64,000 nucleotides of DNA from Celeribacter ethanolicus. GTDB lineage: Bacteria > Pseudomonadota > Alphaproteobacteria > Rhodobacterales > Rhodobacteraceae. Made by a program: the position numbers and the translations under genes. Positions 1 to 64,000 of the stretch are shown here, in pieces. The stretch's first letter is position 1. Each line of letters begins with the position of its first letter. The DNA lies in assembly GCF_001550095.1 (NCBI RefSeq), contig NZ_LRUC01000039.1, positions 1-64,000 on the forward strand. Reading direction: 5' to 3'. The notes below the pieces were generated by a model, which ran no database searches, had not been told where the DNA came from, and saw nothing but the letters and a program-made list of their open reading frames with translations.

Positions 1-675
1 GGGGTTTGGTCTGTGCTTTTTGCATCTGCGGAACGTCAAAGGTTTTGGCTGGAACCACAAACGCGTGTACCGCATCTACCGCGAGTTGGAGCTGAACATG
101 CGGATCAAGCCTCGGAAGCGGCTGCAGCGCGAGAAACCGGAACCGCTGGTCGTGCCTGAGGCCCCGAATGAGGTGTGGTCGATGGACTTTATGGCCGATC
201 AGCTGGCTGACGGTCGGGCATTCCGCACATTGAACGTGCTTGATGACTTCAACCGCGAGGGCCTGGCCATCGAAGTGGACTTCTCACTGCCCGCCGAGCG
301 CGTTGTTCGGGCGCTGGACCAGATCATCGCCTGGCGAGGCAAACCTCTGGCCATTCGCGTAGATAACGGCCCGGAATATGTCAGTGGCAGGCTCCAAACA
401 TGGGCCGAGAAGGCGGGGATCGGGCTGCTTTACATCCAGCCGGGCAAGCCCCAGCAGAACGCTTATATCGAGCGCTACAATCGGACAGTTCGCACCGAAT
501 GGCTCGGGCGATACCACTTCGAAAGCATTGAAGACGTGCAGGATCACGCAACGAAATGGCTCTGGACTTACAACAACGAAAGACCAAACATGGGCATCGG
601 CGGCATGACCCCGATACAGAAACTGACAGCAGCTTAGATTCTACTGATACGCCCCTCTAAAAATGGGGGGATTAC
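1..675 (+). mobile_element. IS3-family insertion sequence, right part only
   Basis: The window opens inside an IS3-type element: the downstream part of its transposase is present and its right end lies shortly after the transposase stop. A short C-rich/G-rich inverted motif (CCCC ... GGGG around 651-670) lies close to the presumed right terminus near 670-676. The left end, the first reading frame and any target duplication lie outside the window, so the exact border is inferred from where the neighbouring decayed gene becomes readable. Confidence 0.75.
2..637 (+). CDS. IS3-family transposase (OrfB), 5' partial
   Basis: Catalytic part of a DDE transposase that moves the insertion sequence by cut-and-paste or copy-out. 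The frame is open to the first base of the window, so the gene is 5' truncated by the window edge; an internal TTG at 20 is probably not the start. An HTH_21-like segment (motif [15 protein letters not shown]) is followed by an rve integrase core. The DDE triad is visible as D in WSMDFMAD, D in RVDNGPEY and E in [10 protein letters not shown]. The end [16 protein letters not shown] is typical of IS3 OrfB. It would normally be made by frameshifting from an upstream orfA that is not visible here. Family assignment is firm; the subgroup is not determined. Confidence 0.92.
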
Positions 676-1162
676 CGAAGAGCCAGACGTGACCGACTAT
701 TGGGACCGCCCCAAGCCTAAAGATTGGTAAGCAATCTGGCTCGAAACGCCTCTGCCCCAAAAGCAACTTCTGAATCGCGTCCTGCATGGTCTGAACCCCA
801 TGACAGGCTCCGTTGTGGACTATGACAAGTTCTTCAAAAAGTATGGCGTGCCCTACGACCCGATCAAACACGGCACGCCGCCGGATTTTGGCGGCGCGAC
901 GATCCATGTTCCGGGCAAGGGCGATCTTCCGATTACAATGAGAATTAAAATCAAGCACATAAGCGGGGAACATGCGACGAATTCAACACGCCTGAGGATT
1001 ATGTGAAGGCTTACGACGGGGTTATAAGTCACCCAAAGTTCAAAGCCTTTGTATCTGGCGGCAACACTGGCGATGCAGTAACCCTACAGTTTTCGGCCCC
1101 TCAACCAAGATCGTGGCGGTGTTCCTCAAAGACGGTGAAGCGATAAAGCTCATCACCCTGTA
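674..1162 (+). pseudogene. Decayed gene of unknown function, cut by the IS3 element
   Basis: A recognisable but broken reading frame emerges straight from the IS3 right end. It reads EEPDVTDYWDRPKPKDW, hits a TAA at 728-730, resumes in the same frame (QKQLLNRVLHGLNPMTG ... HVPGKGDLPI), shifts frame near 955-975 (CDEFNTPEDYVKAYDGV) and shifts again near 1091 to end GPSTKIVAVFLKDGEAIKL with a TAA at 1160. The three pieces are consecutive and each looks protein-like, which argues for one disrupted ancestral gene. The family was not recognised. The end overlaps the 3' end of the convergent MerR gene. Confidence 0.55.
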
Positions 1163-1565
1163 ACTGCCTGCCGGGCTTGCGCCGCCGCGCGGCGCGTAGC
1201 ATGCGCTGGAACTCGGGACAGTCGAAGTGATCTTCGTGCGGACAATCGGCCGTATGGCGCAGCATTTCGGCCAGCGAAGTGAGGCGGGCCGCTAAGGTTG
1301 CGATTTCCCCGGCTCGCGCCTCAAGCCGGTCGCGGTCGATCGCCACCTGCCCCTCGGACGATATCCAATCACGAATGTCGTCGAGGCTGAACCCGGCCCA
1401 ACGCGCAAGGCTGATCACGTCCAGCGTGTCGAGCACCCGTGCTTCGAACACCCGCCGGAGACCACGGCGACCCACCGAGGAGATCAATCCTTTTTCCTCA
1501 TAATATCTGAGGGTCGATGCCGAAAATCCACTGCGTTTCGCCACTTCGGAAATATCGAGAAACAT
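1101..1565 (-). CDS. MerR-family transcriptional regulator
   Basis: A 154-residue MerR-type activator/repressor. The N-terminal winged helix-turn-helix (EVAKRSGFSASTLRYYEEKGL, about residues 7-27, shown here by its ends EVAKRSG and YYEEKGL) closely resembles that of SoxR. A long dimerisation helix follows, then TADCPHEDHFDCPEF at about 105-120, which holds only two cysteines and not the CX2CXCX5C cluster motif of SoxR. The gene is divergent from a DUF2938 membrane protein, and the 65-bp gap carries a MerR-type dyad inside a long-spacer promoter, so it probably controls that neighbour and itself. The inducer is unknown. Its last 20 or so residues overlap the decayed gene on the other strand and may be a fortuitous extension. 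Confidence 0.88.
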   Translation of the reverse strand: MFLDISEVAKRSGFSASTLRYYEEKGLISSVGRRGLRRVFEARVLDTLDVISLARWAGFSLDDIRDWISSEGQVAIDRDRLEARAGEIATLAARLTSLAEMLRHTADCPHEDHFDCPEFQRMLRAARRRKPGRQLQGDELYRFTVFEEHRHDLG

Positions 1566-1569
1566 GGCT

Positions 1570-1600
1570 TGACCTCAAGTTGACTTGAAGTGGCAGGATA
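1570..1600 (+). promoter_or_regulatory. MerR/SoxR-like operator in a long-spacer promoter
   Basis: CCTCAAGTTGACTTGAAG at 1574-1591 is a near-perfect dyad that differs at only two positions from the SoxR site of the E. coli soxS promoter as I know it. A -35-like TTGACC at 1570-1575 precedes it and a weak -10-like CAGGAT lies at 1595-1600, giving the 19-bp spacer typical of MerR-controlled promoters. It faces the DUF2938 gene. The dyad is seen directly; its binding by the adjacent regulator is inferred. Confidence 0.7.
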
Positions 1601-1630
1601 GCTCTTCCCTCAAATCAAGGAAAGAGACAG

Positions 1631-2149
1631 ATGACGATTTTGACCTTCATGGCGGATGCCGTGCTCCTCGGGACCGGTGCGACGCTTTTCATGGATGTGC
1701 TGGCCCTCCTGCGCCAACGCCTCTGGCAGATCCCTTCGCTCGATTATGCGCTCGTCGGGCGCTGGGGGCTTGGCATGGCGCGGGGCCGGTTCCGCCATCG
1801 CACCATCCTCGACAGCCCGCCGGTTGCCGGAGAACGTCCCGTCGGCTGGGCCTTGCATTACCTGATCGGCATCGGCTTTGCCGCCCTGCTGCTGCTTTGG
1901 CTCGGGGCGCACCGGGGGCCGGCGGAGCTTGCCGCCGGAGAGATCTTCGGCCCCGCCATGTTCATCGGAGCTGCCTCCGTTCTCTTGCCCTACTGCGTGA
2001 TGCAACCGGCCTTCGGCTTTGGCTTTGCCGCCGCCCGGTCACCTCGCCCCGGCGTGGCACGCTGGCGCAGCCTGGTCGCACATCTGTCTTTCGGTCTCGG
2101 TCTGTTTCTCGCCGCGCTGATCTGGAATATGGTCGCACGGCCCCTGTGA
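1631..2149 (+). CDS. DUF2938 family membrane protein
   Basis: A 172-residue inner-membrane protein with about four hydrophobic segments. The first holds GTGATLFMDVLALL (about 14-27), then GWALHYLIGIGFAALLLLWL (about 72-91), then IFGPAMFIGAASVLLPYC and FGLGLFLAALIWNM near the end. The conserved pattern matches the DUF2938 family, which has no established function. An AAGGAAAGAGA ribosome site stands just before the ATG at 1631. It is the only gene downstream of the MerR dyad promoter and is therefore the likely target of that regulator. Confidence 0.85.
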   Translation: MTILTFMADAVLLGTGATLFMDVLALLRQRLWQIPSLDYALVGRWGLGMARGRFRHRTILDSPPVAGERPVGWALHYLIGIGFAALLLLWLGAHRGPAELAAGEIFGPAMFIGAASVLLPYCVMQPAFGFGFAAARSPRPGVARWRSLVAHLSFGLGLFLAALIWNMVARPL

Positions 2150-2211
2150 CGTGAGGTTTCGCTTTGGCTGTCCGCTTCGACCGGCTAGGGATTTTGCCGG
2201 GAGGACCTCAC

Positions 2212-2505
2212 ATGACCAAAGACTTTCTGGACATCGCGCAAGCGGCGCTGACCGAACGGCTCAAGGGCGAGAATTTCGAAAAATCCGTGTCGCTCAGGAT
2301 CAAGGAAATCGGCAATCTCATCATCAAGGGCGATACGGCGGAGATTTCAGACGACCGTGCCGATTGCGCCATCATCGCCGACCAGCCGACCTTCGAGAAA
2401 ATCCTCGCGGGACAATTGAACCCGATGAAAGCCGCCATGTTCGGCAAGCTGAAGATTGCAGGCGATGCCAAGACCGCGCTGAAATTCGGCAACCTGTTCG
2501 GATAA
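2212..2505 (+). CDS. SCP2 sterol-binding domain-like protein
   Basis: A 97-residue soluble protein resembling the small single-domain SCP2 (sterol carrier protein 2-like) proteins, which bind lipids or act as small hydrophobic-ligand carriers. Typical features are the closing segment with GKLKIAGDAKTALKFGNLF and the TFEKILAGQLNPMKAAMFG stretch. The ATG at 2212 is chosen because GGGAGG lies seven bases upstream; an upstream in-frame TTG at 2164 has no such site. It follows the DUF2938 gene by 62 bp on the same strand. The ligand is unknown. Confidence 0.8.
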   Translation: MTKDFLDIAQAALTERLKGENFEKSVSLRIKEIGNLIIKGDTAEISDDRADCAIIADQPTFEKILAGQLNPMKAAMFGKLKIAGDAKTALKFGNLFG

Positions 2506-2547
2506 GAATGGCACATCAATGGGCCATTTTTTCCTTATTTCAAGGCG

Positions 2548-4170
2548 CTACCCGTTCATCTTCAGGTAGTCGACGAGCTGCAACGTCGAGCCGTCCTTGC
2601 CCGCGCCATCGGCCTCGCCGGCCAGCACCGGTTGCAGCGCCAGAGCCAGCTCCTTGCCCAACTCCACGCCCCATTGGTCGTAGGAGTTGATGCCGAGGAT
2701 CACACCCTCGACAAACACCCGGTGCTCGTAAAGCGCCACGATCTGGCCCAGCACGAAGGGCGTCAGTTTCTCATAGGCCAACGTTGTCGAAGGCCGGTTG
2801 CCCGGGAAAACCCGGTGCCGTGCCTGCCGCTTGAGTTCTGCCCCTTCGAACCCTTTTTTCCTCATAATCTCGGTGGCTTCCGCCAGAGACCTGCCACGCA
2901 AAAGCGCTTCGGACTGCGCCAGACAGTTCGAGACCAAAAGCTCATGCTGATGCGCCAGACCCGGCTCATGACCGAAGCGCCCGACCATGAATTCACAGGG
3001 GATCACCCGCGTGCCCTGATGGATCAACTGATAAAACGCGTGCTGACCGTTGGTGCCCGGCTCGCCCCAGACGACCGGCCCGCTGTCGAACGGCAGATCG
3101 CTGCCGTCCATCGCCACGCGCTTGCCGTTCGATTCCATTTCGAGCTGTTGCAGATAGGCCGGAAGCCGCAGCAGACGTTGCTCATAGGGCAGCACCGCGC
3201 GGGTGGCATAGCCGCAGACCTGATTGTGCCAGATGCCCACCAGCGCCAAAAGCACCGGCAGGTTGTCCTGCCAGTCGGCGGTGCGGAAATGCGTGTCCAT
3301 GGCCTGCCCGCCGCGCAGGAATTCGGCAAAGCGCTGCGGCCCGATGGCCAGCATCAAGGACAGCCCGATCGGTCCCCAAACCGAATAGCGCCCGCCGACC
3401 CAATCCTCGAAACCGAACACCAGATCGGGGTCGATTCCGAAAGCGGCGGTCTTGTCCTTCGCGGTCGACAGCGCCGCGAAATGTTTCGAAATGCCCTCTT
3501 CGCCCACCGCTTTCACCAACCAGTCCCGCGCCGTCTGCGCATTGGTCATGGTCTCAATCGTGGTAAAGGTCTTGGAGGCGACGATGACCAGCGTGGTCTG
3601 GGGGTTCAGCCCGGAGAGCACATCATGCACATGCGCGCCGTCGACATTGGAGACGAAATGGCAATGCGGTCCGTCGGCATAGGGCTTGAGCGCCTCATCG
3701 GCCATCACCGGCCCAAGGTCGGAGCCACCGATGCCGATATTTACCACGTTTTCAAACGGCACGCCCGAATAGGACGTGATCGTGCCGCGCCGCACCCGGT
3801 CGGCGAAATCGTCCATCCGCGCCAGCGTATGGCGCACACCGGGGATCACATCCTTGCCGTCGACCATGACCGGCCCACCATCGAGGTTGCGCAGCGCCGT
3901 ATGCAGTACCGCACGCCCCTCGGTGTCGTTGATCTTCTCGCCCGAGAACATCGCCTCGCGTTTTTCCGGCACCCCCGCCACATCCAGAAGGTCGAACAGA
4001 GCCGCCCGCGTCGCTTCGTCAATGTTGGTCTTCGAATAATCGAACAAAAGCCCGTCCGCCATCGCCGAGAACCGTGAGGCCCGGTCTGAATCCTCTGCGA
4101 AGAGATCGAGGATATGACGGTCTGCGCTTGCACTGCGCAGCGATTTGAGGGCGGCAAAATCAACAGTCAT
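2548..4170 (-). CDS. pgi: Glucose-6-phosphate isomerase
   Basis: Interconverts glucose 6-phosphate and fructose 6-phosphate in the cytoplasm. At 540 residues it matches the long bacterial Pgi type. The phosphate-binding [11 protein letters not shown] lies at about 144-154, and the family signature [15 protein letters not shown] at about 256-270. The catalytic Glu sits in MESNGK (about 346), His in NGQHAF (about 377) and Lys in QWGVELGK (about 506). It is the last gene of a zwf-pgl-pgi set on the minus strand, but a 138-bp gap separates it from pgl, so it may also have its own promoter. In organisms using the Entner-Doudoroff route this enzyme recycles fructose 6-phosphate back to the pathway entry. 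Confidence 0.98.
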
Positions 4171-4308
4171 TGCAAGTCCTTTCGGCAGCTCGGGCCGACG
4201 CGCCTGTCAGCCCGGTTCTTTCATTCTGCTTATAGTCGAATTGTTTCAGGGACGCTAAACCTTCCTCGCAGAAGAGGAAATTTCAACACGAAACGGTTCG
4301 CGCAGAGC

Positions 4309-4980
4309 TCAGGGTGCCCAATGCACTGTCGCATCGGCCAGAAAAGCGCGCACCGGCGCCTCGATCTCCGACAGGGTTTCCGCACGCTCGAGGGCCGCGC
4401 GTTTCTCCGCTCCGGTGATCAGGATGTGAGTCGAGATCGCGGTTTTGAGCGCCTTGGCCGAAAGCGTGATCCTCGGCTCACCCGCGCCGGGCGCGCGCAT
4501 CGCCAAAAGCGTCGGCGCGTCCTCCGAGAGCCCCAGCTCAAGCTGATCGGCTCCGGGAAACAGGCTGGCCGTGTGCATATCCGTCCCCATGCCGAGCAAA
4601 AGCACATTGAGCGGCAGGGCCGCCTCCACCGCAGGAATCAGCCCCGGCAGGCCTTCCTCCGGCGTCGGTACGTCGCGATGGAGCGGGATGAGCCGCGCAC
4701 GCGCCGCCTCGCCCACCAGAAGCCGCCGCTTCAAAAGAGACGTGTTCGAGCGCTCGGAGCTTTCCGGCACCCAGCGTTCGTCGTTCAGAAGCACATCGAC
4801 CCGGCCCCAGTCGAGCGATACGCCCGAGAGGATGTCGAACACCGGCCCTGGCGTCGTGCCGCCGGGCACACAGAAACTGACACGGTCCTCGACCTCAAGG
4901 GCCGCCCGCAGCTCCCCCGCGATCTTGTTGGCGAGATCGAGCAGCATCACCTCGCGGTCAGGAAATTCGACGAAATTCAT
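4309..4980 (-). CDS. pgl: 6-phosphogluconolactonase
   Basis: Hydrolyses 6-phosphoglucono-lactone to 6-phosphogluconate, the second step of the oxidative pentose phosphate and Entner-Doudoroff routes. The 223-residue length is normal for the DevB/Pgl type. The family signatures are the substrate-loop VPGGTTPGPVFDIL (about 38-51), the NDERWVPESSERSN segment (about 66-79) and LLLGMGTDMHTASLFPG (about 130-146). Its ATG overlaps the zwf stop by 4 bp, indicating translational coupling. Position after zwf and before pgi gives a coherent glucose-oxidation operon. Confidence 0.97.
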   Translation of the reverse strand: MNFVEFPDREVMLLDLANKIAGELRAALEVEDRVSFCVPGGTTPGPVFDILSGVSLDWGRVDVLLNDERWVPESSERSNTSLLKRRLLVGEAARARLIPLHRDVPTPEEGLPGLIPAVEAALPLNVLLLGMGTDMHTASLFPGADQLELGLSEDAPTLLAMRAPGAGEPRITLSAKALKTAISTHILITGAEKRAALERAETLSEIEAPVRAFLADATVHWAP

Positions 4981-6431
4981 CCCTTGATCTCCCGCCAGCG
5001 TCGCCCCTCGCGGTGCAGCATGATCGCCGCCTCTTCGGGGCCCGAGGAATAGGCCTCATAGGGTTTCGGCACGTCGCCGCGCGCCTCCCAGCTCTCGATC
5101 AGAGGATCGGTCCAGGCCCAGGCCGCCTCCACCTCGTCGCCGCGCATGAACAGCGTCTGGTTGCCACGGATCACATCCATGATCAGGCGCTCATAGGCGT
5201 CGGTGATCTCCTCGGCATCCTCGCCGAGCGCCTCAGCAAAGGACATGTCCAGAGGGACGTCGATCAGGCGCATTCCCCCCGGCCCCGGCTCCTTGATCGT
5301 CACCTTGAGCGTCATGCCCTCGTTCGGTTGCAGGCGGATCGACAACAGGTTGGCATGCCGCCCCGCCTCCTCGCCAAAGATCGAATGCGGCGCATCCTTG
5401 AACACCACGGCGATCTCCGAATTGCGCGCCTTGAGTTTCTTGCCGGTGCGCAGGAAAAACGGCGTGCCCGCCCACCGCCAGTTCGAAATCATGCAGCGGA
5501 GCGCAATGAAACTTTCGGTGCGCGAGCGCGGATCGCCCGCATCTTCGCGGTACGATGGTTCGTCGTCGGTCGCGTCATACTGGCCGCGCACAATATGGTG
5601 ATGGTCGATCGGCTCCAAAGCGCGGATCACCTTGAGCTTCTCGTCGCGCACCGAATCCGGTTCGAACCGCGAGGGCGGCTCCATCGCGATCAGGCACAAA
5701 AGCTGCATCAGGTGGTTCTGCACCATGTCGCGCATGGCGCCCGAGCGGTCGTAATAGTCTCCCCGCCCGCCGACGCCGACGGTCTCCGCTACGGTGATCT
5801 GGATGTGATCCACGTATTGCGAATTCCACAGCGGCTCGAACAGGATATTGCCAAAGCGCACCGCCATGAGGTTCTGCACCGTTTCCTTGCCCAGATAATG
5901 GTCGATGCGGTAAATCTGCGTCTCGTCGAAATGTTTCGCGAGATCGCGGTTCAGCGCCTTGGCGGTTTTGAGATCGCGGCCAAAAGGTTTCTCGACCACG
6001 ATGCGCGCCTTGTCATCGGCGATACCATGGCTCATCAGCCGTTCGGCAATGTCGCCAAACAGTGACGGCGCCACCGAGAAATAATAGGCCTTGATCACAT
6101 CGTCGCGCATCATCCCCTTGAGCGCGTCCCAACCGTCCTCGCCACGGGCATCGACTTGCACGTAATCGAGCCGCTTGAGAAAATCGCCGATCAGCGCCTC
6201 GTCGCAACTGTGTTTCGAAGAGAATTCGAGGATCGCCGCACGCACGATGCGGCGGAACTCTTCCGTGTCGTGGTCGGAGCGCGCCGCCCCGATGATGCGT
6301 GCCGTGGGTGGCATTTGACCGGCGCAGAACCGGCGGTAAAGCCCCGGCAGGATTTTCCGGCGCGCCAGATCCCCCGTGCCCCCGAAGATCACCAGATCGA
6401 AATCGTCGACCGGAATGACGCGTGACGCCAT
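4977..6431 (-). CDS. zwf: Glucose-6-phosphate 1-dehydrogenase
   Basis: Oxidises glucose 6-phosphate with NADP+ (or NAD+) to the 6-phosphogluconolactone, the committed step into the Entner-Doudoroff and pentose phosphate routes. The N-terminal dinucleotide-binding loop FGGTGDLARRK is at about 16-26, EKPFG at about 147-151, and the active-site signature RIDHYLGKE at about 175-183 with the catalytic His. The 484-residue length is normal. It is the first gene of the zwf-pgl-pgi set and overlaps pgl by 4 bp. A perfect LacI-type palindrome lies about 70 bp upstream of the ATG and is a likely control site. Confidence 0.98.
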   Translation of the reverse strand: MASRVIPVDDFDLVIFGGTGDLARRKILPGLYRRFCAGQMPPTARIIGAARSDHDTEEFRRIVRAAILEFSSKHSCDEALIGDFLKRLDYVQVDARGEDGWDALKGMMRDDVIKAYYFSVAPSLFGDIAERLMSHGIADDKARIVVEKPFGRDLKTAKALNRDLAKHFDETQIYRIDHYLGKETVQNLMAVRFGNILFEPLWNSQYVDHIQITVAETVGVGGRGDYYDRSGAMRDMVQNHLMQLLCLIAMEPPSRFEPDSVRDEKLKVIRALEPIDHHHIVRGQYDATDDEPSYREDAGDPRSRTESFIALRCMISNWRWAGTPFFLRTGKKLKARNSEIAVVFKDAPHSIFGEEAGRHANLLSIRLQPNEGMTLKVTIKEPGPGGMRLIDVPLDMSFAEALGEDAEEITDAYERLIMDVIRGNQTLFMRGDEVEAAWAWTDPLIESWEARGDVPKPYEAYSSGPEEAAIMLHREGRRWREIKG

Positions 6432-6498
6432 GGCTGTGTTCCTTTTCGCGTTTGAGCCGCGTGAGAGCGGACTGCCCCTCTCTCACAGCGCTTTGAGT

Positions 6499-6510
6499 GT
6501 TAGCGCTAAC
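6499..6510. promoter_or_regulatory. LacI-family-type palindrome upstream of zwf
   Basis: GTTAGCGCTAAC is a perfect 12-bp palindrome with the central CG step typical of LacI/GalR-family operators, placed 68 bp before the zwf start in the gap between zwf and the divergent radical SAM gene. No LacI-family gene lies in the window, so the regulator would be encoded elsewhere. The palindrome is seen directly; its use is inferred. Confidence 0.6.
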
Positions 6511-6709
6511 GAACCTCTGTCGTAACGCCTTGCCCGGAAGAAGTCTAGCACCGCCACGCAACCTCTCAAGTGTCCTTAGGGACAAATCCTCCACCGGCGG
6601 GTGCTGTGCAAAAAAGTGAGACCTTTTCACCACGCCGCTGGAGGATTACCCTGCCTCTGATCCGATGCCGCCATATCCTGCTTCCTCCGCCTGCCAGAGA
6701 GCCATTTCA

Positions 6710-7660
6710 ATGAAAGATCAGAACCAAGATATTGCCAGCATTGGAAAATTTTCCGATCCGGCGATGACGGCCAAGGGCGAGACGCGCGCCCGTGTGGCGC
6801 TTGAGCGGCTCGAGACCCTGTGGTTCAACACCGGCACGCTGTGCAACATCACCTGCGTGAACTGCTATATCGACAGCTCGCCGACCAACGATGCCCTGAC
6901 CTATCTGACGGCGGCGGAGGTTGAGAGCTATCTCGACGAGCTCGACACCCTCGGGATGCGCCCGCGCGAGATCGGCTTTACCGGCGGCGAGCCATTCATG
7001 AACCCCGAGATGCCTGCGATGATGCGGGTGGCGCTGGCGCGGGGCTATGAGGTTTTGGTGCTCACCAATGCCATGCGCCCGATGCAGCGGCCCGCCGTTT
7101 TGAGCGCGATCGAAGAGCTGAACGCGGCGTTTCCCGGTCGGCTCACGCTCCGTATCTCCCTCGATCATTTCACCGCCGCACATCATGACGCCATGCGCGG
7201 TAAGGGCAGTTTCGCAACGACGCTTGCGGGTATGGATTGGCTGCGCGATCACGGCATCGCCATGACCGTCGCAGCCCGCTCGCTCTGGCATGAAACAGAG
7301 GCCGAGACCCGCGCCGGATTTGCCGCGCTTTATGCCGATCGCGGCTATGACATCGACCCGGATCATCCGGCGAAAACCGTGATTTTCCCGGAGATGGACA
7401 TAACGGTCGAGGTCCCGGAAATTACCACCGCCTGCTGGGGCATTCTTGGCAAATCGCCTTCGGAGATCATGTGCGCGTCGCAACGCATGGTGGTGAAACG
7501 CAAGGGGGCAGCGCCGTCGGTGGTCGCCTGCACGCTTTTGCCCTATGAGGCAGAGTTCGACCTAGGTCCGACGCTTGCGGGCGCCATGGGCGAGGTTGCA
7601 CTCAATCATCCGCATTGTGCGAAATTCTGTGTGCTGGGCGGCGCGTCCTGTTCCGCCTGA
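6710..7660 (+). CDS. Radical SAM protein
   Basis: A radical S-adenosylmethionine enzyme: the CX3CX2C cluster motif reads CNITCVNC (about residues 45-52 from the chosen start), followed by the GGEPFMNPEM stretch for SAM binding. The C-terminus has further cysteines (CAKFCVLGGASC), which recall an auxiliary cluster as in SPASM-type proteins, though shorter. The substrate is not known. The ATG at 6710 is preferred for a weak AGAGAG site; an in-frame ATG at 6665 is possible. It stands alone, divergent from zwf and convergent with the HNH gene, so context gives no pathway. Confidence 0.88.
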   Translation: MKDQNQDIASIGKFSDPAMTAKGETRARVALERLETLWFNTGTLCNITCVNCYIDSSPTNDALTYLTAAEVESYLDELDTLGMRPREIGFTGGEPFMNPEMPAMMRVALARGYEVLVLTNAMRPMQRPAVLSAIEELNAAFPGRLTLRISLDHFTAAHHDAMRGKGSFATTLAGMDWLRDHGIAMTVAARSLWHETEAETRAGFAALYADRGYDIDPDHPAKTVIFPEMDITVEVPEITTACWGILGKSPSEIMCASQRMVVKRKGAAPSVVACTLLPYEAEFDLGPTLAGAMGEVALNHPHCAKFCVLGGASCSA

Positions 7661-7674
7661 TCGCGCTTCATCGC

Positions 7675-7711
7675 ACGGGATTTGAGTATTTAGGTCCTCG
7701 GAAAATCCCGT
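7675..7711. terminator. Hairpin between convergent genes
   Basis: ACGGGATTT at 7675-7683 pairs perfectly with AAATCCCGT at 7703-7711, in the short gap between the radical SAM gene and the convergent HNH gene. Its position and self-complementarity suggest a bidirectional terminator; there is no long T run. Confidence 0.45.
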
Positions 7712-8295
7712 CACATGTCCAGTTCGGCATCCCAATAGAGAAAGTCGATCCAGCTTTCGTGCAGGTGATGCGGCGGGAATTTGCGCCCCATGTTCTTGAG
7801 CTCTTCGGCGCCGGGCGCGCGCGGCGGCTTGCGCAGGTTCATCCCGGCCTGACGCAGCGATTTCGAGCCTTTCCTGAGGTTGCAGGGCACGCAGGCCGCC
7901 ACGATGTTTTCCCAGCTCGTAATGCCGCCCCGGGCGCGCGGAATGACGTGATCGAAGGTCAGATCGCCTTTCGAACCGCAATACTGGCAGCGGAATTCAT
8001 CCCTCAAAAACAAATTAAAGCGCGTGAAGGCCACGCGCTTTTGAGGTTTGACATAATCTTTGAGGACGACGACCGAGGGGATGCGGATCTTGCAACTCGG
8101 GGAATGAACGAAGTCGTCATATTCCGCCACGATGTCGACCCTGTCGAGGAAGACCGCCTTGATCGCTTCCTGCCAGGGCCAGAGCGACAGCGGGTAATAA
8201 GAGAGCGGCCGGTAATCCGCGTTCAGCACCAGCGCGGGATGCGCCTTGGCCGCGTTGGGTTCCCTGACAAAATGTGTCCTGAAGTCTCCATCCAT
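7711..8295 (-). CDS. HNH endonuclease family protein
   Basis: A 194-residue protein with a C-terminal HNH nuclease fold. The zinc-type cysteine pairs are CQYC and CVPC, and between them lies LTFDHVIPRARGG carrying the catalytic-type DH pair, followed by SWENIVAACVPCN. Proteins of this type are widespread single-copy genes in Rhodobacterales and their cellular role is not established; nothing here points to a phage or restriction context. The start MDGDFRTHF at 8295 is chosen because the upstream extension is low in conservation-like character. An AT-rich promoter-like pair (TTGTCA and TATAGT, 16 bp apart on the minus strand at 8369-8396) lies upstream. Confidence 0.88.
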   Translation of the reverse strand: MDGDFRTHFVREPNAAKAHPALVLNADYRPLSYYPLSLWPWQEAIKAVFLDRVDIVAEYDDFVHSPSCKIRIPSVVVLKDYVKPQKRVAFTRFNLFLRDEFRCQYCGSKGDLTFDHVIPRARGGITSWENIVAACVPCNLRKGSKSLRQAGMNLRKPPRAPGAEELKNMGRKFPPHHLHESWIDFLYWDAELDM

Positions 8296-8429
8296 GGGTG
8301 CACTGGTCCTCGTCCTGCTCAACTCTCGGCTGGCGGGACGGGACGACCCGTCCCACATCTTGTGATTCACTATATATCGCGGCTTTGACCTGACAAGCCT
8401 CAGAATATGCGAAACCTTCGTCTCGGTCT

Positions 8430-10091
8430 TTACAGGGCTTTCGTGACGCCCATGTGACGCGAATTCAGGCAGAACCTCGCCGAAATCTCCAGTTTCCGCA
8501 GGAAATGCGCATCGTGGCTGATCACGATCAGCGCGCCACGCCACTGAGAAAGCCCCTCTTCCAGCGCCTCCAACGCATCGAGATCGAGGTGGTTCGTCGG
8601 CTCATCGAGCAAAAGAAGCGGTGCCGGATCGCCACCCGCGCCCAAAAGTGCAATCGCGGCCCTGAGCCGCTCGCCGCCCGACAGCACCGCCACCGGTTTC
8701 AGCGCGGTATCACCGCGAAACCCGGCCTGTGCCAGTGCGGTGCGGATATCGGCGGGCTCGAGATGCGGATGTTCGCGGCGCGCCGCCTCGATCAGGTTCC
8801 CCGGTCCCGCAAGACCGCCACTCTGGTCGAGCCGGGCGCATTTGACCGGACGGATCACCTCGCCCGACAGCGGCGCGATCTCGCCTGCGATGCCGCGCAG
8901 GAGCGTCGATTTCCCCGCGCCGTTGGGGCCGCTGATCGCCAGCCTTTCCGGCCCCGTCAGGCTCAGGGTGATCGGCCCGATCCGCCGATCGCCAATGGCA
9001 AACACCGCCTCGCGCAGCACGAGCACCTGTTTCGTCGCGGGCAGGCTGATCTCGGGAAAGACCATCGCCACCGGTGTTACGACCTCGATCCGATTGACTG
9101 CGCTTGCCTGTGCCGCCCCCAGTGCCTCCTGCCGTCGAGCCGTGGCCCGGAGCCGTCCACCGGCCGCGCCTTCAGCGCCTTCCTTGGCCTTGTCCAGCAG
9201 CATCTTCGATTGCGAGCCGTCGCGCAGCGCCTTGCCCTGACGCGCGCGCCTTGCCTGTCGGGCTGCGGCCTCCTCGACCTGTGCCCGATGTTGACGCAGG
9301 GCGCGAGCGGCCTTGTCGGCCTCTGCCACGAGCCGGGCACGCTCCGCCTCCCTGGCGGTCTGAAACGCCGACCAGCCGCCGCCGAACTGGGCCACCGAGC
9401 CGTCCGGTTCCAGCGACACGATGCGGTCGACCTCTTCGAGAAGCGTGCGGTCATGGCTTGCGACCAGCGCGATGCCACGATGAGATTTCAACGCCGCCGC
9501 CAGAACCTCCCGCGCCTCCGTGTCGAGCGCATTGGTCGGTTCGTCCAGCAGGATGATCTCCGGCGCGTCGAAAAACAACGCGGCCAGAGAGGCGCGCAAT
9601 TGCTGCCCTCCCGACAGCGCGCCAAGACGCCGTTCAGGCGCCATTCCGGGCAGCCCGAAACGCGTGAGCTGCGCCACCATGCGGTCCTCAAGCGTCCAGT
9701 CGACCGCCTCAAACGCCCCCCGTGTAGGCTCTCCGGCCAGAGCGTGCCTGAGGTCGGCCCAGGCTTCGGCACAGCCGAACAGCTCGCACAGCCGGGCCTG
9801 CGGATCGGGCGATTGATCGAGCAGGCGCACGGGGCCGGAGAGTGAGACCTCCCCCATCACGGGCAGGTCAGTTGCCCCGGTTAGCCCAGAGCTTGCAATA
9901 AATTTGAGAAGCGAGGATTTCCCCGATCCATTTCGGCCCACAAGCCCGGTCACACCGGGCCCGAGGGTCAGATCGAAAGCTACACGCGATTCAGAACCTG
10001 ATGACGCAAGCTCAGAGCTTGCGTTTGCGGTCCTCAACACGGATGCGGACAGGGAGACGTTCCTCAGTCGGACGCTGGGAAAGGAAGGCAT
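8430..10091 (-). CDS. ABC-F family ATPase
   Basis: A soluble protein with two ABC ATPase domains and no membrane segment, as in the ABC-F (Uup/EttA-like) group whose known members act on the ribosome. Domain 1 has Walker A GLVGRNGSGKSS, signature LSGGQ and Walker B LLDEPTNALD. A basic, alanine/arginine-rich linker helix follows. Domain 2 has GPNGAGKSTLL, LSGGERLR and LLDEPTNHLD. The N-terminus is uncertain: ATG at 10091, GTG at 10106, or GTG at 10040. The upstream choices overlap a small ORF with a much better ribosome site, so the shorter start is quite possible. Specific function is not assignable. Confidence 0.88.
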   Translation of the reverse strand: MPSFPSVRLRNVSLSASVLRTANASSELASSGSESRVAFDLTLGPGVTGLVGRNGSGKSSLLKFIASSGLTGATDLPVMGEVSLSGPVRLLDQSPDPQARLCELFGCAEAWADLRHALAGEPTRGAFEAVDWTLEDRMVAQLTRFGLPGMAPERRLGALSGGQQLRASLAALFFDAPEIILLDEPTNALDTEAREVLAAALKSHRGIALVASHDRTLLEEVDRIVSLEPDGSVAQFGGGWSAFQTAREAERARLVAEADKAARALRQHRAQVEEAAARQARRARQGKALRDGSQSKMLLDKAKEGAEGAAGGRLRATARRQEALGAAQASAVNRIEVVTPVAMVFPEISLPATKQVLVLREAVFAIGDRRIGPITLSLTGPERLAISGPNGAGKSTLLRGIAGEIAPLSGEVIRPVKCARLDQSGGLAGPGNLIEAARREHPHLEPADIRTALAQAGFRGDTALKPVAVLSGGERLRAAIALLGAGGDPAPLLLLDEPTNHLDLDALEALEEGLSQWRGALIVISHDAHFLRKLEISARFCLNSRHMGVTKAL

Positions 10092-10149
10092 AGGCCACCA
10101 CGACACCGGTTGCGATCAAGGCGAGTGCGGTCGTCATGAGAATGTCCAT
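10012..10149 (-). CDS. Small membrane protein, 45 residues
   Basis: A short ORF reading MDILMTTALALIATGVVV at the start and ending VRIRVEDRKRKL. It has a strong ribosome site (AGGAGGG, 8 bases before the ATG), one hydrophobic helix at about residues 5-23 and a highly charged basic tail, as expected for a single-span small protein with its tail in the cytoplasm. It overlaps the 5' end of the ABC-F gene in another frame, so the two may be translationally coupled. Function unknown; support is the ribosome site and the protein-like composition only. Confidence 0.5.
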   Translation of the reverse strand: MDILMTTALALIATGVVVAYAFLSQRPTEERLPVRIRVEDRKRKL

Positions 10150-10301
10150 AGGTCAGCCCTCCTAGCTATGTATAAAATAGGTAACACCCGAAGGTGCAGG
10201 GTCAAGGGGTCGCGCTCATCATGTGGTGAAAAAAGTGAACAGAAGGCTAACTTTCGTCCCTTTCGCACCCGCGATGCGCAAGACCGTTACGTCACGCCGC
10301 C

Positions 10302-10970
10302 TTATCCGGCCTCATAGCCCAGCTTTTCCCGCAAAAACGCCAGTGCGACGCCCAGACCGTCCGGCGAGATGCCATGTCCCATGCCGCGCATGATATGGGC
10401 GTAGGTCTCGAACCCCGCCTCTTGCAACACCTGACCGGCCTCCGGCATCGACTGTGGCGGCACCACCTCGTCCTGATCGCCATGCAACAGCAGGATCGGC
10501 AGTTTCACCTTCATCTCGTCTTCCAGCATCTCGGGCGCAATCAGCCGCCCGGAGAAGCCCACGACGCAGGCCATCGCCTCTTCGCGGCGCGGCGCCACAT
10601 GCAGCGACATCATCGTGCCCTGCGAAAAGCCCACGAGCGCGATCTGCTCCGCCTCGAACCCGTAATCGACCATGAGATTGTCGAGATAGTCATTGAGCTC
10701 ATCGACTGCGCGAAGCATGCCATTGCGCGCTTCTTCTTCCGAGGAGCCGTCGATCCAAGGGATCGGGAACCACTGAAACCCCATCGGGTTGCCGGTGCAA
10801 ACCTCGGGCGCGTCCGGGGCAAAGAACATCGTGTCGGGCAGGTGTTCGCCCAAGGGATCGGCGAGGCTCAGGAGATCGTTGCCATCGGCACCGTAGCCAT
10901 GGAGGAAGATCACCGCAGAGCTCGTGCGCCCCGACAAGCTGTCGCGTTTGTGGTTGGTCAGATCGCTCAT
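10302..10970 (-). CDS. Alpha/beta-hydrolase, carboxylesterase/phospholipase type
   Basis: A 222-residue serine hydrolase of the phospholipase/carboxylesterase (acyl-protein thioesterase-like) family. The oxyanion-side motif is FLHGYGADGNDLL (about 22-34), the nucleophile elbow is LVGFSQGTMM with Ser at about 117, the acid lies in LHGDQDEVVPP and the His in GMGHGISPDG. Such enzymes hydrolyse short esters or lysophospholipids in the cytoplasm; the real substrate cannot be told from sequence. No signal peptide is present. It is a single gene separated from both neighbours by over 100 bp. Confidence 0.92.
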   Translation of the reverse strand: MSDLTNHKRDSLSGRTSSAVIFLHGYGADGNDLLSLADPLGEHLPDTMFFAPDAPEVCTGNPMGFQWFPIPWIDGSSEEEARNGMLRAVDELNDYLDNLMVDYGFEAEQIALVGFSQGTMMSLHVAPRREEAMACVVGFSGRLIAPEMLEDEMKVKLPILLLHGDQDEVVPPQSMPEAGQVLQEAGFETYAHIMRGMGHGISPDGLGVALAFLREKLGYEAG

Positions 10971-11070
10971 GGGGTCCTCTCAAACTGGGTCATGGCCAAG
11001 CTCTAAGCACAAAGCAGGGGCTTCGCAACCGGGCCGACAGCGACCGCGCAATATGGCGCAGCCCCCCGGC

Positions 11071-11595
11071 TCACCAGAAACAGAGTTGCAACACGCCGGC
11101 GTTGTCGCCAAACCCGGTGTCGTTGATGCGGAAATTGAGTTGCGGTTCCTGCCCGATCATCCAAGGCTCTTCGCCTTCTTCGAGGATTGTCCGAGTGTCG
11201 CCATCCGCGAAGCGGAGCAAAAGCGCGCCGAAGGGTACGGATTGATCGAATTTATATTGATTAAAGGGCGCGAGCGCCTCGGCATCCGCCCCGGTGTGGC
11301 CGCCATTCAGGACGGGCGCATACTGCGCCTTGTCGACGGTCCACCCCTCCTGATCGGTATGGATGGTCATAGAGGAAAAGTTCCGTCCGAGAATCCCCTC
11401 GTGCGGCACCATGTAGCGTTGCCAGCCCATGGTCGAGGAAATCTCGATGCAGTCCCAGTCATCGCCATACTGATCCCACTCGCCTTGCGCATAGATATGC
11501 GCCAGAGGCACATCTTCGGCCAACACAGGTCCCGTCAAAACAGACCCAACCAAAAGCGCCAGAAGAGCCACAAGACCCGCACCGGTTTTCATCAT
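11071..11595 (-). CDS. Secreted protein of unknown function
   Basis: A 174-residue protein with a clear signal peptide (KTGAGLVALLALLVG ... TGPVLA, cleavage expected after about residue 26). The mature part is acidic and tryptophan-rich (YAQGEWDQYGDDWDC, GWQRYMVPHEG) and contains two cysteines, one near each end, that could form a disulfide. The start is the ATG at 11595, which overlaps the stop of the DNA glycosylase gene as ATGA; the longer upstream ORF is an artefact of that overlap. It is the last gene of the cbiD-cobK-glycosylase run but has no evident link to cobalamin. Family not recognised. Confidence 0.7.
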   Translation of the reverse strand: MMKTGAGLVALLALLVGSVLTGPVLAEDVPLAHIYAQGEWDQYGDDWDCIEISSTMGWQRYMVPHEGILGRNFSSMTIHTDQEGWTVDKAQYAPVLNGGHTGADAEALAPFNQYKFDQSVPFGALLLRFADGDTRTILEEGEEPWMIGQEPQLNFRINDTGFGDNAGVLQLCFW

Positions 11596-12215
11596 CTCAC
11601 ACCCTCGCGTTGTTTGGCCACATGGTAATAGGCCCAGAGCACCCGCGCCGCGACTGCCCGCCATGGCGCCCACGCCTCGGCCATCTGGCGCAGCGCGCGT
11701 TCTTTCGGGCGGTCCGGCAGATCGAACAACAGACGCGCCGCTTCCTGCAAGGCCAAATCGCCCGGCGCAAATACATCGGCATGGCCCAGCGAGAACATCG
11801 CATAAATTTCCGCCGTCCAGACGCCGATCCCCGGCACTTCGGTCAGGGTTGCGACCACCTCGGACGTGGGCGAGTCCCGCAGCGCGCGGTAGTCGATCCG
11901 CGCCTCGGCCAAGGCCTTGGCATAGCGCACCTTCTGGTGCGACAACCCGCAGGCACGCAGATCATCTTCGCTGGCCCAGAGCACCTTGCGCGGACCGGTC
12001 AGTTTCGCGGCTTTCATGCGCCGCCAGATGCCATTGGCGGCGGCGACGGAGATTTGCTGGCTGACGATGGCGCCCAGAAGCTCTTCGAACCCGTCCTTGC
12101 GCCGCCGGAGCGGTAAAGGCCCGGTGAGGCTCAGCGCATGGGCAAAACGCGGCTCGCATGTGGCCAGATGCGCCGCCCCTTCGGCGACATCCGCGTCACA
12201 GGCGATGATCCGCAT
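11592..12215 (-). CDS. DNA-3-methyladenine glycosylase, HhH-GPD type
   Basis: Base-excision repair glycosylase of the AlkA/HhH-GPD superfamily, removing alkylated bases from DNA. The 207-residue protein is a compact form without the AlkA N-terminal domain. The helix-hairpin-helix is LTEVPGIGVWTAEIYAMFSLG (given in two parts: LTEVPGIGVWTA and EIYAMFSLG) and the catalytic Asp follows in DVFAPGDLAL. Its start shares one base with the cobK stop (TGATG) and its stop overlaps the next start, so it is cotranslated in the cobalamin gene run. No iron-sulfur cluster cysteines are present. Confidence 0.92.
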   Translation of the reverse strand: MRIIACDADVAEGAAHLATCEPRFAHALSLTGPLPLRRRKDGFEELLGAIVSQQISVAAANGIWRRMKAAKLTGPRKVLWASEDDLRACGLSHQKVRYAKALAEARIDYRALRDSPTSEVVATLTEVPGIGVWTAEIYAMFSLGHADVFAPGDLALQEAARLLFDLPDRPKERALRQMAEAWAPWRAVAARVLWAYYHVAKQREGVR

Positions 12216-12952
12216 CAGAAGGTCTCACCATGGGTTTCCGCCCATTCCAGCGCATCGAGCACTTGCTCGCGCCGCTCAACGCCCTCGGGCACCGGCGGGC
12301 GGGCGATCATGGCAATGGGAATGCCGAGCTTGCGCGCCGCGTCCAGCTTGCCGCGCGCCGCACCGCCTGCGTTTTTAACCACAAGGAAATCCGGTTTGAG
12401 CCGCTCAAAAAGAGCAATCTCTTCGGCTTCCGAAAACGGCGGACGCCCGGTGATCCAGTCCCCCTCATAGGGAAACGGCTGCGTCGGCGCATCAATCACC
12501 CGGCAAATCAGATGCCGCCCCGGCAAAAGCGGCCCGATGCGATCAAGGCTCTGCCGCCCGGTCGCAAGGAACACGCGCGCGCCTTCGGGGATCATCGCGG
12601 GCAGCTCCGCGAGATCATAGAGGTGATGCCAGGCGTCGCCCGGCTGCGAGCGCCAGATTTTGCGCTCATAAAGCAGATACGGCAGGCCCAGCTCACGACA
12701 AACCCGCGCCGTGCGCGCGGTGATCGCCTCGGCAAAGGGGTTTGTGGCGTCGATCACGGCGGTGATGCCAGCCTCCTTGAGATAGGCGCGAAACCCCTCT
12801 TCGCCGCCAAAGCCCCCGACACGCGTCTCGATCGGATAGGTCAGCGGATCGTCGGTCACCCCCGCCAGAGAGGCCACGGCCTTGATCCCCGAAGAGGCCA
12901 GATGACCGGCCAGATTGCGCGCCTCGGTGCTGCCTGCGAGAAGAAGGATCAT
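12215..12952 (-). CDS. cobK: Precorrin-6A reductase
   Basis: NADPH-dependent reduction of the macrocycle of (cobalt-)precorrin-6A to -6B in cobalamin synthesis. The 245-residue protein begins with the nucleotide-binding LLLAGSTEARNLAGHL and carries the family segments VIDATNPFAEAIT (about 66-78), RVFLATGRQSLDRI and FLVVKNAGGAARGKL. It starts right after the cbiD stop and shares one base with the glycosylase start. Neighbouring cbiD, cobA and cobB support the assignment. Confidence 0.95.
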   Translation of the reverse strand: MILLLAGSTEARNLAGHLASSGIKAVASLAGVTDDPLTYPIETRVGGFGGEEGFRAYLKEAGITAVIDATNPFAEAITARTARVCRELGLPYLLYERKIWRSQPGDAWHHLYDLAELPAMIPEGARVFLATGRQSLDRIGPLLPGRHLICRVIDAPTQPFPYEGDWITGRPPFSEAEEIALFERLKPDFLVVKNAGGAARGKLDAARKLGIPIAMIARPPVPEGVERREQVLDALEWAETHGETF

Positions 12953-13996
12953 TTATGCCCGTCCTATAATGGTGCCCTTGCGGTCGATCACCACGATGTC
13001 GAAAGCGCAGCCGCGCCCGCCGAACCGTGTCTCGACCTGTTCCAGCGCTTTCTGCGCCACCCTCGCGGCAAAGTCAGCCCCCAGACGGCTGTAAATCTCC
13101 AGCGCCGTGTTGCAATGCACAAGATCCGGGTCGCCCATCTCGGCGGCCCAATAAGGTTTGTCGACCTGCGACCGCTTGGAATGCAGGTCCATCTCGCCCT
13201 GCGCCAGCTTGGCGATCTTGCCGATACCGCCGCCGATGGTGACGCGCGGCACCGGGTGTTTCATCAGGTATTTCAGCAGCCCGCCCGCGAAATCGCCCAT
13301 GTCGAGCATCGCGCCCTCGGGCAGGTCGTACAGCCCCCGCACCACGCGCTCCGACGTCGCGCCGGTGCAACCCGCCACATGACTGAGCCCTTCGGCGCGT
13401 GCCACGTCGACGCCACGTTGAATCGAGGCGATCCATGCCGCGCAGGAGAACGGCCGCACCACGCCCGTCGTGCCCAGAACCGACAGCCCGCCCTTGATGC
13501 CAAGGCGCGGATTCCATGTCTTGAGCGCGATCTCTTCGCCACCGGGAATGGAGACCGTGATCTCTACATCCGCCGCCTGCCCCAGCCGTTTCGCCATCTC
13601 CGCCACCTGCCCGGCCATCATCTCGCGCGGCACCGGGTTGATCGCGGGCTCTCCCGGCGGGATCGGCAGGCCCGGTTTCGTCACCGTCCCCACGCCCGCA
13701 CCCGCCCGGAACACGACGCCACCCCCGGACATCTGCACCCGCGCCCGGATTTCCGCGCCATGGGTCACGTCCGGATCGTCGCCCGCATCCTTGATCACGC
13801 CCGCCTCGGCCCAGCCCGGCCCCTCGGCCCGGTGCGACAGGGCAAATTCGGGCCGCTCGCCTTTCGGCAATGTGATCCGCACACGGTCGGGGAAGCCCTC
13901 GCCCCACAGCGCCATTAGCGCCGCGCGGGTTGCCGCCGTCGCGCAGGCCCCCGTGGTCCAGCCACGGCGCAAAGGAGGTGAAGTCTCGGTCATCAT
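12953..13996 (-). CDS. cbiD: Cobalt-precorrin-5B (C1)-methyltransferase
   Basis: CbiD methylates C1 of the corrin precursor using SAM. The protein opens LRRGWTTGACATAATRAAL, the CbiD hallmark, and has GVGTVTKPGL, GIKGGLSVLGTTG and the C-terminal IGGGIGKIAKLAQGEMDLHS. About 347 residues fits the family. The reading frame stays open far upstream (to 14941) but that part is antisense to cobA; the ATG pair at 13993/13996 preceded by a weak site is chosen. Interesting mix: cbiD belongs to the anaerobic naming scheme, yet it is also found in alphaproteobacteria that otherwise use cob genes. Confidence 0.95.
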   Translation of the reverse strand: MMTETSPPLRRGWTTGACATAATRAALMALWGEGFPDRVRITLPKGERPEFALSHRAEGPGWAEAGVIKDAGDDPDVTHGAEIRARVQMSGGGVVFRAGAGVGTVTKPGLPIPPGEPAINPVPREMMAGQVAEMAKRLGQAADVEITVSIPGGEEIALKTWNPRLGIKGGLSVLGTTGVVRPFSCAAWIASIQRGVDVARAEGLSHVAGCTGATSERVVRGLYDLPEGAMLDMGDFAGGLLKYLMKHPVPRVTIGGGIGKIAKLAQGEMDLHSKRSQVDKPYWAAEMGDPDLVHCNTALEIYSRLGADFAARVAQKALEQVETRFGGRGCAFDIVVIDRKGTIIGRA

Positions 13997-14089
13997 GGTC
14001 ACGATAAGCCAGCCGCCCAGCCTCCGCCAGACGCATTCGTGCCACCAAACAGGCTTCCCCCGCCCCCCGGCCTTCGTCATAAAACAGAT

Positions 14090-14950
14090 ATGACAGAATC
14101 GACGCTCTCCCTCCCTTCGGGCGACTGGCCCACACTGGAACCCGGCTGGGTCTGGCTTTGTGGCGCGGGTCCCGGCGATCCCGGCCTCTTGACGCTGCAT
14201 GCGATCAATGCGCTGCGGCAGGCCGATGTGATCGTTTACGATGCGCTTGTGGGGCAGGAGATTTTGAGCTGGGCGCCCGAGGGCACCGAACTGGTCTATG
14301 CCGGCAAACGCGGCGGCAAGCCCTCGGCGAAACAGGCCGATATTTCGCTGCAACTCGTCGATCTCGCCCGCGCGGGCAAACGCGTGTTGCGGCTCAAGGG
14401 CGGCGATCCCTTCGTCTTTGGCCGCGGCGGCGAAGAGGCCCAGACGCTCATCCAACATGGCGTGCCGGTGCGCATCGTGCCGGGAATATCGGCGGGGATC
14501 GGCGGGCTCGCTTATGCGGGCATCCCGGTCACCCACCGCGACGTCAACCAATCGGTGAGCTTCGTCACCGGCCACGATCAGACCGGCGGCCCGACCGGCA
14601 GCCTTGATTGGGAGGCCCTGTCGCGCGCCTCCGGCGTTCTGGTGATCTACATGGGGATGAAACACGCCCCGACCATTCGCGACGGCCTTTTGAAGGCCGG
14701 ACGACCCGCAGACGAACCCGTCGCCGTCGTGTCGCAGGCCACATTGCCCGAACAACGGGTGCTGGAAACCACGCTGGACGCGATGGTCGAGGACATCGCC
14801 AATGCAGGGCTTGAGCCGCCCGCGATCATCTGTGTCGGGCGCGCGGTGCTGATGCGCCAGGTGCTTGACTGGCAGGCCCTGATGCGGGGGGAAGCCCCGC
14901 GCAACCTCGATCCGCTGGGCCGCGGCAAACCGGCAGAACAAGGCGGATGA
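14090..14950 (+). CDS. cobA: Uroporphyrinogen-III C-methyltransferase
   Basis: Adds methyl groups at C2 and C7 of uroporphyrinogen III, giving precorrin-2 for cobalamin (and possibly sirohaem). The 286-residue protein has the SUMT signatures VWLCGAGPGDPGLLTLHA (about 17-34), LRLKGGDPFVFGRGGEEA and VVPGI-like IVPGISAGIGGLAYAGIP. It lacks the CysG N-terminal dehydrogenase/ferrochelatase part, so it is a stand-alone CobA. The ATG at 14090 is used because the upstream ORF is antisense to cbiD; no good ribosome site precedes it. Overlaps cobB by 4 bp. Confidence 0.96.
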   Translation: MTESTLSLPSGDWPTLEPGWVWLCGAGPGDPGLLTLHAINALRQADVIVYDALVGQEILSWAPEGTELVYAGKRGGKPSAKQADISLQLVDLARAGKRVLRLKGGDPFVFGRGGEEAQTLIQHGVPVRIVPGISAGIGGLAYAGIPVTHRDVNQSVSFVTGHDQTGGPTGSLDWEALSRASGVLVIYMGMKHAPTIRDGLLKAGRPADEPVAVVSQATLPEQRVLETTLDAMVEDIANAGLEPPAIICVGRAVLMRQVLDWQALMRGEAPRNLDPLGRGKPAEQGG

Positions 14951-16215
14951 CCACGGGCCTCTTGATCGCCGCGCCCGCCTCCGGCTCCGGCAAAACCACT
15001 GTCACGCTTGGCATCCTGCGCGCGCTGACCCGGCACGGCGTGCCGGTGCGCGGCGCGAAATCCGGCCCGGATTACATCGACCCACGGTTTCACGAGGCCG
15101 CCACCGGGCGGAGCTGTGTCAATCTCGACGCCTGGGCAATGACGCCTGACCGGCTCACGAGCCTTGCCTCAGGCAACGGTCTCCTGATCGTCGAAGGCGC
15201 CATGGGCCTGTTCGACGGCGCGCCGCCCGAGGGCAAGGGCGCCTCGGCCGATCTCGCGCGCCTCTTCGACATGCCCGTGATTTTGGTGGTCGATGCCGCA
15301 CGCATGGCCGGGTCCGTTGCGCCGCTGGTGGCAGGCTTTGCCCATCACGATCCGCGTGTGAAAATCGCAGGCGTGATCCTCAACAAAACCGGCTCGCCGC
15401 GCCATGCGGAGATGCTCGCCCGCGCCCTTGCGCCGCTGAACATCCCGCTGATCGGCTCCCTGCCCCGCAACACTGCGCTTAGCCATCCCGACCGTCATCT
15501 CGGCCTTGTGCAGGCGGGCGAACGCCCCGATCTCGACGCCTTTCTCGACGCCGCCGCCGAGGCGGTCGAAGCGGCGCTCGATCTCGATCTGTTGCAGAGC
15601 CTCGCCACCCCGCTGCCTGTCGCAGCTCACACCCCGCGCGTGCCGCCGCCCGCCCAGAGCCTTGCCGTGGCTCATGACGCGGCCTTCGCCTTTACCTACC
15701 CGCATCTTCTGGCGGACTGGCGGGCGCAGGGGGCGGAGATCCGGTTTTTTTCGCCTCTGGCCAATGACGCGCCGCCGCCCGCCGATCTGGTCTACCTGCC
15801 CGGTGGTTACCCCGAGCTGCATGCCGGGCGTCTCGCGGCCAATCACGCCTTCCTTCAGGGCCTGCGCGAGGCCGCCGCGCGGCGACGGGTTTACGGCGAA
15901 TGCGGCGGCTACATGGTTTTGGGCGACGGTTTGGTCGACAAGGACGGGGTACGGCACAAAATGGCCGGGCTGTTGCGGCTCGAAACCTCATTCGCTCAAC
16001 GCAAGCTGCATCTGGGGTATCGCCATGCGCAGGCCGTGAACGGGCCGTTCCCCGGCCAATGGGCGGCGCATGAGTTTCACTATGCCACGACGCTCAAGGC
16101 CGAAGGCGCGCCGCTTTTCTCCGCCTCGGATGCCGAAGGTGCCGATCTCGGGCCGCAAGGATTGATCGCGGGGTCGGTTGCGGGGTCGTTCCTGCATCTG
16201 ATCGACCGGCGTTGA
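14947..16215 (+). CDS. cobB: Cobyrinic/hydrogenobyrinic acid a,c-diamide synthase
   Basis: ATP- and glutamine-dependent amidation of the a and c side chains of the corrin ring. The 422-residue protein has an N-terminal P-loop (APASGSGKTTVTLGIL, about 9-24) with GAKSGPDYIDPRFHEAATGR, and a C-terminal glutaminase domain whose nucleophile lies in YGECGGYMVLG (Cys at about 319), with DLVYLPGGYPELHAG and the late His of the triad in WAAHEFHYA. It overlaps cobA by 4 bp as one translational unit. Confidence 0.96.
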   Translation: MTTGLLIAAPASGSGKTTVTLGILRALTRHGVPVRGAKSGPDYIDPRFHEAATGRSCVNLDAWAMTPDRLTSLASGNGLLIVEGAMGLFDGAPPEGKGASADLARLFDMPVILVVDAARMAGSVAPLVAGFAHHDPRVKIAGVILNKTGSPRHAEMLARALAPLNIPLIGSLPRNTALSHPDRHLGLVQAGERPDLDAFLDAAAEAVEAALDLDLLQSLATPLPVAAHTPRVPPPAQSLAVAHDAAFAFTYPHLLADWRAQGAEIRFFSPLANDAPPPADLVYLPGGYPELHAGRLAANHAFLQGLREAAARRRVYGECGGYMVLGDGLVDKDGVRHKMAGLLRLETSFAQRKLHLGYRHAQAVNGPFPGQWAAHEFHYATTLKAEGAPLFSASDAEGADLGPQGLIAGSVAGSFLHLIDRR

Positions 16216-16318
16216 TCTCAGATGCACAGCGCCCCTTGAAGAACGCGGGTTCTCAGGGCGCGCATCTGCCGCTAAACGGAAAACACATTCAAGAACTCGC
16301 ACAGTTTACGGACCACGC

Positions 16319-17539
16319 ATGACCGATACGGCCCTCAGCCCCGACACCCAGCGCGCCCGGCGCAACGTGATGATCCTCGTCCTCGCTCAGGCCTTCTTGG
16401 GCGCGCAGATGTCGATGATCTTCACCATCGGCGGCCTCGCCGGTCAGTCTCTGGCGACCAACCTCTGTTTCTCCACCCTGCCGATTTCCGCCACCGTTTT
16501 GGGGTCGATGATGGCCGCCACGCCGCTCTCGGCCGCGATGCAGCGCTGGGGCCGTCGTGTCGGGTTCTGGATCGGCACCGGGTCGGGCACCATTGGCGCG
16601 GGAATCGGCGCCTATGCGCTTCTGCACCAAAGTTTCTGGCTCTTCGTTCTCGGCGGGTTCTTCACCGGCGTCTATCAATCGGCGCAGGGATTCTTCCGCT
16701 TTGCCGCCACCGACACTGCCGACGAGTCCTTCCGCCCGAAAGCGATCTCCTATGTCATGGCGGGCGGGCTCGCCTCCGCCATCATCGGGCCTCAGCTTGT
16801 GAAAGTGACGTCGCAAGCCATGGTCGTGCCCTTCCTCGGCACTTATCTCGCGGTGATCGCGATCAACATCGTCGGCTCGCTGCTGTTTCTCTTCCTCGAC
16901 ATCCCGAAACCTCCGGTGTCGACCCATCACCACCTGATCGGGCGCTCGCGGATGGAGCTTTTGAAGACCCCGCGCATTGCGGTTGCGATCATCATCGCCA
17001 CCACCTCCTATGCGCTGATGAACCTCGTGATGACCTCGACGCCGCTCGCCGTCGTGGGCTGCGGGTTCGAACAGAACACCGCCGCCAATATCGTTTCCGC
17101 CCACGTCATCGCGATGTTCCTGCCGTCCTTCTTCACCGGCTATCTGATCGCCAAATTCGGCGTCGAGCGGATCATGTCGCTGGGCCTCATCATCTTGGGT
17201 GCCGCCGGTGTCGTGGCGATGATGGGCGTGGAGCTGGAGAATTTCTTCGGCGCGCTGATCCTTCTGGGCGTCGGCTGGAACTTCGGCTTCATCGGCGCAA
17301 CGGCCATGCTCTCCTCGGCCCATGAGCCGTCGGAGCGTGGCCGCGTTCAGGGCATGAACGACCTGATCGTCTTCGGCGGCGTGACGCTGGCCTCGTTGGC
17401 CTCCGGCGGTCTGTTGAACTGTTCCGGCGGTTCGGCACAGGACGGCTGGATCGCGGTCAACCTGACGATGATCCCGCTCCTGACGCTCGCCGGTGCGGCG
17501 CTGATCTGGCTCTGGATGCAGCCGAAAAACAAAGGGTAA
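16319..17539 (+). CDS. MFS transporter
   Basis: A 406-residue inner-membrane carrier with about twelve hydrophobic helices, of the major facilitator superfamily (YbfB/YnfM-like appearance). A charged loop between halves (PPVSTHHHLIGRSRMELLKTP, about 200-220) separates helices 6 and 7. The substrate is not deducible. It follows cobB by about 100 bp in the same direction but has its own spacing and is closed by a strong hairpin shared with the convergent TrgB gene. Confidence 0.88.
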   Translation: MTDTALSPDTQRARRNVMILVLAQAFLGAQMSMIFTIGGLAGQSLATNLCFSTLPISATVLGSMMAATPLSAAMQRWGRRVGFWIGTGSGTIGAGIGAYALLHQSFWLFVLGGFFTGVYQSAQGFFRFAATDTADESFRPKAISYVMAGGLASAIIGPQLVKVTSQAMVVPFLGTYLAVIAINIVGSLLFLFLDIPKPPVSTHHHLIGRSRMELLKTPRIAVAIIIATTSYALMNLVMTSTPLAVVGCGFEQNTAANIVSAHVIAMFLPSFFTGYLIAKFGVERIMSLGLIILGAAGVVAMMGVELENFFGALILLGVGWNFGFIGATAMLSSAHEPSERGRVQGMNDLIVFGGVTLASLASGGLLNCSGGSAQDGWIAVNLTMIPLLTLAGAALIWLWMQPKNKG

Positions 17540-17546
17540 CGCGGTG

Positions 17547-17570
17547 GGCGGGGGCCTTTACACCCCCGCC
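17547..17570. terminator. Bidirectional hairpin terminator
   Basis: GGCGGGGG at 17547-17554 pairs with CCCCCGCC at 17563-17570 between the stop of the MFS gene and the stop of the convergent NUDIX gene. The strong 8-bp GC stem and its position support a terminator for both. Confidence 0.55.
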
Positions 17571-18430
17571 TCTGCCCTGATCCGGTCGCGATGACGCGAA
17601 AGCCACAGCGCCGACATGTAAAGCGGCCCCACGTCCAACTGACCCGCGTCGCACATCTCCATCAGCCGCGCAAACGGGATCACATAGGACGCAATGTCCT
17701 CATGCTCGTGATCCAGCCCGCCGCCCCGTTTGGCGAGGCTCTCGGGCAGGTCCGCAATCCCCACATAAGAGGTCACATATTCGGTGATCGCGCCCGAGGA
17801 CGGGTAATATTCCGCCACCTTGTGAAGCGCCCCGATCGTGACACCCGCCTCTTCCTCCGCCTCGCGCCGCGCCGTCGCCTCCGGGCCTTCGCCGGTGTCG
17901 ATCCGCCCGGCAATCGGCTCCAGCATCCAGGGCCGAGCATCCCCGCGCGCATAGGGGCCGAAGCGGAACTGCTCGATCACCAGCACATGGTCGCGCACCG
18001 GATCATAGGGCAGCACCGTCGCCGCATCCGCCATGAGAAATCCCGCTCGGGTCATCACCTCGGAACTGCCGCCGTCGAACAACCGATGCGTCAGCACGCT
18101 GTCGTCGAGCGCAAAGAAATGCGAATAGGGAATCTCCCGGGACATCAGCGTCACATCGGCCCGCGACAGATCGGTCCGGCCTTCCGCCCTCGGACGTTCG
18201 CCCGCCGCTGCGGTCAGCCTTGCCCAGGCCCGGATGAAGATCGCGGAGCGCAGCGCCCGCAACTCCTCCACCTCGCGTTCGCCCTCGTAAAGCACCACCT
18301 CCTCGGCGGCAGCCGCGATCAGAGCCGGTGACAGGAACGGCTCATCGCCGTCGAGAACCGCCCGCAGGAACGCCACCTGATCCGAGTTGAACCGGGCTTT
18401 CAGCGGCGCAAAAACATCGCTTACGACCAT
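17558..18430 (-). CDS. trgB: NUDIX hydrolase, TrgB/ADP-ribose pyrophosphatase-like
   Basis: A 290-residue protein with a C-terminal NUDIX domain. The NUDIX box spans EPIAGRIDTGEGPEATARRE into AEEEAGV (G-X5-E-X7-REXXEE type), followed by YYPSSGAITEYVTSYVG as in ADP-ribose pyrophosphatases. The roughly 100-residue N-terminal part is not a recognised domain to me. It overlaps trgA by 10 bp; this gene pair corresponds to trgAB, reported in Rhodobacter sphaeroides as contributing to tellurite resistance. The direct biochemical role of TrgB in that trait is unknown; hydrolysis of nucleoside diphosphate derivatives is the family expectation. Confidence 0.82.
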   Translation of the reverse strand: MVVSDVFAPLKARFNSDQVAFLRAVLDGDEPFLSPALIAAAAEEVVLYEGEREVEELRALRSAIFIRAWARLTAAAGERPRAEGRTDLSRADVTLMSREIPYSHFFALDDSVLTHRLFDGGSSEVMTRAGFLMADAATVLPYDPVRDHVLVIEQFRFGPYARGDARPWMLEPIAGRIDTGEGPEATARREAEEEAGVTIGALHKVAEYYPSSGAITEYVTSYVGIADLPESLAKRGGGLDHEHEDIASYVIPFARLMEMCDAGQLDVGPLYMSALWLSRHRDRIRAEAGV

Positions 18431-18861
18431 TTGCGCGCCGCCTTCTCAGTGATCCAACCGCCAAAGAACCCGCCCGCGACCAATACGATGACAATGTCCC
18501 ATTTCAGCATCAACAAACCGTTGTCGCGCATCATGTCCACCATCGACATCAGCGCCTGCGTCGGGCCGCGATAATGCTTGTCGAGCGAGCGGTGGATCAT
18601 CATTTCGAAGGAGAAATAGAAGATCGCCCAGAATGTCAGGATGACCGAGGCAGAAAACCCGTAGCTCAGTGCCGCCGCCATCGTGTCGCCCGCGCGCCGC
18701 CCGAGAAAGACCCAGCCGGTCAACAGTCCGATGACCCCGGTGATATAGGAAAACAACCCGACTTGTGTGCCTTCCGGCAGGTAGGGGATCACCAATTCGG
18801 CGGCGAACCATGCCAAAAGGGCAAACCAGAGGGCTGCGACGAGTTTGGCGGCTGTGGGCAT
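18421..18861 (-). CDS. trgA: TrgA family membrane protein
   Basis: A 146-residue inner-membrane protein with about four hydrophobic segments: LVAALWFALLAWFAAELVI, FSYITGVIGLLTGWVFLG, SASVILTFWAIFYFSFEMM and WDIVIVLVAGGFFGGW. The arrangement and the overlap with a NUDIX gene identify it as TrgA, the partner in the tellurite-resistance-associated trgAB pair of Rhodobacter. No transport motif is visible. Translation of trgB is probably coupled through the 10-bp overlap. Confidence 0.85.
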   Translation of the reverse strand: MPTAAKLVAALWFALLAWFAAELVIPYLPEGTQVGLFSYITGVIGLLTGWVFLGRRAGDTMAAALSYGFSASVILTFWAIFYFSFEMMIHRSLDKHYRGPTQALMSMVDMMRDNGLLMLKWDIVIVLVAGGFFGGWITEKAARKWS

Positions 18862-18888
18862 CTGTGACCTGCTCTGAATTCTCGGGGT

Positions 18889-20115
18889 TCAGGCCCCCGG
18901 TCGTGTCATTGTAACCTGTGTTACGTCGCAGTTTCCCCCGTGAAACGCGGCGGCGCAAGAGGTCAGGTAAAAATTCCACATCCGGCGGAATCGCTCGTCG
19001 AAGCCAAGTGCGGCGACCCGCTCCCATTCGGCATTGAAGGTCTCGTGCCAGCGCCGGAGCGTCTGACTGTAGCTCTCGCCGAATTCCTTCGAGCCCCGGA
19101 AATGCAGTCCCGCGCTGTCGATCTGGTCCCGAAGCGCCGAGGGGCTGGGCAACATGCCGCCCGGAAAGATGTATTTCTGGATGAAATCGACGGATTTGCG
19201 GTAGCTTTCGAACCGCGCATCCGTGAGGGTGATGATCTGGAGCGTGGCATTGGCGCCCGGTTTCAGGCACTCGAAGAGCTTGCCGAAATAGGTCGGCCAG
19301 TATTTCTCCCCCACCGCTTCGAACATCTCGATGGAGGCAATGCCGTCATAGGCCCCCCGCTCGTCGCGGTAATCCTGCAATTTCAACTGCACTCGATCCG
19401 ACAGACCCGCCTTTTTGATCCGCTCGGCGGCGAATTTGAACTGCTCTTCGGAGATCGTCAGCCCGGTGACGCGCAAGCCGCGCTCGCCTGCCGCATATTC
19501 CGCGAACCCGCCCCAACCGCAGCCGATCTCCAACACATGATCGCCGTCCTTGACGCCCATTTCGTCAATCAGGGACGCATATTTCGCGCGCTGTGCCTGC
19601 TCCAAACTCTCCTGTCCGGTCTCGAACAGGGCCGAGGAATAGGTCATCGTGTCATCGAGCCAGAGGCTGTAGAACTCATTGCCGAGATCGTAGTGATAGG
19701 AAATATTCTTCTTGGCCTGTTTGCGCGTATTGGCGTTCATCCAGTGCCGCAGTCGCTCGAAAGCGCGCAGGAGCCCCATGCCGGGAAACCCGTCGTACAG
19801 CACGTCATTGCCCGCGTGCAGCAGATCGAGAAAATCCTGCAAATCCGGGCTCGACCAGCCACCCTCAATGTAGGAGTCACAGAACCCCAGATCGCCCTCG
19901 CGGATCAGCCGGGCAAAGACATCGTTCGAATGGATGTTGAGCGCCGAAACCGGCCCCGGCGCAGGGCCAGCCGCGCGAAACACCCGCCCGTCGGGCAGGA
20001 TGAAATCGAGCTGTCCGGCCGCCATGCTTTGCGCCATGGCAAAGACCTGCGGAAAATACCGGGGCAGATCGCCCTGCCCTTCGGTGCTGATCAAAACGGG
20101 TGCTGTCCCGGGCAT
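18889..20115 (-). CDS. cfa: Cyclopropane-fatty-acyl-phospholipid synthase
   Basis: SAM-dependent enzyme that modifies unsaturated acyl chains of membrane phospholipids. The 408-residue protein has the SAM-binding motif DHVLEIGCGWGGFAEYA (about 187-203), the family segments SYHYDLGNEFYSLWLDDTMTY-like (NISYHYDLGNEFY) and FIQKYIFPGGMLPS near the C-terminus. CAGGAGG stands before the ATG. It lies directly downstream of a photolyase gene. In R. sphaeroides a cfa-type gene and phrA are adjacent and induced by singlet oxygen through RpoE, so the same stress link is plausible here but is inference. Confidence 0.93.
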   Translation of the reverse strand: MPGTAPVLISTEGQGDLPRYFPQVFAMAQSMAAGQLDFILPDGRVFRAAGPAPGPVSALNIHSNDVFARLIREGDLGFCDSYIEGGWSSPDLQDFLDLLHAGNDVLYDGFPGMGLLRAFERLRHWMNANTRKQAKKNISYHYDLGNEFYSLWLDDTMTYSSALFETGQESLEQAQRAKYASLIDEMGVKDGDHVLEIGCGWGGFAEYAAGERGLRVTGLTISEEQFKFAAERIKKAGLSDRVQLKLQDYRDERGAYDGIASIEMFEAVGEKYWPTYFGKLFECLKPGANATLQIITLTDARFESYRKSVDFIQKYIFPGGMLPSPSALRDQIDSAGLHFRGSKEFGESYSQTLRRWHETFNAEWERVAALGFDERFRRMWNFYLTSCAAAFHGGNCDVTQVTMTRPGA

Positions 20116-20170
20116 ATCTGCGCCTCCTGACTGCCATATCAGCCCCAGAGTAACGCAAATCTCCGATCCG

Positions 20171-21565
20171 TCACCCCTTTAGCGTCTCATAAGCCAGAAG
20201 CGCGCGTTCCCGCCCGGACTTGAGCGAAATTGCTGGGGTCGCTGGTGCATCCTTGTGCAAAAGCGCCCATGATTTCGGCACGGCGTCGAAATAGGACAGC
20301 GCGGTTTGCGTCGGCTGCCCCGCGCCTTCGGCGATCCAGCGGCGCAGGTAGGTGCCGTCCGGGTCGAATTTCTCCGCCTGCCCGTCCGGGTTGAAAATCC
20401 TAAAATAGGGCGCGGCGTCCGGGCCACAGCCCGCCACCCATTGCCACCCCATGGCATTCGATGCCGGGTCCCAGTCGATCAGGCAATCCTCGAACCATTT
20501 GAGCCCCACTCGCCAGTCCGTCAGCAGATGTTTCGTCAGGTAAGAGGCCGCAATCATCCGGGCGCGGTTGTGCATCGTACCGGTCACGAACATTTCGCGC
20601 ATGGCGGCATCGACAAAGCTCACACCGGTGCGCCCGTGCCGCCAATTTTCTGCGTCCTCGTTGTCGCCCCGCCAGGGAAACGCGTCCCAGCCGTCACGGT
20701 GATTGCGCTCCGGCAAATCGGGTTCGTGGTATAAAAGATGATAGGCAAACTCACGCCACACGAGTTCCTTAAGAAAATGCTCCGCGCCCGCGGCCCCCTC
20801 TTCCATGGCATGAAGCCCCGCGTGCCAGATGGTCCGGGGCGAGATTTCACCATAGGTCAGGTTTTCCGACAGGCCCGAGCAAACCGGATCGGCGGGAAAA
20901 TCGCGCCGGGCCTTGTAGTCGCCCACATGAGTGTCGAGGAAGACGGAAAGCCGACGCTTTGCCGACGTTTCGCCGACATGGCAATAGGGCAAAACCACCG
21001 CCGCCCCCCGGCGCATTTCGGCCCCGAGAATCCAGTCTTCCAGAGCCTCGCTTTCGGGCGCCCCGGCCCATGTGACCTGCGGTGTTTTCACCGGCTGCCC
21101 CGCCCCGATCTCGCGCACGGCCTTCCAATAGGGCGTGTAGACCTTGTAATAGCCGCCGGTTTTCGTCGAGACCGTCCAGGGCTCGAACAAAAGATGCGCA
21201 TTTGAGGATTGTGCCTCGATACCGGTGTCTTTCAATGCCGATTTGACCTCGGTATCCCGCGCGATCGAGGCCTTGTCGTAAAGCCGGTTCCAGAAAACCG
21301 CCTCTGCGCCGGTCTCGGCAACGATCTGTTTTAAAACGTCTTTCGCAGACCCGGAGCGCAGAACAACCTGCCCGCCCTGAGCTTCGATGCGCTCCACGAG
21401 ATGCGCAAGGCCCAGCCCAAGTCGCCATTTCGGCGCAGCCCCCAGTCCGTCCACCGTCTCGTCCCGGATGAACACCGGCAGCACGTCGCCGCGCTCTGCC
21501 GCCACCACAAGCGCCGGGTTGTCCTCAAACCGAAAATCGCGCCGGATCCACCAAATCGCCGTCAT
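20171..21565 (-). CDS. phr: Deoxyribodipyrimidine photolyase
   Basis: Light-driven repair of cyclobutane pyrimidine dimers using FAD and an antenna pigment. The 464-residue protein begins AIWWIRRDFRFEDNPAL (antenna domain) and has the FAD-binding C-terminal signatures WREFAYHLLYHEP, RTGVSFVDAAMREM, HNRARMIAASYLTKHLL and DWDPASNAMGWQWVAGCG, all typical of class I CPD photolyases. The ATG at 21565 with AGGG just upstream is preferred to the one at 21577. It precedes cfa by about 55 bp and follows the ABC exporter gene by about 65 bp. A TGATCC hexamer overlapping the upstream stop (21627-21632, minus strand) resembles an RpoE -35 but lacks a convincing -10. Confidence 0.95.
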   Translation of the reverse strand: MTAIWWIRRDFRFEDNPALVVAAERGDVLPVFIRDETVDGLGAAPKWRLGLGLAHLVERIEAQGGQVVLRSGSAKDVLKQIVAETGAEAVFWNRLYDKASIARDTEVKSALKDTGIEAQSSNAHLLFEPWTVSTKTGGYYKVYTPYWKAVREIGAGQPVKTPQVTWAGAPESEALEDWILGAEMRRGAAVVLPYCHVGETSAKRRLSVFLDTHVGDYKARRDFPADPVCSGLSENLTYGEISPRTIWHAGLHAMEEGAAGAEHFLKELVWREFAYHLLYHEPDLPERNHRDGWDAFPWRGDNEDAENWRHGRTGVSFVDAAMREMFVTGTMHNRARMIAASYLTKHLLTDWRVGLKWFEDCLIDWDPASNAMGWQWVAGCGPDAAPYFRIFNPDGQAEKFDPDGTYLRRWIAEGAGQPTQTALSYFDAVPKSWALLHKDAPATPAISLKSGRERALLAYETLKG

Positions 21566-21629
21566 ACCCTGCCCCATATCAACATCTGCCGATGATATAG
21601 GGCATTTTCATTGCCGCGACAGAGGCGGA

Positions 21630-23459
21630 TCACGCCGCCGCCGCGTCGCGATCCTCGGCCTGCGCCGCCCACATCGCCGCATATTTGCCGCCCGCCTGCA
21701 AAAGCGCCTCATGGGTGCCGCGCTCGACCACATGGCCCGCTTCCAACACGACGATCTCGTCGCTGTCGGCAATGGTGGAGAGCCGGTGCGCGATGGTGAT
21801 CACCGTGCGGCCTTCGCCAGCGAGTTTGAGCGCGCCCAAGATGCCGCGTTCGGTCTGGGTGTCGAGCGCCGATGTGGCCTCATCGAGCAGAAGGATCGGC
21901 GGGTCCTTGAGCAGCGTGCGGGCAATGCCGACGCGTTGTTTCTCGCCGCCTGAGAGTTTCAGCCCGCGTTCGCCGACCTGTGTCTCATAGCCCTCCGGCA
22001 GACCCATGATGAAGTCGTGAATCTTGGCCTTTTTCGCCGCCTCAACGATCTCTTCATAGGACGCGCCGTCGCGCCCATAGCCGATGTTGTAGCGGATCGT
22101 GTCGTTGAACAGCACCGTATCCTGCGGCACCACGCCGATGGCGGCATGCAGGCTGTCCTGCGTCACATCGCGGAGGTCCTGCCCGTCGATCATCAGCCGC
22201 CCGCCGGTCACATCATAGAAGCGGAACAACAGCCGCCCGATGGTGGATTTGCCCGATCCGGAATGGCCGACGATGGCCAATGTGCGCCCCGCCGGCACTT
22301 CAAGATCGACGCCATGCAGGATCGGCCGCGCCGGATCGTAGGCGAATTCCACATGATCGAGGGTCACCGTCCCGCCCGTCACCTTGAGCGGCTGCGCACC
22401 CGGCGCGTCGACGATCTCGGCCGGTTGTTCGAGGAGGTAGAACATATCCTCCATATCGACGATGGACTGGCGGATGTTGCGATACATCGAGCCCAAGAAG
22501 TTCAAAGGCATGGTGATCTGGATCATATAGGCGTTGACCATGACGAAATCGCCGACGGTCAGCGTGCCGTTCTGAACCCCAAGCCCCGCCAGGACCATGA
22601 CCGCGATCAACCCGGAGGTGATCAGGAAGGTCTGGCCGAAGTTGAGAAAGGCGAGCGAGCGTTCGGTCTTGATCGCCGCCGTCTCATAGCCCGCCATAGC
22701 CTGATCGTAGCGCCGCGCTTCGCCGCCTTCGGCGTTGAAATATTTGACGGTTTCGAAGTTCAACAGGCTGTCGACGGCCTTCTGGTTGGCCTCCGTGTCC
22801 TGCTTGTTCATCTCGTAGCGGATTTTCACCCGCCATTCGGTGACCTTGAGGGTGAAGACCACATACGCCACGACCGTGACGGCCACGACGCCCATATACG
22901 TCCAGCCAAATGCCCCCCAGAGGATGATCAGTACCAGCCCGAGCTGAAAGATCAGGGGCGCGATGCCAAAGATCAGCACGTTCATCAGGAACGCGACGCC
23001 CTTCACCCCGCGCTCGATAATCCGGCTGAGGCCCCCGGTGCGTCGGGTCAGGTGGTAGCGCAGCGACAGCTTGTGGATGTGCTGGAAGGTCTGGAGCGCG
23101 ATGACCCGCAGCGCACCCTGCTCGACCGGCGAAAACACCGCCGCGCGGAGTTGCTGGAACCCCACCTCCATCATCCGCGCCACGCCATAAGCCACGGTCA
23201 GCCCGATCGCCCCCACGGCAACGAACCACGCCGCGTCCTGTGCCGTCTCGCCCGAGAGGCTGTCGACGGCGGCCTTGTAGAACCACGGCGTGGCCACGGC
23301 GGTCAGTTTGGCGATCACCAGCAGGACGACTGAAATCACCACCTTCACACGCACGGGCGTGTTGCCCCTGGGCCAGAGATAGGGCGCGACCTTGCGCAGA
23401 ACGAGCCAGCCGTTCTCGGGGTTTCGGTCGGTGGTGACGGAGGGACGCATACCTCTCAT
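21630..23459 (-). CDS. ABC exporter, ATM1/ABCB7-like
   Basis: A 609-residue half-transporter with an N-terminal six-helix membrane domain and a C-terminal ATPase, resembling the bacterial ATM1 group that exports glutathione or glutathione-metal/persulfide compounds. Seen motifs are Walker A GHSGSGKSTIGRLLFRFYD (about 391-409), signature LSGGEKQRVGIARTLL, Walker B LLDEATSALD and the membrane-domain segment RRTGGLSRIIERGVKG, which is characteristic of ATM1-like proteins. It probably works as a homodimer in the inner membrane. Start is ATG 23459 or 23450. Stand-alone; no iron-sulfur cluster genes nearby. Confidence 0.92.
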   Translation of the reverse strand: MRGMRPSVTTDRNPENGWLVLRKVAPYLWPRGNTPVRVKVVISVVLLVIAKLTAVATPWFYKAAVDSLSGETAQDAAWFVAVGAIGLTVAYGVARMMEVGFQQLRAAVFSPVEQGALRVIALQTFQHIHKLSLRYHLTRRTGGLSRIIERGVKGVAFLMNVLIFGIAPLIFQLGLVLIILWGAFGWTYMGVVAVTVVAYVVFTLKVTEWRVKIRYEMNKQDTEANQKAVDSLLNFETVKYFNAEGGEARRYDQAMAGYETAAIKTERSLAFLNFGQTFLITSGLIAVMVLAGLGVQNGTLTVGDFVMVNAYMIQITMPLNFLGSMYRNIRQSIVDMEDMFYLLEQPAEIVDAPGAQPLKVTGGTVTLDHVEFAYDPARPILHGVDLEVPAGRTLAIVGHSGSGKSTIGRLLFRFYDVTGGRLMIDGQDLRDVTQDSLHAAIGVVPQDTVLFNDTIRYNIGYGRDGASYEEIVEAAKKAKIHDFIMGLPEGYETQVGERGLKLSGGEKQRVGIARTLLKDPPILLLDEATSALDTQTERGILGALKLAGEGRTVITIAHRLSTIADSDEIVVLEAGHVVERGTHEALLQAGGKYAAMWAAQAEDRDAAAA

Positions 23460-23481
23460 GGCAACCTTTCGGGCTAGAGCG

Positions 23482-23517
23482 TTTCGGGAAAAACCTGAGA
23501 CACAGCTTTTCGCGAAA
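23482..23517. repeat. Intergenic inverted repeat, possibly dispersed
   Basis: TTTCGGGAAAA at 23482-23492 faces TTTTCGCGAAA at 23507-23517, an 11-bp inverted repeat with one mismatch. Motifs of this kind (GCGTTTCGGG...TTTCGCGAAAC) are commonly scattered between genes in alphaproteobacteria; only this copy is in the window. The rest of the 240-bp gap shows no gene. Confidence 0.4.
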
Positions 23518-23628
23518 CCTGTGGAACATCTGAATGTTGTGCGCGTTTCGAGTTATCTTTGTGCCTCAAGCCCAAATCGCAACACTTCAGATCGGAGTGA
23601 AGGGACGCCAAAATCGCGGAAAAGGCGT

Positions 23629-23649
23629 GGCAAGGCAAGAGGCCTTGCC
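23629..23649. terminator. Hairpin downstream of the LysM gene
   Basis: GGCAAGGC and GCCTTGCC form a perfect 8-bp stem with a 5-base loop, 50 bp past the end of the LysM gene on the minus strand. A TTTT follows about a dozen bases later rather than directly, so termination is plausible but not certain. Confidence 0.4.
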
Positions 23650-23696
23650 CGCATACCCCTCTGGCGCTTTCTGCGCAATCTCAGAACCGGGGCGGA

Positions 23697-24938
23697 TCAC
23701 TCCTCGGGCAGTTGGAAAATCTGCCCCGGATAGATCAGGTCGGGATTGCGGATCTGGTCACGGTTGGCGTCGAACACCCGCACATAAAGGAACCCGTCGC
23801 CATAGCGTGTCGAAGCGATGCCCCAAAGCGTGTTGCCCGGCTGCACGGTGACGGAGGCGATGCGCGATGCGGGCGGCGTCACTTCTGGAACCTCCACGGT
23901 TTCGGCAACGCCCGTCTCTTGACGCGGTTCGGCCTCGGCCGTCTCTCCCGCGATCTGCGCCAGCAACGCCACCTCCTCGCGATGGAACGGGATTTCCGCC
24001 CGGCTCACCACCGCGCCCCAGGCGTCCACCTGATCGGCGCGCAGGGCATAGCGCCCGGCGGCCACATCCTTGAGTTCCGTGCGCCATTGTCCGTCTTTGC
24101 CAATCTGCGTGCGTGCAATAAGCGCCTGATCGAGATAGAGCCGCAGCGCCGCGCCCGGCTCAGCCCGCCCCGAGACGAAGACTCGCCCCTCGGGATCGTA
24201 GCTCACCGCGTCGATATGCAATGTACCGGGAGCCGTGCCGTCCTGTTGCAGCACCTTGACGCCTTCGTCATCGGCCATCAGCACCGTTGGCGCGATGGGC
24301 GAAACCACGTTGCCGTTGCCGTCGAGAATTTTCTGCGCGATGGAAGTGCCCGCCCCGGAGGCGGCCAGAGGGGCACCGCCCGCAGTTTCGATCGCCTCGG
24401 CCCCGACCTCGTCGGGCACCTCGTCCGGCGAGGTCGCGTCCGGCCGCTGCTGTGCCTCTGCCACCACCGTTTCGGCGGGGCTGGCCGGTGCGACGATCAC
24501 GCTTTCGGCACTCGCCAAAGCGCCCGCGCCCGTACCGCTCACCAATTGCATTTCGCGTGCCGTCCCGGAGGCGTCGAGCCCGAACAGGGCCACGAATTCG
24601 CCTCGCTCATTGGCCTCTGCGCTGGCGACTTCGGTGCCATCGACGAGGATATGCACCTCCGTGCCCGGCTCGGCCTGTCCGGCCACGGTGGCAAGCCCGT
24701 CGGGCGGAATGCGCACGAGATCGAAGCGCGGCAGAATCTGCGCCGGGGTCGGCACGGCTTCGGCGCTCTCAATCGTCCCGTTGTCTCCGGTCGCAGGCTC
24801 TGGAACCGCCGCCACCGGCTGAGGCAAAGCCTCCTCCTCCATCGGACGCCCGAGATAGAGCACGGCCCCGATCGCCGCGACCAGCACCGCAGCCCCGACA
24901 CCGGCCGCCGGCATCATCCATGCATTCTGTTTCGCCAT
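23697..24938 (-). CDS. LysM-domain envelope protein
   Basis: A 413-residue protein anchored by one N-terminal membrane helix (AAGVGAAVLVAAIGAVLYLG, about 10-29), with a long periplasmic region rich in Ala, Glu and Pro, two or three Ig-like/bacterial adhesion-type repeats (for example GLATVAGQAEPGTEVHILVDG and RVFVSGRAEPGAALRLYLDQ, similar to each other), and a C-terminal LysM motif (VQPGNTLWGIASTRYGDG to PDLIYPGQIFQLP). LysM binds peptidoglycan, so a structural or scaffolding role in the periplasm is likely. ATG 24938 is chosen for the GGGGG run upstream. Known in Rhodobacterales only as a LysM protein of unknown role. Confidence 0.85.
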   Translation of the reverse strand: MAKQNAWMMPAAGVGAAVLVAAIGAVLYLGRPMEEEALPQPVAAVPEPATGDNGTIESAEAVPTPAQILPRFDLVRIPPDGLATVAGQAEPGTEVHILVDGTEVASAEANERGEFVALFGLDASGTAREMQLVSGTGAGALASAESVIVAPASPAETVVAEAQQRPDATSPDEVPDEVGAEAIETAGGAPLAASGAGTSIAQKILDGNGNVVSPIAPTVLMADDEGVKVLQQDGTAPGTLHIDAVSYDPEGRVFVSGRAEPGAALRLYLDQALIARTQIGKDGQWRTELKDVAAGRYALRADQVDAWGAVVSRAEIPFHREEVALLAQIAGETAEAEPRQETGVAETVEVPEVTPPASRIASVTVQPGNTLWGIASTRYGDGFLYVRVFDANRDQIRNPDLIYPGQIFQLPEE

Positions 24939-25101
24939 GTTCGGCACATCCCCCTGATGGTCCGGCCCTGTCGCACGACCGTCACCCCCCGAGATTGAGA
25001 CACGGATCAGGGCTGCGAGATCAAGGCTTGAGACAACCTAGCAAGGGGGCTAACAAGGGTCAAAGACTTCCTTTTTTCAAACCCGTCGCAAAGGGACCGC
25101 C

Positions 25102-25683
25102 ATGTCATCCCAACCCGTTTCCTCCTTGTTTTCGATCTGTGTCTTCTGTGGCTCGCGCCCCGGAGGCAAGCCCGAATACGAGGCGGCGGCGACAGAGGTC
25201 GGAGAGATGATCGCGGACGAAGGCTGGCGGCTGGTCTATGGCGCGGGCGATGTCGGGTTGATGGGCGCCGTGGCGCGGGCGGCACAGGCCAAGGGGGCGG
25301 CGACCTTTGGTGTGATCCCGACCCATCTTCTGCCGAAAGAGGTCGGCAAACGCGATCTCACCACCTTCATCGTCACCGAGAACATGCATGAGCGCAAAAA
25401 GGTCATGTTCATGAATTGCGACGCCATCGTGGTGCTGCCGGGCGGCGCCGGTTCGCTCGACGAATTCTTCGAGGTGCTGACCTGGAAACAGATCGGATTG
25501 CATGACAAGCCGATCTTCCTCCTGTCGACCGAAGGCTACTGGAAACCGCTTGAGGCGCTGATCGAACATGTGATCGACGAAGGCTTCGCGCCGCTTTCCA
25601 CCGCGCAATATTACGAGACGGTGCAGACGGTCGGCGAACTGGCCGAAGCTTTGCGCACCGCGCGGACCGATGCAGGTCATTGA
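25102..25683 (+). CDS. LOG family protein (TIGR00730)
   Basis: A 193-residue Rossmann-fold protein of the LOG family; characterised members are cytokinin riboside 5'-monophosphate phosphoribohydrolases, releasing a base from a nucleotide. The signature motifs are ICVFCGSRPGG (about 11-21), YGAGDVGLMGAVARA, and the catalytic LPGGAGSLDEFFEVLTW (PGGXGSXXE type, about 113-129). In bacteria without cytokinin metabolism the actual substrate is likely a purine nucleotide. It overlaps the downstream pentapeptide gene by 14 bp. Confidence 0.92.
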   Translation: MSSQPVSSLFSICVFCGSRPGGKPEYEAAATEVGEMIADEGWRLVYGAGDVGLMGAVARAAQAKGAATFGVIPTHLLPKEVGKRDLTTFIVTENMHERKKVMFMNCDAIVVLPGGAGSLDEFFEVLTWKQIGLHDKPIFLLSTEGYWKPLEALIEHVIDEGFAPLSTAQYYETVQTVGELAEALRTARTDAGH

Positions 25684-26311
25684 CGACATCGCGGCGCTGA
25701 ACGGGACGGATGTCCTCTCCTGCCGTTTCGAAGGGCGAAACTTCGACGGGATGGACCTGTCGGACTATAGATTCGAGCTCTGCGAATTCCAGTCCTGCAG
25801 CTTCACTGGCGCAACGCTGGAAGACACCAGTTTCATCAAATGCAAGGCGATTCAGGCCGATTTCAGCTACGCCCGTCTCTCAGAGGCCCGGTTCGAGGGT
25901 TGCAACCTCTCGCTGTCACGCTGGGTCGGCAGCGATATTTCCGATGCGATCTTTCGCGATTGCAAGCTGACCGGCGCGGAGTTCCGGGACGCCCGCGCCC
26001 TCGGGGTCGACTTCAACGGCTCGGTGCTCGCGGGCGCCTATCTGCGGCAGATGAATTTCCGCAAATGCCAGCTCGAGCAGATCGACCTCAGCGAAGCCGA
26101 TCTCGCGGGCTGCGATTTCCGGGAGGCCACGTTCGAACGCTGCCGGATGCAGGCGGCCCATCTCGCAACCGCCAGGTTCGAGGGCGCCGATTTGCGGCAG
26201 GCCGATCTGGGACCGCTGAGTTTTGCGAGTGCCGCCTGTTTCAAGGGCGCGATCATCTCGAAGGCGCAGGCAACCGAATTGCTTCGCGGTCTGGGCGTGA
26301 CGGTTCTCTAG
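25670..26311 (+). CDS. Pentapeptide-repeat protein
   Basis: A 213-residue protein made mostly of A(D/N)LXX-type pentapeptides (ADFSYARLSEARFEGCNL, AYLRQMNFRKCQLEQIDL, ADLAGCDFREATF), expected to fold as a right-handed quadrilateral beta-helix. Some relatives mimic DNA and protect gyrase, but most have no known role; nothing here allows a choice. No signal peptide. The start overlaps the LOG gene by 14 bp, suggesting coupling. Its TAG stop interlocks with the TAG of the convergent rarD gene in a shared CTAG. Confidence 0.88.
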   Translation: MQVIDDIAALNGTDVLSCRFEGRNFDGMDLSDYRFELCEFQSCSFTGATLEDTSFIKCKAIQADFSYARLSEARFEGCNLSLSRWVGSDISDAIFRDCKLTGAEFRDARALGVDFNGSVLAGAYLRQMNFRKCQLEQIDLSEADLAGCDFREATFERCRMQAAHLATARFEGADLRQADLGPLSFASAACFKGAIISKAQATELLRGLGVTVL

Positions 26312-27234
26312 ACCGTTCGCGTGGCCTTGCGTGCTTTGCGGCTCAGGGCCTCGCGGCGGAAAGCCTCGACGGTGTAGAGCGCCAGTGCGATCCAGATCAG
26401 CGGCATGGCGATGGCATGCCAATGGGTGAAAGGTTCGGCAAAGATCAGCACGGCGACAAGGAATTGCAGCGTCGAGTTCCAATATTGCCCCATGCCGACC
26501 ACCGTAAGCGGCAGACGACGCGCGGCGGCGGTGAAGAAGATCAGCGGCACGCCGGTGATCAGCCCCGAGAAGATCAGAAGCACCGTATCCTTGAGCGAGT
26601 GCCCGAAGGCGCCTGCGGGCTGTGCCTCCGTCCCGCCCCAGCCCGCAAGATACGCGCCCACGAGCCAGACCAGCGCGATCGGCAACAAAAGCACCACCTC
26701 GGCGGTCACAGACAGGATCGGCCCGGCGTCGAGCGTCTTCTTGATCGCGCCGTAGATCGAAAAGGTCACGGCAAGTGTCAGCGCGATCCAGGGCAGCGCA
26801 CCGAGCCCGACGCTCAGCACGACGACGGCGAGCGCGGCCAGCCCCAGCGCCGCATATTGCAGGCCGGAGAGCCGTTCGCGAAACATCGCCATGCCGATGA
26901 CGGTCGCGACCAGCGGAAAGATGTAATAGCCGAAGGCGGCCTCAAGCGCCTGCCCCGACTGGATCGCATAGATGAACAGCCCCCAGTTGACCGACACGAA
27001 AAGCGCGGCGGCCAGCACCTTGCCCGCCTGCGGTCCGGTCATCAGGGCGCGCAATTCGCCCAACCGGCCCTGCAACCCGATCCAGAGACCGAAAAGCAGA
27101 CAGGTCCAGAGCGTGCGATGCGCCAGCACCTCGAAGGCAGGCACATCGGCCACCGCCTTGTAATACAGCGGCGAGAGACCCCATGCGGTCTGGGCGATCA
27201 GGAGGGCGACATAGCCTTTTTGCGTTTCGGTCAT
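26308..27234 (-). CDS. rarD: RarD/EamA-type transporter
   Basis: A 308-residue drug/metabolite-superfamily permease with ten hydrophobic helices in two EamA-like halves. It starts MTETQKGYVALLIAQTAWGL and carries the RarD hallmarks WGLSPLYYK, HRTLWTCLL and AFGYYIFPLV. Characterised RarD proteins were named for chloramphenicol sensitivity effects, and the natural substrate is unknown. The reading frame extends upstream to 27579 but that part is antisense to the M20 gene; ATG 27234 aligns with the family start. Confidence 0.9.
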   Translation of the reverse strand: MTETQKGYVALLIAQTAWGLSPLYYKAVADVPAFEVLAHRTLWTCLLFGLWIGLQGRLGELRALMTGPQAGKVLAAALFVSVNWGLFIYAIQSGQALEAAFGYYIFPLVATVIGMAMFRERLSGLQYAALGLAALAVVVLSVGLGALPWIALTLAVTFSIYGAIKKTLDAGPILSVTAEVVLLLPIALVWLVGAYLAGWGGTEAQPAGAFGHSLKDTVLLIFSGLITGVPLIFFTAAARRLPLTVVGMGQYWNSTLQFLVAVLIFAEPFTHWHAIAMPLIWIALALYTVEAFRREALSRKARKATRTV

Positions 27235-27292
27235 GGCCGTGACAAAGCGCCTTTTTCCCACCCTTTGGCAAGAGGCGAAAACGCACAGGGGC

Positions 27293-28420
27293 TCAGGTGT
27301 CCTGCCTGCCATCGCTGGCGAAAGCCTGAATCGCGCGCAGGAAAATCTCCGCGCCGACAGGAATGAGCCCGTCGGGAAAATCGAAATCCGGGTTGTGCAG
27401 TTCCGGCTGATCCTCGCCCGAGCCCAAGAACAGCATGGCCGCCGGGATTTCCGTGCCGAACAGGCCGAAATCCTCGGACGGGCACATCGGGATTGCCCCC
27501 TCGGCACGCGGCAGGCCCGTACAGGCGCGCTCCAGCAGCGCCGTGGCCTCCGGCGCATTGACCGAATGGCTGAACGCATCGTGGAGAGTGATCTCGGGTG
27601 CGAACCCTGCGGCGGTGGTCTCGATCAGAGCGCGGGCCTCGGCCTCGAGCGCAGCCATTTCAGAATTGAACAAAGTTCGCAATGTGATCTGAAGTTCGGC
27701 CTCGCCGGGGCTGATGCCAAAAGACGGCACACCGAGCCGGGCATGGGTGACGGTGCATAGCCGAAACCCCGGATCTTCGGTCGGCAGATCGCGCGACAGG
27801 GCCCCGAGCGCGGGGATCAGCGCAGAGAGCGCCAGCCCCGGCGAACGGCCGTTTTCGGGGCGGGCCGCGTGCGAGGTCTGCCCCGTCAACCGAATGTGCA
27901 ACCCGCGTGAGGCGCAGGCGACAGGGCCTTCTTTGAGCGCCACGGCCCCAAGGGGCAATTTTGGAAGATTGTGCAGCGAGATCGCCAGATCGGGTTTGAT
28001 TGCATCGAATTTCGGATCGGCCAACACCAGACGCGCCCCCGCCCCGGTCTCTTCCGCGGGTTGGAAAAGTAGGACGACACGACAGTCCGGAGCCCGCTTT
28101 GAGAGCGCCGTCGCCACCGCAAAGAGCGTGGCCATATGCCCGTCATGGCCACAAAGATGCCCGACACCTTCGTGCTCCGAGCGATAGTCTGGCCCGGTCG
28201 CCTCAAGGATCGGCAGCGCATCGAGTTCGGCACGGATCATCAAAGTTTTCGGTCCGACTCCGAACAGCGCTGCGATCCCCGTGCCCCCCAGCCCCTCGAT
28301 CACCTCTGCGCCAAGCGCCCGCATCCGCGCGGCCATGCGTTTCGCGGTTTCATGCTCGGCACCGGAGACTTCGGGAAAGCGGTGCAGCTCATGGCGCAGT
28401 GCCACGGCCTCGGACAGCAT
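27293..28420 (-). CDS. M20-family amidohydrolase (hippurate hydrolase-like)
   Basis: Zinc-dependent aminoacylase/carboxypeptidase of the M20D group, cleaving N-acyl amino acids. Typical metal-site motifs are GHLCGHDGHMATL (about 92-104), FQPAEETGAGARLVL and the dimerisation domain around TGQTSHAARPENGRSPG. The late metal/catalytic segment PMCPSEDFGLFG is also present. The 375-residue length is slightly short at the N-terminus. Upstream, an ATG at 28459 in the same frame is followed after seven codons by TGA (28436-28438), so the true N-terminus may have been lost to a nonsense change, or translation may simply begin at 28420. Confidence 0.9.
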   Translation of the reverse strand: MLSEAVALRHELHRFPEVSGAEHETAKRMAARMRALGAEVIEGLGGTGIAALFGVGPKTLMIRAELDALPILEATGPDYRSEHEGVGHLCGHDGHMATLFAVATALSKRAPDCRVVLLFQPAEETGAGARLVLADPKFDAIKPDLAISLHNLPKLPLGAVALKEGPVACASRGLHIRLTGQTSHAARPENGRSPGLALSALIPALGALSRDLPTEDPGFRLCTVTHARLGVPSFGISPGEAELQITLRTLFNSEMAALEAEARALIETTAAGFAPEITLHDAFSHSVNAPEATALLERACTGLPRAEGAIPMCPSEDFGLFGTEIPAAMLFLGSGEDQPELHNPDFDFPDGLIPVGAEIFLRAIQAFASDGRQDT

Positions 28421-28538
28421 GTCCGGGGTGAGGGTTCAGGCGTTGGGAAGCGGCGTCATCTCGGTGTCTCTTGTCGTCAGATCAACGGCACCCTGTCATG
28501 TGTCACGCGCGAGGGAAAGAGCCCTCCGTCACACCACG

Positions 28539-28856
28539 TCAGGGCAGACACTGCGCTTCGACGGCCCGGGCAAAGCCCATGACATCGGCTATGAGTTCGG
28601 GATCCTCTGCGCCACTGTATCCCGCCGACACCACCAGGGTCTGCGCCGCCGCGACATTTCCACCCGAGAGGGCAATGGCGATACGGATCACATCCGGATC
28701 GAGCGTCCTTTCCGCCACCCCATAGGCACAGTCGCGCACCACGGGGCTTTCGCCCTCCGCCATACAGCCGTTCACATAAGCGGTTTTCAAATCCTCCGCC
28801 TGTGCAACGCCGATCTGACACATCACCGTCAGCCCTGCCGCCATGACATATTTCAT
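28539..28856 (-). CDS. Secreted small protein of unknown function
   Basis: A 105-residue protein with a signal peptide (KYVMAAGLTVMCQIGVAQA, cleavage near residue 20) and a mature part with two or three cysteines (NGCMAEGESP, VRDCAYG, EAQCLP) that could be disulfide-bonded in the periplasm. The ATG at 28856 has AGGAGGGG just upstream; the longer ORF reaching 29108 is not credible. Family not recognised. It lies alone between the M20 gene and sodB. Confidence 0.7.
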   Translation of the reverse strand: MKYVMAAGLTVMCQIGVAQAEDLKTAYVNGCMAEGESPVVRDCAYGVAERTLDPDVIRIAIALSGGNVAAAQTLVVSAGYSGAEDPELIADVMGFARAVEAQCLP

Positions 28857-29002
28857 CCACCCCTCCTGATCCTTGACGCGTGTACCGCAAGGCTGAGTGT
28901 CGGAGCATTTGATATCAATTGGAAAATCTCGCGCCCCCGCCCCGAAATGCAAAAAGGGCACCACATGGGCGCCCTTTCCAAAATCCGGCATCGTCTCACG
29001 AC

Positions 29003-29602
29003 TTACATGCGGGAGGCGACGTTTTCCCAGTTCACCAGCTTGTCGAGGAAGTTCGACAGGTAGACCGGGCGTTTGTTGCGGAAGTCGATGTAGTAGGAGT
29101 GTTCCCACACGTCGCAGCCGAGAAGCGCGGTCTGACCGAAGCAGAGCGGGTTCACGCCGTTTTCGGTCTTGGTCACTTTGAGCGAACCGTCGGTGTCTTT
29201 CACCAGCCAGGCCCAGCCGGAGCCGAACTGGGACGCGCCAGCGGCCGCAAATTGTTTCTTGAACTCGTCGACGGTGCCGAAGGCTTCGACCAGAGCTTTT
29301 TCAAGCTCGCCCGGCATTTTCTTCTCGCCCGGACCCATCATTTCCCAGAACTGGGTGTGGTTCCAGTGCTGGGACGCGTTGTTGAACAGGCCCGACTGCG
29401 CCACGGCGCCAGCGGCATAGGTGCCTTTGATGATCTCTTCGACCGATTTGCCTTCCCACTCGGTGCCAGCAGCCAGCGTGTTGCCGGTGGTCACATAAGC
29501 GTTGTGGTGCAGGTCGTGGTGATATTCCAGCGTCTCTTGCGACATGCCGAGATCAGCGAGTGCGTCGTAGGCATAGGGAAGATCGGGAAGTTCAAAAGCC
29601 AT
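29003..29602 (-). CDS. sodB: Superoxide dismutase (Fe/Mn type)
   Basis: Converts superoxide to oxygen and hydrogen peroxide in the cytoplasm. The 199-residue protein has the metal ligands His in ETLEYHHDLHHNAYV, His in NNASQHWNHTQFW, and Asp and His in the signature DVWEHSYYIDF. The GSGWAWLV and ALLGCDVWEH region with the preceding GQTALLG fits Fe-type enzymes, but metal choice cannot be proven. ATG 29602 (MAFELPDLPYAYDAL) matches the family start. A perfect 7-bp inverted repeat lies about 80 bp upstream. Confidence 0.97.
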   Translation of the reverse strand: MAFELPDLPYAYDALADLGMSQETLEYHHDLHHNAYVTTGNTLAAGTEWEGKSVEEIIKGTYAAGAVAQSGLFNNASQHWNHTQFWEMMGPGEKKMPGELEKALVEAFGTVDEFKKQFAAAGASQFGSGWAWLVKDTDGSLKVTKTENGVNPLCFGQTALLGCDVWEHSYYIDFRNKRPVYLSNFLDKLVNWENVASRM

Positions 29603-29684
29603 TGGGGCCTCCATAATTCAGAAGTTGTGCGTTTCTGTCAGGCATATACCTGATCCGATGACCGGCTCGGGTCAAGGGAGAAAC

Positions 29685-29701
29685 TTTGGAATCGTTCCAA
29701 A
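29685..29701. promoter_or_regulatory. Inverted repeat upstream of sodB
   Basis: TTTGGAA-TCG-TTCCAAA is a perfect 7-3-7 palindrome just upstream of a -35-like TTGACC (minus strand, 29670-29675) in the gap between a small membrane protein gene and sodB. It may be an operator for sodB or a weak terminator for the upstream gene; no regulator is assigned. Confidence 0.4.
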
Positions 29702-29785
29702 AATCGCGAACATGGGTTGTTCACCCTTCAACCATCCGTTTTCCGTGCACCCGACCGGGCGCCACGGATCAGGTCTGGACTGGAC

Positions 29786-29944
29786 TCAATTGTCCGGCAG
29801 GTCGATCTGGATTTCCGGTTCGTCGCCGATCGGCGGCACATCGCCCCCCGTGAAGAGATAATAGGCGATCCCAGCCACCAGCACGAGCATCGCCCCCACC
29901 AGAATGCCGATCCCAGTATTACCGCCACCGTTATTGCCACTCAT
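29786..29944 (-). CDS. Small membrane protein, 52 residues
   Basis: Starts MSGNNGGGNTGIG, has one hydrophobic helix (about 13-31, ILVGAMLVLVAGIAYYLF) and an acidic tail ending EIQIDLPDN. AAGGAGAAAGAC gives a good ribosome site before the ATG at 29944. The Gly/Asn-rich start, single helix and acidic tail suggest a bitopic protein with the tail in the periplasm or cytoplasm (orientation uncertain). Function unknown; located upstream of sodB on the same strand. Confidence 0.65.
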   Translation of the reverse strand: MSGNNGGGNTGIGILVGAMLVLVAGIAYYLFTGGDVPPIGDEPEIQIDLPDN

Positions 29945-30120
29945 GTCTTTCTCCTTAAGTCTGGGCCATGACAGGCCGCTTAGATGAGAAACGATTGACG
30001 TTGCGATTGGTTCCAAATAGGGCATTTATGAAAGATCAATTAGAAACATTTAGATTTTTCTGAAGATGATCCATGGACTTGGGGGATCAGACGACATAGT
30101 TTTTTTCAGAAGCGAAAGCA

Positions 30121-30504
30121 ATGAACTACACCAGAGAACAGTTTGCCTTGGATCTGCGCCGTGAGTGCGTTGATGACGTCGTAACGTCATCCGAACAATC
30201 GTTACAAAACCCTCCGGGACGCAAACCCGCAAAGCGACTTGTGACGTTGTCTAAATGGTACAGGTCTCTGGATGAGGAGCAACAACGGACCTGCCGTCAG
30301 CTTATGGAGTACATTGCCGAAGCCTCGCTGTTTTCAACCCTTACGGTGCTCGATGGCGCGTCTCTTATCGCCGAGGACATACGCGACGCCGAACTTCGAC
30401 TGACCCTCAAGAAGGACGGCGAAGAACTTCTGCTGTCCAGCAGTGAACACAGCGCCGATCTTGGAAGCGACCTTCATGAATTGATGTTCCCTTCTCTGGA
30501 ATAA
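30121..30504 (+). CDS. Hypothetical protein
   Basis: A 127-residue soluble protein with no recognised domain. The middle is basic (GRKPAKRLVTLSKWYRSLDEEQQRTC) and the second half is acidic and probably helical-strand mixed (AEDIRDAELRLTLKKDGEELLL). Base composition is visibly less GC-rich than that of its neighbours, which may mean relatively recent acquisition. It sits alone between sodB-side genes and ccmI with a weak AAGCGAAAG ribosome site. No function proposed. Confidence 0.55.
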   Translation: MNYTREQFALDLRRECVDDVVTSSEQSLQNPPGRKPAKRLVTLSKWYRSLDEEQQRTCRQLMEYIAEASLFSTLTVLDGASLIAEDIRDAELRLTLKKDGEELLLSSSEHSADLGSDLHELMFPSLE

Positions 30505-30609
30505 ATCTTCCCCACGAGCCATTCGGTCACACCCGCGTCATAAGGGGTTTCGCAAAGCCCGTCCGCCGGATACACCCTTGCAACGGAATTCTCTTTGACG
30601 GACCCTGAT

Positions 30610-31845
30610 ATGACCTTCTGGATCATCGCTTTCGCCATCGCCCTCCTGTCCGCGATCCCGCTGGCCCTTGCGCTCCGGCGCGCCCATGGCATCGGCGATG
30701 TCGACAGTTCCACTGCCGAGGTGGAGATGAAGGTCTACCGCGACCAGCTCAAGGAAGTGGACCGCGACGAGGCTCGCGGCGTGCTCTCCGCCGAGGACGC
30801 CAAACGCGCCCGGATCGAGGTCTCGCGCCGTCTCCTCGATGCCGACAAGGCCCGCGCCAGCGAAAAGCACGGTGTGCGTGGCGCGCCGATCTGGGCCGCC
30901 GCCGTGCTCTTTGCCGCAGTCAGCGGCGGTGCGCTTTGGCTCTACAACGATCTCGGTGCGCCGGGCTACGAGGACCTGCCGCTCACCCATCGCATCGAAC
31001 TGGCCGAAGAGGCCCGTGCCAACCGCCCGACACAGGACGCGATCGAACAGATGCGCCCGCCCTCGCCGCCCATCATGGAACCGGACGAGCGCCTCACGAC
31101 CTTGCTTGTCCAGCTGCGCGATGCGCTCACCACTAGGCCCGACGATCTTCAGGGCCATATCCTTCTGGCACGCAACGAGGCCGTGGCCGGCAATTACCGC
31201 GCCGCCTATGAGGCGCAGAAACAGGTGATCCGCATCAAGGGCCCCGGCGCCACCGCCGACGATTACGCCGATCTGGCCGATATGATGATCCTCGCTGCGG
31301 GCGGCTTTGTCTCGCCGGAGGCCGAGGACGCACTCACCAAGGCGCTGCAACGCGATCCGCAGAACGGCACGGCGATCTATTACTCCGGCCTCATGTTTGC
31401 CCAGACCGGGCGCCCCGACATGACCTTCCGGCTCTGGCAACCGCTCCTGTCCTCGTCCTCCGCCGAAGACCCCTGGGTGATGCCGATCCGGCAGCAGATC
31501 GAGAGCGTCGCACAGGCCGCAGGCATCCGCTATACCCTGCCGCCTGCCCCGATGGCCGGGGGCTTGCGCGGCCCGACGCAGGAAGATGTCGAAGCCACCG
31601 CCGACATGACCCCCGAGGAACGTCAGGAGATGATCCGCGGCATGGTCGAAGGCCTCGCGGCCCGTCTCGCCAATGAAGGCGGCAGCCCGGAGGAATGGTC
31701 GCGACTGATTTCCTCGCTCGCCATGCTGGGCGAAACGGAGCGCGCCAAGGCGATCTGGGGCGAGGCACAGGTGATCTTCGGCGCAACCCCCGAGGCTCTG
31801 GCGGTCGTGCGTCAGGGCGCGGAACGTGCGGGTCTGGTCGAATGA
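30610..31845 (+). CDS. ccmI: Cytochrome c biogenesis protein CcmI
   Basis: Component of the Ccm haem-ligation machinery that presents apocytochrome c to CcmF/H. Two N-terminal membrane helices (FWIIAFAIALLSAIPLALAL and IWAAAVLFAAVSGGALWLY) flank a cytoplasmic loop with a leucine-zipper-like segment (EVEMKVYRDQLKEVDRDEARGVL); a TPR-rich periplasmic domain follows (residues about 150-330). The 411-residue length fits alphaproteobacterial CcmI. ATG 30610 is chosen so the protein opens with the membrane helix. The stop overlaps the ruvX start as ATGA. Other ccm genes are not in the window. Confidence 0.93.
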   Translation: MTFWIIAFAIALLSAIPLALALRRAHGIGDVDSSTAEVEMKVYRDQLKEVDRDEARGVLSAEDAKRARIEVSRRLLDADKARASEKHGVRGAPIWAAAVLFAAVSGGALWLYNDLGAPGYEDLPLTHRIELAEEARANRPTQDAIEQMRPPSPPIMEPDERLTTLLVQLRDALTTRPDDLQGHILLARNEAVAGNYRAAYEAQKQVIRIKGPGATADDYADLADMMILAAGGFVSPEAEDALTKALQRDPQNGTAIYYSGLMFAQTGRPDMTFRLWQPLLSSSSAEDPWVMPIRQQIESVAQAAGIRYTLPPAPMAGGLRGPTQEDVEATADMTPEERQEMIRGMVEGLAARLANEGGSPEEWSRLISSLAMLGETERAKAIWGEAQVIFGATPEALAVVRQGAERAGLVE

Positions 31846-32315
31846 GCGCGCTGATCACCGATGATATTGCGGTGTTCAAGGCCGCCGTGACCCCGATGTG
31901 CCCGCTTGCCGGGCTGGATTTCGGCGACAAGACCATTGGCGTGGCAATCTCCGACCGGCTGCACTCGGTCGCCTCCCCCACGGATACGATCCGGCGCAAG
32001 AAATTCACGCTGGATGCCGAGGCACTGCTCAAGCTGCTCGCGTCGCGCGAAGTGAGTGGCATCGTCTTGGGCCTGCCGCGCAACATGGACGGCACCGAGG
32101 GCCCGCGCTGTCAGAAAACTCGCGCTTTCGCGCGCAATCTCGGCCAATTGACAGATCTGCCAATCACCTTCTGGGACGAACGCCTGTCGTCGGTCGCCGC
32201 CGACCGAGCCATGCTGGAGGCCGACATGTCCCGCGCCAAACGCGCCGAGAAAATCGACCAGGTGGCGGCGGGCGTGATCCTTCAAGGGGCTCTGGACAGG
32301 CTCAGAAACCTATGA
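31842..32315 (+). CDS. ruvX: RuvX/YqgF family Holliday-junction resolvase-like protein
   Basis: A 157-residue RNase H-fold nuclease; the E. coli homologue YqgF acts in 16S rRNA 5' processing and the family was proposed as a Holliday junction resolvase. Catalytic-type acidic residues lie in AGLDFGDKTIGVAISD (about 22-37), WDERLSS (about 107-113) and the C-terminal KIDQVAAGVILQ. VLGLPRNMDGTEG is the family signature. It overlaps ccmI and the DUF1289 gene by 4 bp each, forming one translational unit. Confidence 0.93.
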   Translation: MSALITDDIAVFKAAVTPMCPLAGLDFGDKTIGVAISDRLHSVASPTDTIRRKKFTLDAEALLKLLASREVSGIVLGLPRNMDGTEGPRCQKTRAFARNLGQLTDLPITFWDERLSSVAADRAMLEADMSRAKRAEKIDQVAAGVILQGALDRLRNL

Positions 32316-32548
32316 CGGACGACATCTGGAAACGCGACGAGATCGAAAGCCCCTGCACGAAGATCTGTCAAATTCACCCGGACACAAGGCTTTGCCTTGG
32401 CTGCGCCCGCTCAATCGACGAAATCGGGCGCTGGTCCTCGATGTCCGCTGAAGAGCGTCGCGCCATCATGGCTGAACTGCCCAACCGCTCACCGGCCCCG
32501 ACCAAACGCCGTGGCGGCCGCGCGGCGCGGTTGAAACGGATGGAATGA
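32312..32548 (+). CDS. DUF1289 family protein
   Basis: A 78-residue protein with the DUF1289 cysteine pattern SPCTKICQIHPDTRLCLGCAR (about 13-33), probably a small metal or iron-sulfur-binding motif, then WSSMSAEERRAIMAELP and a basic tail (TKRRGGRAARLKRME). The ATG at 32312 overlaps the ruvX stop. Function unknown in this family. Transcription of the ccmI-ruvX-DUF1289 unit likely ends at the strong hairpin right after its stop. Confidence 0.88.
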   Translation: MTDDIWKRDEIESPCTKICQIHPDTRLCLGCARSIDEIGRWSSMSAEERRAIMAELPNRSPAPTKRRGGRAARLKRME

Positions 32549-32595
32549 GTATTTGAGCACAAAGGAGACGGGTTTCCTTTGTGCCCGAAATACTC
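32547..32595. terminator. Long hairpin between convergent genes
   Basis: GAGTATTT...GCACAAAGGA (32547-32566) is complementary to TCCTTTGTGC...AAATACTC (32575-32595) with a small internal bulge. It starts in the DUF1289 stop codon region and ends just before the tauE stop, so it should end transcription in both directions. Confidence 0.75.
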
Positions 32596-32601
32596 AAAAC
32601 C

Positions 32602-33423
32602 TCACCCCATCAGCGCCTTGCGCAGCATGTTGAGCGCCACGAGGATCAGGAAGCCGCCAAACACGCGTTTCAGGGGTTTCGGGTCCATGGCATGGGCGAT
32701 CTTTGCCCCTAGAGGGGCCGTGATCAGCGTCATGCAGATGACCAGAAGGAAGGCTGCGATATTGACCGCCCCCACGGTAAAGGGGGGCGTCACATCGGCG
32801 GGCAGATCGACAAAGAGAAAGCCGATCACCGAAGGGATCGCGATGATCGCGCCAAAGCCTGCGGCGGTGGCCACGGCACGGTGGATCGGCACGCCGTAAA
32901 GCGTCATCGTCGGCACCCCGAAGGAGCCGCCACCAATGCCCATGAGCACGGACAGGAACCCGATCAGCGGCGAGATGATCCCCCGCATGATCCCCTTGGG
33001 CATCTCCGAGCCGATCCGCCATGCGGAATTGCCGAAGGCCATGTAGAGCCCGATGAAGATCGCGACCCCGCCAAAGATCATCTGCAATGTGGCCGAGCGC
33101 AGGCTGGAGGCGACCAGCACGCCGATGATTGCGCCGACGACGATCCCCGGCGCAAAGCTCTTGAGGATGGGCCATTCCACCGCGCCCTTTTTGTGGTGCG
33201 ACAGAACGGAGCGGATCGAGGTCACGATGATCGTCGCCAAAGACGTGGCGAGACATATCTGCATGAGTTGCGGACTGTCATAGCCCAGCCCAGAGAAGGC
33301 GTAATAGAAGGCGGGGACGAGAACGATGCCGCCCCCCACGCCCAAAAGGCCTGCAAGAATGCCCGCGAACGCGCCGATGACGGCGATCAGGGCGGCGAAG
33401 GGGAGAAGCGTTGCGAAATCCAT
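32602..33423 (-). CDS. TauE/SafE-family sulfite or organoanion exporter
   Basis: A 273-residue membrane protein with about eight helices and the two glycine-rich TauE signatures (GILAGLLGVGGGIVLVPAF near the N-terminus, GFLSVLMGIGGGSFGVPTM in the second half). Family members move sulfite, sulfoacetate or other organic anions; the substrate here is unknown. ATG 33423 (MDFATLLPFAA) is chosen; the ORF extends seven codons further upstream. It is convergent with the DUF1289 gene and shares its terminator hairpin. Confidence 0.9.
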   Translation of the reverse strand: MDFATLLPFAALIAVIGAFAGILAGLLGVGGGIVLVPAFYYAFSGLGYDSPQLMQICLATSLATIIVTSIRSVLSHHKKGAVEWPILKSFAPGIVVGAIIGVLVASSLRSATLQMIFGGVAIFIGLYMAFGNSAWRIGSEMPKGIMRGIISPLIGFLSVLMGIGGGSFGVPTMTLYGVPIHRAVATAAGFGAIIAIPSVIGFLFVDLPADVTPPFTVGAVNIAAFLLVICMTLITAPLGAKIAHAMDPKPLKRVFGGFLILVALNMLRKALMG

Positions 33424-33496
33424 GGCGCAAAGCGTTAACGACAAAACGCGCCCCTGAAAAGAGCGCGTTTTTCAAAGCCTGTGCCTGCGTTTCCGA

Positions 33497-34480
33497 TCAG
33501 AGTTCGACCAGCACCCGGCCCTTCACCCCGCCCTTGAGGATCGCAGCGCCGAGCGCGGGCAGGTCTTCCAGCGTCACCGACTGCACCATCTCCTCGAGTT
33601 TTTCCATCGGAAGGTCGGTGGCGATCCGGTTCCAGCAGCGGATGCGGTTCTCTTTCGGCTGCATGACGGAATCGATGCCCAGCAGGTTCACGCCGCGCAA
33701 CAGGAACGGGATCACCGAGGTCGGCAAATCGGCCCCGCCCGCAAGCCCCACCGCGGCCACCGAACCGCCATATTTCATCTGGCCGAGGATGCGCGCCAGC
33801 ATTGCGCCCCCCACCGCATCGACACAGCCCGCCCAGGTCTCGGATTCGAGCGGACGTTTGACCGTCTCCGCGATTTCTTCACGCGCCACGAGCCGGCTTG
33901 CGCCCAAGGATTTGAGATAGCCAGCCCCTGCGGGACGCCCGGTGACGGCGGCGACCTCATAGCCGAGATGCGCGAGAATGGCTGTCGCAACGGAGCCGAC
34001 CCCACCCGAGGCACCGGTGACCAGAACGGGCCCCTTGTCAGGCGTCAGACCGTGATCTTCGAGTGCCATGACCGCCAGCATCGCGGTGAACCCGGCCGTG
34101 CCGACCGCCATGGCTTGCCGTGTCGAGAGCCCTTCGGGCAGCGGCACCAGCCAATCCGATTTGACCCGCGCCTTTTCGGCATAGCCGCCCCAATGCACCT
34201 CCCCGACGCGCCAGCCGGTCAGCACCACCTTGTCGCCGGGGTGGAATTCGGGGCTGTCGGAGCGCTCGACCGTCCCGGCAAAGTCGATCCCCGGCACATG
34301 CGGATAGTGCCGCACCAGCCCGCCGCCCTTTTTCGAGAGGCACAGCCCATCCTTGTAATTCAGCGTCGAATATTCGACTTTCACCGTGACATCGCCTTCG
34401 GGCAGAAGATCTTCGGAAATGTCCTTGATATGCGGTTCGGCCAGCCCCTCGGCAGTCTGTTCCATGACCAAAGCTTTCAT
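33497..34480 (-). CDS. acuI: AcuI-type acryloyl-CoA reductase / MDR oxidoreductase
   Basis: Medium-chain dehydrogenase/reductase of the YhdH/AcuI group, which reduces acryloyl-CoA to propionyl-CoA with NADPH and detoxifies acrylate from DMSP. The 327-residue protein has VEYSTLNYKDGLCLSKKGG, VPGIDFAGTVE, the NADP-binding VLVTGASGGVGSVATAILAH (about 150-169) and GIDSVMQP. No zinc-binding cysteines are evident, as expected. The divergent neighbour is a GntR regulator, not the TetR-type AcuR found in Ruegeria or Rhodobacter, and no dddL or dddP is in the window, so a role outside DMSP use is possible. Confidence 0.85.
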   Translation of the reverse strand: MKALVMEQTAEGLAEPHIKDISEDLLPEGDVTVKVEYSTLNYKDGLCLSKKGGGLVRHYPHVPGIDFAGTVERSDSPEFHPGDKVVLTGWRVGEVHWGGYAEKARVKSDWLVPLPEGLSTRQAMAVGTAGFTAMLAVMALEDHGLTPDKGPVLVTGASGGVGSVATAILAHLGYEVAAVTGRPAGAGYLKSLGASRLVAREEIAETVKRPLESETWAGCVDAVGGAMLARILGQMKYGGSVAAVGLAGGADLPTSVIPFLLRGVNLLGIDSVMQPKENRIRCWNRIATDLPMEKLEEMVQSVTLEDLPALGAAILKGGVKGRVLVEL

Positions 34481-34518
34481 GCGGTCCTCCTTGCTATGCT
34501 GCATGAGATTTGCTTAAA

Positions 34519-34591
34519 TGTCTGACAAATGAAAACACAATGCAAGCAAATGTCTGACAAATACGTCGGGCCATGGTTTGAATGTCAGACA
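34519..34591. promoter_or_regulatory. Three phased TGTCWGACA operators
   Basis: TGTCTGACA at 34519-34527, TGTCTGACA at 34551-34559 and TGTCAGACA at 34583-34591 are each 9-bp palindromes, spaced exactly 32 bp start to start (about three helical turns). They fill the gap between the AcuI-like gene and the GntR gene, the third overlapping the first possible GntR start. The shape TGTC-N-GACA fits FadR-subfamily GntR operators. Binding by the adjacent regulator is inferred. Confidence 0.75.
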
Positions 34592-35346
34592 ATAAAGAAA
34601 AACAAAATATGTCCAGAGACTTGTCAACCGTGATCGCGGATGCGATCCGAGCCGATATTGCTTCTGGCAAGCTGGCGGCAGATCAACGCCTGCCCTCGGA
34701 ATCGGAACTGGCCGAGGCCCATGGCGTGTCGCGGGCGACCGTACGCGAAGCACTCAAACGCTTGGCGGCGCAGAGCCTGATCCGCACGCGGCGCGGGGCC
34801 GCTGGCGGGGCGTTCGTGCATCGGCAAAGCTTCGAGGAAGCATGCGCCGACATGGCTTCCAAGGCGACGCTTCTGATCGGATTGAACGAGATCGACATCG
34901 CCACCGCCTGCGAAGCGCGCTTTGCGCTTGAGCGCGGTTGCATGCGACTGGCCGCCAAGCATCGCGGCCCGGAGCATCTCGACATCATGCGACGAGAGAT
35001 TGCCCGACAGAAGGATCCGGAACTGAGCGACGAGGCGTTCTGCGCCTCCGATGTTGCGTTTCACCGGGCCCTAGTGGATGCGGCGGGCAATCCGGTGCTG
35101 TCATGGCAACTGGCGGCAGCGGTCGAGGGAATCGAGCCGCTGATGAACATGATCACCTATCGCCAGCGCGACCGCGATGCCGTGATCGGCCTGCATGAGG
35201 CCATTGCCGATGCGCTGGAAGCGCGGGTCGGATCGAAGCTCGAAATCCTGATTGATTACCTGCGGGAACAGACCCTGCGCACCGCCCATGCGGCGCAGGG
35301 CCATCGGCTTGCGGCCAAACCGGAAAGTCCGCATCCAAGAGATTGA
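34582..35346 (+). CDS. GntR-family regulator, FadR subfamily
   Basis: A 254-residue regulator: N-terminal winged helix (LPSESELAEAHGVSRATVREAL, here shown as LPSESELAEAHGV and SRATVREAL, about 40-62) and a C-terminal all-helical FCD ligand domain (FHRALVDAAGNPVL and a metal-type His in FHRAL and HEAIADAL). Ligands of the family are usually carboxylic acids. The first ATG (34582) lies inside an operator copy; the in-frame ATG at 34609 (MSRDLSTVIADAI) is an equally likely start. It probably represses itself and the divergent acuI-like gene via the three phased boxes. Confidence 0.9.
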   Translation: MSDNKEKQNMSRDLSTVIADAIRADIASGKLAADQRLPSESELAEAHGVSRATVREALKRLAAQSLIRTRRGAAGGAFVHRQSFEEACADMASKATLLIGLNEIDIATACEARFALERGCMRLAAKHRGPEHLDIMRREIARQKDPELSDEAFCASDVAFHRALVDAAGNPVLSWQLAAAVEGIEPLMNMITYRQRDRDAVIGLHEAIADALEARVGSKLEILIDYLREQTLRTAHAAQGHRLAAKPESPHPRD

Positions 35347-35479
35347 TCGCCTAAATTTGATCAAATTTAGGGCAAACTCCCGAAAAAACGCCACGACGCC
35401 CAAAGCGCCCCTTGCACGAGGCAAAACCCATGCTAGCGTCATCTCCCAGAATTGGTCCATTTTCAGGGAGATGACCTTC

Positions 35480-36520
35480 ATGAACACGCTTAAAACTCTT
35501 CTGGGCAGCGTCGCCTTCGCCACCGTCGCGAGCGCCGCTTTTGCCGAAGACCCCGATCTGCTGGTGTTTGACTATTCCGGTTTCGAAGACCCGGCCTTCC
35601 ACACCAAATATGTTGAGAAGAATGGCGATGTCCCCTCTTTCGCCTTCTTCGGCGAAGAAGACGAGGCGCTGCAAAAACTCGTCTCCGGTTTCAAGGCCGA
35701 CGTCAGCCACGTCTGTGCCGGCTCCGTGATGAAATGGGAGGAAAGCGGCATTCTGGAGCCGTGGGACACGTCGAAAATCACCGAGTTCGCCAAGCTCGAC
35801 AGCAATCTCGTCGGCAAGGACGTGGCGGCGACCAGTGCCTATTTCATCCCGACCGATTTCGGCTCCACCGCCATCGCCTACAACACGGAGGAAGTGCCCG
35901 CCGAGGATGTCGCTTCGCTCGACGTGTTCAAGAACCCGAAATACGAGGGTCGGCTGACCCTGCCGGACAATGTCGACGATGCCTATGCGCTGGCCTATCT
36001 CGCCACCGGCACGACCGACTGGACCAATGCCACAGACGAGCAATTCGAGGCCGCCTCCGCCTGGCTGCGCGAAGTGCACCCCTACCTGCGTACCTACTGG
36101 ACCGACCCTGCGGAACTGGCGCAGCTCATGGCAACCGGCGAAGTGCTGATCTCCTGGGCCTGGAACGAAACCTATCCGACGCTTGCGGACGAAGGTTTCC
36201 CCGTCGGATTTCAGCGCGAGCCGAAAGAGGGCTCTTCGCTCTGGCTCTGTGGCTACGTCAATCTGAAGGACGGCCCCGGTTCTGAAGAAAAAGCCTATGA
36301 CTATCTTAACGGCTTCCTCGATGCCTCCAACGCCGCCGTGCTGATGGACGCGGGCTATGGCATTTCCAACACCGAAGGCCTCGCCACGTTGGGTCAAGAG
36401 GCGCTCGAAGCCGGTGGCCTGGCCCCGATCGACGCCCCGATTCTGGCCCAGTTGCCGATGTCGGTCGAGCTGCGCGAGAAGCAGTCCGAAGAATTCGAGA
36501 AGATCAAGGCTGGCTTCTAA
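35480..36520 (+). CDS. Extracellular solute-binding protein, polyamine type
   Basis: A 346-residue periplasmic binding protein with signal peptide (TLKTLLGSVAFATVASAAFA, cleavage about residue 22). The fold and motifs (VFDYSGFEDPAFHTKY, TDFGSTAIAYNTEEV, LISWAWNETYPTLADEGFPV, WLCGYVNLKDGPGSEEKAYDYLN) place it with the PotD/PotF spermidine/putrescine-binding group, though other small amines are possible. ATG 35480 is preferred because GGGAG sits 9 bases upstream; an ATG at 35471 directly abuts that site. No permease or ATPase genes adjoin it, so its partners are elsewhere. A textbook terminator follows. Confidence 0.88.
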   Translation: MNTLKTLLGSVAFATVASAAFAEDPDLLVFDYSGFEDPAFHTKYVEKNGDVPSFAFFGEEDEALQKLVSGFKADVSHVCAGSVMKWEESGILEPWDTSKITEFAKLDSNLVGKDVAATSAYFIPTDFGSTAIAYNTEEVPAEDVASLDVFKNPKYEGRLTLPDNVDDAYALAYLATGTTDWTNATDEQFEAASAWLREVHPYLRTYWTDPAELAQLMATGEVLISWAWNETYPTLADEGFPVGFQREPKEGSSLWLCGYVNLKDGPGSEEKAYDYLNGFLDASNAAVLMDAGYGISNTEGLATLGQEALEAGGLAPIDAPILAQLPMSVELREKQSEEFEKIKAGF

Positions 36521-36544
36521 GCCCTTCCTTGAAAGCCAAAAAGG

Positions 36545-36576
36545 AACGCCGCCCCCTTGTGGGCGGCGTTTTTCTT
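36545..36576 (+). terminator. Rho-independent terminator
   Basis: AACGCCGCCC (36545-36554) pairs with GGGCGGCGTT (36561-36570), a perfect 10-bp stem with a 6-base loop, followed by TTTCTT. It closes the solute-binding protein gene. Confidence 0.9.
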
Positions 36577-36626
36577 ATGCCTGCATTTTGGCTCGACAAG
36601 TATGTGCGCACTTAGGAAAATGCCTC

Positions 36627-37322
36627 ATGTACCGTCGTGTGTTTCTTATGCTTTGTCTTGTGTTTGCAGCGGTTGGCTTCGGCTTTTCCCAGCTCTCGCC
36701 TGCGCTCAAAGCCACGGTCACGGCGAAGCTGTCAGACCTCATCCCGATCTCCTATGGTTCGGCGACAGAAAGCCGGGACGCGGCCCCCTGGGCCGCCTCC
36801 TTGATCGCCGCGGCCCGAGCTCAGATCGGCGTCACGATGCAGTATGACGGGGCCTATGCGCAGATCGCCTATCCCAACGGGGACGTGCCCATGGAGAGCG
36901 GTGTCTGCACCGATGTCGTCATTCGGGCGCTGCGTGCCTCCCACGGTCTCGACCTGCAACAAAGCGTTCACGAGGACATGCTGCGCGCCTTTTCCGACTA
37001 TCCCGCGCTTTGGGGATCGAGCGGCCCGGATTCCAATATCGACCATCGCAGGGTTCCGAACCTGCGCCGCTATTTCGAGCGCCATGGCCAGTCGCTGCCA
37101 GTCAGCGATCGAGCCGAGGACTATCTGCCCGGCGATCTGGTCACCTGGCTTTTCGCGCCCGGCAAGCCCCATATCGGCATCGTGTCTGACCAGACGGAGG
37201 CCCGGACGGGCGTGCCGCTGATCCTGCACAATGCAGGCGCCGGCACGCGGGAACAGGGCTTTCTCTTCGCCTATCCGATCACCGGACATTATCGCCTTTC
37301 TCCCAAACCGACGGGCACTTGA
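36627..37322 (+). CDS. DUF1287 family protein
   Basis: A 231-residue protein exported by an N-terminal hydrophobic segment (VFLMLCLVFAAVGFGFSQL). The mature part matches DUF1287: QIAYPNGDVPMESGVCTDVVIRALR (Cys at about 93, shown as GDVPMESGVCTDVVIRALR) and the late PHIGIVSD with a His, a Cys/His layout like NlpC/P60-type amidases, though catalysis has not been demonstrated to my knowledge. Enzyme activity on peptidoglycan is thus a hypothesis. It lies between the binding protein gene and ssrA. Confidence 0.88.
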   Translation: MYRRVFLMLCLVFAAVGFGFSQLSPALKATVTAKLSDLIPISYGSATESRDAAPWAASLIAAARAQIGVTMQYDGAYAQIAYPNGDVPMESGVCTDVVIRALRASHGLDLQQSVHEDMLRAFSDYPALWGSSGPDSNIDHRRVPNLRRYFERHGQSLPVSDRAEDYLPGDLVTWLFAPGKPHIGIVSDQTEARTGVPLILHNAGAGTREQGFLFAYPITGHYRLSPKPTGT

Positions 37323-37344
37323 AACCCGGAGCCTCATCGCCTAT

Positions 37345-37690
37345 CTGTGATCTGTCCCTTCGGGGACTATGGACATAAACGCGCTCGTAATAAGCGGATC
37401 GGACCCGGGGGCGGTACCCGGCGTCTCCACCAAATACCCCTCTTCGGTTTTCGTTTGGGACCGGCAAGAGATTGGATCATGGGGACGAAATAGGATCGAC
37501 GGACGTCTAAAGGGGTTTGCTTTGTCTCGGTGAGTTACCACCGTTATCGGTACACCTAAGCTAGTTGCAAACGACAACAAAGCTCCGATGGCTCTCGCAG
37601 CGTAAGCTGTGCGAAATATCGAAATCTAAGCCCTTAGGCCTAGCAGCTTAAGGCGGGGTTCGCAGGTACCTGGCAACAGAAACCTGCACT
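37345..37690 (+). ncRNA. ssrA: tmRNA, circularly permuted two-piece alphaproteobacterial type
   Basis: Trans-translation RNA that frees stalled ribosomes and tags the peptide. The gene is permuted: the acceptor piece comes first and ends CGTCTCC-A-CCA (422-432 of 37 kb, i.e. 37422-37432), then a spacer that is removed, then the coding piece beginning GGGGACG at 37481. GGGGACG pairs with CGTCTCC and places a G-U wobble at the third pair, the alanine identity element. The tag frame at 37567-37605 reads ANDNKAPMALAA then TAA, a typical alphaproteobacterial tag. A UUCG hairpin (37354-37367) lies near the 5' end; the 3' border near 37690 is set by the last GCAGGT...ACCTGC-like helix and is approximate. 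Confidence 0.95.
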
Positions 37691-37921
37691 TTCCCCCTCT
37701 CACCGCCCGACACGATCCCCGGCACAATCGTTGTTGGACATGTATCCTGCGGCGCGCGAGGTTGAATGCTGCCGCCCTCTTCTTTTGCAATTTGCGAAGA
37801 CTGACGCAACACCCACACATGTATTTCTCTTTTTCCGGTATTTTCCCCTCGAACAGAAAGGTTTCGTTCAGCTTTTGAGCGCAAAATCGTTCCAGACGTG
37901 AAGACCGAAGGAGACCGTCTC

Positions 37922-38347
37922 ATGACCGGCATGGAGCTGCTGGAAGCCTGGTATGACAAGGTATGGGTAAAGGGCGATCTGAGCGCCGTGGCCGATTTCT
38001 TCGACACGGAAGCACTTGCCTCCGGGCTGATGAGCGATTTTGCGGCCCAGCTTGAGGACTTCCAAACCCTCGTGCCCGCCGTGCGCCACGCATTGCGCGA
38101 CATCAGCATCACCTTCGAGGATTCGATGGAAATCGGCGACAAGGTCTGGGCCCGTATGACGCTGCACGCCCGGAAGGCCGAGGACATGATGCCGATTCAT
38201 ATCTCCGGCCAGGTCATGGTGCGGCTCAAGCATGGCAAGATCATTGAGGCACATAACAGCTACGATTTTGTCAGTTATTTCGAACAGATGGGCAATCTTC
38301 CGAAAGATTCGGTGGCATTGATGCTGGCCGGGGAAACTTTCTCCTGA
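37922..38347 (+). CDS. NTF2-like/SnoaL-type small protein
   Basis: A 141-residue protein with the NTF2-like cone-fold pattern: helix start GMELLEAWYDKVWVKGDLSAVADFF, and C-terminal strands with ISGQVMVRLKHGKIIEAHNSYDFVSYF. Relatives include SnoaL-type cyclases, ketosteroid isomerases and ligand carriers; no catalytic residue set is distinct enough to choose. ATG 37922 has GAAGGAGACC upstream; a GTG at 37898 is less likely. It stands alone after ssrA. Confidence 0.78.
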   Translation: MTGMELLEAWYDKVWVKGDLSAVADFFDTEALASGLMSDFAAQLEDFQTLVPAVRHALRDISITFEDSMEIGDKVWARMTLHARKAEDMMPIHISGQVMVRLKHGKIIEAHNSYDFVSYFEQMGNLPKDSVALMLAGETFS

Positions 38348-38464
38348 CCCAGCCCCTGAAACACGGTTTTCCTTGCTTTCATAGAACTTTGCCGGACTGT
38401 GAAACGGACGGGCCCGTGGTGCGACTCGGCCATGGCATCGCCCGTTTTCTCTTACAGGTGACCC

Positions 38465-39226
38465 ATGAAATCCACTGACCTGATGCTGACCTCCGCGGTC
38501 CTGCTCTTCTCCCTTGCCCAAGCCTCCCTCGCACAGGACGATGCGCCGCTGCCGAAACTCGGCCCCAACGCCATTCCCGTCACCGAAGCGACCGAGTATC
38601 TCAGAACCGCCCCCGCGCCGGATTACTGGGCCTTTGCCGAATTCGTGAAACCGCAATTCACCACCTCTGCCTGTGGCGTTGCCTCCGTCACCGCCGCCCT
38701 CAACGGGCTTGCGGGGCTTCCGGCCAATGCCGAGGATACGGTGATGACCCAGCCGGATCTGCTCGAGGCCGTGGGCGATGCCCATTGGTCGGAGATTTCC
38801 GCCGAGGGCGGCGATGGTGTGATGTTCGACGAGCTTGTGACCTATGCGACCGAGGCCCTGCCCGTCGCCGGTCTCGACAGCTATGCGGTCAGCACGTTTA
38901 AACCGACGGACGACAGCGCCGAAAGCCTTGCGACCCTGCGCAACTGGCTGATGCTCAACGAGGAAAGCGCCGAGGATGCGATGCTGGTCTATTTCAACCA
39001 GGGCGTGGTGACCGGCGACTGGGACGGGCCGCATGTCTCGGTGATCGGCGCCTATGACGCCGCCAGGGACGCGGTTCTGATCCTCGAAGTGGATCAGGAA
39101 TGGTACATCCCCTACTGGACCCCGGCGCCGGTGCTTCTGGAGGCGATGCTGAAACCGACTTCGGACGAGCATGGCGTTCTCGAAGGTCAGACCGGCGGTT
39201 TTGTTCGTCTGGCCCCCGCAAACTGA
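38465..39226 (+). CDS. Phytochelatin-synthase-like cysteine peptidase, exported
   Basis: A 253-residue papain-like protein of the phytochelatin synthase family, which cleaves the glycine from glutathione and in some cases transfers the gamma-Glu-Cys unit. The triad is visible: Cys70 in TTSACGVASVTAALNGL, His190 in DGPHVSVIGAYD and Asp210 in VLILEVDQEWY, at nearly the same spacing as in the Nostoc enzyme. A signal peptide (MLTSAVLLFSLAQASLAQ) would send it to the periplasm, unlike the cytoplasmic plant enzymes. Prokaryotic forms lack the second domain and mostly act as glutathione hydrolases. The chromate transporter gene follows by 64 bp. Confidence 0.85.
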   Translation: MKSTDLMLTSAVLLFSLAQASLAQDDAPLPKLGPNAIPVTEATEYLRTAPAPDYWAFAEFVKPQFTTSACGVASVTAALNGLAGLPANAEDTVMTQPDLLEAVGDAHWSEISAEGGDGVMFDELVTYATEALPVAGLDSYAVSTFKPTDDSAESLATLRNWLMLNEESAEDAMLVYFNQGVVTGDWDGPHVSVIGAYDAARDAVLILEVDQEWYIPYWTPAPVLLEAMLKPTSDEHGVLEGQTGGFVRLAPAN

Positions 39227-39290
39227 GTGACTTGACCGGCCGGGGCGGCTAACAAGGGCGGGACGGACACCAGCCACGAGCGCCCTCCCC

Positions 39291-40556
39291 ATGACGCCCC
39301 AGCCACCCCTCTCCGACTTCCTCAAAAGCTTTGCCCGCATCGGCCTCCTGTCCTTCGGCGGGCCTGCGGCACAGATCGCCGTGATGCACCGCGAAATTGT
39401 GGAAGACCGGCGCTGGATGGAGGAGGACGGGTTTCTCTCCGCACTCTCGTTTTGCATGATGCTGCCCGGCCCCGAGGCGATGCAGCTTGCGACCTATTGC
39501 GGCTGGCGGCTCAAAGGCGTGTCGGGCGGCATTGTCGCGGGGCTGTTTTTCGTCCTGCCCGGTGCGCTGGTGATGCTGGCGCTCGCAGCGCTTTATGCTG
39601 CCTACGGCCACCTGCCCGCCTCCGAAGCGCTGTTTCTGGGCGTCAAGGCCACGGTGGTGATTGTCGTGCTGCAAGCACTTGTGCGGCTGTCGCGCAAGGC
39701 GCTCGGGACGCCGCTGCGCAAGGTGCTGGCACTGGCCGCTTTCGTGCTGATCGCGGGATTTGCCGTGCCGTTTCCGCTGATCGTGCTCGGCGCGGGCCTC
39801 GTCGGGGCGTTGACGACCCGCAGCATGCCCAAGCCCCTGCCCACGCCCAAAACCACCCACCTGCCCCGCACGCTCGCCACATGGGGCGCGCTCTGGGCCG
39901 CACCGCTCGCGCTCCTCTGGGCCACAGGTCAGGAGCGTCTGCTCGCCATCGGCCTGTTCTTTTCGAAACTCGCGGTGGTGACCTTCGGCGGAGCCTATGC
40001 GGTTTTGGCCTATATGTCGCAAGAGGTGGTCACGGCCAAAGCCTGGCTCGCGCCCGAGGCGATGCTCGACGGGTTGGGACTGGCCGAAACCACCCCCGGC
40101 CCGCTGATCCTCGTGACCGAGTTCGTTGGCTATATGGCCGCCACGCCCTTGGGTATTCTTGGTGGTGTGGCGGGCGCGCTCGTGACTCTTTGGGTGACCT
40201 TTATCCCCTGTTTTCTCTGGATTTTCGCGGGCGCTCCTTACATCGATTGGATGGCCTCCCGCCCCCGGATCGACACAGCACTGAAGGCCGTGACAGCGGC
40301 CGTCGTGGGCGTGATCGCCTCACTGTCATGGTGGTTCGCGCTGCATGTGTTTTTCACTGGGGTCAACGAGACCCGCCTCGACGCGTTGCGACTCACCCTG
40401 CCCGATCCGGCCACATTCGAGCCGCTCGCAGCCGTGCTCGCGGGACTCGCAGCGCTTTTGCTCTTCGGCCTGAAACGCTCGCTGATGCTCACCATCGCCC
40501 TTGTGGCCTTGGCCGGGCTGGGCCTCGGACTTGGGCTTCCGGCAAGCGTGCGGTGA
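39291..40556 (+). CDS. chrA: Chromate efflux transporter, two-domain
   Basis: A 421-residue inner-membrane protein of the CHR family with two homologous halves. The N-terminal half opens FARIGLLSFGGPAAQIAVMHRE and contains FCMMLPGPEAMQLATYCGW; the second half repeats the pattern as KLAVVTFGGAYAVLAYMSQE and GLAETTPGPLILVTEFVGYM. The paired GGP/PGP motifs are the hallmark of long-chain ChrA, which exports chromate (and may carry sulfate-like anions). Same strand as the phytochelatin-synthase-like gene, 64 bp downstream of it, suggesting a shared stress context. Confidence 0.93.
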   Translation: MTPQPPLSDFLKSFARIGLLSFGGPAAQIAVMHREIVEDRRWMEEDGFLSALSFCMMLPGPEAMQLATYCGWRLKGVSGGIVAGLFFVLPGALVMLALAALYAAYGHLPASEALFLGVKATVVIVVLQALVRLSRKALGTPLRKVLALAAFVLIAGFAVPFPLIVLGAGLVGALTTRSMPKPLPTPKTTHLPRTLATWGALWAAPLALLWATGQERLLAIGLFFSKLAVVTFGGAYAVLAYMSQEVVTAKAWLAPEAMLDGLGLAETTPGPLILVTEFVGYMAATPLGILGGVAGALVTLWVTFIPCFLWIFAGAPYIDWMASRPRIDTALKAVTAAVVGVIASLSWWFALHVFFTGVNETRLDALRLTLPDPATFEPLAAVLAGLAALLLFGLKRSLMLTIALVALAGLGLGLGLPASVR

Positions 40557-40617
40557 CCCCTTTCCTTGGCTGCAGAATCCCGTATGCTGCAATCAGGATG
40601 AGAGAAAGGACCCTAGG

Positions 40618-41109
40618 ATGGCCAAAACCATCGATTACGGCAACCTGATGCATGACGCCATGCGCGGTCTGATCCGCAAGGTGCTGGACGGCGTGGCCCG
40701 CGACGGCCTGCCGGGGGAACATCATTTCTTCATCACCTTCGACACCATGCACCCGGATGTGGAACTGGCCGACTGGCTGTCGGACCGCTATCCCGAGGAA
40801 ATGACCATCGTCATCCAGCATTGGTTCGACAATCTCGAAGTCTCCGAAGACGGGTTTGCGATCACGCTGAACTTCGGCGACAGCCCGGAACCGCTCTACA
40901 TTCCCTATGACGCGATCCGCACCTTTGTGGACCCTTCCGTCGAATTCGGCCTGCGCTTCGAGACGCAGGAGTACGATGTCGAAGAAATGGACGAGGACGA
41001 GATTCCGCATGACGCGGAAGTGACCTCCTTCGAACCGAAGGACGACACCGGCAAAACCGCTGGCCCGAAAGAGGCGGAAATCGTCTCTCTCGACAAGTTT
41101 CGCAAATAA
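40618..41109 (+). CDS. sspB: SspB family ClpXP adaptor, alphaproteobacterial type
   Basis: Adaptor that binds the ssrA degradation tag and delivers tagged proteins to ClpXP. The 163-residue protein starts YGNLMHDAMRGLIRKVLDGV and has HHFFITFDTMHPDVELADWLS and the tag-groove strand ITLNFGDSPEPLYIPYDAI; the acidic, flexible linker and C-terminal tail (EIVSLDKFRK) fit the ClpX-binding end. Interestingly the tmRNA gene whose tag it would recognise lies 3 kb upstream. A CGGGTTT hairpin follows the stop. Confidence 0.93.
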   Translation: MAKTIDYGNLMHDAMRGLIRKVLDGVARDGLPGEHHFFITFDTMHPDVELADWLSDRYPEEMTIVIQHWFDNLEVSEDGFAITLNFGDSPEPLYIPYDAIRTFVDPSVEFGLRFETQEYDVEEMDEDEIPHDAEVTSFEPKDDTGKTAGPKEAEIVSLDKFRK

Positions 41110-41133
41110 ACCCGCATCCGCCTTGCCGGGTTT
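41108..41133 (+). terminator. Terminator after sspB
   Basis: AAACCCG (41108-41114) pairs with CGGGTTT (41127-41133), beginning in the sspB stop codon. Loop of 12 bases; the T-rich arm ends the stem. Confidence 0.55.
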
Positions 41134-41245
41134 CTGACGCTTTCGAAACATCTCCGTGAATTTTGCGTAACAGCTTCGTGTGGCCTCTTGTTTTGCGCCT
41201 AGGCTCCGCGCACCTCTGACACGAGGTGATGCACAGGAGCCCCCC

Positions 41246-41803
41246 ATGCCGCGCGATTTTGCCGTATTTCTCGGAGAGATGATCCGCAACCCCGACGAGG
41301 TGCGCGCCATCGCGCCCTCTTCTGCCGCCGCGGCACGTCTCATGACCGCAGGCGTCGAAAAGGTCACCGGCCCGCTGGTCGAAATCGGCCCGGGCACGGG
41401 CGTGTTCACCAAAGCGATCCTCGCCCGTGGCGTGGCACCCGAACGGCTGACGCTGCTGGAGCTGAACCCGCGGTTCTGCGACGACCTGCGCGAGAAATTT
41501 CCCGGAGTAACCGTGCTCAACCGCTCCGCCGAGGACATCCGTGACATCGGGCTCACGGGCGTCGGCGCGGTGATCTCCGGTGTGCCGGTTCTCGCCCGCC
41601 CCGATCTGCAACGTGCCGTCGTCGGTCGCGCTTTCGAGGTCATGGCGCCGGGGGCCTTCTTCACCCAGATCACCTATGCCAACAGCTCGCCAGTGACGCC
41701 CGCGATGCAGGCCGAACTAGGCCTCTCGGCGGTGAAACGCGGCACGGTCTGGGCCAATCTGCCGCCCGCGCGGGTATTCGAATATCGCCGCCAGCCGGGT
41801 TGA
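41246..41803 (+). CDS. Class I SAM-dependent methyltransferase, phospholipid N-methyltransferase-like
   Basis: A 185-residue methyltransferase: the SAM-binding loop is PLVEIGPGTGVFTKAILARG (about 44-63) followed by LTLLELNPRFCDDLREKFP with the acidic motif II. The overall size and the start DFAVFLGEMIRNPDEVRAIAPSS resemble bacterial phosphatidylethanolamine N-methyltransferases of the short PmtA type, but rRNA-dimethylase-like relatives are close, so substrate is inferred only. ATG 41246 is chosen for CAGGAG upstream; it starts a single-gene unit. Confidence 0.82.
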   Translation: MPRDFAVFLGEMIRNPDEVRAIAPSSAAAARLMTAGVEKVTGPLVEIGPGTGVFTKAILARGVAPERLTLLELNPRFCDDLREKFPGVTVLNRSAEDIRDIGLTGVGAVISGVPVLARPDLQRAVVGRAFEVMAPGAFFTQITYANSSPVTPAMQAELGLSAVKRGTVWANLPPARVFEYRRQPG

Positions 41804-41839
41804 GCGGCGGCGCGTCGGATTTTAGCGCAAACAGGGGCA

Positions 41840-41859
41840 TGTATGCTTCGGTATACATT
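41840..41859 (+). terminator. UUCG-loop hairpin
   Basis: ATGTATGC and GTATACAT form an 8-bp stem (one G-U pair) around a TTCG tetraloop, 37 bp after the methyltransferase stop and 65 bp before fumC. Probably a terminator or mRNA-stability element; no T run follows. Confidence 0.4.
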
Positions 41860-41923
41860 GCAAGCGCCGAGGCGAGGCTCTATAGCCATGGCAACTGATT
41901 GGCAGAGCTAGGGAGATCCCCCG

Positions 41924-43318
41924 ATGACCACCACCCGTACCGAAACCGACAGCTTCGGCCCGCTGGAAGTTCCCTCCGACAAATACTGGGGCGCGCAGAC
42001 GCAGCGCTCCATCATGAACTTCCCGATTGGCTGGGAAAAGCAACCGGTTCCGATCATCCGCGCTCTGGGCGTGGTGAAGAAAGCCTGTGCGCTTGAGAAC
42101 ATGGCGCAGGGCAAGCTGGCGAAAGAGTTGGGCGACGCCATCGTGGCCGCAGCAGACGAGGTGATCGCGGGCAAGTTCGACGACAACTTCCCGCTCGTCG
42201 TCTGGCAGACCGGTTCCGGCACCCAGTCCAACATGAACGCCAACGAGGTGATCTCCAACCGCGCGATCGAAATGCTGGGCGGCGTGATGGGCTCGAAAGA
42301 TCCGGTGCACCCCAACGATCACTGCAACATGGGTCAGTCCTCGAACGACACCTTCCCGACCGCGATGCATGTCGCCATCGGCATGCAGGCGCGTGACGTG
42401 CTGCTGCCGGGTCTCAAGAAACTGGCCGAAGCGCTCGAAGCCAAATCCGAGGCCTTCAAGGACATCATCAAGATCGGCCGCACCCATACCCAGGACGCAA
42501 CGCCGCTGACGCTCGGTCAGGAGTTCTCCGGCTACGCGCATCAGGTCCGCATGGGCATCAAACGCGTCGAAATGTGCCTGCCCGCGATCTACGAGTTGGC
42601 GCAGGGCGGCACCGCCGTCGGCACCGGTCTCAACACGAAAAAAGGCTGGGCGGAAGCCGTCGCGAAAAACATGGCCGAAATCACCGGCCTGCCCTTCGTG
42701 ACCGCGCCGAACAAATTCGAAGCGCTCGCCGCCCACGACGCCATGGTGATGTTCTCCGGCGCGCTGAAAACCATCGCCGCCTCGCTGTTCAAAGTCGCCA
42801 ACGACCTGCGTCTTCTGGGCTCCGGCCCGCGCTGCGGTCTGGGCGAACTGATCCTGCCGGAAAACGAGCCGGGCTCCTCGATCATGCCGGGCAAGGTGAA
42901 CCCGACCCAGGCCGAAGCGCTGACCATGGTCTGTGCCCACGTCATGGGCAACGACGCCGCTGTCGGTTTCGCGGGCTCGCAAGGTCACTTCGAGCTGAAC
43001 GTCTACAACCCGATGATGTCCTACAACGTGCTGCAATCCATGCAGCTTCTGGGTGACAGCGCCTCCGCCTTCACCGACAACATGGTGGTGGGCATTCAGG
43101 CCAACGAACCGCGCATCGAGAAACTCCTGCACGAGTCGCTCATGCTGGTGACCGCTCTCGCGCCGACCATCGGCTATGACAACGCCACGAAAGTTGCGAA
43201 GACTGCGCACAAGAACGGCACGACGCTCAAGGAAGAAGCGATCAAGCTGGGCTTTGTCGACGAAGCGACCTTTGACGCCGTGGTCCGCCCGGAGCAGATG
43301 ATCGGGCCGAAAGACTGA
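41924..43318 (+). CDS. fumC: Class II fumarate hydratase
   Basis: Interconverts fumarate and malate in the citric acid cycle; oxygen-stable, without an iron-sulfur cluster. The 464-residue protein starts [20 protein letters not shown], has [19 protein letters not shown] and the superfamily signature [13 protein letters not shown] (about 324-336) with the catalytic-loop Ser in GSS. GGGAG precedes the ATG. Stand-alone gene closed by a strong terminator. Confidence 0.98.
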
Positions 43319-43345
43319 GCCTCTCCGACAATGTGTACAGACGAC

Positions 43346-43370
43346 AAAGGCGACCCTCGGGTCGCCTTTT
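43346..43370 (+). terminator. Rho-independent terminator after fumC
   Basis: AAAGGCGACC (43346-43355) pairs with GGTCGCCTTT (43359-43368) around a 3-base loop, then TT. A clean stem closing fumC. Confidence 0.85.
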
Positions 43371-43430
43371 CTGATGCACGAGATATGAAACTGCTTGCCC
43401 TTCGGTCACGACAGGGTAATATCCTACCCC

Positions 43431-43613
43431 ATGAGCACCGTCACCAATCTGAACCAGTTTCGCAAACGGAAAGCCCGCGCCGAGAAACGCGCGCAGGGTG
43501 ACGAGAATGCCGTGAAATTCGGGCGCACCAAGGCACAGAAGACGCTGGAAGAGGCGCAAAAAGCCAGAATGAACGCAGCATTGGACGCGCATGAGCGCGA
43601 GGAGAAGGAATGA
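43431..43613 (+). CDS. DUF4169 family small protein
   Basis: A 60-residue, highly charged, probably fully helical protein (STVTNLNQFRKRKARAEK, then KAQKTLEEAQKARMNAALDAHE) that matches DUF4169, a small family confined mainly to alphaproteobacteria. No function is known. It overlaps the following ribbon-helix-helix gene by 4 bp, and the pair is conserved together in Rhodobacterales as I know them, which suggests a joint role. Confidence 0.82.
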   Translation: MSTVTNLNQFRKRKARAEKRAQGDENAVKFGRTKAQKTLEEAQKARMNAALDAHEREEKE

Positions 43614-43843
43614 GTGGTCGCCCCGTCAAACGTTCGCTGACGCTGCACGGTCACCGCACCTCCGTGTCTCTCGAAGAACCGTTCTGGCGCGCCTTTCGCG
43701 GCATCGCCAAAGAGCGTGACATTCCGGTCAATGTGCTGGCCGCCGAAATTGACGAATTGCGCGGCGTAGACAGCGGCTTGGCCTCCGCGATCCGGGTCTA
43801 TGTGCTCGATTACACTCAGAAAAAAGCCCAACTTGGCGACTGA
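43610..43843 (+). CDS. Ribbon-helix-helix protein
   Basis: A 77-residue protein with an RHH_4-type DNA-binding fold: strand KRSLTLHGHRTSVSLEEPF, then helices WRAFRGIAKERDIPVNVLAAEIDELR and GLASAIRVYVLDY (each over about 12 residues). Such proteins are probably small transcriptional regulators. It is coupled to the DUF4169 gene by 4 bp and its last 28 bp overlap the convergent phytoene-synthase-like gene. Confidence 0.85.
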   Translation: MSGRPVKRSLTLHGHRTSVSLEEPFWRAFRGIAKERDIPVNVLAAEIDELRGVDSGLASAIRVYVLDYTQKKAQLGD

Positions 43844-44595
43844 GACGCCACGGCCAGCCGAAGAGATTTGCGCGCAGGTCCCTGCCCCAGACGTCCGTCC
43901 AGAACCGCATCCGGGTCTTTTGCCGCCTGTTTCAACACCGGCAAATGCATCACCGCGTCGATCATCGGCGCGCGGGCAGTTTTGGACAGTTTGCCCAAGT
44001 GTTGCGCGCCCCAACGGCCCTGTTCCAAGGCCTCTTTCGCCAGCTCTGACACGGCCTCCGGTCGACCATCCACGAGCGGAATCCGCCCCGCCGATTGCAA
44101 CCCCGGAATGGCCATCAGATAGCGCGCCAATCCGCCCGCGTAGCCCAGAGCGTTAAGCGCTTTGGTCGCGGTTTCCGGTGCACCAAGCAGACGGGCTGCG
44201 AGGTGCATCGGGATGGCGTAGCTGTTGTGCAGATAGGTCCTGAGCGCCGCCGCATCCTCATGCGGGTCGCGGTAAATGTCCCACTGACGCGCGGTGACCG
44301 TGGCATCAAGCGCCTGCGCCGAGGCCGTGTCCAGAACCGCAGCCAGTGGCCCCGCCACCTCATGGGCGCGCGGCGCCTTGCCATCGATTTTCTCCTGCAA
44401 CACATCGCGCCAGAACTGCAACCGCATCTCGGCAATCATCGACTCCTTGGTCACCCAAGGCGCCTTTGCGACCTCTAGACAAAAGGCATGGATTGGAAAC
44501 AATACCTCGCGTGTCGCCAAAGGCGCGGCCATGGTGGCCCGGAACCGGTCCTCATCGCCCTTTTGAACGATCTCTGCGCAGGCTTGAACCGACAT
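43816..44595 (-). CDS. Squalene/phytoene synthase-family protein
   Basis: A 259-residue protein of the trans-isoprenyl synthase superfamily. It keeps the general helical pattern (LFPIHAFCLEVAKAPWVTKE, MRLQFWRDVLQEKIDG) but the two DXXXD metal motifs of true phytoene synthases are not clear: the sites read as EVAKA and no DYXXD-like second motif is seen. It resembles the NDUFAF6-type members that assist respiratory complex I assembly, so a non-catalytic role is likely. It is translated right after cimA (one-base overlap) in the cysS-cimA run. Confidence 0.72.
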   Translation of the reverse strand: MSVQACAEIVQKGDEDRFRATMAAPLATREVLFPIHAFCLEVAKAPWVTKESMIAEMRLQFWRDVLQEKIDGKAPRAHEVAGPLAAVLDTASAQALDATVTARQWDIYRDPHEDAAALRTYLHNSYAIPMHLAARLLGAPETATKALNALGYAGGLARYLMAIPGLQSAGRIPLVDGRPEAVSELAKEALEQGRWGAQHLGKLSKTARAPMIDAVMHLPVLKQAAKDPDAVLDGRLGQGPARKSLRLAVASQSPSWAFF

Positions 44596-46223
44596 TATTC
44601 GGCCCCGAGCGCGGTCGCGCCATCCCGCAGAAGCTTCCAAAGCACCGCATCCAGAAGCGCCTCGAACGACGCGTCTATGATGTTCGAGGACACGCCAACG
44701 GTCGACCAGCGACGGCCAAGACTGTCCTCATGGTCGATAATCACACGGGTGCGAGCTTCGGTGCCGCCATTGGTGATACGGACTTTAAAATCAACGAGTT
44801 CCATGTCGGTGATCATGTCGGAATAGGGGCCGAGATCTTTCACCAAAGCTTTCGAGAGCGCATTCACAGGCCCGCCATCGCTGCCGTCAGCCATGATGCC
44901 TTCGGACACCGACAGGTGACGTTCTCCGCCGATATTGACCACCACCGTGACCTCGGAGAGATGGATTTCACGCCCTTTGGCATCCCGGCGGCGTTCGACC
45001 GTGGCGCGGTAGCGCTCGACTTCGAAAAACGCGGGCATGAGGCCCAGCTCGCGGCGGGCTTCAAGCTCGAAAGAGGCCTGCGCGGTGTCGTAGGAATAGC
45101 CCTCGCTCTCGCGCTGTTTGATCCGGTCGAGAATGCGGCCAAGATCGGCCCGTTCCGAGACCTCAAGCCCCATATCCGCCAGACGCGAGCGCAGGTTCGA
45201 CTGCCCCGCCTGATTGGACATCGGCACGATGCGGGCGTTGCCGACGGTCTCGGGCGGGATGTGTTCGTAGGTGGTCGGGTCCTTGAGAATGGCCGAGGCA
45301 TGCAGCCCCGCCTTATGCGCAAAGGCCGAGGCCCCGACGTAGGGCGCGGAACGCAGCGGCACGCGATTCAGGATGTCGTCGAGCATGCGCGAGGTCTTGA
45401 CGAGGCTGTGGAGCGCCTCTTCGGTGACGCCGGTGTCGAGCGTCGATTTATAGGGCTCTTTCAACAGGAATGTCGGGATCAGCGTCGTCAAATTGGCATT
45501 GCCGCAGCGCTCGCCTAGGCCGTTCAATGTCCCCTGCACCTGCCGCGCGCCGGCGTTGACCGCGGCGAGGCTGTTGGCGACGGCGTTGCCGGTGTCGTCA
45601 TGGGTGTGGATGCCGAGATGGCTGCCGGGAATGCCCGCCGCGATGACCTTGCCGGTGATCTCATAGACCTCGCCGGGCAAAGCGCCACCGTTGGTGTCGC
45701 AGAGCACGATCCAGCGCGCACCCGCCTTGTGCGCGGCCTTACAGCAGGCCAAGGCGTAGTCCGGATTGGCTTTGTAGCCATCAAAGAAATGTTCGGCATC
45801 GAACAGTGCTTCGCGGCCGATGGCGACCGTATGCGCGATGGATTTTTCGATGTTCTCGATGTTCTCGTCGAGCGTGATGCCAAGCGCCGTGGTGACGTGG
45901 AAATCATGGGTCTTACCGACGAGACAAACGGCGTCCGTCCCCGCGTTCAGCACGCCCGCGAGCACCTCGTCGTTCTCTGCCGAGCGCCCGGCGCGTTTGG
46001 TCATGCCGAAGGCAGTGAAACGGGCTTTGGTCTTGGGTGCGTCGGCGAAGAATTCGCTGTCGGTCGGATTGGCGCCGGGCCAGCCGCCTTCGATGTAATC
46101 GACGCCCAGATGGTCGAGCGCGTCGGCGATCTGGTGCTTTTCCTCGGTGGAGAATTGCACGCCTTGGGTCTGCTGGCCGTCGCGGAGTGTGGTGTCGTAG
46201 AGGTAGAGGTGGTCTTTGGTCAT
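44595..46223 (-). CDS. cimA: Citramalate synthase
   Basis: Condenses pyruvate and acetyl-CoA to (R)-citramalate, a threonine-independent route into isoleucine (and a leucine-type entry reaction). The 542-residue protein starts [17 protein letters not shown] with the catalytic Arg/Asp and divalent metal residue, has [20 protein letters not shown] with the metal His pair, and [13 protein letters not shown]-terminal regulatory domain (residues about 400-540) is present, as in enzymes feedback-inhibited by isoleucine. It overlaps cysS by 4 bp. An isopropylmalate/homocitrate synthase relative is less likely because of the TIGR00977-like DGQQTQGV start. Confidence 0.93.
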
Positions 46224-47803
46224 GCACTAAACTCCCTCACGACCTGAGCGAGCCTTTCGATCGCTGCATTTTGCCAATCCGCCACATCCAAAACACTATA
46301 AGATGCATCATCAACACTCTCTATGCCGCCATATATCATTCCAAAAGCCGATGAATCTTGCGCGATGCTATTCGCGGCATCAAAGTTTCCGTCGCTTATC
46401 GCTTTGTGAACTCTATGAGAGCGTTCCATAATAGCCCTCTCCAAGTTGAAGTAATATACTGATGGCCTGTCTTTAAAGTCTTTGACGACAACACCGTTCA
46501 AAGCCAACGCATCGCGGATTCTATCTGACGTTGCGTAGTTTTTATCATCACGAGCCTTTGCTCTTAGCTCAAGAAGAGCATCGACATATTCGTGTTGATC
46601 AAGGGGTTCTTCCCCCGGGACAAACCATTCACCCAATTCCGGCGTCAACAATCCGATTAGATGACCGCTCGCCATTAGCGTTTTCGCATCACCGCGCGCA
46701 AACGCTCTATGCATGATTGAAATCGCTTTTGGCGTATTCAAGTCATCCGCAAGTGCATTTTCAAAATCGACGTCTGGCGCATGTCGTGGATCATATTTTG
46801 CGTTACCGATCATCTCCCGCCATTTGCGAAGAGTCTTCTTCGCCTGCTCCGCCTTCTCCGCCGTCCAGTCCATCGGCTTGCGGTAGTGCGTGCTCAAAAA
46901 CACAAAGCGGATCACTTCCCCCGGCACACCCGGCATCCCGTCGTGGCCATCCAACAAATCCCGCACAGTAAAAAAATTGCCCAGAGACTTGGACATCTTC
47001 TTGCCTTCGACCTGCAACATCTCGTTGTGCAGCCAATAGCGCGCAAATCCCCCCTGCGGATGGGCGCAGCAGCTTTGGGCGATCTCGTTTTCGTGGTGCG
47101 GGAACATCAAATCGTTGCCGCCGCCGTGAATATCGAAGGTCTCGCCCAGCAATTCATAGGACATCGCCGAACATTCGATGTGCCACCCCGGACGACCTCT
47201 CCCCCACGGACTGTCCCAGCCCGGAAGATCGTCGGAGGACGGTTTCCACAGCACGAAATCCATCGGGTTGCGTTTGTAAGGCGCCACTTCGACCCGCGCA
47301 CCCGCGATCATATCGTCGATGGAGCGGCCAGACAGCTTGCCGTAATCCTTGTAGCTCTCGACCGCAAACAGCACATGCCCCTCCGCCTCATAGGCGTGGC
47401 CACTCGCGATCAGCCCTTCGATCATCGAAATCATTGCACCGATGAACTCGGTCGCGCGCGGCATCTGGTCGGGATCGAGCGCGCCGACAGAGCGCATATC
47501 GTCGAGATACCACTGGGTGGTCTCGTCGGTGATCTCTTTGATGGTCCGGCCGGTGTCCTGCGCCTTTTTGTTAATCTTATCATCTACATCCGTGAAGTTG
47601 CGAACGTAGGTGACATGCTCCGTCCCGTACACATGGCGCAGCAGGCGGTACAGAACATCGAACACAATCACGGGCCGCGCGTTGCCGATATGGGCGCGGT
47701 CGTAAACCGTCGGCCCACAGACATACATCCGCACATTGTTCGGGTCGATCGGCTCGAAAATCTCTTTCCTGCGCGTTTTCGAATTGGTGAGCTTGATGGT
47801 CAT
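46220..47803 (-). CDS. cysS: Cysteinyl-tRNA synthetase
   Basis: Charges tRNA-Cys with cysteine. A 527-residue class I synthetase: [16 protein letters not shown] (HIGH-like, about 29-44) with the zinc-ligand Cys, [17 protein letters not shown] later zinc ligands, and [12 protein letters not shown] (KMSKS). The C-terminal 190 codons (46232-46810) are notably AT-richer than the rest (line counts near 40 percent versus 58 percent GC), suggesting a recombined 3' end. The protein stays intact. It leads a unit with cimA and the phytoene-synthase-like gene and is preceded by a short Ile/Cys-rich ORF. Confidence 0.96.
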
Positions 47804-47823
47804 AAGCTAGTCCCTCAGGGTGT

Positions 47824-47950
47824 CCCCCGCGGGCTTATCAGCTTCCATTTCAGGTGAAAAGAGACCGGACCCGCGCGACGATGTCAGCGGATAATGCAGC
47901 AGCCAATAATGATGGTGGCACGGTTGGTCATGCGTTTCTTGTAGCGCGGG
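47824..47950 (-). promoter_or_regulatory. Leader region of the cysS-cimA unit with competing helices
   Basis: Three short complementary segments flank the leader ORF on the minus strand: CCCGCGC (47944-47950) before it, GCGCGGG (47870-47876) just after it and CCCGCG (47828-47833) before the cysS ribosome site. The middle segment can pair with either neighbour but not both. No T run follows, so any control would act on translation or stability rather than as a terminator. Pairing is read from sequence; function is inferred. Confidence 0.4.
47884..47931 (-). CDS. Candidate leader peptide MTNRATIIIGCCIIR upstream of cysS
   Basis: A 15-codon ORF ending 80 bp before the cysS start. Five of its residues are isoleucine and two adjacent ones are cysteine (IIIGCCII). 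Directly downstream lie the genes for charging cysteine (cysS) and making isoleucine precursor (cimA), so the composition fits a regulatory leader sensing charged tRNA-Cys and tRNA-Ile. The ribosome site is weak (AAGAAACG). Chance cannot be excluded for so short an ORF. Confidence 0.4.
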   Translation of the reverse strand: MTNRATIIIGCCIIR

Positions 47951-47995
47951 TTTTCCGCCTTGCAAAGCCCTCATGTGAGGGTCAGGGTGACGCCT

Positions 47996-48814
47996 ATGAC
48001 CCAGACGACATTCAGAGACCTCCACCGCCCCGGCCAGCCCTTTATCCTCGCCAACGCTTGGGACGCCGGATCGGCGCGCGTGCTGGCGGGCCTGGGCGCG
48101 CAGGCGATTGCCACCTCCTCTGCGGCACAGGCCTTTACCCTCGGGCGCCCGGATGGCGGCACGTTGACCCGCGACGAGGCGCTGGCCCACGCGCAGGACC
48201 TTGTGGCCGCCGTCTCAGTGCCGGTCTCTGGCGATTTCGAGAACGGGTTTTCCAATGATCCCGATGAGGTCGCGCGGACCGTAAAACTGGCCTATGAGGC
48301 TGGATTGTCAGGGATTTCCATCGAGGACACGGCCTTCCCCAACGCTGGCGCGCGGGAGTTTGATCTGGCGGTCGACTGCATCAAAGCCGCCGTGAGCGCC
48401 GCCCGCGCCCTGCCCGGTGATTTCGTCCTCGTGGCCCGCGCCGACGGGGTGATGAATGGTGATTACGATCTGGACGAGGCCCTGCGGCGCCTCCGGGCCT
48501 TTGATACGGCGGGGGCGGATTGTCTCTACGTGCCCTGTCCCGGCACGGTGGAAGATTTGAAAACCGTGGTGGCGGCGACCGAGAAACCGGTGAACGCCCT
48601 GCCCGTCGGCCCGCTGCAAAACCTCACCCGCGCCGACTTGGCCGCACTCGGCGTGGCGCGCATTTCGCTTGGCTCTTTGCTGGCGCGCTCCATTCACGAG
48701 CGCCTGATCGCCAACGCCGAAAACATCCTCAGCCAAGGCAACTTTTCCACCTGCACCCCCGCCAGATCGGACCGGGTGGATGCGCTTCTCGCCAAAGGAG
48801 CCCGCCATGAGTGA
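47996..48814 (+). CDS. Isocitrate lyase/PEP-mutase superfamily protein
   Basis: A 272-residue TIM-barrel enzyme of the ICL/PEPM group. It shows FILANAWDAGSARVLAGLG, the family GDFENGFSNDPDEV and GISIEDTAF motifs, and VLVARADGVMN. The group includes oxaloacetate decarboxylases, methylisocitrate lyases and phosphonopyruvate enzymes; the KKCGH motif of lyases is not visible, so activity is most likely a decarboxylase or hydrolase type and cannot be specified. It overlaps mazG by 8 bp and is divergent from cysS. Confidence 0.85.
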   Translation: MTQTTFRDLHRPGQPFILANAWDAGSARVLAGLGAQAIATSSAAQAFTLGRPDGGTLTRDEALAHAQDLVAAVSVPVSGDFENGFSNDPDEVARTVKLAYEAGLSGISIEDTAFPNAGAREFDLAVDCIKAAVSAARALPGDFVLVARADGVMNGDYDLDEALRRLRAFDTAGADCLYVPCPGTVEDLKTVVAATEKPVNALPVGPLQNLTRADLAALGVARISLGSLLARSIHERLIANAENILSQGNFSTCTPARSDRVDALLAKGARHE

Positions 48815-49625
48815 TCCCATTCACAACGTCCCGCAAGGCATTGAACAGCTTTTGGAAATCATGCGTCGCTTGCGCGATCCGGAGGGCGGCTGCCCCTGGG
48901 ACATCGAACAGGATTTCGCGACGATCTCGCCCTACACGATCGAGGAGGCCTATGAGGTCGACGACGCCATCGCGCGCGGTGATATGGAGGATCTGAAATC
49001 CGAGTTGGGCGATCTGTTGTTCCAGTCGGTGTTTCAGGCGCAGATTGCCTCGGACAAGGGGTTGTTCAACTTTCACGACGTCGCGCAAGCCATTGCCTCA
49101 AAAATGATTTCCCGTCACCCGCATGTGTTCGGAGACGAGAGCAATCAGAAGTCTCCCGAGCAGCAGACCAAGGATTGGGAGGTCGAGAAAGCCAAGGAAC
49201 GCGCCCGCCGTGGTGAGCATCGCGTTCTGGACGGTGTGGCCATGGGCCTTCCGGCTCTGATGCGGGCGCAAAAGCTGCAAAAACGTGCCGCGCGGGTGGG
49301 ATTCGACTGGCCGGACACCTCGCATGTTCTCGACAAGATCCGTGAGGAAGCCGCCGAGCTTGAAGAGGCGCGCGACAGGCTCACGCAAGACGAGGTGTTC
49401 GAGGAATTCGGCGATCTGCTGTTTGTCGTGGTCAATCTCGGGCGACATCTGGGCGTCGACGCGGAAGAGGCCCTGCGCGCCTGCAATGCGAAATTCACAC
49501 GCCGGTTCAATACAGTGGAAGACGCACTCAATGCAAAGGGAAAGACCCCGCAAGAGAGCGATCTGGCAGAAATGGATGTGCTTTGGGATGCCGCGAAGGC
49601 GGCTGAGAAAGCGCGTGGAGAGTGA
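48807..49625 (+). CDS. mazG: Nucleoside triphosphate pyrophosphohydrolase MazG
   Basis: House-cleaning enzyme that hydrolyses nucleoside triphosphates to monophosphates and pyrophosphate. The 272-residue protein has two MazG domains: MRRLRDPEGGCPWDIEQDFAT and TIEEAYEVDDAIARGD (EEXX12-type metal site) in the first and IREEAAELEEARDRLTQDE plus EEFGDLLFVVVNLGRH in the second. It starts inside the end of the upstream ICL-like gene and ends 90 bp before the iron-binding protein gene. Confidence 0.95.
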   Translation: MSDPIHNVPQGIEQLLEIMRRLRDPEGGCPWDIEQDFATISPYTIEEAYEVDDAIARGDMEDLKSELGDLLFQSVFQAQIASDKGLFNFHDVAQAIASKMISRHPHVFGDESNQKSPEQQTKDWEVEKAKERARRGEHRVLDGVAMGLPALMRAQKLQKRAARVGFDWPDTSHVLDKIREEAAELEEARDRLTQDEVFEEFGDLLFVVVNLGRHLGVDAEEALRACNAKFTRRFNTVEDALNAKGKTPQESDLAEMDVLWDAAKAAEKARGE

Positions 49626-49657
49626 GCCACATGTATGGCGCAGAGCTTTCCCGATTG

Positions 49658-49678
49658 ACCTGATTTTTTTTGTCAGGT
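49658..49678 (+). promoter_or_regulatory. T-rich-loop inverted repeat before the iron-binding gene
   Basis: ACCTGA (49658-49663) and TCAGGT (49673-49678) enclose a loop that is almost all T. It lies 40 bp before the binding protein start and 30 bp after mazG. It may be a mazG terminator or an operator; weak evidence for either. Confidence 0.35.
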
Positions 49679-49718
49679 TTAAGAAGGGCAAAACCTGCAC
49701 CACGTTACGGAGAGACCC

Positions 49719-50726
49719 ATGCGGCCCCACCTGAAATATGCGCTTCCCCTCATGCTCGCGACGGCCCCGGCCTTTGCCGATGTCAACGTGTACTCCTATC
49801 GCCAGCCGGAGCTGATCCAGCCGCTGGTCGATGCGTTCACCCAAGAAACCGGCATCCCGGTCAACGTCGCCTTTCTCGAAAGCGGTCTGGTTGAGCGCCT
49901 GAAGGCCGAGGGCGACCGCTCTCCCGCCGATGTCATCCTGACCGTCGACATTTCCCGCATCATCGAGGCCGTTGAGGCCGGCGTGACACAACCGCTGATG
50001 ACCGACACGCTCAAAGAGAACATCCCGGCACAATACCACGCGCCCGACGGTCAATGGTGGGGTATGACCACTCGCGCCCGCATCGTCTACGCCTCGAAAG
50101 ACCGCGTGGCTCCCGGCGAGGTCACCACATACGAGGACCTCGCTGATCCGAAATGGCAGGGCCGCATCTGTACCCGCTCCGGCATGCACACCTATATGAT
50201 CGGCCTGACCTCGGCCTATCTCGCCCATCACGGCCCGGAAGAGACCAAAGCCTGGCTCGAAGGGCTGAAGGCCAATCTGGCCCGCAAACCGCAGGGCAAT
50301 GACCGCGCACAGGTCAAGGCGATCTGGGCTGGAGAATGCGACATCTCGCTGGGCAACACCTATTACATGGGTGAAATGCTGGCCGACCCGGAGCAAAAGG
50401 TCTGGGCCGACTCCGTGCGTCTCGATTTCCCGGTCTTCGCCGTCGAGGGGGGCGGCACCCATGTGAACATCTCCGGCGTGGCACTAACCAAAGCCGCGAA
50501 GAACAAGGAAGATGCCACCCGCTTCATCGAATTCCTGTCTTCGCATGAGGCCCAGGAAATCTATGCGGAAACGAATTCCGAATATCCGGTCGCGCCCGGC
50601 ACGGAGCCGTCGGAACTTGTGGCAAGCTGGGGCGATCTGAACCCCGACAACCTGAGCCTGATGGAGATCGCCAACCAACGCGCGAGCGCGCTGCGCCTCA
50701 CCGAAGAAGTGGATTATGATGGGTGA
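49719..50726 (+). CDS. Periplasmic iron(III)-binding protein, FbpA/FutA type
   Basis: A 335-residue solute-binding protein with signal peptide (YALPLMLATAPAFA, cleavage about residue 20) and mature start DVNVYSYRQPELIQPLVDAF. Motifs (SGLVERLKAEGDRSPADVILTVD, TTRARIVYASKDRVAPGEVT, the tyrosines in GNTYYMGEM) are typical of ferric-ion-binding proteins in which two tyrosines bind iron. It is one part of an ABC importer whose permease and ATPase are not adjacent. A Fur/Irr-type box was not clearly identified. Its stop lies within the stem of the following terminator. Confidence 0.92.
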   Translation: MRPHLKYALPLMLATAPAFADVNVYSYRQPELIQPLVDAFTQETGIPVNVAFLESGLVERLKAEGDRSPADVILTVDISRIIEAVEAGVTQPLMTDTLKENIPAQYHAPDGQWWGMTTRARIVYASKDRVAPGEVTTYEDLADPKWQGRICTRSGMHTYMIGLTSAYLAHHGPEETKAWLEGLKANLARKPQGNDRAQVKAIWAGECDISLGNTYYMGEMLADPEQKVWADSVRLDFPVFAVEGGGTHVNISGVALTKAAKNKEDATRFIEFLSSHEAQEIYAETNSEYPVAPGTEPSELVASWGDLNPDNLSLMEIANQRASALRLTEEVDYDG

Positions 50727-50780
50727 TCAGCGGATCGGCCAATGGCGACAAAAGGTCCAGTGGACCTTTTAAGCTGATCA
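50724..50780 (+). terminator. Double-stem terminator
   Basis: An inner perfect 9-bp stem AAAAGGTCC/GGACCTTTT (50750-50758/50762-50770) is enclosed by an outer 8-bp stem TGATCAGC/GCTGATCA (50724-50731/50773-50780). The stop codon TGA of the binding protein is the start of the outer stem. A further CCCGCTT/AAGCGGG hairpin lies at 50831-50847. The remaining gap to 51113 carries a TGTCTGACA palindrome, a promoter-like pair and a candidate leader; no gene. Confidence 0.8.
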
Positions 50781-50905
50781 TGGGCGGAGCCCCGGTTTAC
50801 AGGCACATTGCTCGCCCCCGATCTTCGGCGCCCGCTTGCCAAGCGGGTGCCCTCCTTTGTTGCCCAAAGGAATTCCCCCACAAACCGGCACAAAACCGCC
50901 CGCCT

Positions 50906-50918
50906 TATGTCTGACATA
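50906..50918. promoter_or_regulatory. TGTCTGACA palindrome upstream of the first GNAT gene
   Basis: TATGTCTGACATA is a perfect palindrome whose core TGTCTGACA is identical to the operators found 16 kb away at the GntR gene. It stands 36 bp before a TTGACA (50950-50955), so it is suitably placed to control the downstream promoter. A shared regulator is an inference. Confidence 0.45.
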
Positions 50919-50949
50919 GATCTTTTACCAAATATTCAAACCGGGCTGA

Positions 50950-51060
50950 TTGACAGTTTTCGCGCCGCCCCCCATATGAGCCGCAACAGCATGGCGTGAC
51001 AGGTCATGAAAAAGAAGTCCCGGCGATAAGTGAGCTTTAACCTTTATCGGTTTTCTTCTC
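50950..51060 (+). promoter_or_regulatory. Promoter and possible Lys/Arg leader of the first GNAT gene
   Basis: TTGACA at 50950-50955 with a weak -10 (CATATG/ATATGA near 973-979) is followed at 51006-51029 by a tiny ORF MKKKSRR. Its end CGATAA (51024-51029) can pair with TTATCG just before a TTTTCTTCT stretch (near 51044-51058), an arrangement like a weak attenuator. The leader is only seven codons, so it may be chance. No real start precedes 51114 with a good ribosome site. Confidence 0.3.
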
Positions 51061-51113
51061 ATCGGGATCCCACAGATTCGCACCGTAGACACCATCAACA
51101 CAAGCCGACCGCC

Positions 51114-51602
51114 ATGTCCCTCCAGACACCGATTTCCCTGAAAGGCTCCCTGCCTGCCCTGACCATCCGCCCCGCGGAAGGCTCCGATTTGCCGCGTCTC
51201 ATGGACATGATCCGCGATCTGAAACCGCTGACCGAGGACAAGCTGAACCTCGACGAGATCAGCGTGATCGACATTCTTCACGCCCCGACCCCCTGGGTGC
51301 GCCTGCTTGTGGCGGAACAGGACGGCACACTGGTCGGCTATGCCGCGCTGGTCGGCGGGTTGCAACTCAGTGCACAAGACCGTGCCATGGAGATGCATCA
51401 CATCTATGTCGAGCCCACGCAACGCGGCCAGGGCGTCGGGCGCGCGCTCTCGGATGCGGCGATGACCATGGCACGCACGCTGGGCTGTGAAACCCTCACC
51501 GTCGCCATCGGCCGCACCAGCGCCATGGCCAAGGCAGCTTATCGCGCCCTCGGCTTCGAGCGCCCGACGCTGCGTGCACCACGCTATGTGATGCCGGTCT
51601 GA
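51114..51602 (+). CDS. GNAT-family N-acetyltransferase (copy 1)
   Basis: A 162-residue acetyl-CoA-dependent acyltransferase. Motif A, which binds the pyrophosphate of acetyl-CoA, is VEPTQRGQGVGRALSDA (Q/RXXGXG/A, about 99-115); the central strand and helix read LLVAEQDGTLVGYAALVGGL and MEMHHIYVEP. The substrate is unknown. It is a tandem paralogue of the next gene. ATG 51114 is chosen since it gives the same N-terminal length as the paralogue, although a GTG at 51030 is in frame. Possible leader-based control lies upstream. Confidence 0.85.
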   Translation: MSLQTPISLKGSLPALTIRPAEGSDLPRLMDMIRDLKPLTEDKLNLDEISVIDILHAPTPWVRLLVAEQDGTLVGYAALVGGLQLSAQDRAMEMHHIYVEPTQRGQGVGRALSDAAMTMARTLGCETLTVAIGRTSAMAKAAYRALGFERPTLRAPRYVMPV

Positions 51603-51653
51603 GCCCCCGATTTCCCTGTTGACAGGACCCGCGCTCTGCCGCAATCTCGCGCC

Positions 51654-51704
51654 ATGACACACGCAACCACCATGACCGTTTTTTATTGGACCGAGCTGAC
51701 ATAG
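51654..51704 (+). CDS. Leader peptide MTHATTMTVFYWTELT
   Basis: A 16-codon ORF with the consecutive aromatic residues Phe, Tyr and Trp (TTT TAT TGG). Its ATG lies about 7 bases after the -10-like hexamer, so the transcript would begin at or next to the start codon, as described for the Sinorhizobium trp leader. A U-rich terminator hairpin follows within 35 bases and the GNAT gene starts 40 bases beyond that. A leaderless start removes the need for a ribosome site. Confidence 0.5.
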   Translation: MTHATTMTVFYWTELT

Positions 51705-51736
51705 AGCGCGGCCCAAAGTCATGACACGATGAAAGG

Positions 51737-51757
51737 CCGCCGCAGGGCGGTTTTTTT
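51737..51757 (+). terminator. Attenuator terminator hairpin
   Basis: CCGCC (51737-51741) pairs with GGCGG (51746-51750) across GCAG, followed by seven T residues (51751-51757). It sits between the aromatic leader peptide and the second GNAT gene. It could alternatively terminate transcription from the first GNAT gene, 135 bp upstream. Confidence 0.75.
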
Positions 51758-51796
51758 ATGTCGAAGATCCCCTGTGGCGCGAAACAGGAGATTGAA

Positions 51797-52282
51797 ATGA
51801 CCCTCATGCAACGCATTGATACCAAGACGCGCCCGGCCGTGATCCGCCCGGCGCGCTGGGGCGACAAGGACGCGCTTCTGGAGATGATCCACGCGCTGGC
51901 GCGTTTCAATGGCGACGAACCGGAGCTCGATCTGCCTGCGCTCATCGACCTTCTGAATGCCGATCTGCCCTGGATCCGCATCCTCGTCGCCGAACGTGAC
52001 GGCGTGCTCGAGGGCTATGCCGCGCTGGTCGCAGGCATTCAGTTGCAGCATGGCAAGAAGGTGATGGACCTGCATCACCTGTTCATCCGGGATCATGTCC
52101 GCGGCGAAGGTCTCGGGCGGCATCTCATCGACGCCAGTCGCGATCTGGCGGAACGGCTCGGCTGTGCGCGCCTCACGGTTTCGACCCGGGAACACAACGC
52201 CGTCGCACAGACCGCCTACCGCGCTTGCGGTTTCGCACCCCACCCGTTCAGCGGAACGCGTTTCGCAATGGAACTGGCGTAA
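51797..52282 (+). CDS. GNAT-family N-acetyltransferase (copy 2)
   Basis: A 161-residue paralogue of the preceding gene: both share IRPA near residue 16, the strand ILVAERDGVLEGYAALVAGIQL, DLHHLFIRDHVRGEGLGRHLIDA (acetyl-CoA loop RGEGLG) and CARLTVSTREHNAVAQTAYRACGF. CAGGAG precedes the ATG at 51797; the frame opens at 51758. The substrate is unknown. If the upstream attenuator is real, an aromatic amino acid, its tRNA charging state or a derived amine is the obvious suspect. Confidence 0.85.
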   Translation: MTLMQRIDTKTRPAVIRPARWGDKDALLEMIHALARFNGDEPELDLPALIDLLNADLPWIRILVAERDGVLEGYAALVAGIQLQHGKKVMDLHHLFIRDHVRGEGLGRHLIDASRDLAERLGCARLTVSTREHNAVAQTAYRACGFAPHPFSGTRFAMELA

Positions 52283-52291
52283 CCGCGCAGA

Positions 52292-53449
52292 TCAGAGGGC
52301 GATCACATCGACCCTCTGGCCTTTCACGGCAAGACCGATCTCGCCCTTGCAAAGCCGCAGCGCGTCGTCACCGAACACTTCGGCGCGCCAGCCTTTGAAC
52401 ACCGGCAGATCGCGCTCGCCCGCAGCGATCAGATCGAGATCGGCGGCAGAAGCAATCATCTTCGCGGCCACATCGAAACGGTCGGATTTCGCTTTCAAAA
52501 GCACCCGAAGCATATCTGCCAGTGCCGGATTGACCTGCAATTTGTCGCGCGACTGATCCAGCTTCGGCATGTCGCCAGGCGCATAATTCGCAGCCTTTTC
52601 AATCGCCTGCAAAATCCCGTCTGCAATCTCGCCCTTCCGGGCCTCGCGCAGCAAAAGCCGCGAACGCGACAGGTCCTGCGGGGTTTTCGGCTTGGTGGAC
52701 GCGAGTTCCAGAAGCGCATCGTCCTTGTACACCCGGTTACGCGGAATATCGCGGCTCTGGGCGTAAAACTCGCGAAACGCCGCAAGTTCCTTGACCGCAG
52801 CGAGGAATTTCCCGGAGCTCGTGCGGGTCTTCACCCGTTGCCAGGCCTCCTCCGGTTCGATCACATAAGTCGCGGGTGTGGTCAGAACCTCAAGCTCCTC
52901 GGCCACCCATTTCTCGCGCCCCTGACGAGCAATCTCGCGCGCGAGATATTCGTAAATCACCCGCAGATGCGTCACATCGGCCAGCGCGTAGCTTTCCTGC
53001 GCCGGCGTCAGCGGACGGCGCGACCAGTCGGTGAAGCGCGAGGTCTTGTCGAGGCTCTGCTTGGCGATCTTGCGCACCAGCGTCTCGTAGCCGACCTGTT
53101 CGCCAAAGCCACAGACCATGGCGGCGACCTGGGTGTCGAACAGCGGCGCGGGGATCACCCCGCCCTGAATGAAGAAAATCTCGAGGTCCTGACGCGCGGC
53201 ATGGAACACCTTGACCACGCTCTCGTTGCGGAACAGCTCGTAAAGCGGCGCGAGGTCGAGCCCCTTGACCAGCGGATCGAGCAGAACCGCGTCCTCTTCG
53301 GCATCGCCGGGAAGGGCGAGCTGCACGAGGCAGAGTTTCGAATAATAGGTCCGTTCACGGAGGAATTCGGTGTCGACCGTGACATAAGGACGATCCTTGG
53401 CGCGGTCGCAGAAGGCCTGAAGGCCTTCGGTCGTGGTGATGGTGATCAT
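52292..53449 (-). CDS. rnd: Ribonuclease D
   Basis: 3'-5' exoribonuclease that trims tRNA and other stable RNA 3' ends. The 385-residue protein has the DEDD-y exonuclease core: YVTVDTEFLRER (Exo I), KVFHAARQDLEIFF (Exo II) and SYALADVTHLRVIYEYL (Exo III, Tyr and Asp), then an HRDC domain (residues about 210-290, with RDIPRNRVYKDDALLELA). It is convergent with the second GNAT gene (9-bp gap) and alone on its strand. Confidence 0.95.
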   Translation of the reverse strand: MITITTTEGLQAFCDRAKDRPYVTVDTEFLRERTYYSKLCLVQLALPGDAEEDAVLLDPLVKGLDLAPLYELFRNESVVKVFHAARQDLEIFFIQGGVIPAPLFDTQVAAMVCGFGEQVGYETLVRKIAKQSLDKTSRFTDWSRRPLTPAQESYALADVTHLRVIYEYLAREIARQGREKWVAEELEVLTTPATYVIEPEEAWQRVKTRTSSGKFLAAVKELAAFREFYAQSRDIPRNRVYKDDALLELASTKPKTPQDLSRSRLLLREARKGEIADGILQAIEKAANYAPGDMPKLDQSRDKLQVNPALADMLRVLLKAKSDRFDVAAKMIASAADLDLIAAGERDLPVFKGWRAEVFGDDALRLCKGEIGLAVKGQRVDVIAL

Positions 53450-53580
53450 ATGGTTTTCTTACCTGCGGCGCGGGGTCATCCCGACGATTTGGTCTTGCAT
53501 ACGCAGGTTTTCGCCGAAAGAAAAGAACAAAGGGGGCGCAGACATGGCCCCCTTTGTGGTCCGTAGATGAGATAGACGCC

Positions 53581-53952
53581 TCAGGTGATTGGCATCGTGC
53601 CTTTCGCCGCCATCATCAGTTCAACCACTTCCGGCGCGGTGATGATTTCATAGTCCGGGTCCATTTCCTCGGCGGAGAATCCGTTGTGGATCATGCAGGC
53701 ACCGCATATGCCGATCCGTCCGCCCGCTGCGCGGTACTCTTTCACCAGATTGGCCACCGGTTCGAAGGGCTTGCCGATATCCATACCTTCGGTCGATCCG
53801 GGTTTGCCAAGCTCCACCCCTTCGACCATCAGCAGAACGATCGAGCTGTGGCCCATCTTTTGCGCGTTGAGCGCCATGGTGAAAGCCACGGTGACCTTGC
53901 CGGGGTTGGAATGGCCGTCGAAGATGGTGGCGACGAAATCAGCGGTTTGCAT
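53581..53952 (-). CDS. DsrE-family protein
   Basis: A 123-residue protein with the DsrE/TusD fold: VATIFDGHSNPGKVTVAFTMALN, SSIVLLMVEGVELG and the Cys-containing loop GGRIGICGACMIHNGF (Cys pair about 83 and 86), a position where DsrE-type proteins carry or relay persulfide sulfur. It is a soluble cytoplasmic protein of the predicted-peroxiredoxin branch. Immediately upstream is an ATTC-N8-GAAT box like those bound by SqrR/BigR persulfide-sensing repressors, which supports a sulfur-related role. Confidence 0.85.
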   Translation of the reverse strand: MQTADFVATIFDGHSNPGKVTVAFTMALNAQKMGHSSIVLLMVEGVELGKPGSTEGMDIGKPFEPVANLVKEYRAAGGRIGICGACMIHNGFSAEEMDPDYEIITAPEVVELMMAAKGTMPIT

Positions 53953-53997
53953 GAGATATCCTTTCGCGAAACGCGGGTCCCGATCTGAGACTCCCTT

Positions 53998-54017
53998 ATA
54001 TTCTATATCTCGAATAT
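53998..54017. promoter_or_regulatory. SqrR/BigR-like inverted repeat
   Basis: ATATTC-TATATCTC-GAATAT contains ATTC-N8-GAAT (54000-54015) and is a perfect 6-bp inverted repeat with an 8-bp spacer in an AT-rich patch. It is 48 bp before the DsrE-family gene start on the minus strand and beside the convergent-side purN end. The form matches the described ATTC-N8-GAAT element of ArsR-type persulfide sensors; no such regulator gene is in the window. Confidence 0.6.
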
Positions 54018-54073
54018 ATCTTTTACAGCCCGAATGTCACCGTCCGCCCTTCACATTGGCGCGACACCTTGCC

Positions 54074-54667
54074 TCAGAGCGTGAAAAGCGTCCGCTCGCC
54101 CTCGATAAACCGGCGCAAAACCACCGGATAGAGCCGGTGCTCCTGCACCAGAACGCGGGCGGCGAGATCGTCAGAGGTATCGCCCGGCAGGATCGGCACC
54201 CGCGCCTGTCCCAGAATCGGCCCGCCATCAAGCTCGGCCGTCACCTCATGCACGGAGCATCCTGCCTCCGCATCGCCCGCCTCAATGGCGCGCTGGTGGG
54301 TGTGCAGACCTTTGTATTTCGGCAAGAGCGAAGGATGGATATTGAGCATCCGCCCGGCATAATGGGTGATGAATTTCGGCGTAAGAATGCGCATGAACCC
54401 GGCCAGCGCAATGACGTCGGGAGCATAGGAATCGATGACGGAAATCAATTCTTCTTCAAAGACTTCCCTGTCGCCCTTGAAGTCACGATGATCCACGACT
54501 GCGGTCGCGATTCCCATATCTGCGGCCTTTTTCAGACCGCCCGCCGCCGGCACGTTCGACAGAACGAGACAGGGACGCCCCGGGTGGTCCGCCACCATGG
54601 ATTTCGCCAGCGACACCATGTTGGAGCCGCCGCCGGAAATCAGGATCGCAACCTTCTTGTGGCTCAC
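54074..54667 (-). CDS. purN: Phosphoribosylglycinamide formyltransferase
   Basis: Transfers the formyl group of 10-formyl-THF to GAR, the third step of purine synthesis. The 197-residue protein has [20 protein letters not shown] (phosphate loop), [17 protein letters not shown] with the catalytic Asn-position region, [20 protein letters not shown] with the catalytic His, and [13 protein letters not shown] with Asp. It overlaps purM by 4 bp. Confidence 0.97.
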
Positions 54668-55710
54668 TTGAGCTCACCCTCATAGGTCACGCCATTGCCG
54701 GTGGTTACCTGACCGATGCGGTAGACAGTCTCGCCTTCGCCGCTCAGAAGTGCGGTGAGCGCATCAGCCTGATCGGCGGCACAAACAACCACCATGCCGA
54801 TCCCGGCGTTGTAGGTTTTCAGAAGCTCGTGCTGGCTTAGACCCGCCGTATCCACCAGCCAGCGGAACACCGGCACCAGCGTCCAGCTCGACAGGTCAAT
54901 ATCGGCCCCCATGCCGGTCGGCAGCACACGCGGCAGGTTTTCGGTCAGACCGCCGCCAGTGATATGCGCCAGCGCATGAACACCACCCGCGCGGATCGCC
55001 TTGAGCACCGGTTTGACGTAAAGCCGTGTCGGAGTCAGAAGTTCTTCGCCCAGCGTGTTGTCGGAAAACGGCGCGATGTCGGACCATTTGAAGCTGGAAA
55101 CCTCGACCGTCTTGCGCACCAGAGAATAGCCGTTGGAATGTACACCGTTGGACGCCAGGCCCAAAAGCACATCGCCCTCGGTCACACCGGACGGAAGATC
55201 GGCACCGCGTTCCATCGCGCCCACGGCAAAGCCCGCCAGATCGAAATCGCCATCTTCATACATGCCCGGCATCTCGGCGGTCTCGCCCCCGATCAGGGCA
55301 CAGCCCGATTGGGCACAGCCTTCGGCGATGCCCTCGATCACGGCGGCGGCATTGTCGAGCTTGAGCTTGCCGGTGGCGAAATAGTCGAGGAAGAACAAAG
55401 GTTCCGCGCCCTGACAGACCAGATCGTTGACGCACATGGCCACGAGGTCGATGCCGACGGTCTTGACGTTGTCCGTGTCGATCGCGATGCGCAGCTTGGT
55501 GCCGACCCCATCGGTCGCGGCGACAAGGATCGGGTCCTCATAGCCCGCCGCCTTGAGATCGAACAGCGCGCCAAAGCCGCCGAGACCGGCCATCACCCCC
55601 GGGCGTGCGGTTTTCTTCGCCGCCGGTTTGATCCGTTCGACAAGCGCATTGCCCGCGTCGATATCGACACCCGCATCGGCATAAGTGAGACCGTTCTTTC
55701 CCTGCGTCAT
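54664..55710 (-). CDS. purM: Phosphoribosylformylglycinamidine cyclo-ligase
   Basis: ATP-dependent closure of FGAM to AIR, the fifth step of purine synthesis. The 348-residue protein starts [20 protein letters not shown], then has [77 protein letters not shown] and [18 protein letters not shown], all typical. It leads the purM-purN unit, with about 120 bp of promoter region between it and the CAU-anticodon tRNA. Confidence 0.98.
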
Positions 55711-55829
55711 GGCAAAGGCTCCCCGCGAAACTGACGTTTCGGCCCGTTTACGCGGTTTGTGCCGCGTTGAAAAGGCCTGCCTGCGCCACTTGACCCGGTC
55801 TTCTCACCGCAATAATCAGGGCGACAGGC

Positions 55830-55906
55830 GGGCCTGTAGCTCAATTGGTTAGAGCAGAGCGCTCATAACGCTTTGGTTGCGGGTTCAAGTCCTGCCGGGC
55901 CTACCA
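55830..55906 (+). tRNA. tRNA with CAU anticodon (probably Ile2, else elongator Met)
   Basis: A 77-nt gene with encoded CCA folds as a cloverleaf: acceptor GGGCCTG/CGGGCCT (two wobbles), D arm GCTC-AATTGGTTA-GAGC, anticodon loop CTCATAA, T arm GCGGG-TTCAAGT-CCTGC. The TTGGTTGC variable region, the TTCAAGT T loop and C4-G69/C5-G68 pairs favour tRNA-Ile2 (lysidine type) over Met. Downstream phage/integrase debris implies that its 3' end served as an attachment site. Confidence 0.9.
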
Positions 55907-55950
55907 ACGCCTACCACATCATAAATCCCCATACGTCCCAAACCGAATCA

Positions 55951-55974
55951 AAAACCCTTGTAATACAGGGTTTT
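55951..55974 (+). terminator. Terminator after the CAU tRNA
   Basis: AAAACCCT (55951-55958) and AGGGTTTT (55967-55974) form a perfect 8-bp stem, ending in T residues, 45 bp after the tRNA. Confidence 0.7.
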
Positions 55975-55992
55975 AAAGTGCGCACTTAACTT

Positions 55993-56022
55993 CCATGCGT
56001 CCCCATGCGTCCCCATGCATCC
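55993..56022. repeat. Three tandem copies of a 10-mer
   Basis: CCATGCGTCC at 55993-56002 and 56003-56012, then CCATGCATCC at 56013-56022. Immediate tandem arrangement downstream of the tRNA, in the debris region; possibly an integrase-binding or scar feature. Too short for any array class. Confidence 0.7.
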
Positions 56023-56027
56023 CAGAC

Positions 56028-56086
56028 TTTTGTTGGTGGTTTTTGTTGGTGTAGCCTCGAAGTCACCAACAAATCCACCAACAAAA
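56028..56086. repeat. Nested inverted repeats before the integrase
   Basis: Outer arms TTTTGTTGGTGG (56028-56039) and CCACCAACAAAA (56075-56086) pair perfectly over 12 bp. Inner arms TTTGTTGGTG (56042-56051) and CACCAACAAA (56064-56073) pair over 10 bp. The same unit thus appears twice in each orientation, 22 bp before the truncated integrase start, as expected of integrase or excisionase binding sites. Confidence 0.8.
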
Positions 56087-56108
56087 TTTAGACCGGAGAT
56101 GACACCGC

Positions 56109-56339
56109 ATGGCCCTTACAGACGCACAATGCCGAGCAACAAAACCAACAGATACGACTCAGAAGATTTCCGATGGCGGGGGGCTTCACCTGCAAATCAC
56201 ACGAACAGGGACGCGCGTATGGCTCTGTGCCTACCGCTGGGAAGGCAAACAGCGCACAGCCAATTTTGGACAATACCCTACTGTGAGCCTTGCCCGTGCT
56301 CGCGTGATGCGCTCAGAACTCAAGCTCAAACTATCGTAA
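56109..56339 (+). pseudogene. Tyrosine integrase, N-terminal fragment cut by IS66
   Basis: The first 75 residues of a P4-type integrase: LTDAQCRATKPTDTTQKISDGGG and LHLQITRTGTRVWLCAYRWEGKQRTANFG are the arm-binding (DUF4102-like) domain, with start MALTDAQ and no catalytic domain. The frame ends LKLKLS then TAA; that TAA belongs to the left end of the IS66 element (GTAAGCG at 56336). The integrase is thus interrupted exactly at the IS border and cannot function. Its location next to the CAU tRNA marks an old tRNA-targeted island. Confidence 0.85.
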
Positions 56340-56425
56340 GCGTTGCATCTGACCCCCTGATTGCCCTCTAAACCTGACCACCTCTCGTCCGCTAGTCTAC
56401 ATCCGAACTACGATCGGAGGCGACT

Positions 56426-56830
56426 ATGGCGGAACGTGAAGTCTGGGGGTTCAAGATCCGGACCTCCCCGTCGGGCAAAAGGATTTGGCCGAGCGAACTC
56501 AAACGCGAGGCGACCAAGCGCCTTCGGGAAGATGGCATGTCACCTGGAGATGTCGCCGCCGAGCTGGATGCCCACGAATGCCTGGTGAGAAAGTGGTGGG
56601 TTGCTGATCGGCGAGAGCGAGGCGAAAAGATCTCCGTCGATGGGCCAGCCTTCGCGCAGATATCAGTCGAACCGGCTGTCGCGCCGGCGGCGCCCCAAAC
56701 GACCACTGCAGGCAATGGCTCAGCCGGCTCTGCTCATCTGTACGTGGGATCGATCTGCCTCCAATTTCCTTTGTCCATCAACGAAGCAGACCTTCTGAAG
56801 CTGATCCGTGTTGCGGGGCAGTGTCAGTGA
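56426..56830 (+). CDS. tnpA: IS66 accessory protein TnpA
   Basis: A 134-residue IS66 OrfA protein with an N-terminal helix-turn-helix (WPSELKREATKRLREDGMS, GDVAAELDAHECLVRKWW) that probably binds IS ends. The middle is Ala/Pro-rich. GGAGG precedes the ATG. It overlaps tnpB by about 10 bp, the usual IS66 coupling. The element lacks tnpC, so the protein probably has no partner here. Confidence 0.85.
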   Translation: MAEREVWGFKIRTSPSGKRIWPSELKREATKRLREDGMSPGDVAAELDAHECLVRKWWVADRRERGEKISVDGPAFAQISVEPAVAPAAPQTTTAGNGSAGSAHLYVGSICLQFPLSINEADLLKLIRVAGQCQ

Positions 56831-57201
56831 TCGCGCCGTCCAGCAGTTATCGTATCTATCTGGCCACTCACCCTGTCGACTTCCGGAAGGGGATGGATGG
56901 GTTGGCCAATTACGTCATGACCAATTTCGAACTCGATCCCTTCTCCGGTGCGTTCTTCGTCTTCCGCTCGAAGGGGCGTGACAAGATCAAGGTCCTGATG
57001 TGGGACGGCACCGGCCTCGTGCTGATCTACAAGCGTATCGAAGGCGCAGGCTTCGTCTGGCCCAAACTTTCCGACGGGACGATGACCCTGACGAAGGCAC
57101 AGTTTGAAGCGCTCTTTGAAGGGATCGATTGGCGCCGCGTCGTCTCGGCCGCCTATCACCACCCCTCCATTTTCAACAAAACAACCGCGGAGGTCGAGTG
57201 A
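56821..57201 (+). CDS. tnpB: IS66 accessory protein TnpB
   Basis: A 126-residue protein of the IS66 Orf2 (TnpB) family, identified by YLATHPVDFRKGMDGLANYV, FFVFRSKGRDKIKVLMWDGTGLVLIYKRI and FVWPKLSDG. It starts at GTG 56821 or 56827 inside the end of tnpA. The segment after its stop (57203 on, MATIPFIQCKIFPVEQTAD) has a good ribosome site but unknown identity and breaks off near 57290. Confidence 0.88.
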   Translation: MSVIAPSSSYRIYLATHPVDFRKGMDGLANYVMTNFELDPFSGAFFVFRSKGRDKIKVLMWDGTGLVLIYKRIEGAGFVWPKLSDGTMTLTKAQFEALFEGIDWRRVVSAAYHHPSIFNKTTAEVE

Positions 57202-57287
57202 GATGGCAACGATCCCATTCATTCAGTGCAAGATTTTTCCCGTCGAGCAGACCGCGGACTACCTCGAAAAGCGCTTTATCAAGCACC

Positions 57288-58139
57288 TACGGCTACTGCG
57301 AAGTTGCCCGGTCGGCCAAGCGCCTCGCCTTCCACATCTTGCCCGAGCACCCAACCCGAGCGGGCCAATATCAGGCGCCGCAGCGTCTGGCCGCTGAGAA
57401 TGTGTTGCATGTTCTGCAACCCCTCGCGCCCGGACAGTTGCGCGGCGCCTCATGGCTGGCCCCGATCATTCTGGGCGCGTCAGACTTTGACCAATACTGC
57501 GATGCTCTTTTAATGAGCGCGAAGGTCGCAGCCATGCACGCGGGCTTTATCGTGGATGCCAATGGAACAACCGGCGGCGATCCTTACGACAACGCAGAAA
57601 TGCCCAGCATGGAGCCCGGCAGCTTGGTTCGCCTGCCCTTTGGTCAGGATGTGAAGTTTAACAGCCCGGCGCAGCTGCAACAGGCGGACGCATTCCTAAA
57701 ACATGGGTTGCGACAGCTCGCAGCCGGTCTCGGGCTGCCTGAACACCTTGTAAGCGGCGACCTCTCCGGGGCGAACTACAGCTCTTTGCGCGCTGGCCTG
57801 CTTCCCTTCCGCCAGCGTGTCGAACAGGTGCAGTACGGGGTTATCGTGCCCCAATTTCTCGCGCCAATTTGGTGTAATGTGATTACATACGGCATTCAGT
57901 CCGGCGACATTTGCGCACCGGATTTCGAGACCAACCCCGACTTGTATTTGCGGGCCGACTGGCTGCCCCCGAAGCCGATGCAAGTTGATCCCCTGAAGGA
58001 CACCCAAGCGACCGTTGCCGAGATCGAAGCGGGGCTGACCAGCCGCCGCAAAGCCGTGGCAGAGCGTGGGTGGAACCTAGACGACCTAGACGCCGAACTT
58101 GCCACCGAAACCCAGCGAGGAACCGGCGATGCCGAATGA
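57288..58139 (+). pseudogene. Phage portal protein, 5' truncated
   Basis: The C-terminal two thirds of a lambda-type portal protein: FHILPEHPTRAGQYQAPQRL, VLHVLQPLAPGQLRGASWLAPII, HGLRQLAAGLGLPEHLVSGDLSGANYSSLRAGL and WLPPKPMQVDPLKDTQATVAEIEAGL. In intact phages this forms the capsid vertex ring. The N-terminal third is missing; the sequence joins the IS66 remnant. No start suits it, so it is a remnant. Confidence 0.75.
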
Positions 58140-58585
58140 GATCCTGACCCGTAGCGCGACGTTTCGCGCAAACACCTATGATCCCGAAGCCCGCACCTTT
58201 GAAGCCGTCGTCGCGACAGCCACACCGGTTGCGCGCCGCGATGCACAAGGGCCGTATCTTGAAGTTTTGCCGCCCGAAGCCTTCGACCTTGCGGCGCAAA
58301 GTCTGCCCATCTTGGATAGCCACAACACGAGCACCGTGCGCGCGATTCTTGGGCGAACCGAGTCCATCCGGCGCGAGGATAGCCAAATCGTTTCCACCAT
58401 GCGCTTGTCATCCGCCGAAGATGTGGCCCCGATCGGGCAACGGATCGCGGATGGCACGCTGCACGGCGTCTCGATTGGCTACCGCGTGGCCGGATGGACG
58501 ACCAAGCGCGAGAACGGGCAGCGCATCAAAGCTGCCACCGGAGTCGTGCTCACAGAAATCACCCTCACAAGTAACCCCGCTCAGC
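58129..58585 (+). pseudogene. HK97-type prohead protease, 3' truncated
   Basis: Starts MPNEILTRSATFRANT (ATG 58129, 10 bp inside the portal frame) and has [30 protein letters not shown] and [13 protein letters not shown], the core of phage head-maturation serine proteases with the His and Ser of the active site. Homology stops at about 58580, where the sequence turns into a chemoreceptor fragment on the opposite strand. The open frame continues to 59160 only as antisense of the sensor kinase. Non-functional remnant. Confidence 0.72.
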
Positions 58586-58896
58586 GCCTCGCCAGCGCGG
58601 TCGACAAGCTCCACGCCCAGCTTCACCTGACGTTCCGACGACGCGATCAGATCGTTGATTTCATGGGCAGCCCGCGAGGAACGTTGCGCCAGCTCGCGCA
58701 CTTCGCTGGCAACGACGGCGAAGCCGCGCCCCCGCCCCCCGGCCCGCGCCGCTTCGACACCGGCGTTCAGCACCAGAAGATTGGTCTGGAAGGCGATGTC
58801 CTCGATCTCCCCGATGATCTTGCCAATCTTCTGCGACGAACTTTCGATCTCGCCCATGACGACGACCGTATCGGAGATGATCGGGGCTTCCGACGC
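58577..58896 (-). pseudogene. Chemoreceptor (MCP) signalling-domain fragment
   Basis: Reads the methyl-accepting chemotaxis hairpin in the minus direction: [20 protein letters not shown], then [20 protein letters not shown], then [22 protein letters not shown] and [11 protein letters not shown]. This is the highly conserved cytoplasmic tip, but the gene is cut at both ends and no start or stop is sensible. It sits between the phage remnants and the sensor kinase 3' end. It probably marks a recombination scar. Confidence 0.78.
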
Positions 58897-58903
58897 CGGG
58901 GAA

Positions 58904-60235
58904 TCAGCGCGCCAGAACCAGATCGGCTTTCAGCCCGCCGAGCGCTTCGCTTTCCCCCAGACGCAGCGTGCCGCCATGACGCCGCGCGACGTCATGGGCG
59001 ATGGCGAGCCCGAGCCCCACACCGGAGCCGCGATTCTGGTTGCGGGCGGCATCGAGCCGGACGAAGGGCTGCAACGCCCGGTCCCTGGCCTCCTGCGCGA
59101 TCCCCGGCCCGTCGTCCTCGACCGAGATCACCGCCGCGCGTTCGAACAGGGTCAGGCTGAGCCGGGTGTGCGTGCCATAGCGCCGCGCATTCGACAGGAG
59201 ATTGTCGAGCGCCCGAGACAGGGCCGCGGGTCGTCCCGTCAACTCGACCGCCTCCTCGGGCAGGATGACCGCCTCGATCACCGAGCCCGCCCGTTCGGCT
59301 CGGGTCACCGCATCGCGCATCAGCGTCTTGAGGTCGAGCCGCTTCGGTTCCTCCGTCGCGTCCGCACGGGCGAAATCGAGGAAGGTGTCGATCAGCTTTT
59401 CCATCTCGTCGAGATCGCTCTGCATCGCCTTGATCTCGGCCTCGTCCGCCTCGGGCACGTCGAGCATCGACAGGCCGAGGCGGATGCGGGTCAGCGGCGT
59501 GCGCAGATCGTGCGAAACCCCCGAAAGCATCAGCGTGCGCTGTTCGATCTGGCGTTCGATCCGGGCGCGCATGTTGAGAAAGGCGGCCCCGGCGGAACGC
59601 ACCTCCAGAGCGCCAGCAAGCCGGTAGGGTTTGTTCTCGCCGCGCCCGAAGGCCTCCGCCACCCGCGCAAGATGGCGAATGGGGCGCAGTTGATTGCGCA
59701 GGAAGATGAAGGCGATCAGCGTCATCAGCCCGCCGGTCAGCGCGGTCAGCACCAGAAGCTGGTGCGGGTTCGAAGCGGAGGCGCGACGCCGCGGCAGATC
59801 GACCGTCAGACGTCCGTGTGCGGTCAGGACCGAAAGCTGCACCCGCCGGGGATCGCTGGCGAAATCGACCCCCTCGACCCCGTCCAGACCGTCTCTCAAC
59901 TCGGCAGCGATGACCCGGCCCGTAATATCGTCCCACGACCGCTGATCCGTCACCGGGGTCGGATCGCCGAGACGAGAGGTAAAGCGCAGCCGCGCGTCCA
60001 TCTCCTCCAGCGCCAGCGGGATCTGCGCCTCCGGCAGCCCCTCCACGGCGGCGACATAGAGACCGATCTCCGCGACGACGCCCTGGGTGAGCTGGCGGGT
60101 GACATCCTGGAAATAGCGCTGGGAAAAGGCGATCATGACGACGAGCTGGATCACCACGACCGGAACCAGCAGGATGAGCGCAGCCCGCCCATAGAGCCCG
60201 CGCGGCAGATATGTTTTGAGCCAGTCGAAGAACAT
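58904..60235 (-). CDS. Sensor histidine kinase, EnvZ-like
   Basis: A 443-residue inner-membrane kinase: helix 1 ([19 protein letters not shown], about 18-36), a periplasmic domain of about 110 residues, helix 2 ([19 protein letters not shown]), a HAMP segment, the phospho-His in [18 protein letters not shown], and the ATPase boxes [10 protein letters not shown] (N), DDGPGIAQE (G1) and [12 protein letters not shown] (G2). It would phosphorylate an OmpR-type regulator, but none is adjacent; the expected place is occupied by a chemoreceptor scrap and phage remnants, so the partner may have been lost or displaced. Confidence 0.93.
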
Positions 60236-60281
60236 GGGCTATTGGTATCCCTGCAAGACCTCTGAAGGAAAGAGAAATCGC

Positions 60282-61172
60282 GTGCAGACCCGCCCCGAGA
60301 CACTCACCGAGCTGGCCCCCGGGCTGATGCGCATTCTGGCCCCCAACCCGTCGCCGATGACCTATTGGGGCACGAACACCTATGTGCTGGGCGAAGGAAC
60401 GGAGCGTGTGCTGATTGATCCGGGGCCAGATCTGGCCGCGCATCGCGCGGCGGTGCTGGCCGCACTGCCCGCTGACACACGAATCTCCCAGATCCTCGTC
60501 ACCCACGCCCACCTCGACCATTCCGCCGGCGCCGCCGCGCTCTCCGAGGCCACGGGCGCACCGATTCTGGCCTTTGGCACCGCCGCAGCCGGGCGCAGCG
60601 CACATATGGCGGCACTTTCCGACACGCTTGGCGGCGGCGAAGGGGTAGATTCGGCCTTTGTCCCCGACATCGCCCTGCCCCATGGCACGGTTCTCGACAC
60701 CCCGGCGGGACCGATCGAAGCGCTGCACACCCCCGGCCATATGGGCAATCACCTCTGTTTCGCCTGGTGCGGCGCGGTGTTTTCCGGCGATCTGATCATG
60801 GGCTGGTCCTCCTCGCTGATCTCGCCACCCGATGGCGATGCCGAAGCCTTTCGTCAAAGCTGCGCCCTGCTTCTGCGTCTGACCCCCGACCGGCTTCATC
60901 CCGGTCATGGCGACCCGGTCGAAACGCCGCGCGCACGGATCGAATTCCTACTGAATCACCGCGCCGAACGGGAGGCACAGATCCTTGCAGCCCTCGCGCA
61001 GGGCCCGATGGATCTGATGACGGTGACCCGTGCGGTCTACACCGATCTACCGCCAACCCACCTGCCCGTCGCCGCCCGCAACACACTGGCGCACCTCGTC
61101 GAGATGACCCGTCAAAAACGCCTGATTGCGCAACCAAAAATTAGTGTAAATGCTGTATTTTCAGTGCCTTGA
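60282..61172 (+). CDS. MBL-fold metallo-hydrolase
   Basis: A 296-residue metallo-beta-lactamase-fold hydrolase of the LACTB2/RNase Z-like soluble group. The zinc motif is VTHAHLDHSAGAAAL (HXHXDH, about 73-87), with further ligands in HTPGHMGNHLCF, GDLIMGWSSS and LHPGHGDP. A C-terminal winged-helix-like region (residues about 220-296) is present as in the LACTB2 family. The GTG at 60282 with AAGGAAAGAG upstream is used; the frame opens at 60216 in the kinase start region. Divergent from the sensor kinase; substrate unknown. Confidence 0.88.
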   Translation: MQTRPETLTELAPGLMRILAPNPSPMTYWGTNTYVLGEGTERVLIDPGPDLAAHRAAVLAALPADTRISQILVTHAHLDHSAGAAALSEATGAPILAFGTAAAGRSAHMAALSDTLGGGEGVDSAFVPDIALPHGTVLDTPAGPIEALHTPGHMGNHLCFAWCGAVFSGDLIMGWSSSLISPPDGDAEAFRQSCALLLRLTPDRLHPGHGDPVETPRARIEFLLNHRAEREAQILAALAQGPMDLMTVTRAVYTDLPPTHLPVAARNTLAHLVEMTRQKRLIAQPKISVNAVFSVP

Positions 61173-61253
61173 GAGGAAAATACGCAAAAAGTGACTTTTT
61201 GTCACAAAACCCTCTTGCACCCCCGAAATCCCATAGCTATACACCCCACATGT

Positions 61254-61328
61254 TCCGGCGTAGCTCAGCGGTAGAGCAGTTGACTGTTAATCAATTGGTC
61301 GTAGGTTCGATCCCTACCGCCGGAGCCA
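61254..61328 (+). tRNA. tRNA-Asn (GUU)
   Basis: A 75-nt cloverleaf: acceptor TCCGGCG/CGCCGGA, discriminator G, D arm GCTC-AGCGGTA-GAGC, anticodon stem with loop CTGTTAA (anticodon GTT) and T arm GTAGG-TTCGATC-CCTAC, encoded CCA. The large integrase begins 135 bp downstream, so this tRNA is the likely insertion target of the island. Confidence 0.97.
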
Positions 61329-61463
61329 TATCCAACTTAACCTGTTGATATGGATAAGAAAAAGAAAGTAGCTCCGCTCACTTTTGATTTCTCACCTAGA
61401 TTCGTCTCACTGGCGTCTCACAAAAGGTTCACAAAGCGCTGGTTGTAAGTCGTTTCATATGCG

Positions 61464-63518
61464 ATGGCCTCATCACAGAGGTCCACTTTGACACAGCAGA
61501 AATATCTCTACTGCAAACGGAATCGCTTCTACTTTCGCCGGCGGGTTCCAGGGTTATCCACATTTCTTTCTCCAATTTTTTTGGCATTGGGGACGACAGA
61601 TCGAAATCTTGCGCATACATGGCTTGAACGCCTCAAGTTGGAGTTCGACCAAATGTTCGATAGCTTTGTACTGTTAACGCCTGCACTCCCTGACAAAATT
61701 GTGTCCAGATACTTCGAACATTATCTCCAGAAGTGCGTTTCCGATCTGAACCGTCAGATCAACTTCGCGCGGATGAAAGGAAGGTTTTCCGCAGATAATG
61801 AGCGCTCATTGTCTGTATTGCCAATTATTTACGAGAGTTTTCTCGAGCAAGGTATTCGAAAAAGGTTTCCGGTCGAGAAGATTGATCCCGAGTGGGATGA
61901 GGAGACCTTGAAGGCGACCCTCCATCTTTATGAAATTGAAAGCCGCAAGGCACTTTCAGCAGCGACGGGAGATCAACTGTGCTCGATCTACGCGTCTCTG
62001 ACGAGTGATGTCATTAAAGATGAAGAACATCTTGCGCAGCTTCGCGCTGCGCATTTCCGTGCTCGCCTTCAGGCACTTCAGGATTTTCGACAGGGTTCGC
62101 GGGCGCCGTTCAAAGAAGAAACATCGGCGCCACCCACCCCCGCTAACAAATTTATGACGAATTCAGAATCTTGCGTCACCGCTGGAAATCTCTCCCAGGC
62201 CAACGCAATTCCGACGACACCCGTATCCGCGCCTTTGGAAAAGCCGGTGCCCCATCGTATGGAAGAAGCAAGAGAGAGTTCACATAAAACCTTAACAGAA
62301 CCACTTACTACTTTGAAAAAACTAGAAGATTACTTCTCCAAGGTGCAAGACCAAGCCGAAAACGCTTCACCAGACGAATGGACCGATGACATCGCACACG
62401 TCTTCTGGCGCACCGCAGTTGATAATAACATGAGCAAAGCTGTCAAACAGCAACGAGGATCAGATATTAGACGCTTCATGTTCATCACCGGGCTCTCCAA
62501 AGTCACTGAAATTCGGCAGGCGCATCTGACATTTTGGGCTGACAACTTGCAGAAGTTTCCGAAGAACTTTTTGCGTTCTTCCAAAGATTTGCACCGAACA
62601 GTTGACGAAGTTTATATGAATGCCAAACATATGGCTCCCGCTGAACTTGGCCTAGATTCCAGTACCCGGAGGCGGCACGTAAAGTCGATGGAGTTGCTGA
62701 TTGCTCGGGCACGTGCAGAAGGCATTTCCCTTACAGATCTCAACACAAAAGACCTGAAGCCGAAAAAGAAGTCATCCCGCAACAAACACAAATCGCGCGC
62801 GGTTTTCCGCAAGGAAGAGGCGCGCCAACTGTTTTCCCACACCATCTGGACTGGCGCACGCTCCGCTGGACGGCGCCATGAACCAGGAACAAAGATTTTG
62901 AAAGATGGCAAATTTTGGATCCCTCTCATCCTTGGTTACACAGGTGCCCGGCGAGCTGAAATTGCAGGTATGTTACCTTCTGATGTAGAAAACATTGAAG
63001 GCGTCCCGTGCTTTGTGATCCAGGCCAACGCTTACCGCGGCATCAAGGGAGAAGACCCAGATTGCCAGGAGGATGACAAGCGTACGCGCACCGTTCCTAT
63101 CCATTCTCACCTGATCGAGCTCGGTTTCTTGGACTACGTTAAGTCTATTGCCGGAAAGGGCCATAACCTCCTGTTTCCTGACGTCGTTCCTGTACCACGC
63201 AACGGATCTAAGCGCTCGAATACTGAAGATCTGGCGATGTCAGTGGAAAAGTTTGGCGAACGTTTCGACGACACCTGGCGCAAGGCGATGCAGATTTCCC
63301 TGCATGGCAATCCGCGCAAGCTTTGTATTCATAGTTTGAGACATTACGTCAACCACACGCTGTTACACAGCAATGGCGTTCTTGACGTGACCCGGACCGA
63401 TATCATCGGTCACATCGACAACGATGAGAAAGAAGGAACAAACACATCGACTTATCGCGACGAAACTCCCCTTAGCGTGAAGCGCGACGCGATTGAAAGG
63501 CTGCCGCGCTTGATGTGA
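61464..63518 (+). CDS. Large tyrosine recombinase (island integrase)
   Basis: A 684-residue site-specific integrase. The N-terminus (YLYCKRNRFYFRRRVPGLSTF, residues 14-34 with SLGT-like LALGTTDRNLAHTWLERL) matches the DUF6538-type module of large genomic-island integrases. A Ser/Thr/Pro-rich linker spans about 220-285, then the core-binding region. The catalytic residues are Arg496 (GARRAEIAG), His623 and Arg626 (HSLRHYVNH), His650 (IGHIDND) and the nucleophile Tyr664 (TSTYRDE). All five are intact, so the enzyme should be active. Codon use is AT-richer than the core. Confidence 0.93.
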   Translation: MASSQRSTLTQQKYLYCKRNRFYFRRRVPGLSTFLSPIFLALGTTDRNLAHTWLERLKLEFDQMFDSFVLLTPALPDKIVSRYFEHYLQKCVSDLNRQINFARMKGRFSADNERSLSVLPIIYESFLEQGIRKRFPVEKIDPEWDEETLKATLHLYEIESRKALSAATGDQLCSIYASLTSDVIKDEEHLAQLRAAHFRARLQALQDFRQGSRAPFKEETSAPPTPANKFMTNSESCVTAGNLSQANAIPTTPVSAPLEKPVPHRMEEARESSHKTLTEPLTTLKKLEDYFSKVQDQAENASPDEWTDDIAHVFWRTAVDNNMSKAVKQQRGSDIRRFMFITGLSKVTEIRQAHLTFWADNLQKFPKNFLRSSKDLHRTVDEVYMNAKHMAPAELGLDSSTRRRHVKSMELLIARARAEGISLTDLNTKDLKPKKKSSRNKHKSRAVFRKEEARQLFSHTIWTGARSAGRRHEPGTKILKDGKFWIPLILGYTGARRAEIAGMLPSDVENIEGVPCFVIQANAYRGIKGEDPDCQEDDKRTRTVPIHSHLIELGFLDYVKSIAGKGHNLLFPDVVPVPRNGSKRSNTEDLAMSVEKFGERFDDTWRKAMQISLHGNPRKLCIHSLRHYVNHTLLHSNGVLDVTRTDIIGHIDNDEKEGTNTSTYRDETPLSVKRDAIERLPRLM

Positions 63519-63592
63519 CTGTGAGTAACCCGCGGCTCTTCGGGCCTTCGCGTGAAGCATAGTTCCGCACAACAAAAACATGCGGGACATAT

Positions 63593-63976
63593 CTAACAAG
63601 TGTTTCGACGCGACCTGAAGAGCACCTGAGCAGATCTATTAGCATAAACCCATTCACTGCGGAACTGAGCATCGGAGTTGAAGAGACCAAAATTTCTGTC
63701 GATGCTGAAATGCTCAAATAGCGCCAATGACTTCAGGTTCTTACGATAAAGAATCCAAGGACTCGATGGTCGATATCTGCCTAAATTCGGGACATAATTT
63801 TGTATATCAAAGCTTCTAAATCGCACGAACTCTCGAACTTCCTTCTCGATAGAAACCACGACTCTGGTCTGCGGGCCAAACTCCTCTCCGCTCCAACGTA
63901 GAACTTGCTGCTCTGCCGCAAAGTGCGGCACAGTGGCTTCGATCAATCGCACGATTTGTGCCATATGGACGCTCAA
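63593..63976 (-). CDS. Unrecognised island protein at the window edge
   Basis: A 127-residue ORF (TTG 63976; ATG 63964, MAQIVRLIEATVP, is an alternative) ending RSRRNTC. It is soluble, mixed alpha/beta in appearance (VVVSIEKEVREFVRFRSFDIQNYV, PSSPWILYRKNLKSLALFEHF), rich in Phe and Arg, and has no motif I recognise. An in-frame stop lies 18 bp before the TTG, so the ORF is complete and is not a fragment of a gene beyond the edge. No ribosome site is evident; this may be a real cargo gene or a chance ORF. Confidence 0.4.
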   Translation of the reverse strand: MSVHMAQIVRLIEATVPHFAAEQQVLRWSGEEFGPQTRVVVSIEKEVREFVRFRSFDIQNYVPNLGRYRPSSPWILYRKNLKSLALFEHFSIDRNFGLFNSDAQFRSEWVYANRSAQVLFRSRRNTC

Positions 63977-64000
63977 TTGGGGCTCTACATTTTATGGCGC

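Follow-up and report, generated by a model that had tools for sequence, protein, structure and literature searches.

We identified upstream of a GNAT N-acetyltransferase gene of Celeribacter ethanolicus a leader that is probably a ribosome-mediated attenuator, responding most likely to a shortage of charged tRNA-Tyr and carrying a possible second gate at the Shine-Dalgarno sequence of the controlled gene. The element lies in a 64,000-nucleotide stretch of DNA that we analyzed as a whole (hereafter, the window). In the mechanism that we propose, the leader ATG would also be the start of the transcript. A ribosome stalled on the Tyr codon would cover segment 1, allowing segments 2 and 3 to pair (2:3) in place of the terminator, and the RNA polymerase would read on; a ribosome at the stop codon would instead cover segment 2, the terminator (3:4) would form and transcription would stop. 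In a read-through mRNA that kept the terminator hairpin, segment 5 would close the Shine-Dalgarno sequence. If the hairpin was absent, segment 5 would pair with segment 3 and the adjoining loop and leave the Shine-Dalgarno sequence open. Phe and Trp may contribute to the signal in some species.

Table 1. Features of the leader and of the controlled gene in the window.
Feature	Position	Strand	Sequence and role	Basis
Promoter	51619-51647	+	TTGACA (51619-51624)-N17-CAATCT (51642-51647)	Read from sequence
Leader ORF, 16 codons	51654-51704	+	Peptide MTHATTMTVFYWTELT; ATG 51654, stop TAG 51702-51704	Sequence; conserved in relatives
Sensor codons (Phe-Tyr-Trp)	51681-51689	+	TTT TAT TGG; Tyr codon 51684-51686 begins 24 nt before the GCGG of segment 2	
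Segment 1	51671-51697	+	CATGAC 51671-51676 (outer stem P) and TTGGACCGAGCT 51686-51697 (inner stem)	Fold, within-species pairing
Segment 2	51705-51723	+	AGCGCGGCCCAA 51705-51716; GTCATG 51718-51723 closes stem P	Fold, pairing tests
Segment 3	51735-51741	+	GGCCGCC; terminator 5' arm; alternative partners segment 2 (antiterminator) or segment 5	
Segment 4 and T-run	51746-51757	+	GGCGG + TTTTTTT; intrinsic terminator 3' arm and tail	
Segment 5	51769-51781	+	CCCCTGTGGCGCG; complementary to segment 3 + loop; its CCTGT to the Shine-Dalgarno region ACAGGAG	
Segment 6	51784-51792	+	ACAGGAGAT; contains Shine-Dalgarno AGGAG 51786-51790; closed by segment 5	
GNAT N-acetyltransferase gene, 161 aa	51797-52282	+	ATG 51797; controlled gene	Pfam PF00583 (E 6e-13); model pLDDT 88.6

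Architecture of the leader and identity of its target

Direct reading of the DNA located the promoter, the 16-codon Phe-Tyr-Trp leader and the T7 terminator of the original prediction each in its predicted place (Table 1). The transcription start is predicted at, or adjoining, the leader ATG, which would make the leader mRNA leaderless. CAATCT is a weak -10, and a generic promoter scan made no call at 51619-51647. The terminator stem (51735-51741 with 51746-51752) is GC-rich and the seven T residues occupy 51751-51757. The region 51640-51800 folded at -54.2 kcal/mol, compared to -42.5 (sd 4.2) for shuffles (z = -2.8). The fold and the within-species pairing tests described below recovered the 1:2, 2:3 and 3:4 pairings that had been proposed, with weaker covariation for 2:3 and a weak 1:2 hairpin in the window. 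The four-segment layout was therefore borne out, while a possible translational gate 3' of the terminator had been missed. At the Rfam gathering score, there was no match over the leader in the window or in 19 relatives.

Pfam, NCBIfam and the structure model agreed with the earlier description of the downstream gene as an acetyltransferase rather than an aromatic biosynthesis gene. Among the solved chains closest to it are polyamine/diamine and amino-acid N-acetyltransferases. None of the NCBIfam models of known resistance GNATs (AAC, STAT, ArsN, and others) scored above the cut-off, the best one reaching 44 bits against a required 250. Inspection by eye of the open reading frames around the gene in 12 relatives revealed no constant operon partner.

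Conservation of the leader beside related GNAT genes

We examined 90 GNAT loci, 10 from a first genome search and 80 from named records (the best 80 of 274). The first search provided 30 loci (L002-L031), reduced to 10 after leaving out the weaker matches (L024-L031) and removing 12 duplicates; one locus among the Rhizobiales rows (L098) carries the label Marinicella. A short open reading frame with clustered aromatic codons was present in 79/90 upstream regions, both in Rhodobacterales (e.g., MTVFYWTELT, MTAYYWTDLI, MTSYYRRST, TTQYYFRSS, TTVYYPRS, ITYYRRPI, NRWFYRRYS and QTWYFSTRY) and in Rhizobiales (e.g., SYFWLYL, TYFWAYL, RWYFTLHS and AWYFTLLP). We then scored the loci with a strict detector, which requires an ATG open reading frame of 8-24 codons whose nine final residues contain two or more aromatic ones, Tyr among them; the Tyr must lie 17-28 nt ahead of G[CT]GG, and a terminator-arm motif must follow downstream. 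It found leaders in 79/89 GNAT upstream regions (contig-edge locus L099 omitted) and none in 10/89, a fraction that is not an independent test because the detector was devised after the leaders had been seen; the remaining numbers are its controls. The detector found no leader in 890 dinucleotide shuffles, in 934 windows from elsewhere in these loci or in 30 regions taken as tyrS-upstream on the assumption that the match starts at base 1501 of each locus. A loose rule, which asks for the open reading frame and the aromatic residues only, was satisfied by 79/89 GNAT regions, 52/890 shuffles, 19/934 other windows and 7/30 of the presumed tyrS-upstream regions.

A covariance model contributed six more leaders, bringing the GNAT collection to 85. 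All of them have a TTGAC no more than 50 nt upstream of the leader ATG and, in 80, it is 34-37 nt upstream, a spacing that places the expected 5' end of the leader RNA on the leader ATG. Neither of the outcomes named as refuting the original prediction was observed: the leader, the aromatic codons, the promoter spacing and the alternative stems have all been kept beside related GNAT genes, and the promoter, leader and terminator also occur in Pacificibacter, where the neighboring upstream gene is not a GNAT (see below). This conservation argues that the attenuator is real and old, and common to Rhodobacterales and Rhizobiales. The carriers are marine and soil bacteria.

The amino acid probably sensed

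The last ten residues of 81 distinct GNAT leaders contained Tyr in every case, Phe in 71 and Trp in 62. Furthermore, the position of the Tyr codon is nearly fixed. It starts 21-24 nt before segment 2 in 76/81 leaders, of which 71 have a distance of 23-24 nt and 5 a distance of 21-22 nt. The 23-24 nt distance to GCGG holds for 29/33 Rhodobacterales and 42/43 Rhizobiales leaders, and all five leaders of a divergent GNAT group have the Tyr at 21-22 nt. Phe and Trp swap places around this fixed Tyr, generating clusters such as FYW, YYW, YYR, YFW, WYF, VYF and RYC. Codon counts in the GNAT leaders were 92 TAT, 44 TAC, 65 TTT, 12 TTC and 62 TGG.

A similar register recurs in leaders of other genes (see below). 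The tyrS leader AVYFARLP has its Tyr at 23, and the prephenate dehydrogenase leaders TVYYPPLP, FVYYSLTT and GLYYAPLP have their first Tyr at 23, 21 and 20, with the Tyr codons within 17-23. Seven of the nine trpS leaders measured carry Trp-Trp at 22/19. The register rule could not place one prephenate dehydrogenase leader (L168; GLYYAASH, with a GTG start) and one trpS leader (L125). These patterns point to tRNA-Tyr charging as the most likely signal. The combination of Phe, Tyr and Trp in one leader, emphasized in the original prediction, is present in the window but is not essential in the relatives, where only Tyr is constant. Equal sensing of the three amino acids is thus weakened as an explanation, common as Phe and Trp are. 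Tyr alone may nevertheless not be the signal where, as in the window, the leader carries Phe-Tyr-Trp, because of the frequent Phe and Trp residues and because a Phe-Tyr-Trp leader (RFYWPSP; L172, 1501-1551 in reverse complement coordinates) lies before a gene for a class I W/Y tRNA synthetase that, by its sequence, we read as trpS.

Computed switching between antiterminator and terminator

We compared the pairing of segments taken from the same species with that of segments swapped between species, using permutation p-values; swapping leaves some shared ancestry in the comparison, and one leader (L022) was left out when the anchor rule failed. Partner segments paired better within than across species, as anticipated for compensatory changes. 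With both orders together, p was 0.0005 for each of stem P, 1:2 and segment 3 + loop with segment 5 (3:5), and 0.016 for 2:3, which was marginal by order (0.05 and 0.07). The stem P signal is limited to Rhodobacterales, with no covariation in Rhizobiales (p = 0.72). The terminator stem is nearly invariant and its covariation is, therefore, uninformative.

Folding of transcripts ended before segment 4, with the ribosome masked, was computed for 81 leaders (4/85 were out, their start codon not being found by rule). The antiterminator had a probability above 0.5 in 79/81 leaders with the ribosome at Tyr and in 1/81 with the ribosome at the stop codon, a clean contrast. The untranslated leader was not clearly off: the antiterminator was favored in 46/81 leaders without a ribosome (0.93 probability in the window) and in 58/81 with the ribosome near the start. 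The protecting 1:2 hairpin is thus weak, and polymerase might read through a leader that is not translated. Once segment 4 was included, the antiterminator was ahead at equilibrium in only 3/81 leaders with the ribosome at Tyr, 2/81 without a ribosome and 0/81 with the ribosome at the stop; in the window with the ribosome at Tyr, antiterminator and terminator were near even (0.49 vs. 0.45). The terminator wins at equilibrium nearly everywhere, so the switch would have to be kinetic. Kinetic switching is accepted for attenuators. The leader thus combines a promoter-proximal open reading frame with sensor codons, mutually exclusive pairings and, by computation, ribosome-dependent switching, as attenuators do. 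The controlled gene is a GNAT and, unlike the targets of attenuators of aromatic amino-acid biosynthesis, lies outside the pathway whose amino acid would be sensed, though related leaders precede tyrS, prephenate dehydrogenase and trpS.

A possible second gate at the Shine-Dalgarno sequence

Segment 5 has two alternative partners, segment 3 with its loop (in the window, at -21.7 kcal/mol) and the Shine-Dalgarno region in segment 6. The two pairings vary in concert between species (e.g., GCCGCAGGGC with CCCTGTGGC, GCCGTCAGG with CCTGACGGC, GCCACAGAG with CTCTGTGGC, and GCCGCGAGG with CCTCGCGGC), and that with the Shine-Dalgarno region (5:6) gave p = 0.0005 in the permutation test of each order (29 and 39 leaders). 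The 3:5 pairing scored p = 0.0005 in a further test of 23 leaders, 18 of them before non-GNAT genes (2/25 lacked the anchor). We computed the exposure of the Shine-Dalgarno sequence in 78/85 leaders, the other seven having no start codon by rule (four) or an unsuitable spacing or no Shine-Dalgarno motif (three). When the terminator hairpin was kept, the Shine-Dalgarno sequence was mostly paired in 74/78 leaders. When the 3:4 pairs were forbidden, the 3:5 probability exceeded 0.5 in 78/78 and the Shine-Dalgarno sequence was mostly open in 70/78, segment 2 being outside this calculation. Covariation and computed folds therefore predict a hairpin that sequesters the Shine-Dalgarno sequence and is tied to the terminator decision, as in the yxjB leader discussed below. 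One decision could thus gate both transcription and translation. With such a gate, leaky read-through without a stalled ribosome could yield a poorly translated mRNA.

Leaders of the same type before other genes in Alphaproteobacteria

We searched 295 genomes of the window's family and 385 of its class with a covariance model (R1), and the 385 genomes of the class with a second model (R2). In the family, R1 had matches at E <= 0.01 in 132/295 genomes, a number that is not a count of leaders, as many listed weak matches hit the terminator part only. Of 30 loci taken from the matches listed, we inspected the 21 with long matches: nine before GNAT genes (including the window's), seven before trpS, one before prephenate dehydrogenase and four before neither. 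In the class, R1 matched 20/385 genomes at E <= 1e-4 and provided 18 new loci (L150, L153, L157 and L158 were outside the leader search). R2 matched 29/385 genomes at the same threshold, with 30 matches; we inspected 14 of these loci in addition to some already examined with R1, and left out L169, L171, L173, L174, L176 and L178-L181. Within the genome that contains the window, the GNAT leader was the sole full-length match with a convincing E-value (1e-18), the second-best match (6e-4) being confined to the final part of the model.

Several of the genes behind these leaders act in aromatic metabolism or tRNA charging. We identified a tyrS (L142; TIGR00234, E 7e-107), a trpS (L144; TIGR00233, by Pfam and NCBIfam), three further W/Y tRNA synthetases (L143, L148 and L172, by Pfam), four prephenate dehydrogenases with the PDH_N domain (L129, L168, L170 and L177) and an anthranilate synthase I (L182). 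The seven trpS genes of the family were named from their own sequence, whereas Pfam was run for L143, L144, L148 and L172. Two small proteins were also among the targets, a stand-alone S4 protein (L146; S4 domain) and a protein resembling the tail of TyrRS (L167), the latter a weak match (E 7e-4) below the Pfam cut-off. The protein at L147 is 66% identical to it and had no Pfam match. Small stand-alone S4 or TyrRS-tail-like proteins (L146, L164 and L167) sit under WYF/AYF leaders and may be TyrRS companions in one regulon. Other targets are GNATs, recognized by Pfam/NCBIfam (L114, L145, L149, L151, L166 and L175) or, for L165, taken as such from a sequence start resembling that of L163. The GNATs of L145/L161, L149/L163, L151/L162 and L166 come from elsewhere in the class, outside the window's family, and resemble the window GNAT only remotely; the L163 protein aligned with it with an hhalign probability of 96.6 and 25% identity. 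We discarded three matches in which a conserved peptide end, MEPNLVIE(F/Y)Y, comes before a terminator (L136, L140 and L159), which precede unlike reading frames and probably represent the 3' end of a gene lying upstream, and two model matches without an aromatic leader (L126 and L132).

The trpS, tyrS and prephenate dehydrogenase leaders resemble the GNAT leaders in their leader-GCGG-terminator plan, similar sensor register and 3:5 complementarity. They differ in their targets, which belong to aromatic metabolism or tRNA charging, whereas the GNAT, on present knowledge, is outside both. The second gate suggests that alphaproteobacterial leader attenuators couple termination and translation start via one interchangeable segment, a design that could be common to all of these leaders. 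More tentatively, a Tyr-codon attenuation regulon of Alphaproteobacteria (tyrS, prephenate dehydrogenase and the stand-alone TyrRS-tail-like proteins) may have drawn in GNATs of at least two divergent subfamilies. The GNAT would then be a defense or repair enzyme induced by blocked Tyr-tRNA charging, such as an N-acetyltransferase for toxic aromatic amino-acid analogs, D-tyrosine or TyrRS inhibitors, and the leaders would share a double-gate RNA in which the terminator 5' arm and loop are the antidote to the segment that closes the Shine-Dalgarno sequence. We regard this scenario as possible but doubtful.

Relationship to known attenuators

The closest precedent within Alphaproteobacteria is the trpL-trpE(G) attenuator of Sinorhizobium meliloti, which is reported to have a short open reading frame with its ATG at the RNA 5' end, consecutive sensor codons and an antiterminator/terminator pair (PMC7298713). 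It differs from the GNAT leader in having Trp sensor codons and a biosynthetic target instead of a constant Tyr and a GNAT. The second gate has a counterpart in the yxjB leader of the Gram-positive Bacillus subtilis, where a ribosome stalled on the leader peptide is reported to prevent both termination and translation repression by a terminator and a hairpin sequestering the Shine-Dalgarno sequence (PMC6851288). There, tylosin is required for the stall and a 23S rRNA methyltransferase is controlled; the GNAT leader has aromatic codons, and one of its segments pairs with either the terminator arm and loop or the Shine-Dalgarno sequence. Sensor-codon leader peptides with terminators were also predicted before trp, trpS and leuS in Actinobacteria, a different phylum, and the same report describes no RNA structure conserved ahead of tyrosine operons there (PMC1262725). 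A survey of the open-licence literature, by title and start of abstract, returned no paper on such a leader before a GNAT gene. Thus, what appears to be new in ribosome-mediated attenuation is a Tyr-centered leader that controls a GNAT and has a covarying translational gate. If true, an acetyltransferase becomes tied to tyrosine supply. The leader would tell when the GNAT is needed (when tyrosine codons stall) and, therefore, narrow the substrate search, providing a handle on a group of GNAT enzymes.

Alternative explanations

The same RNA switch could also respond to a drug or metabolite that arrests the nascent chain at the aromatic cluster, as happens in resistance-gene leaders, and is inactivated by the GNAT, the signal then not being tRNA charging. 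The tylosin-dependent stall reported at yxjB (PMC6851288) is a precedent, and the solved relatives of the GNAT include amine, amino-acid-analog and aminoglycoside acetyltransferases. We consider this unlikely, however: unlike a conserved arrest peptide, the cluster varies around the constant Tyr, the same leader type precedes tyrS and prephenate dehydrogenase, and the resistance models all stayed below cut-off.

Less probable still is that the leader reads the modification of tRNAs for U-starting codons (ms2i6A37, or queuosine in tRNA-Tyr), with iron or queuine supply as the signal. Undermodification of tRNAs affects trp and phe attenuation in enterobacteria, the cluster is built of UAU, UUU and UGG codons, and the window has an upstream solute-binding-protein gene, which presumably serves iron. 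Yet Tyr is never swapped for another residue with U-starting codons in the 81 leaders, TAC codons also occur, and the prephenate dehydrogenase and tyrS targets suggest amino-acid supply. It is similarly improbable that the leader peptide, the terminated leader RNA of ~100 nt, or both act in trans like peTrpL/rnTrpL of S. meliloti, with the GNAT as one target among others. Like rnTrpL, which is reported to start at the trpL ATG (PMC7298713), the leader RNA would be leaderless, and the C-terminus of the peptide is much alike within Rhizobium. However, it differs strongly between orders, and pairing in cis explains the conserved segments. Finally, a chance open reading frame in front of what is simply the terminator of the preceding GNAT gene, which ends at 51602 and whose transcript would also reach this terminator, has a negligible probability and is refuted by the relatives, since the promoter, leader and terminator are kept in Rhizobiales and, behind a solute-binding-protein gene, in Pacificibacter (L017/L018), and none of the 890 shuffles had a leader. 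Attenuation by charged tRNA-Tyr shortage is, therefore, the reading that we retain.

Other features of the window

The GNAT gene that precedes the leader (51114-51602) is 44% identical to the controlled GNAT over the match. Close pairs of GNAT matches are also present in six further genomes of the genus. Inspected by eye, the DNA upstream of five such preceding GNAT genes, including the window's, has a TTGACA and no clear aromatic leader. The window also encodes an alphaproteobacterial (permuted) tmRNA at 37315-37690 (Rfam RF01849).
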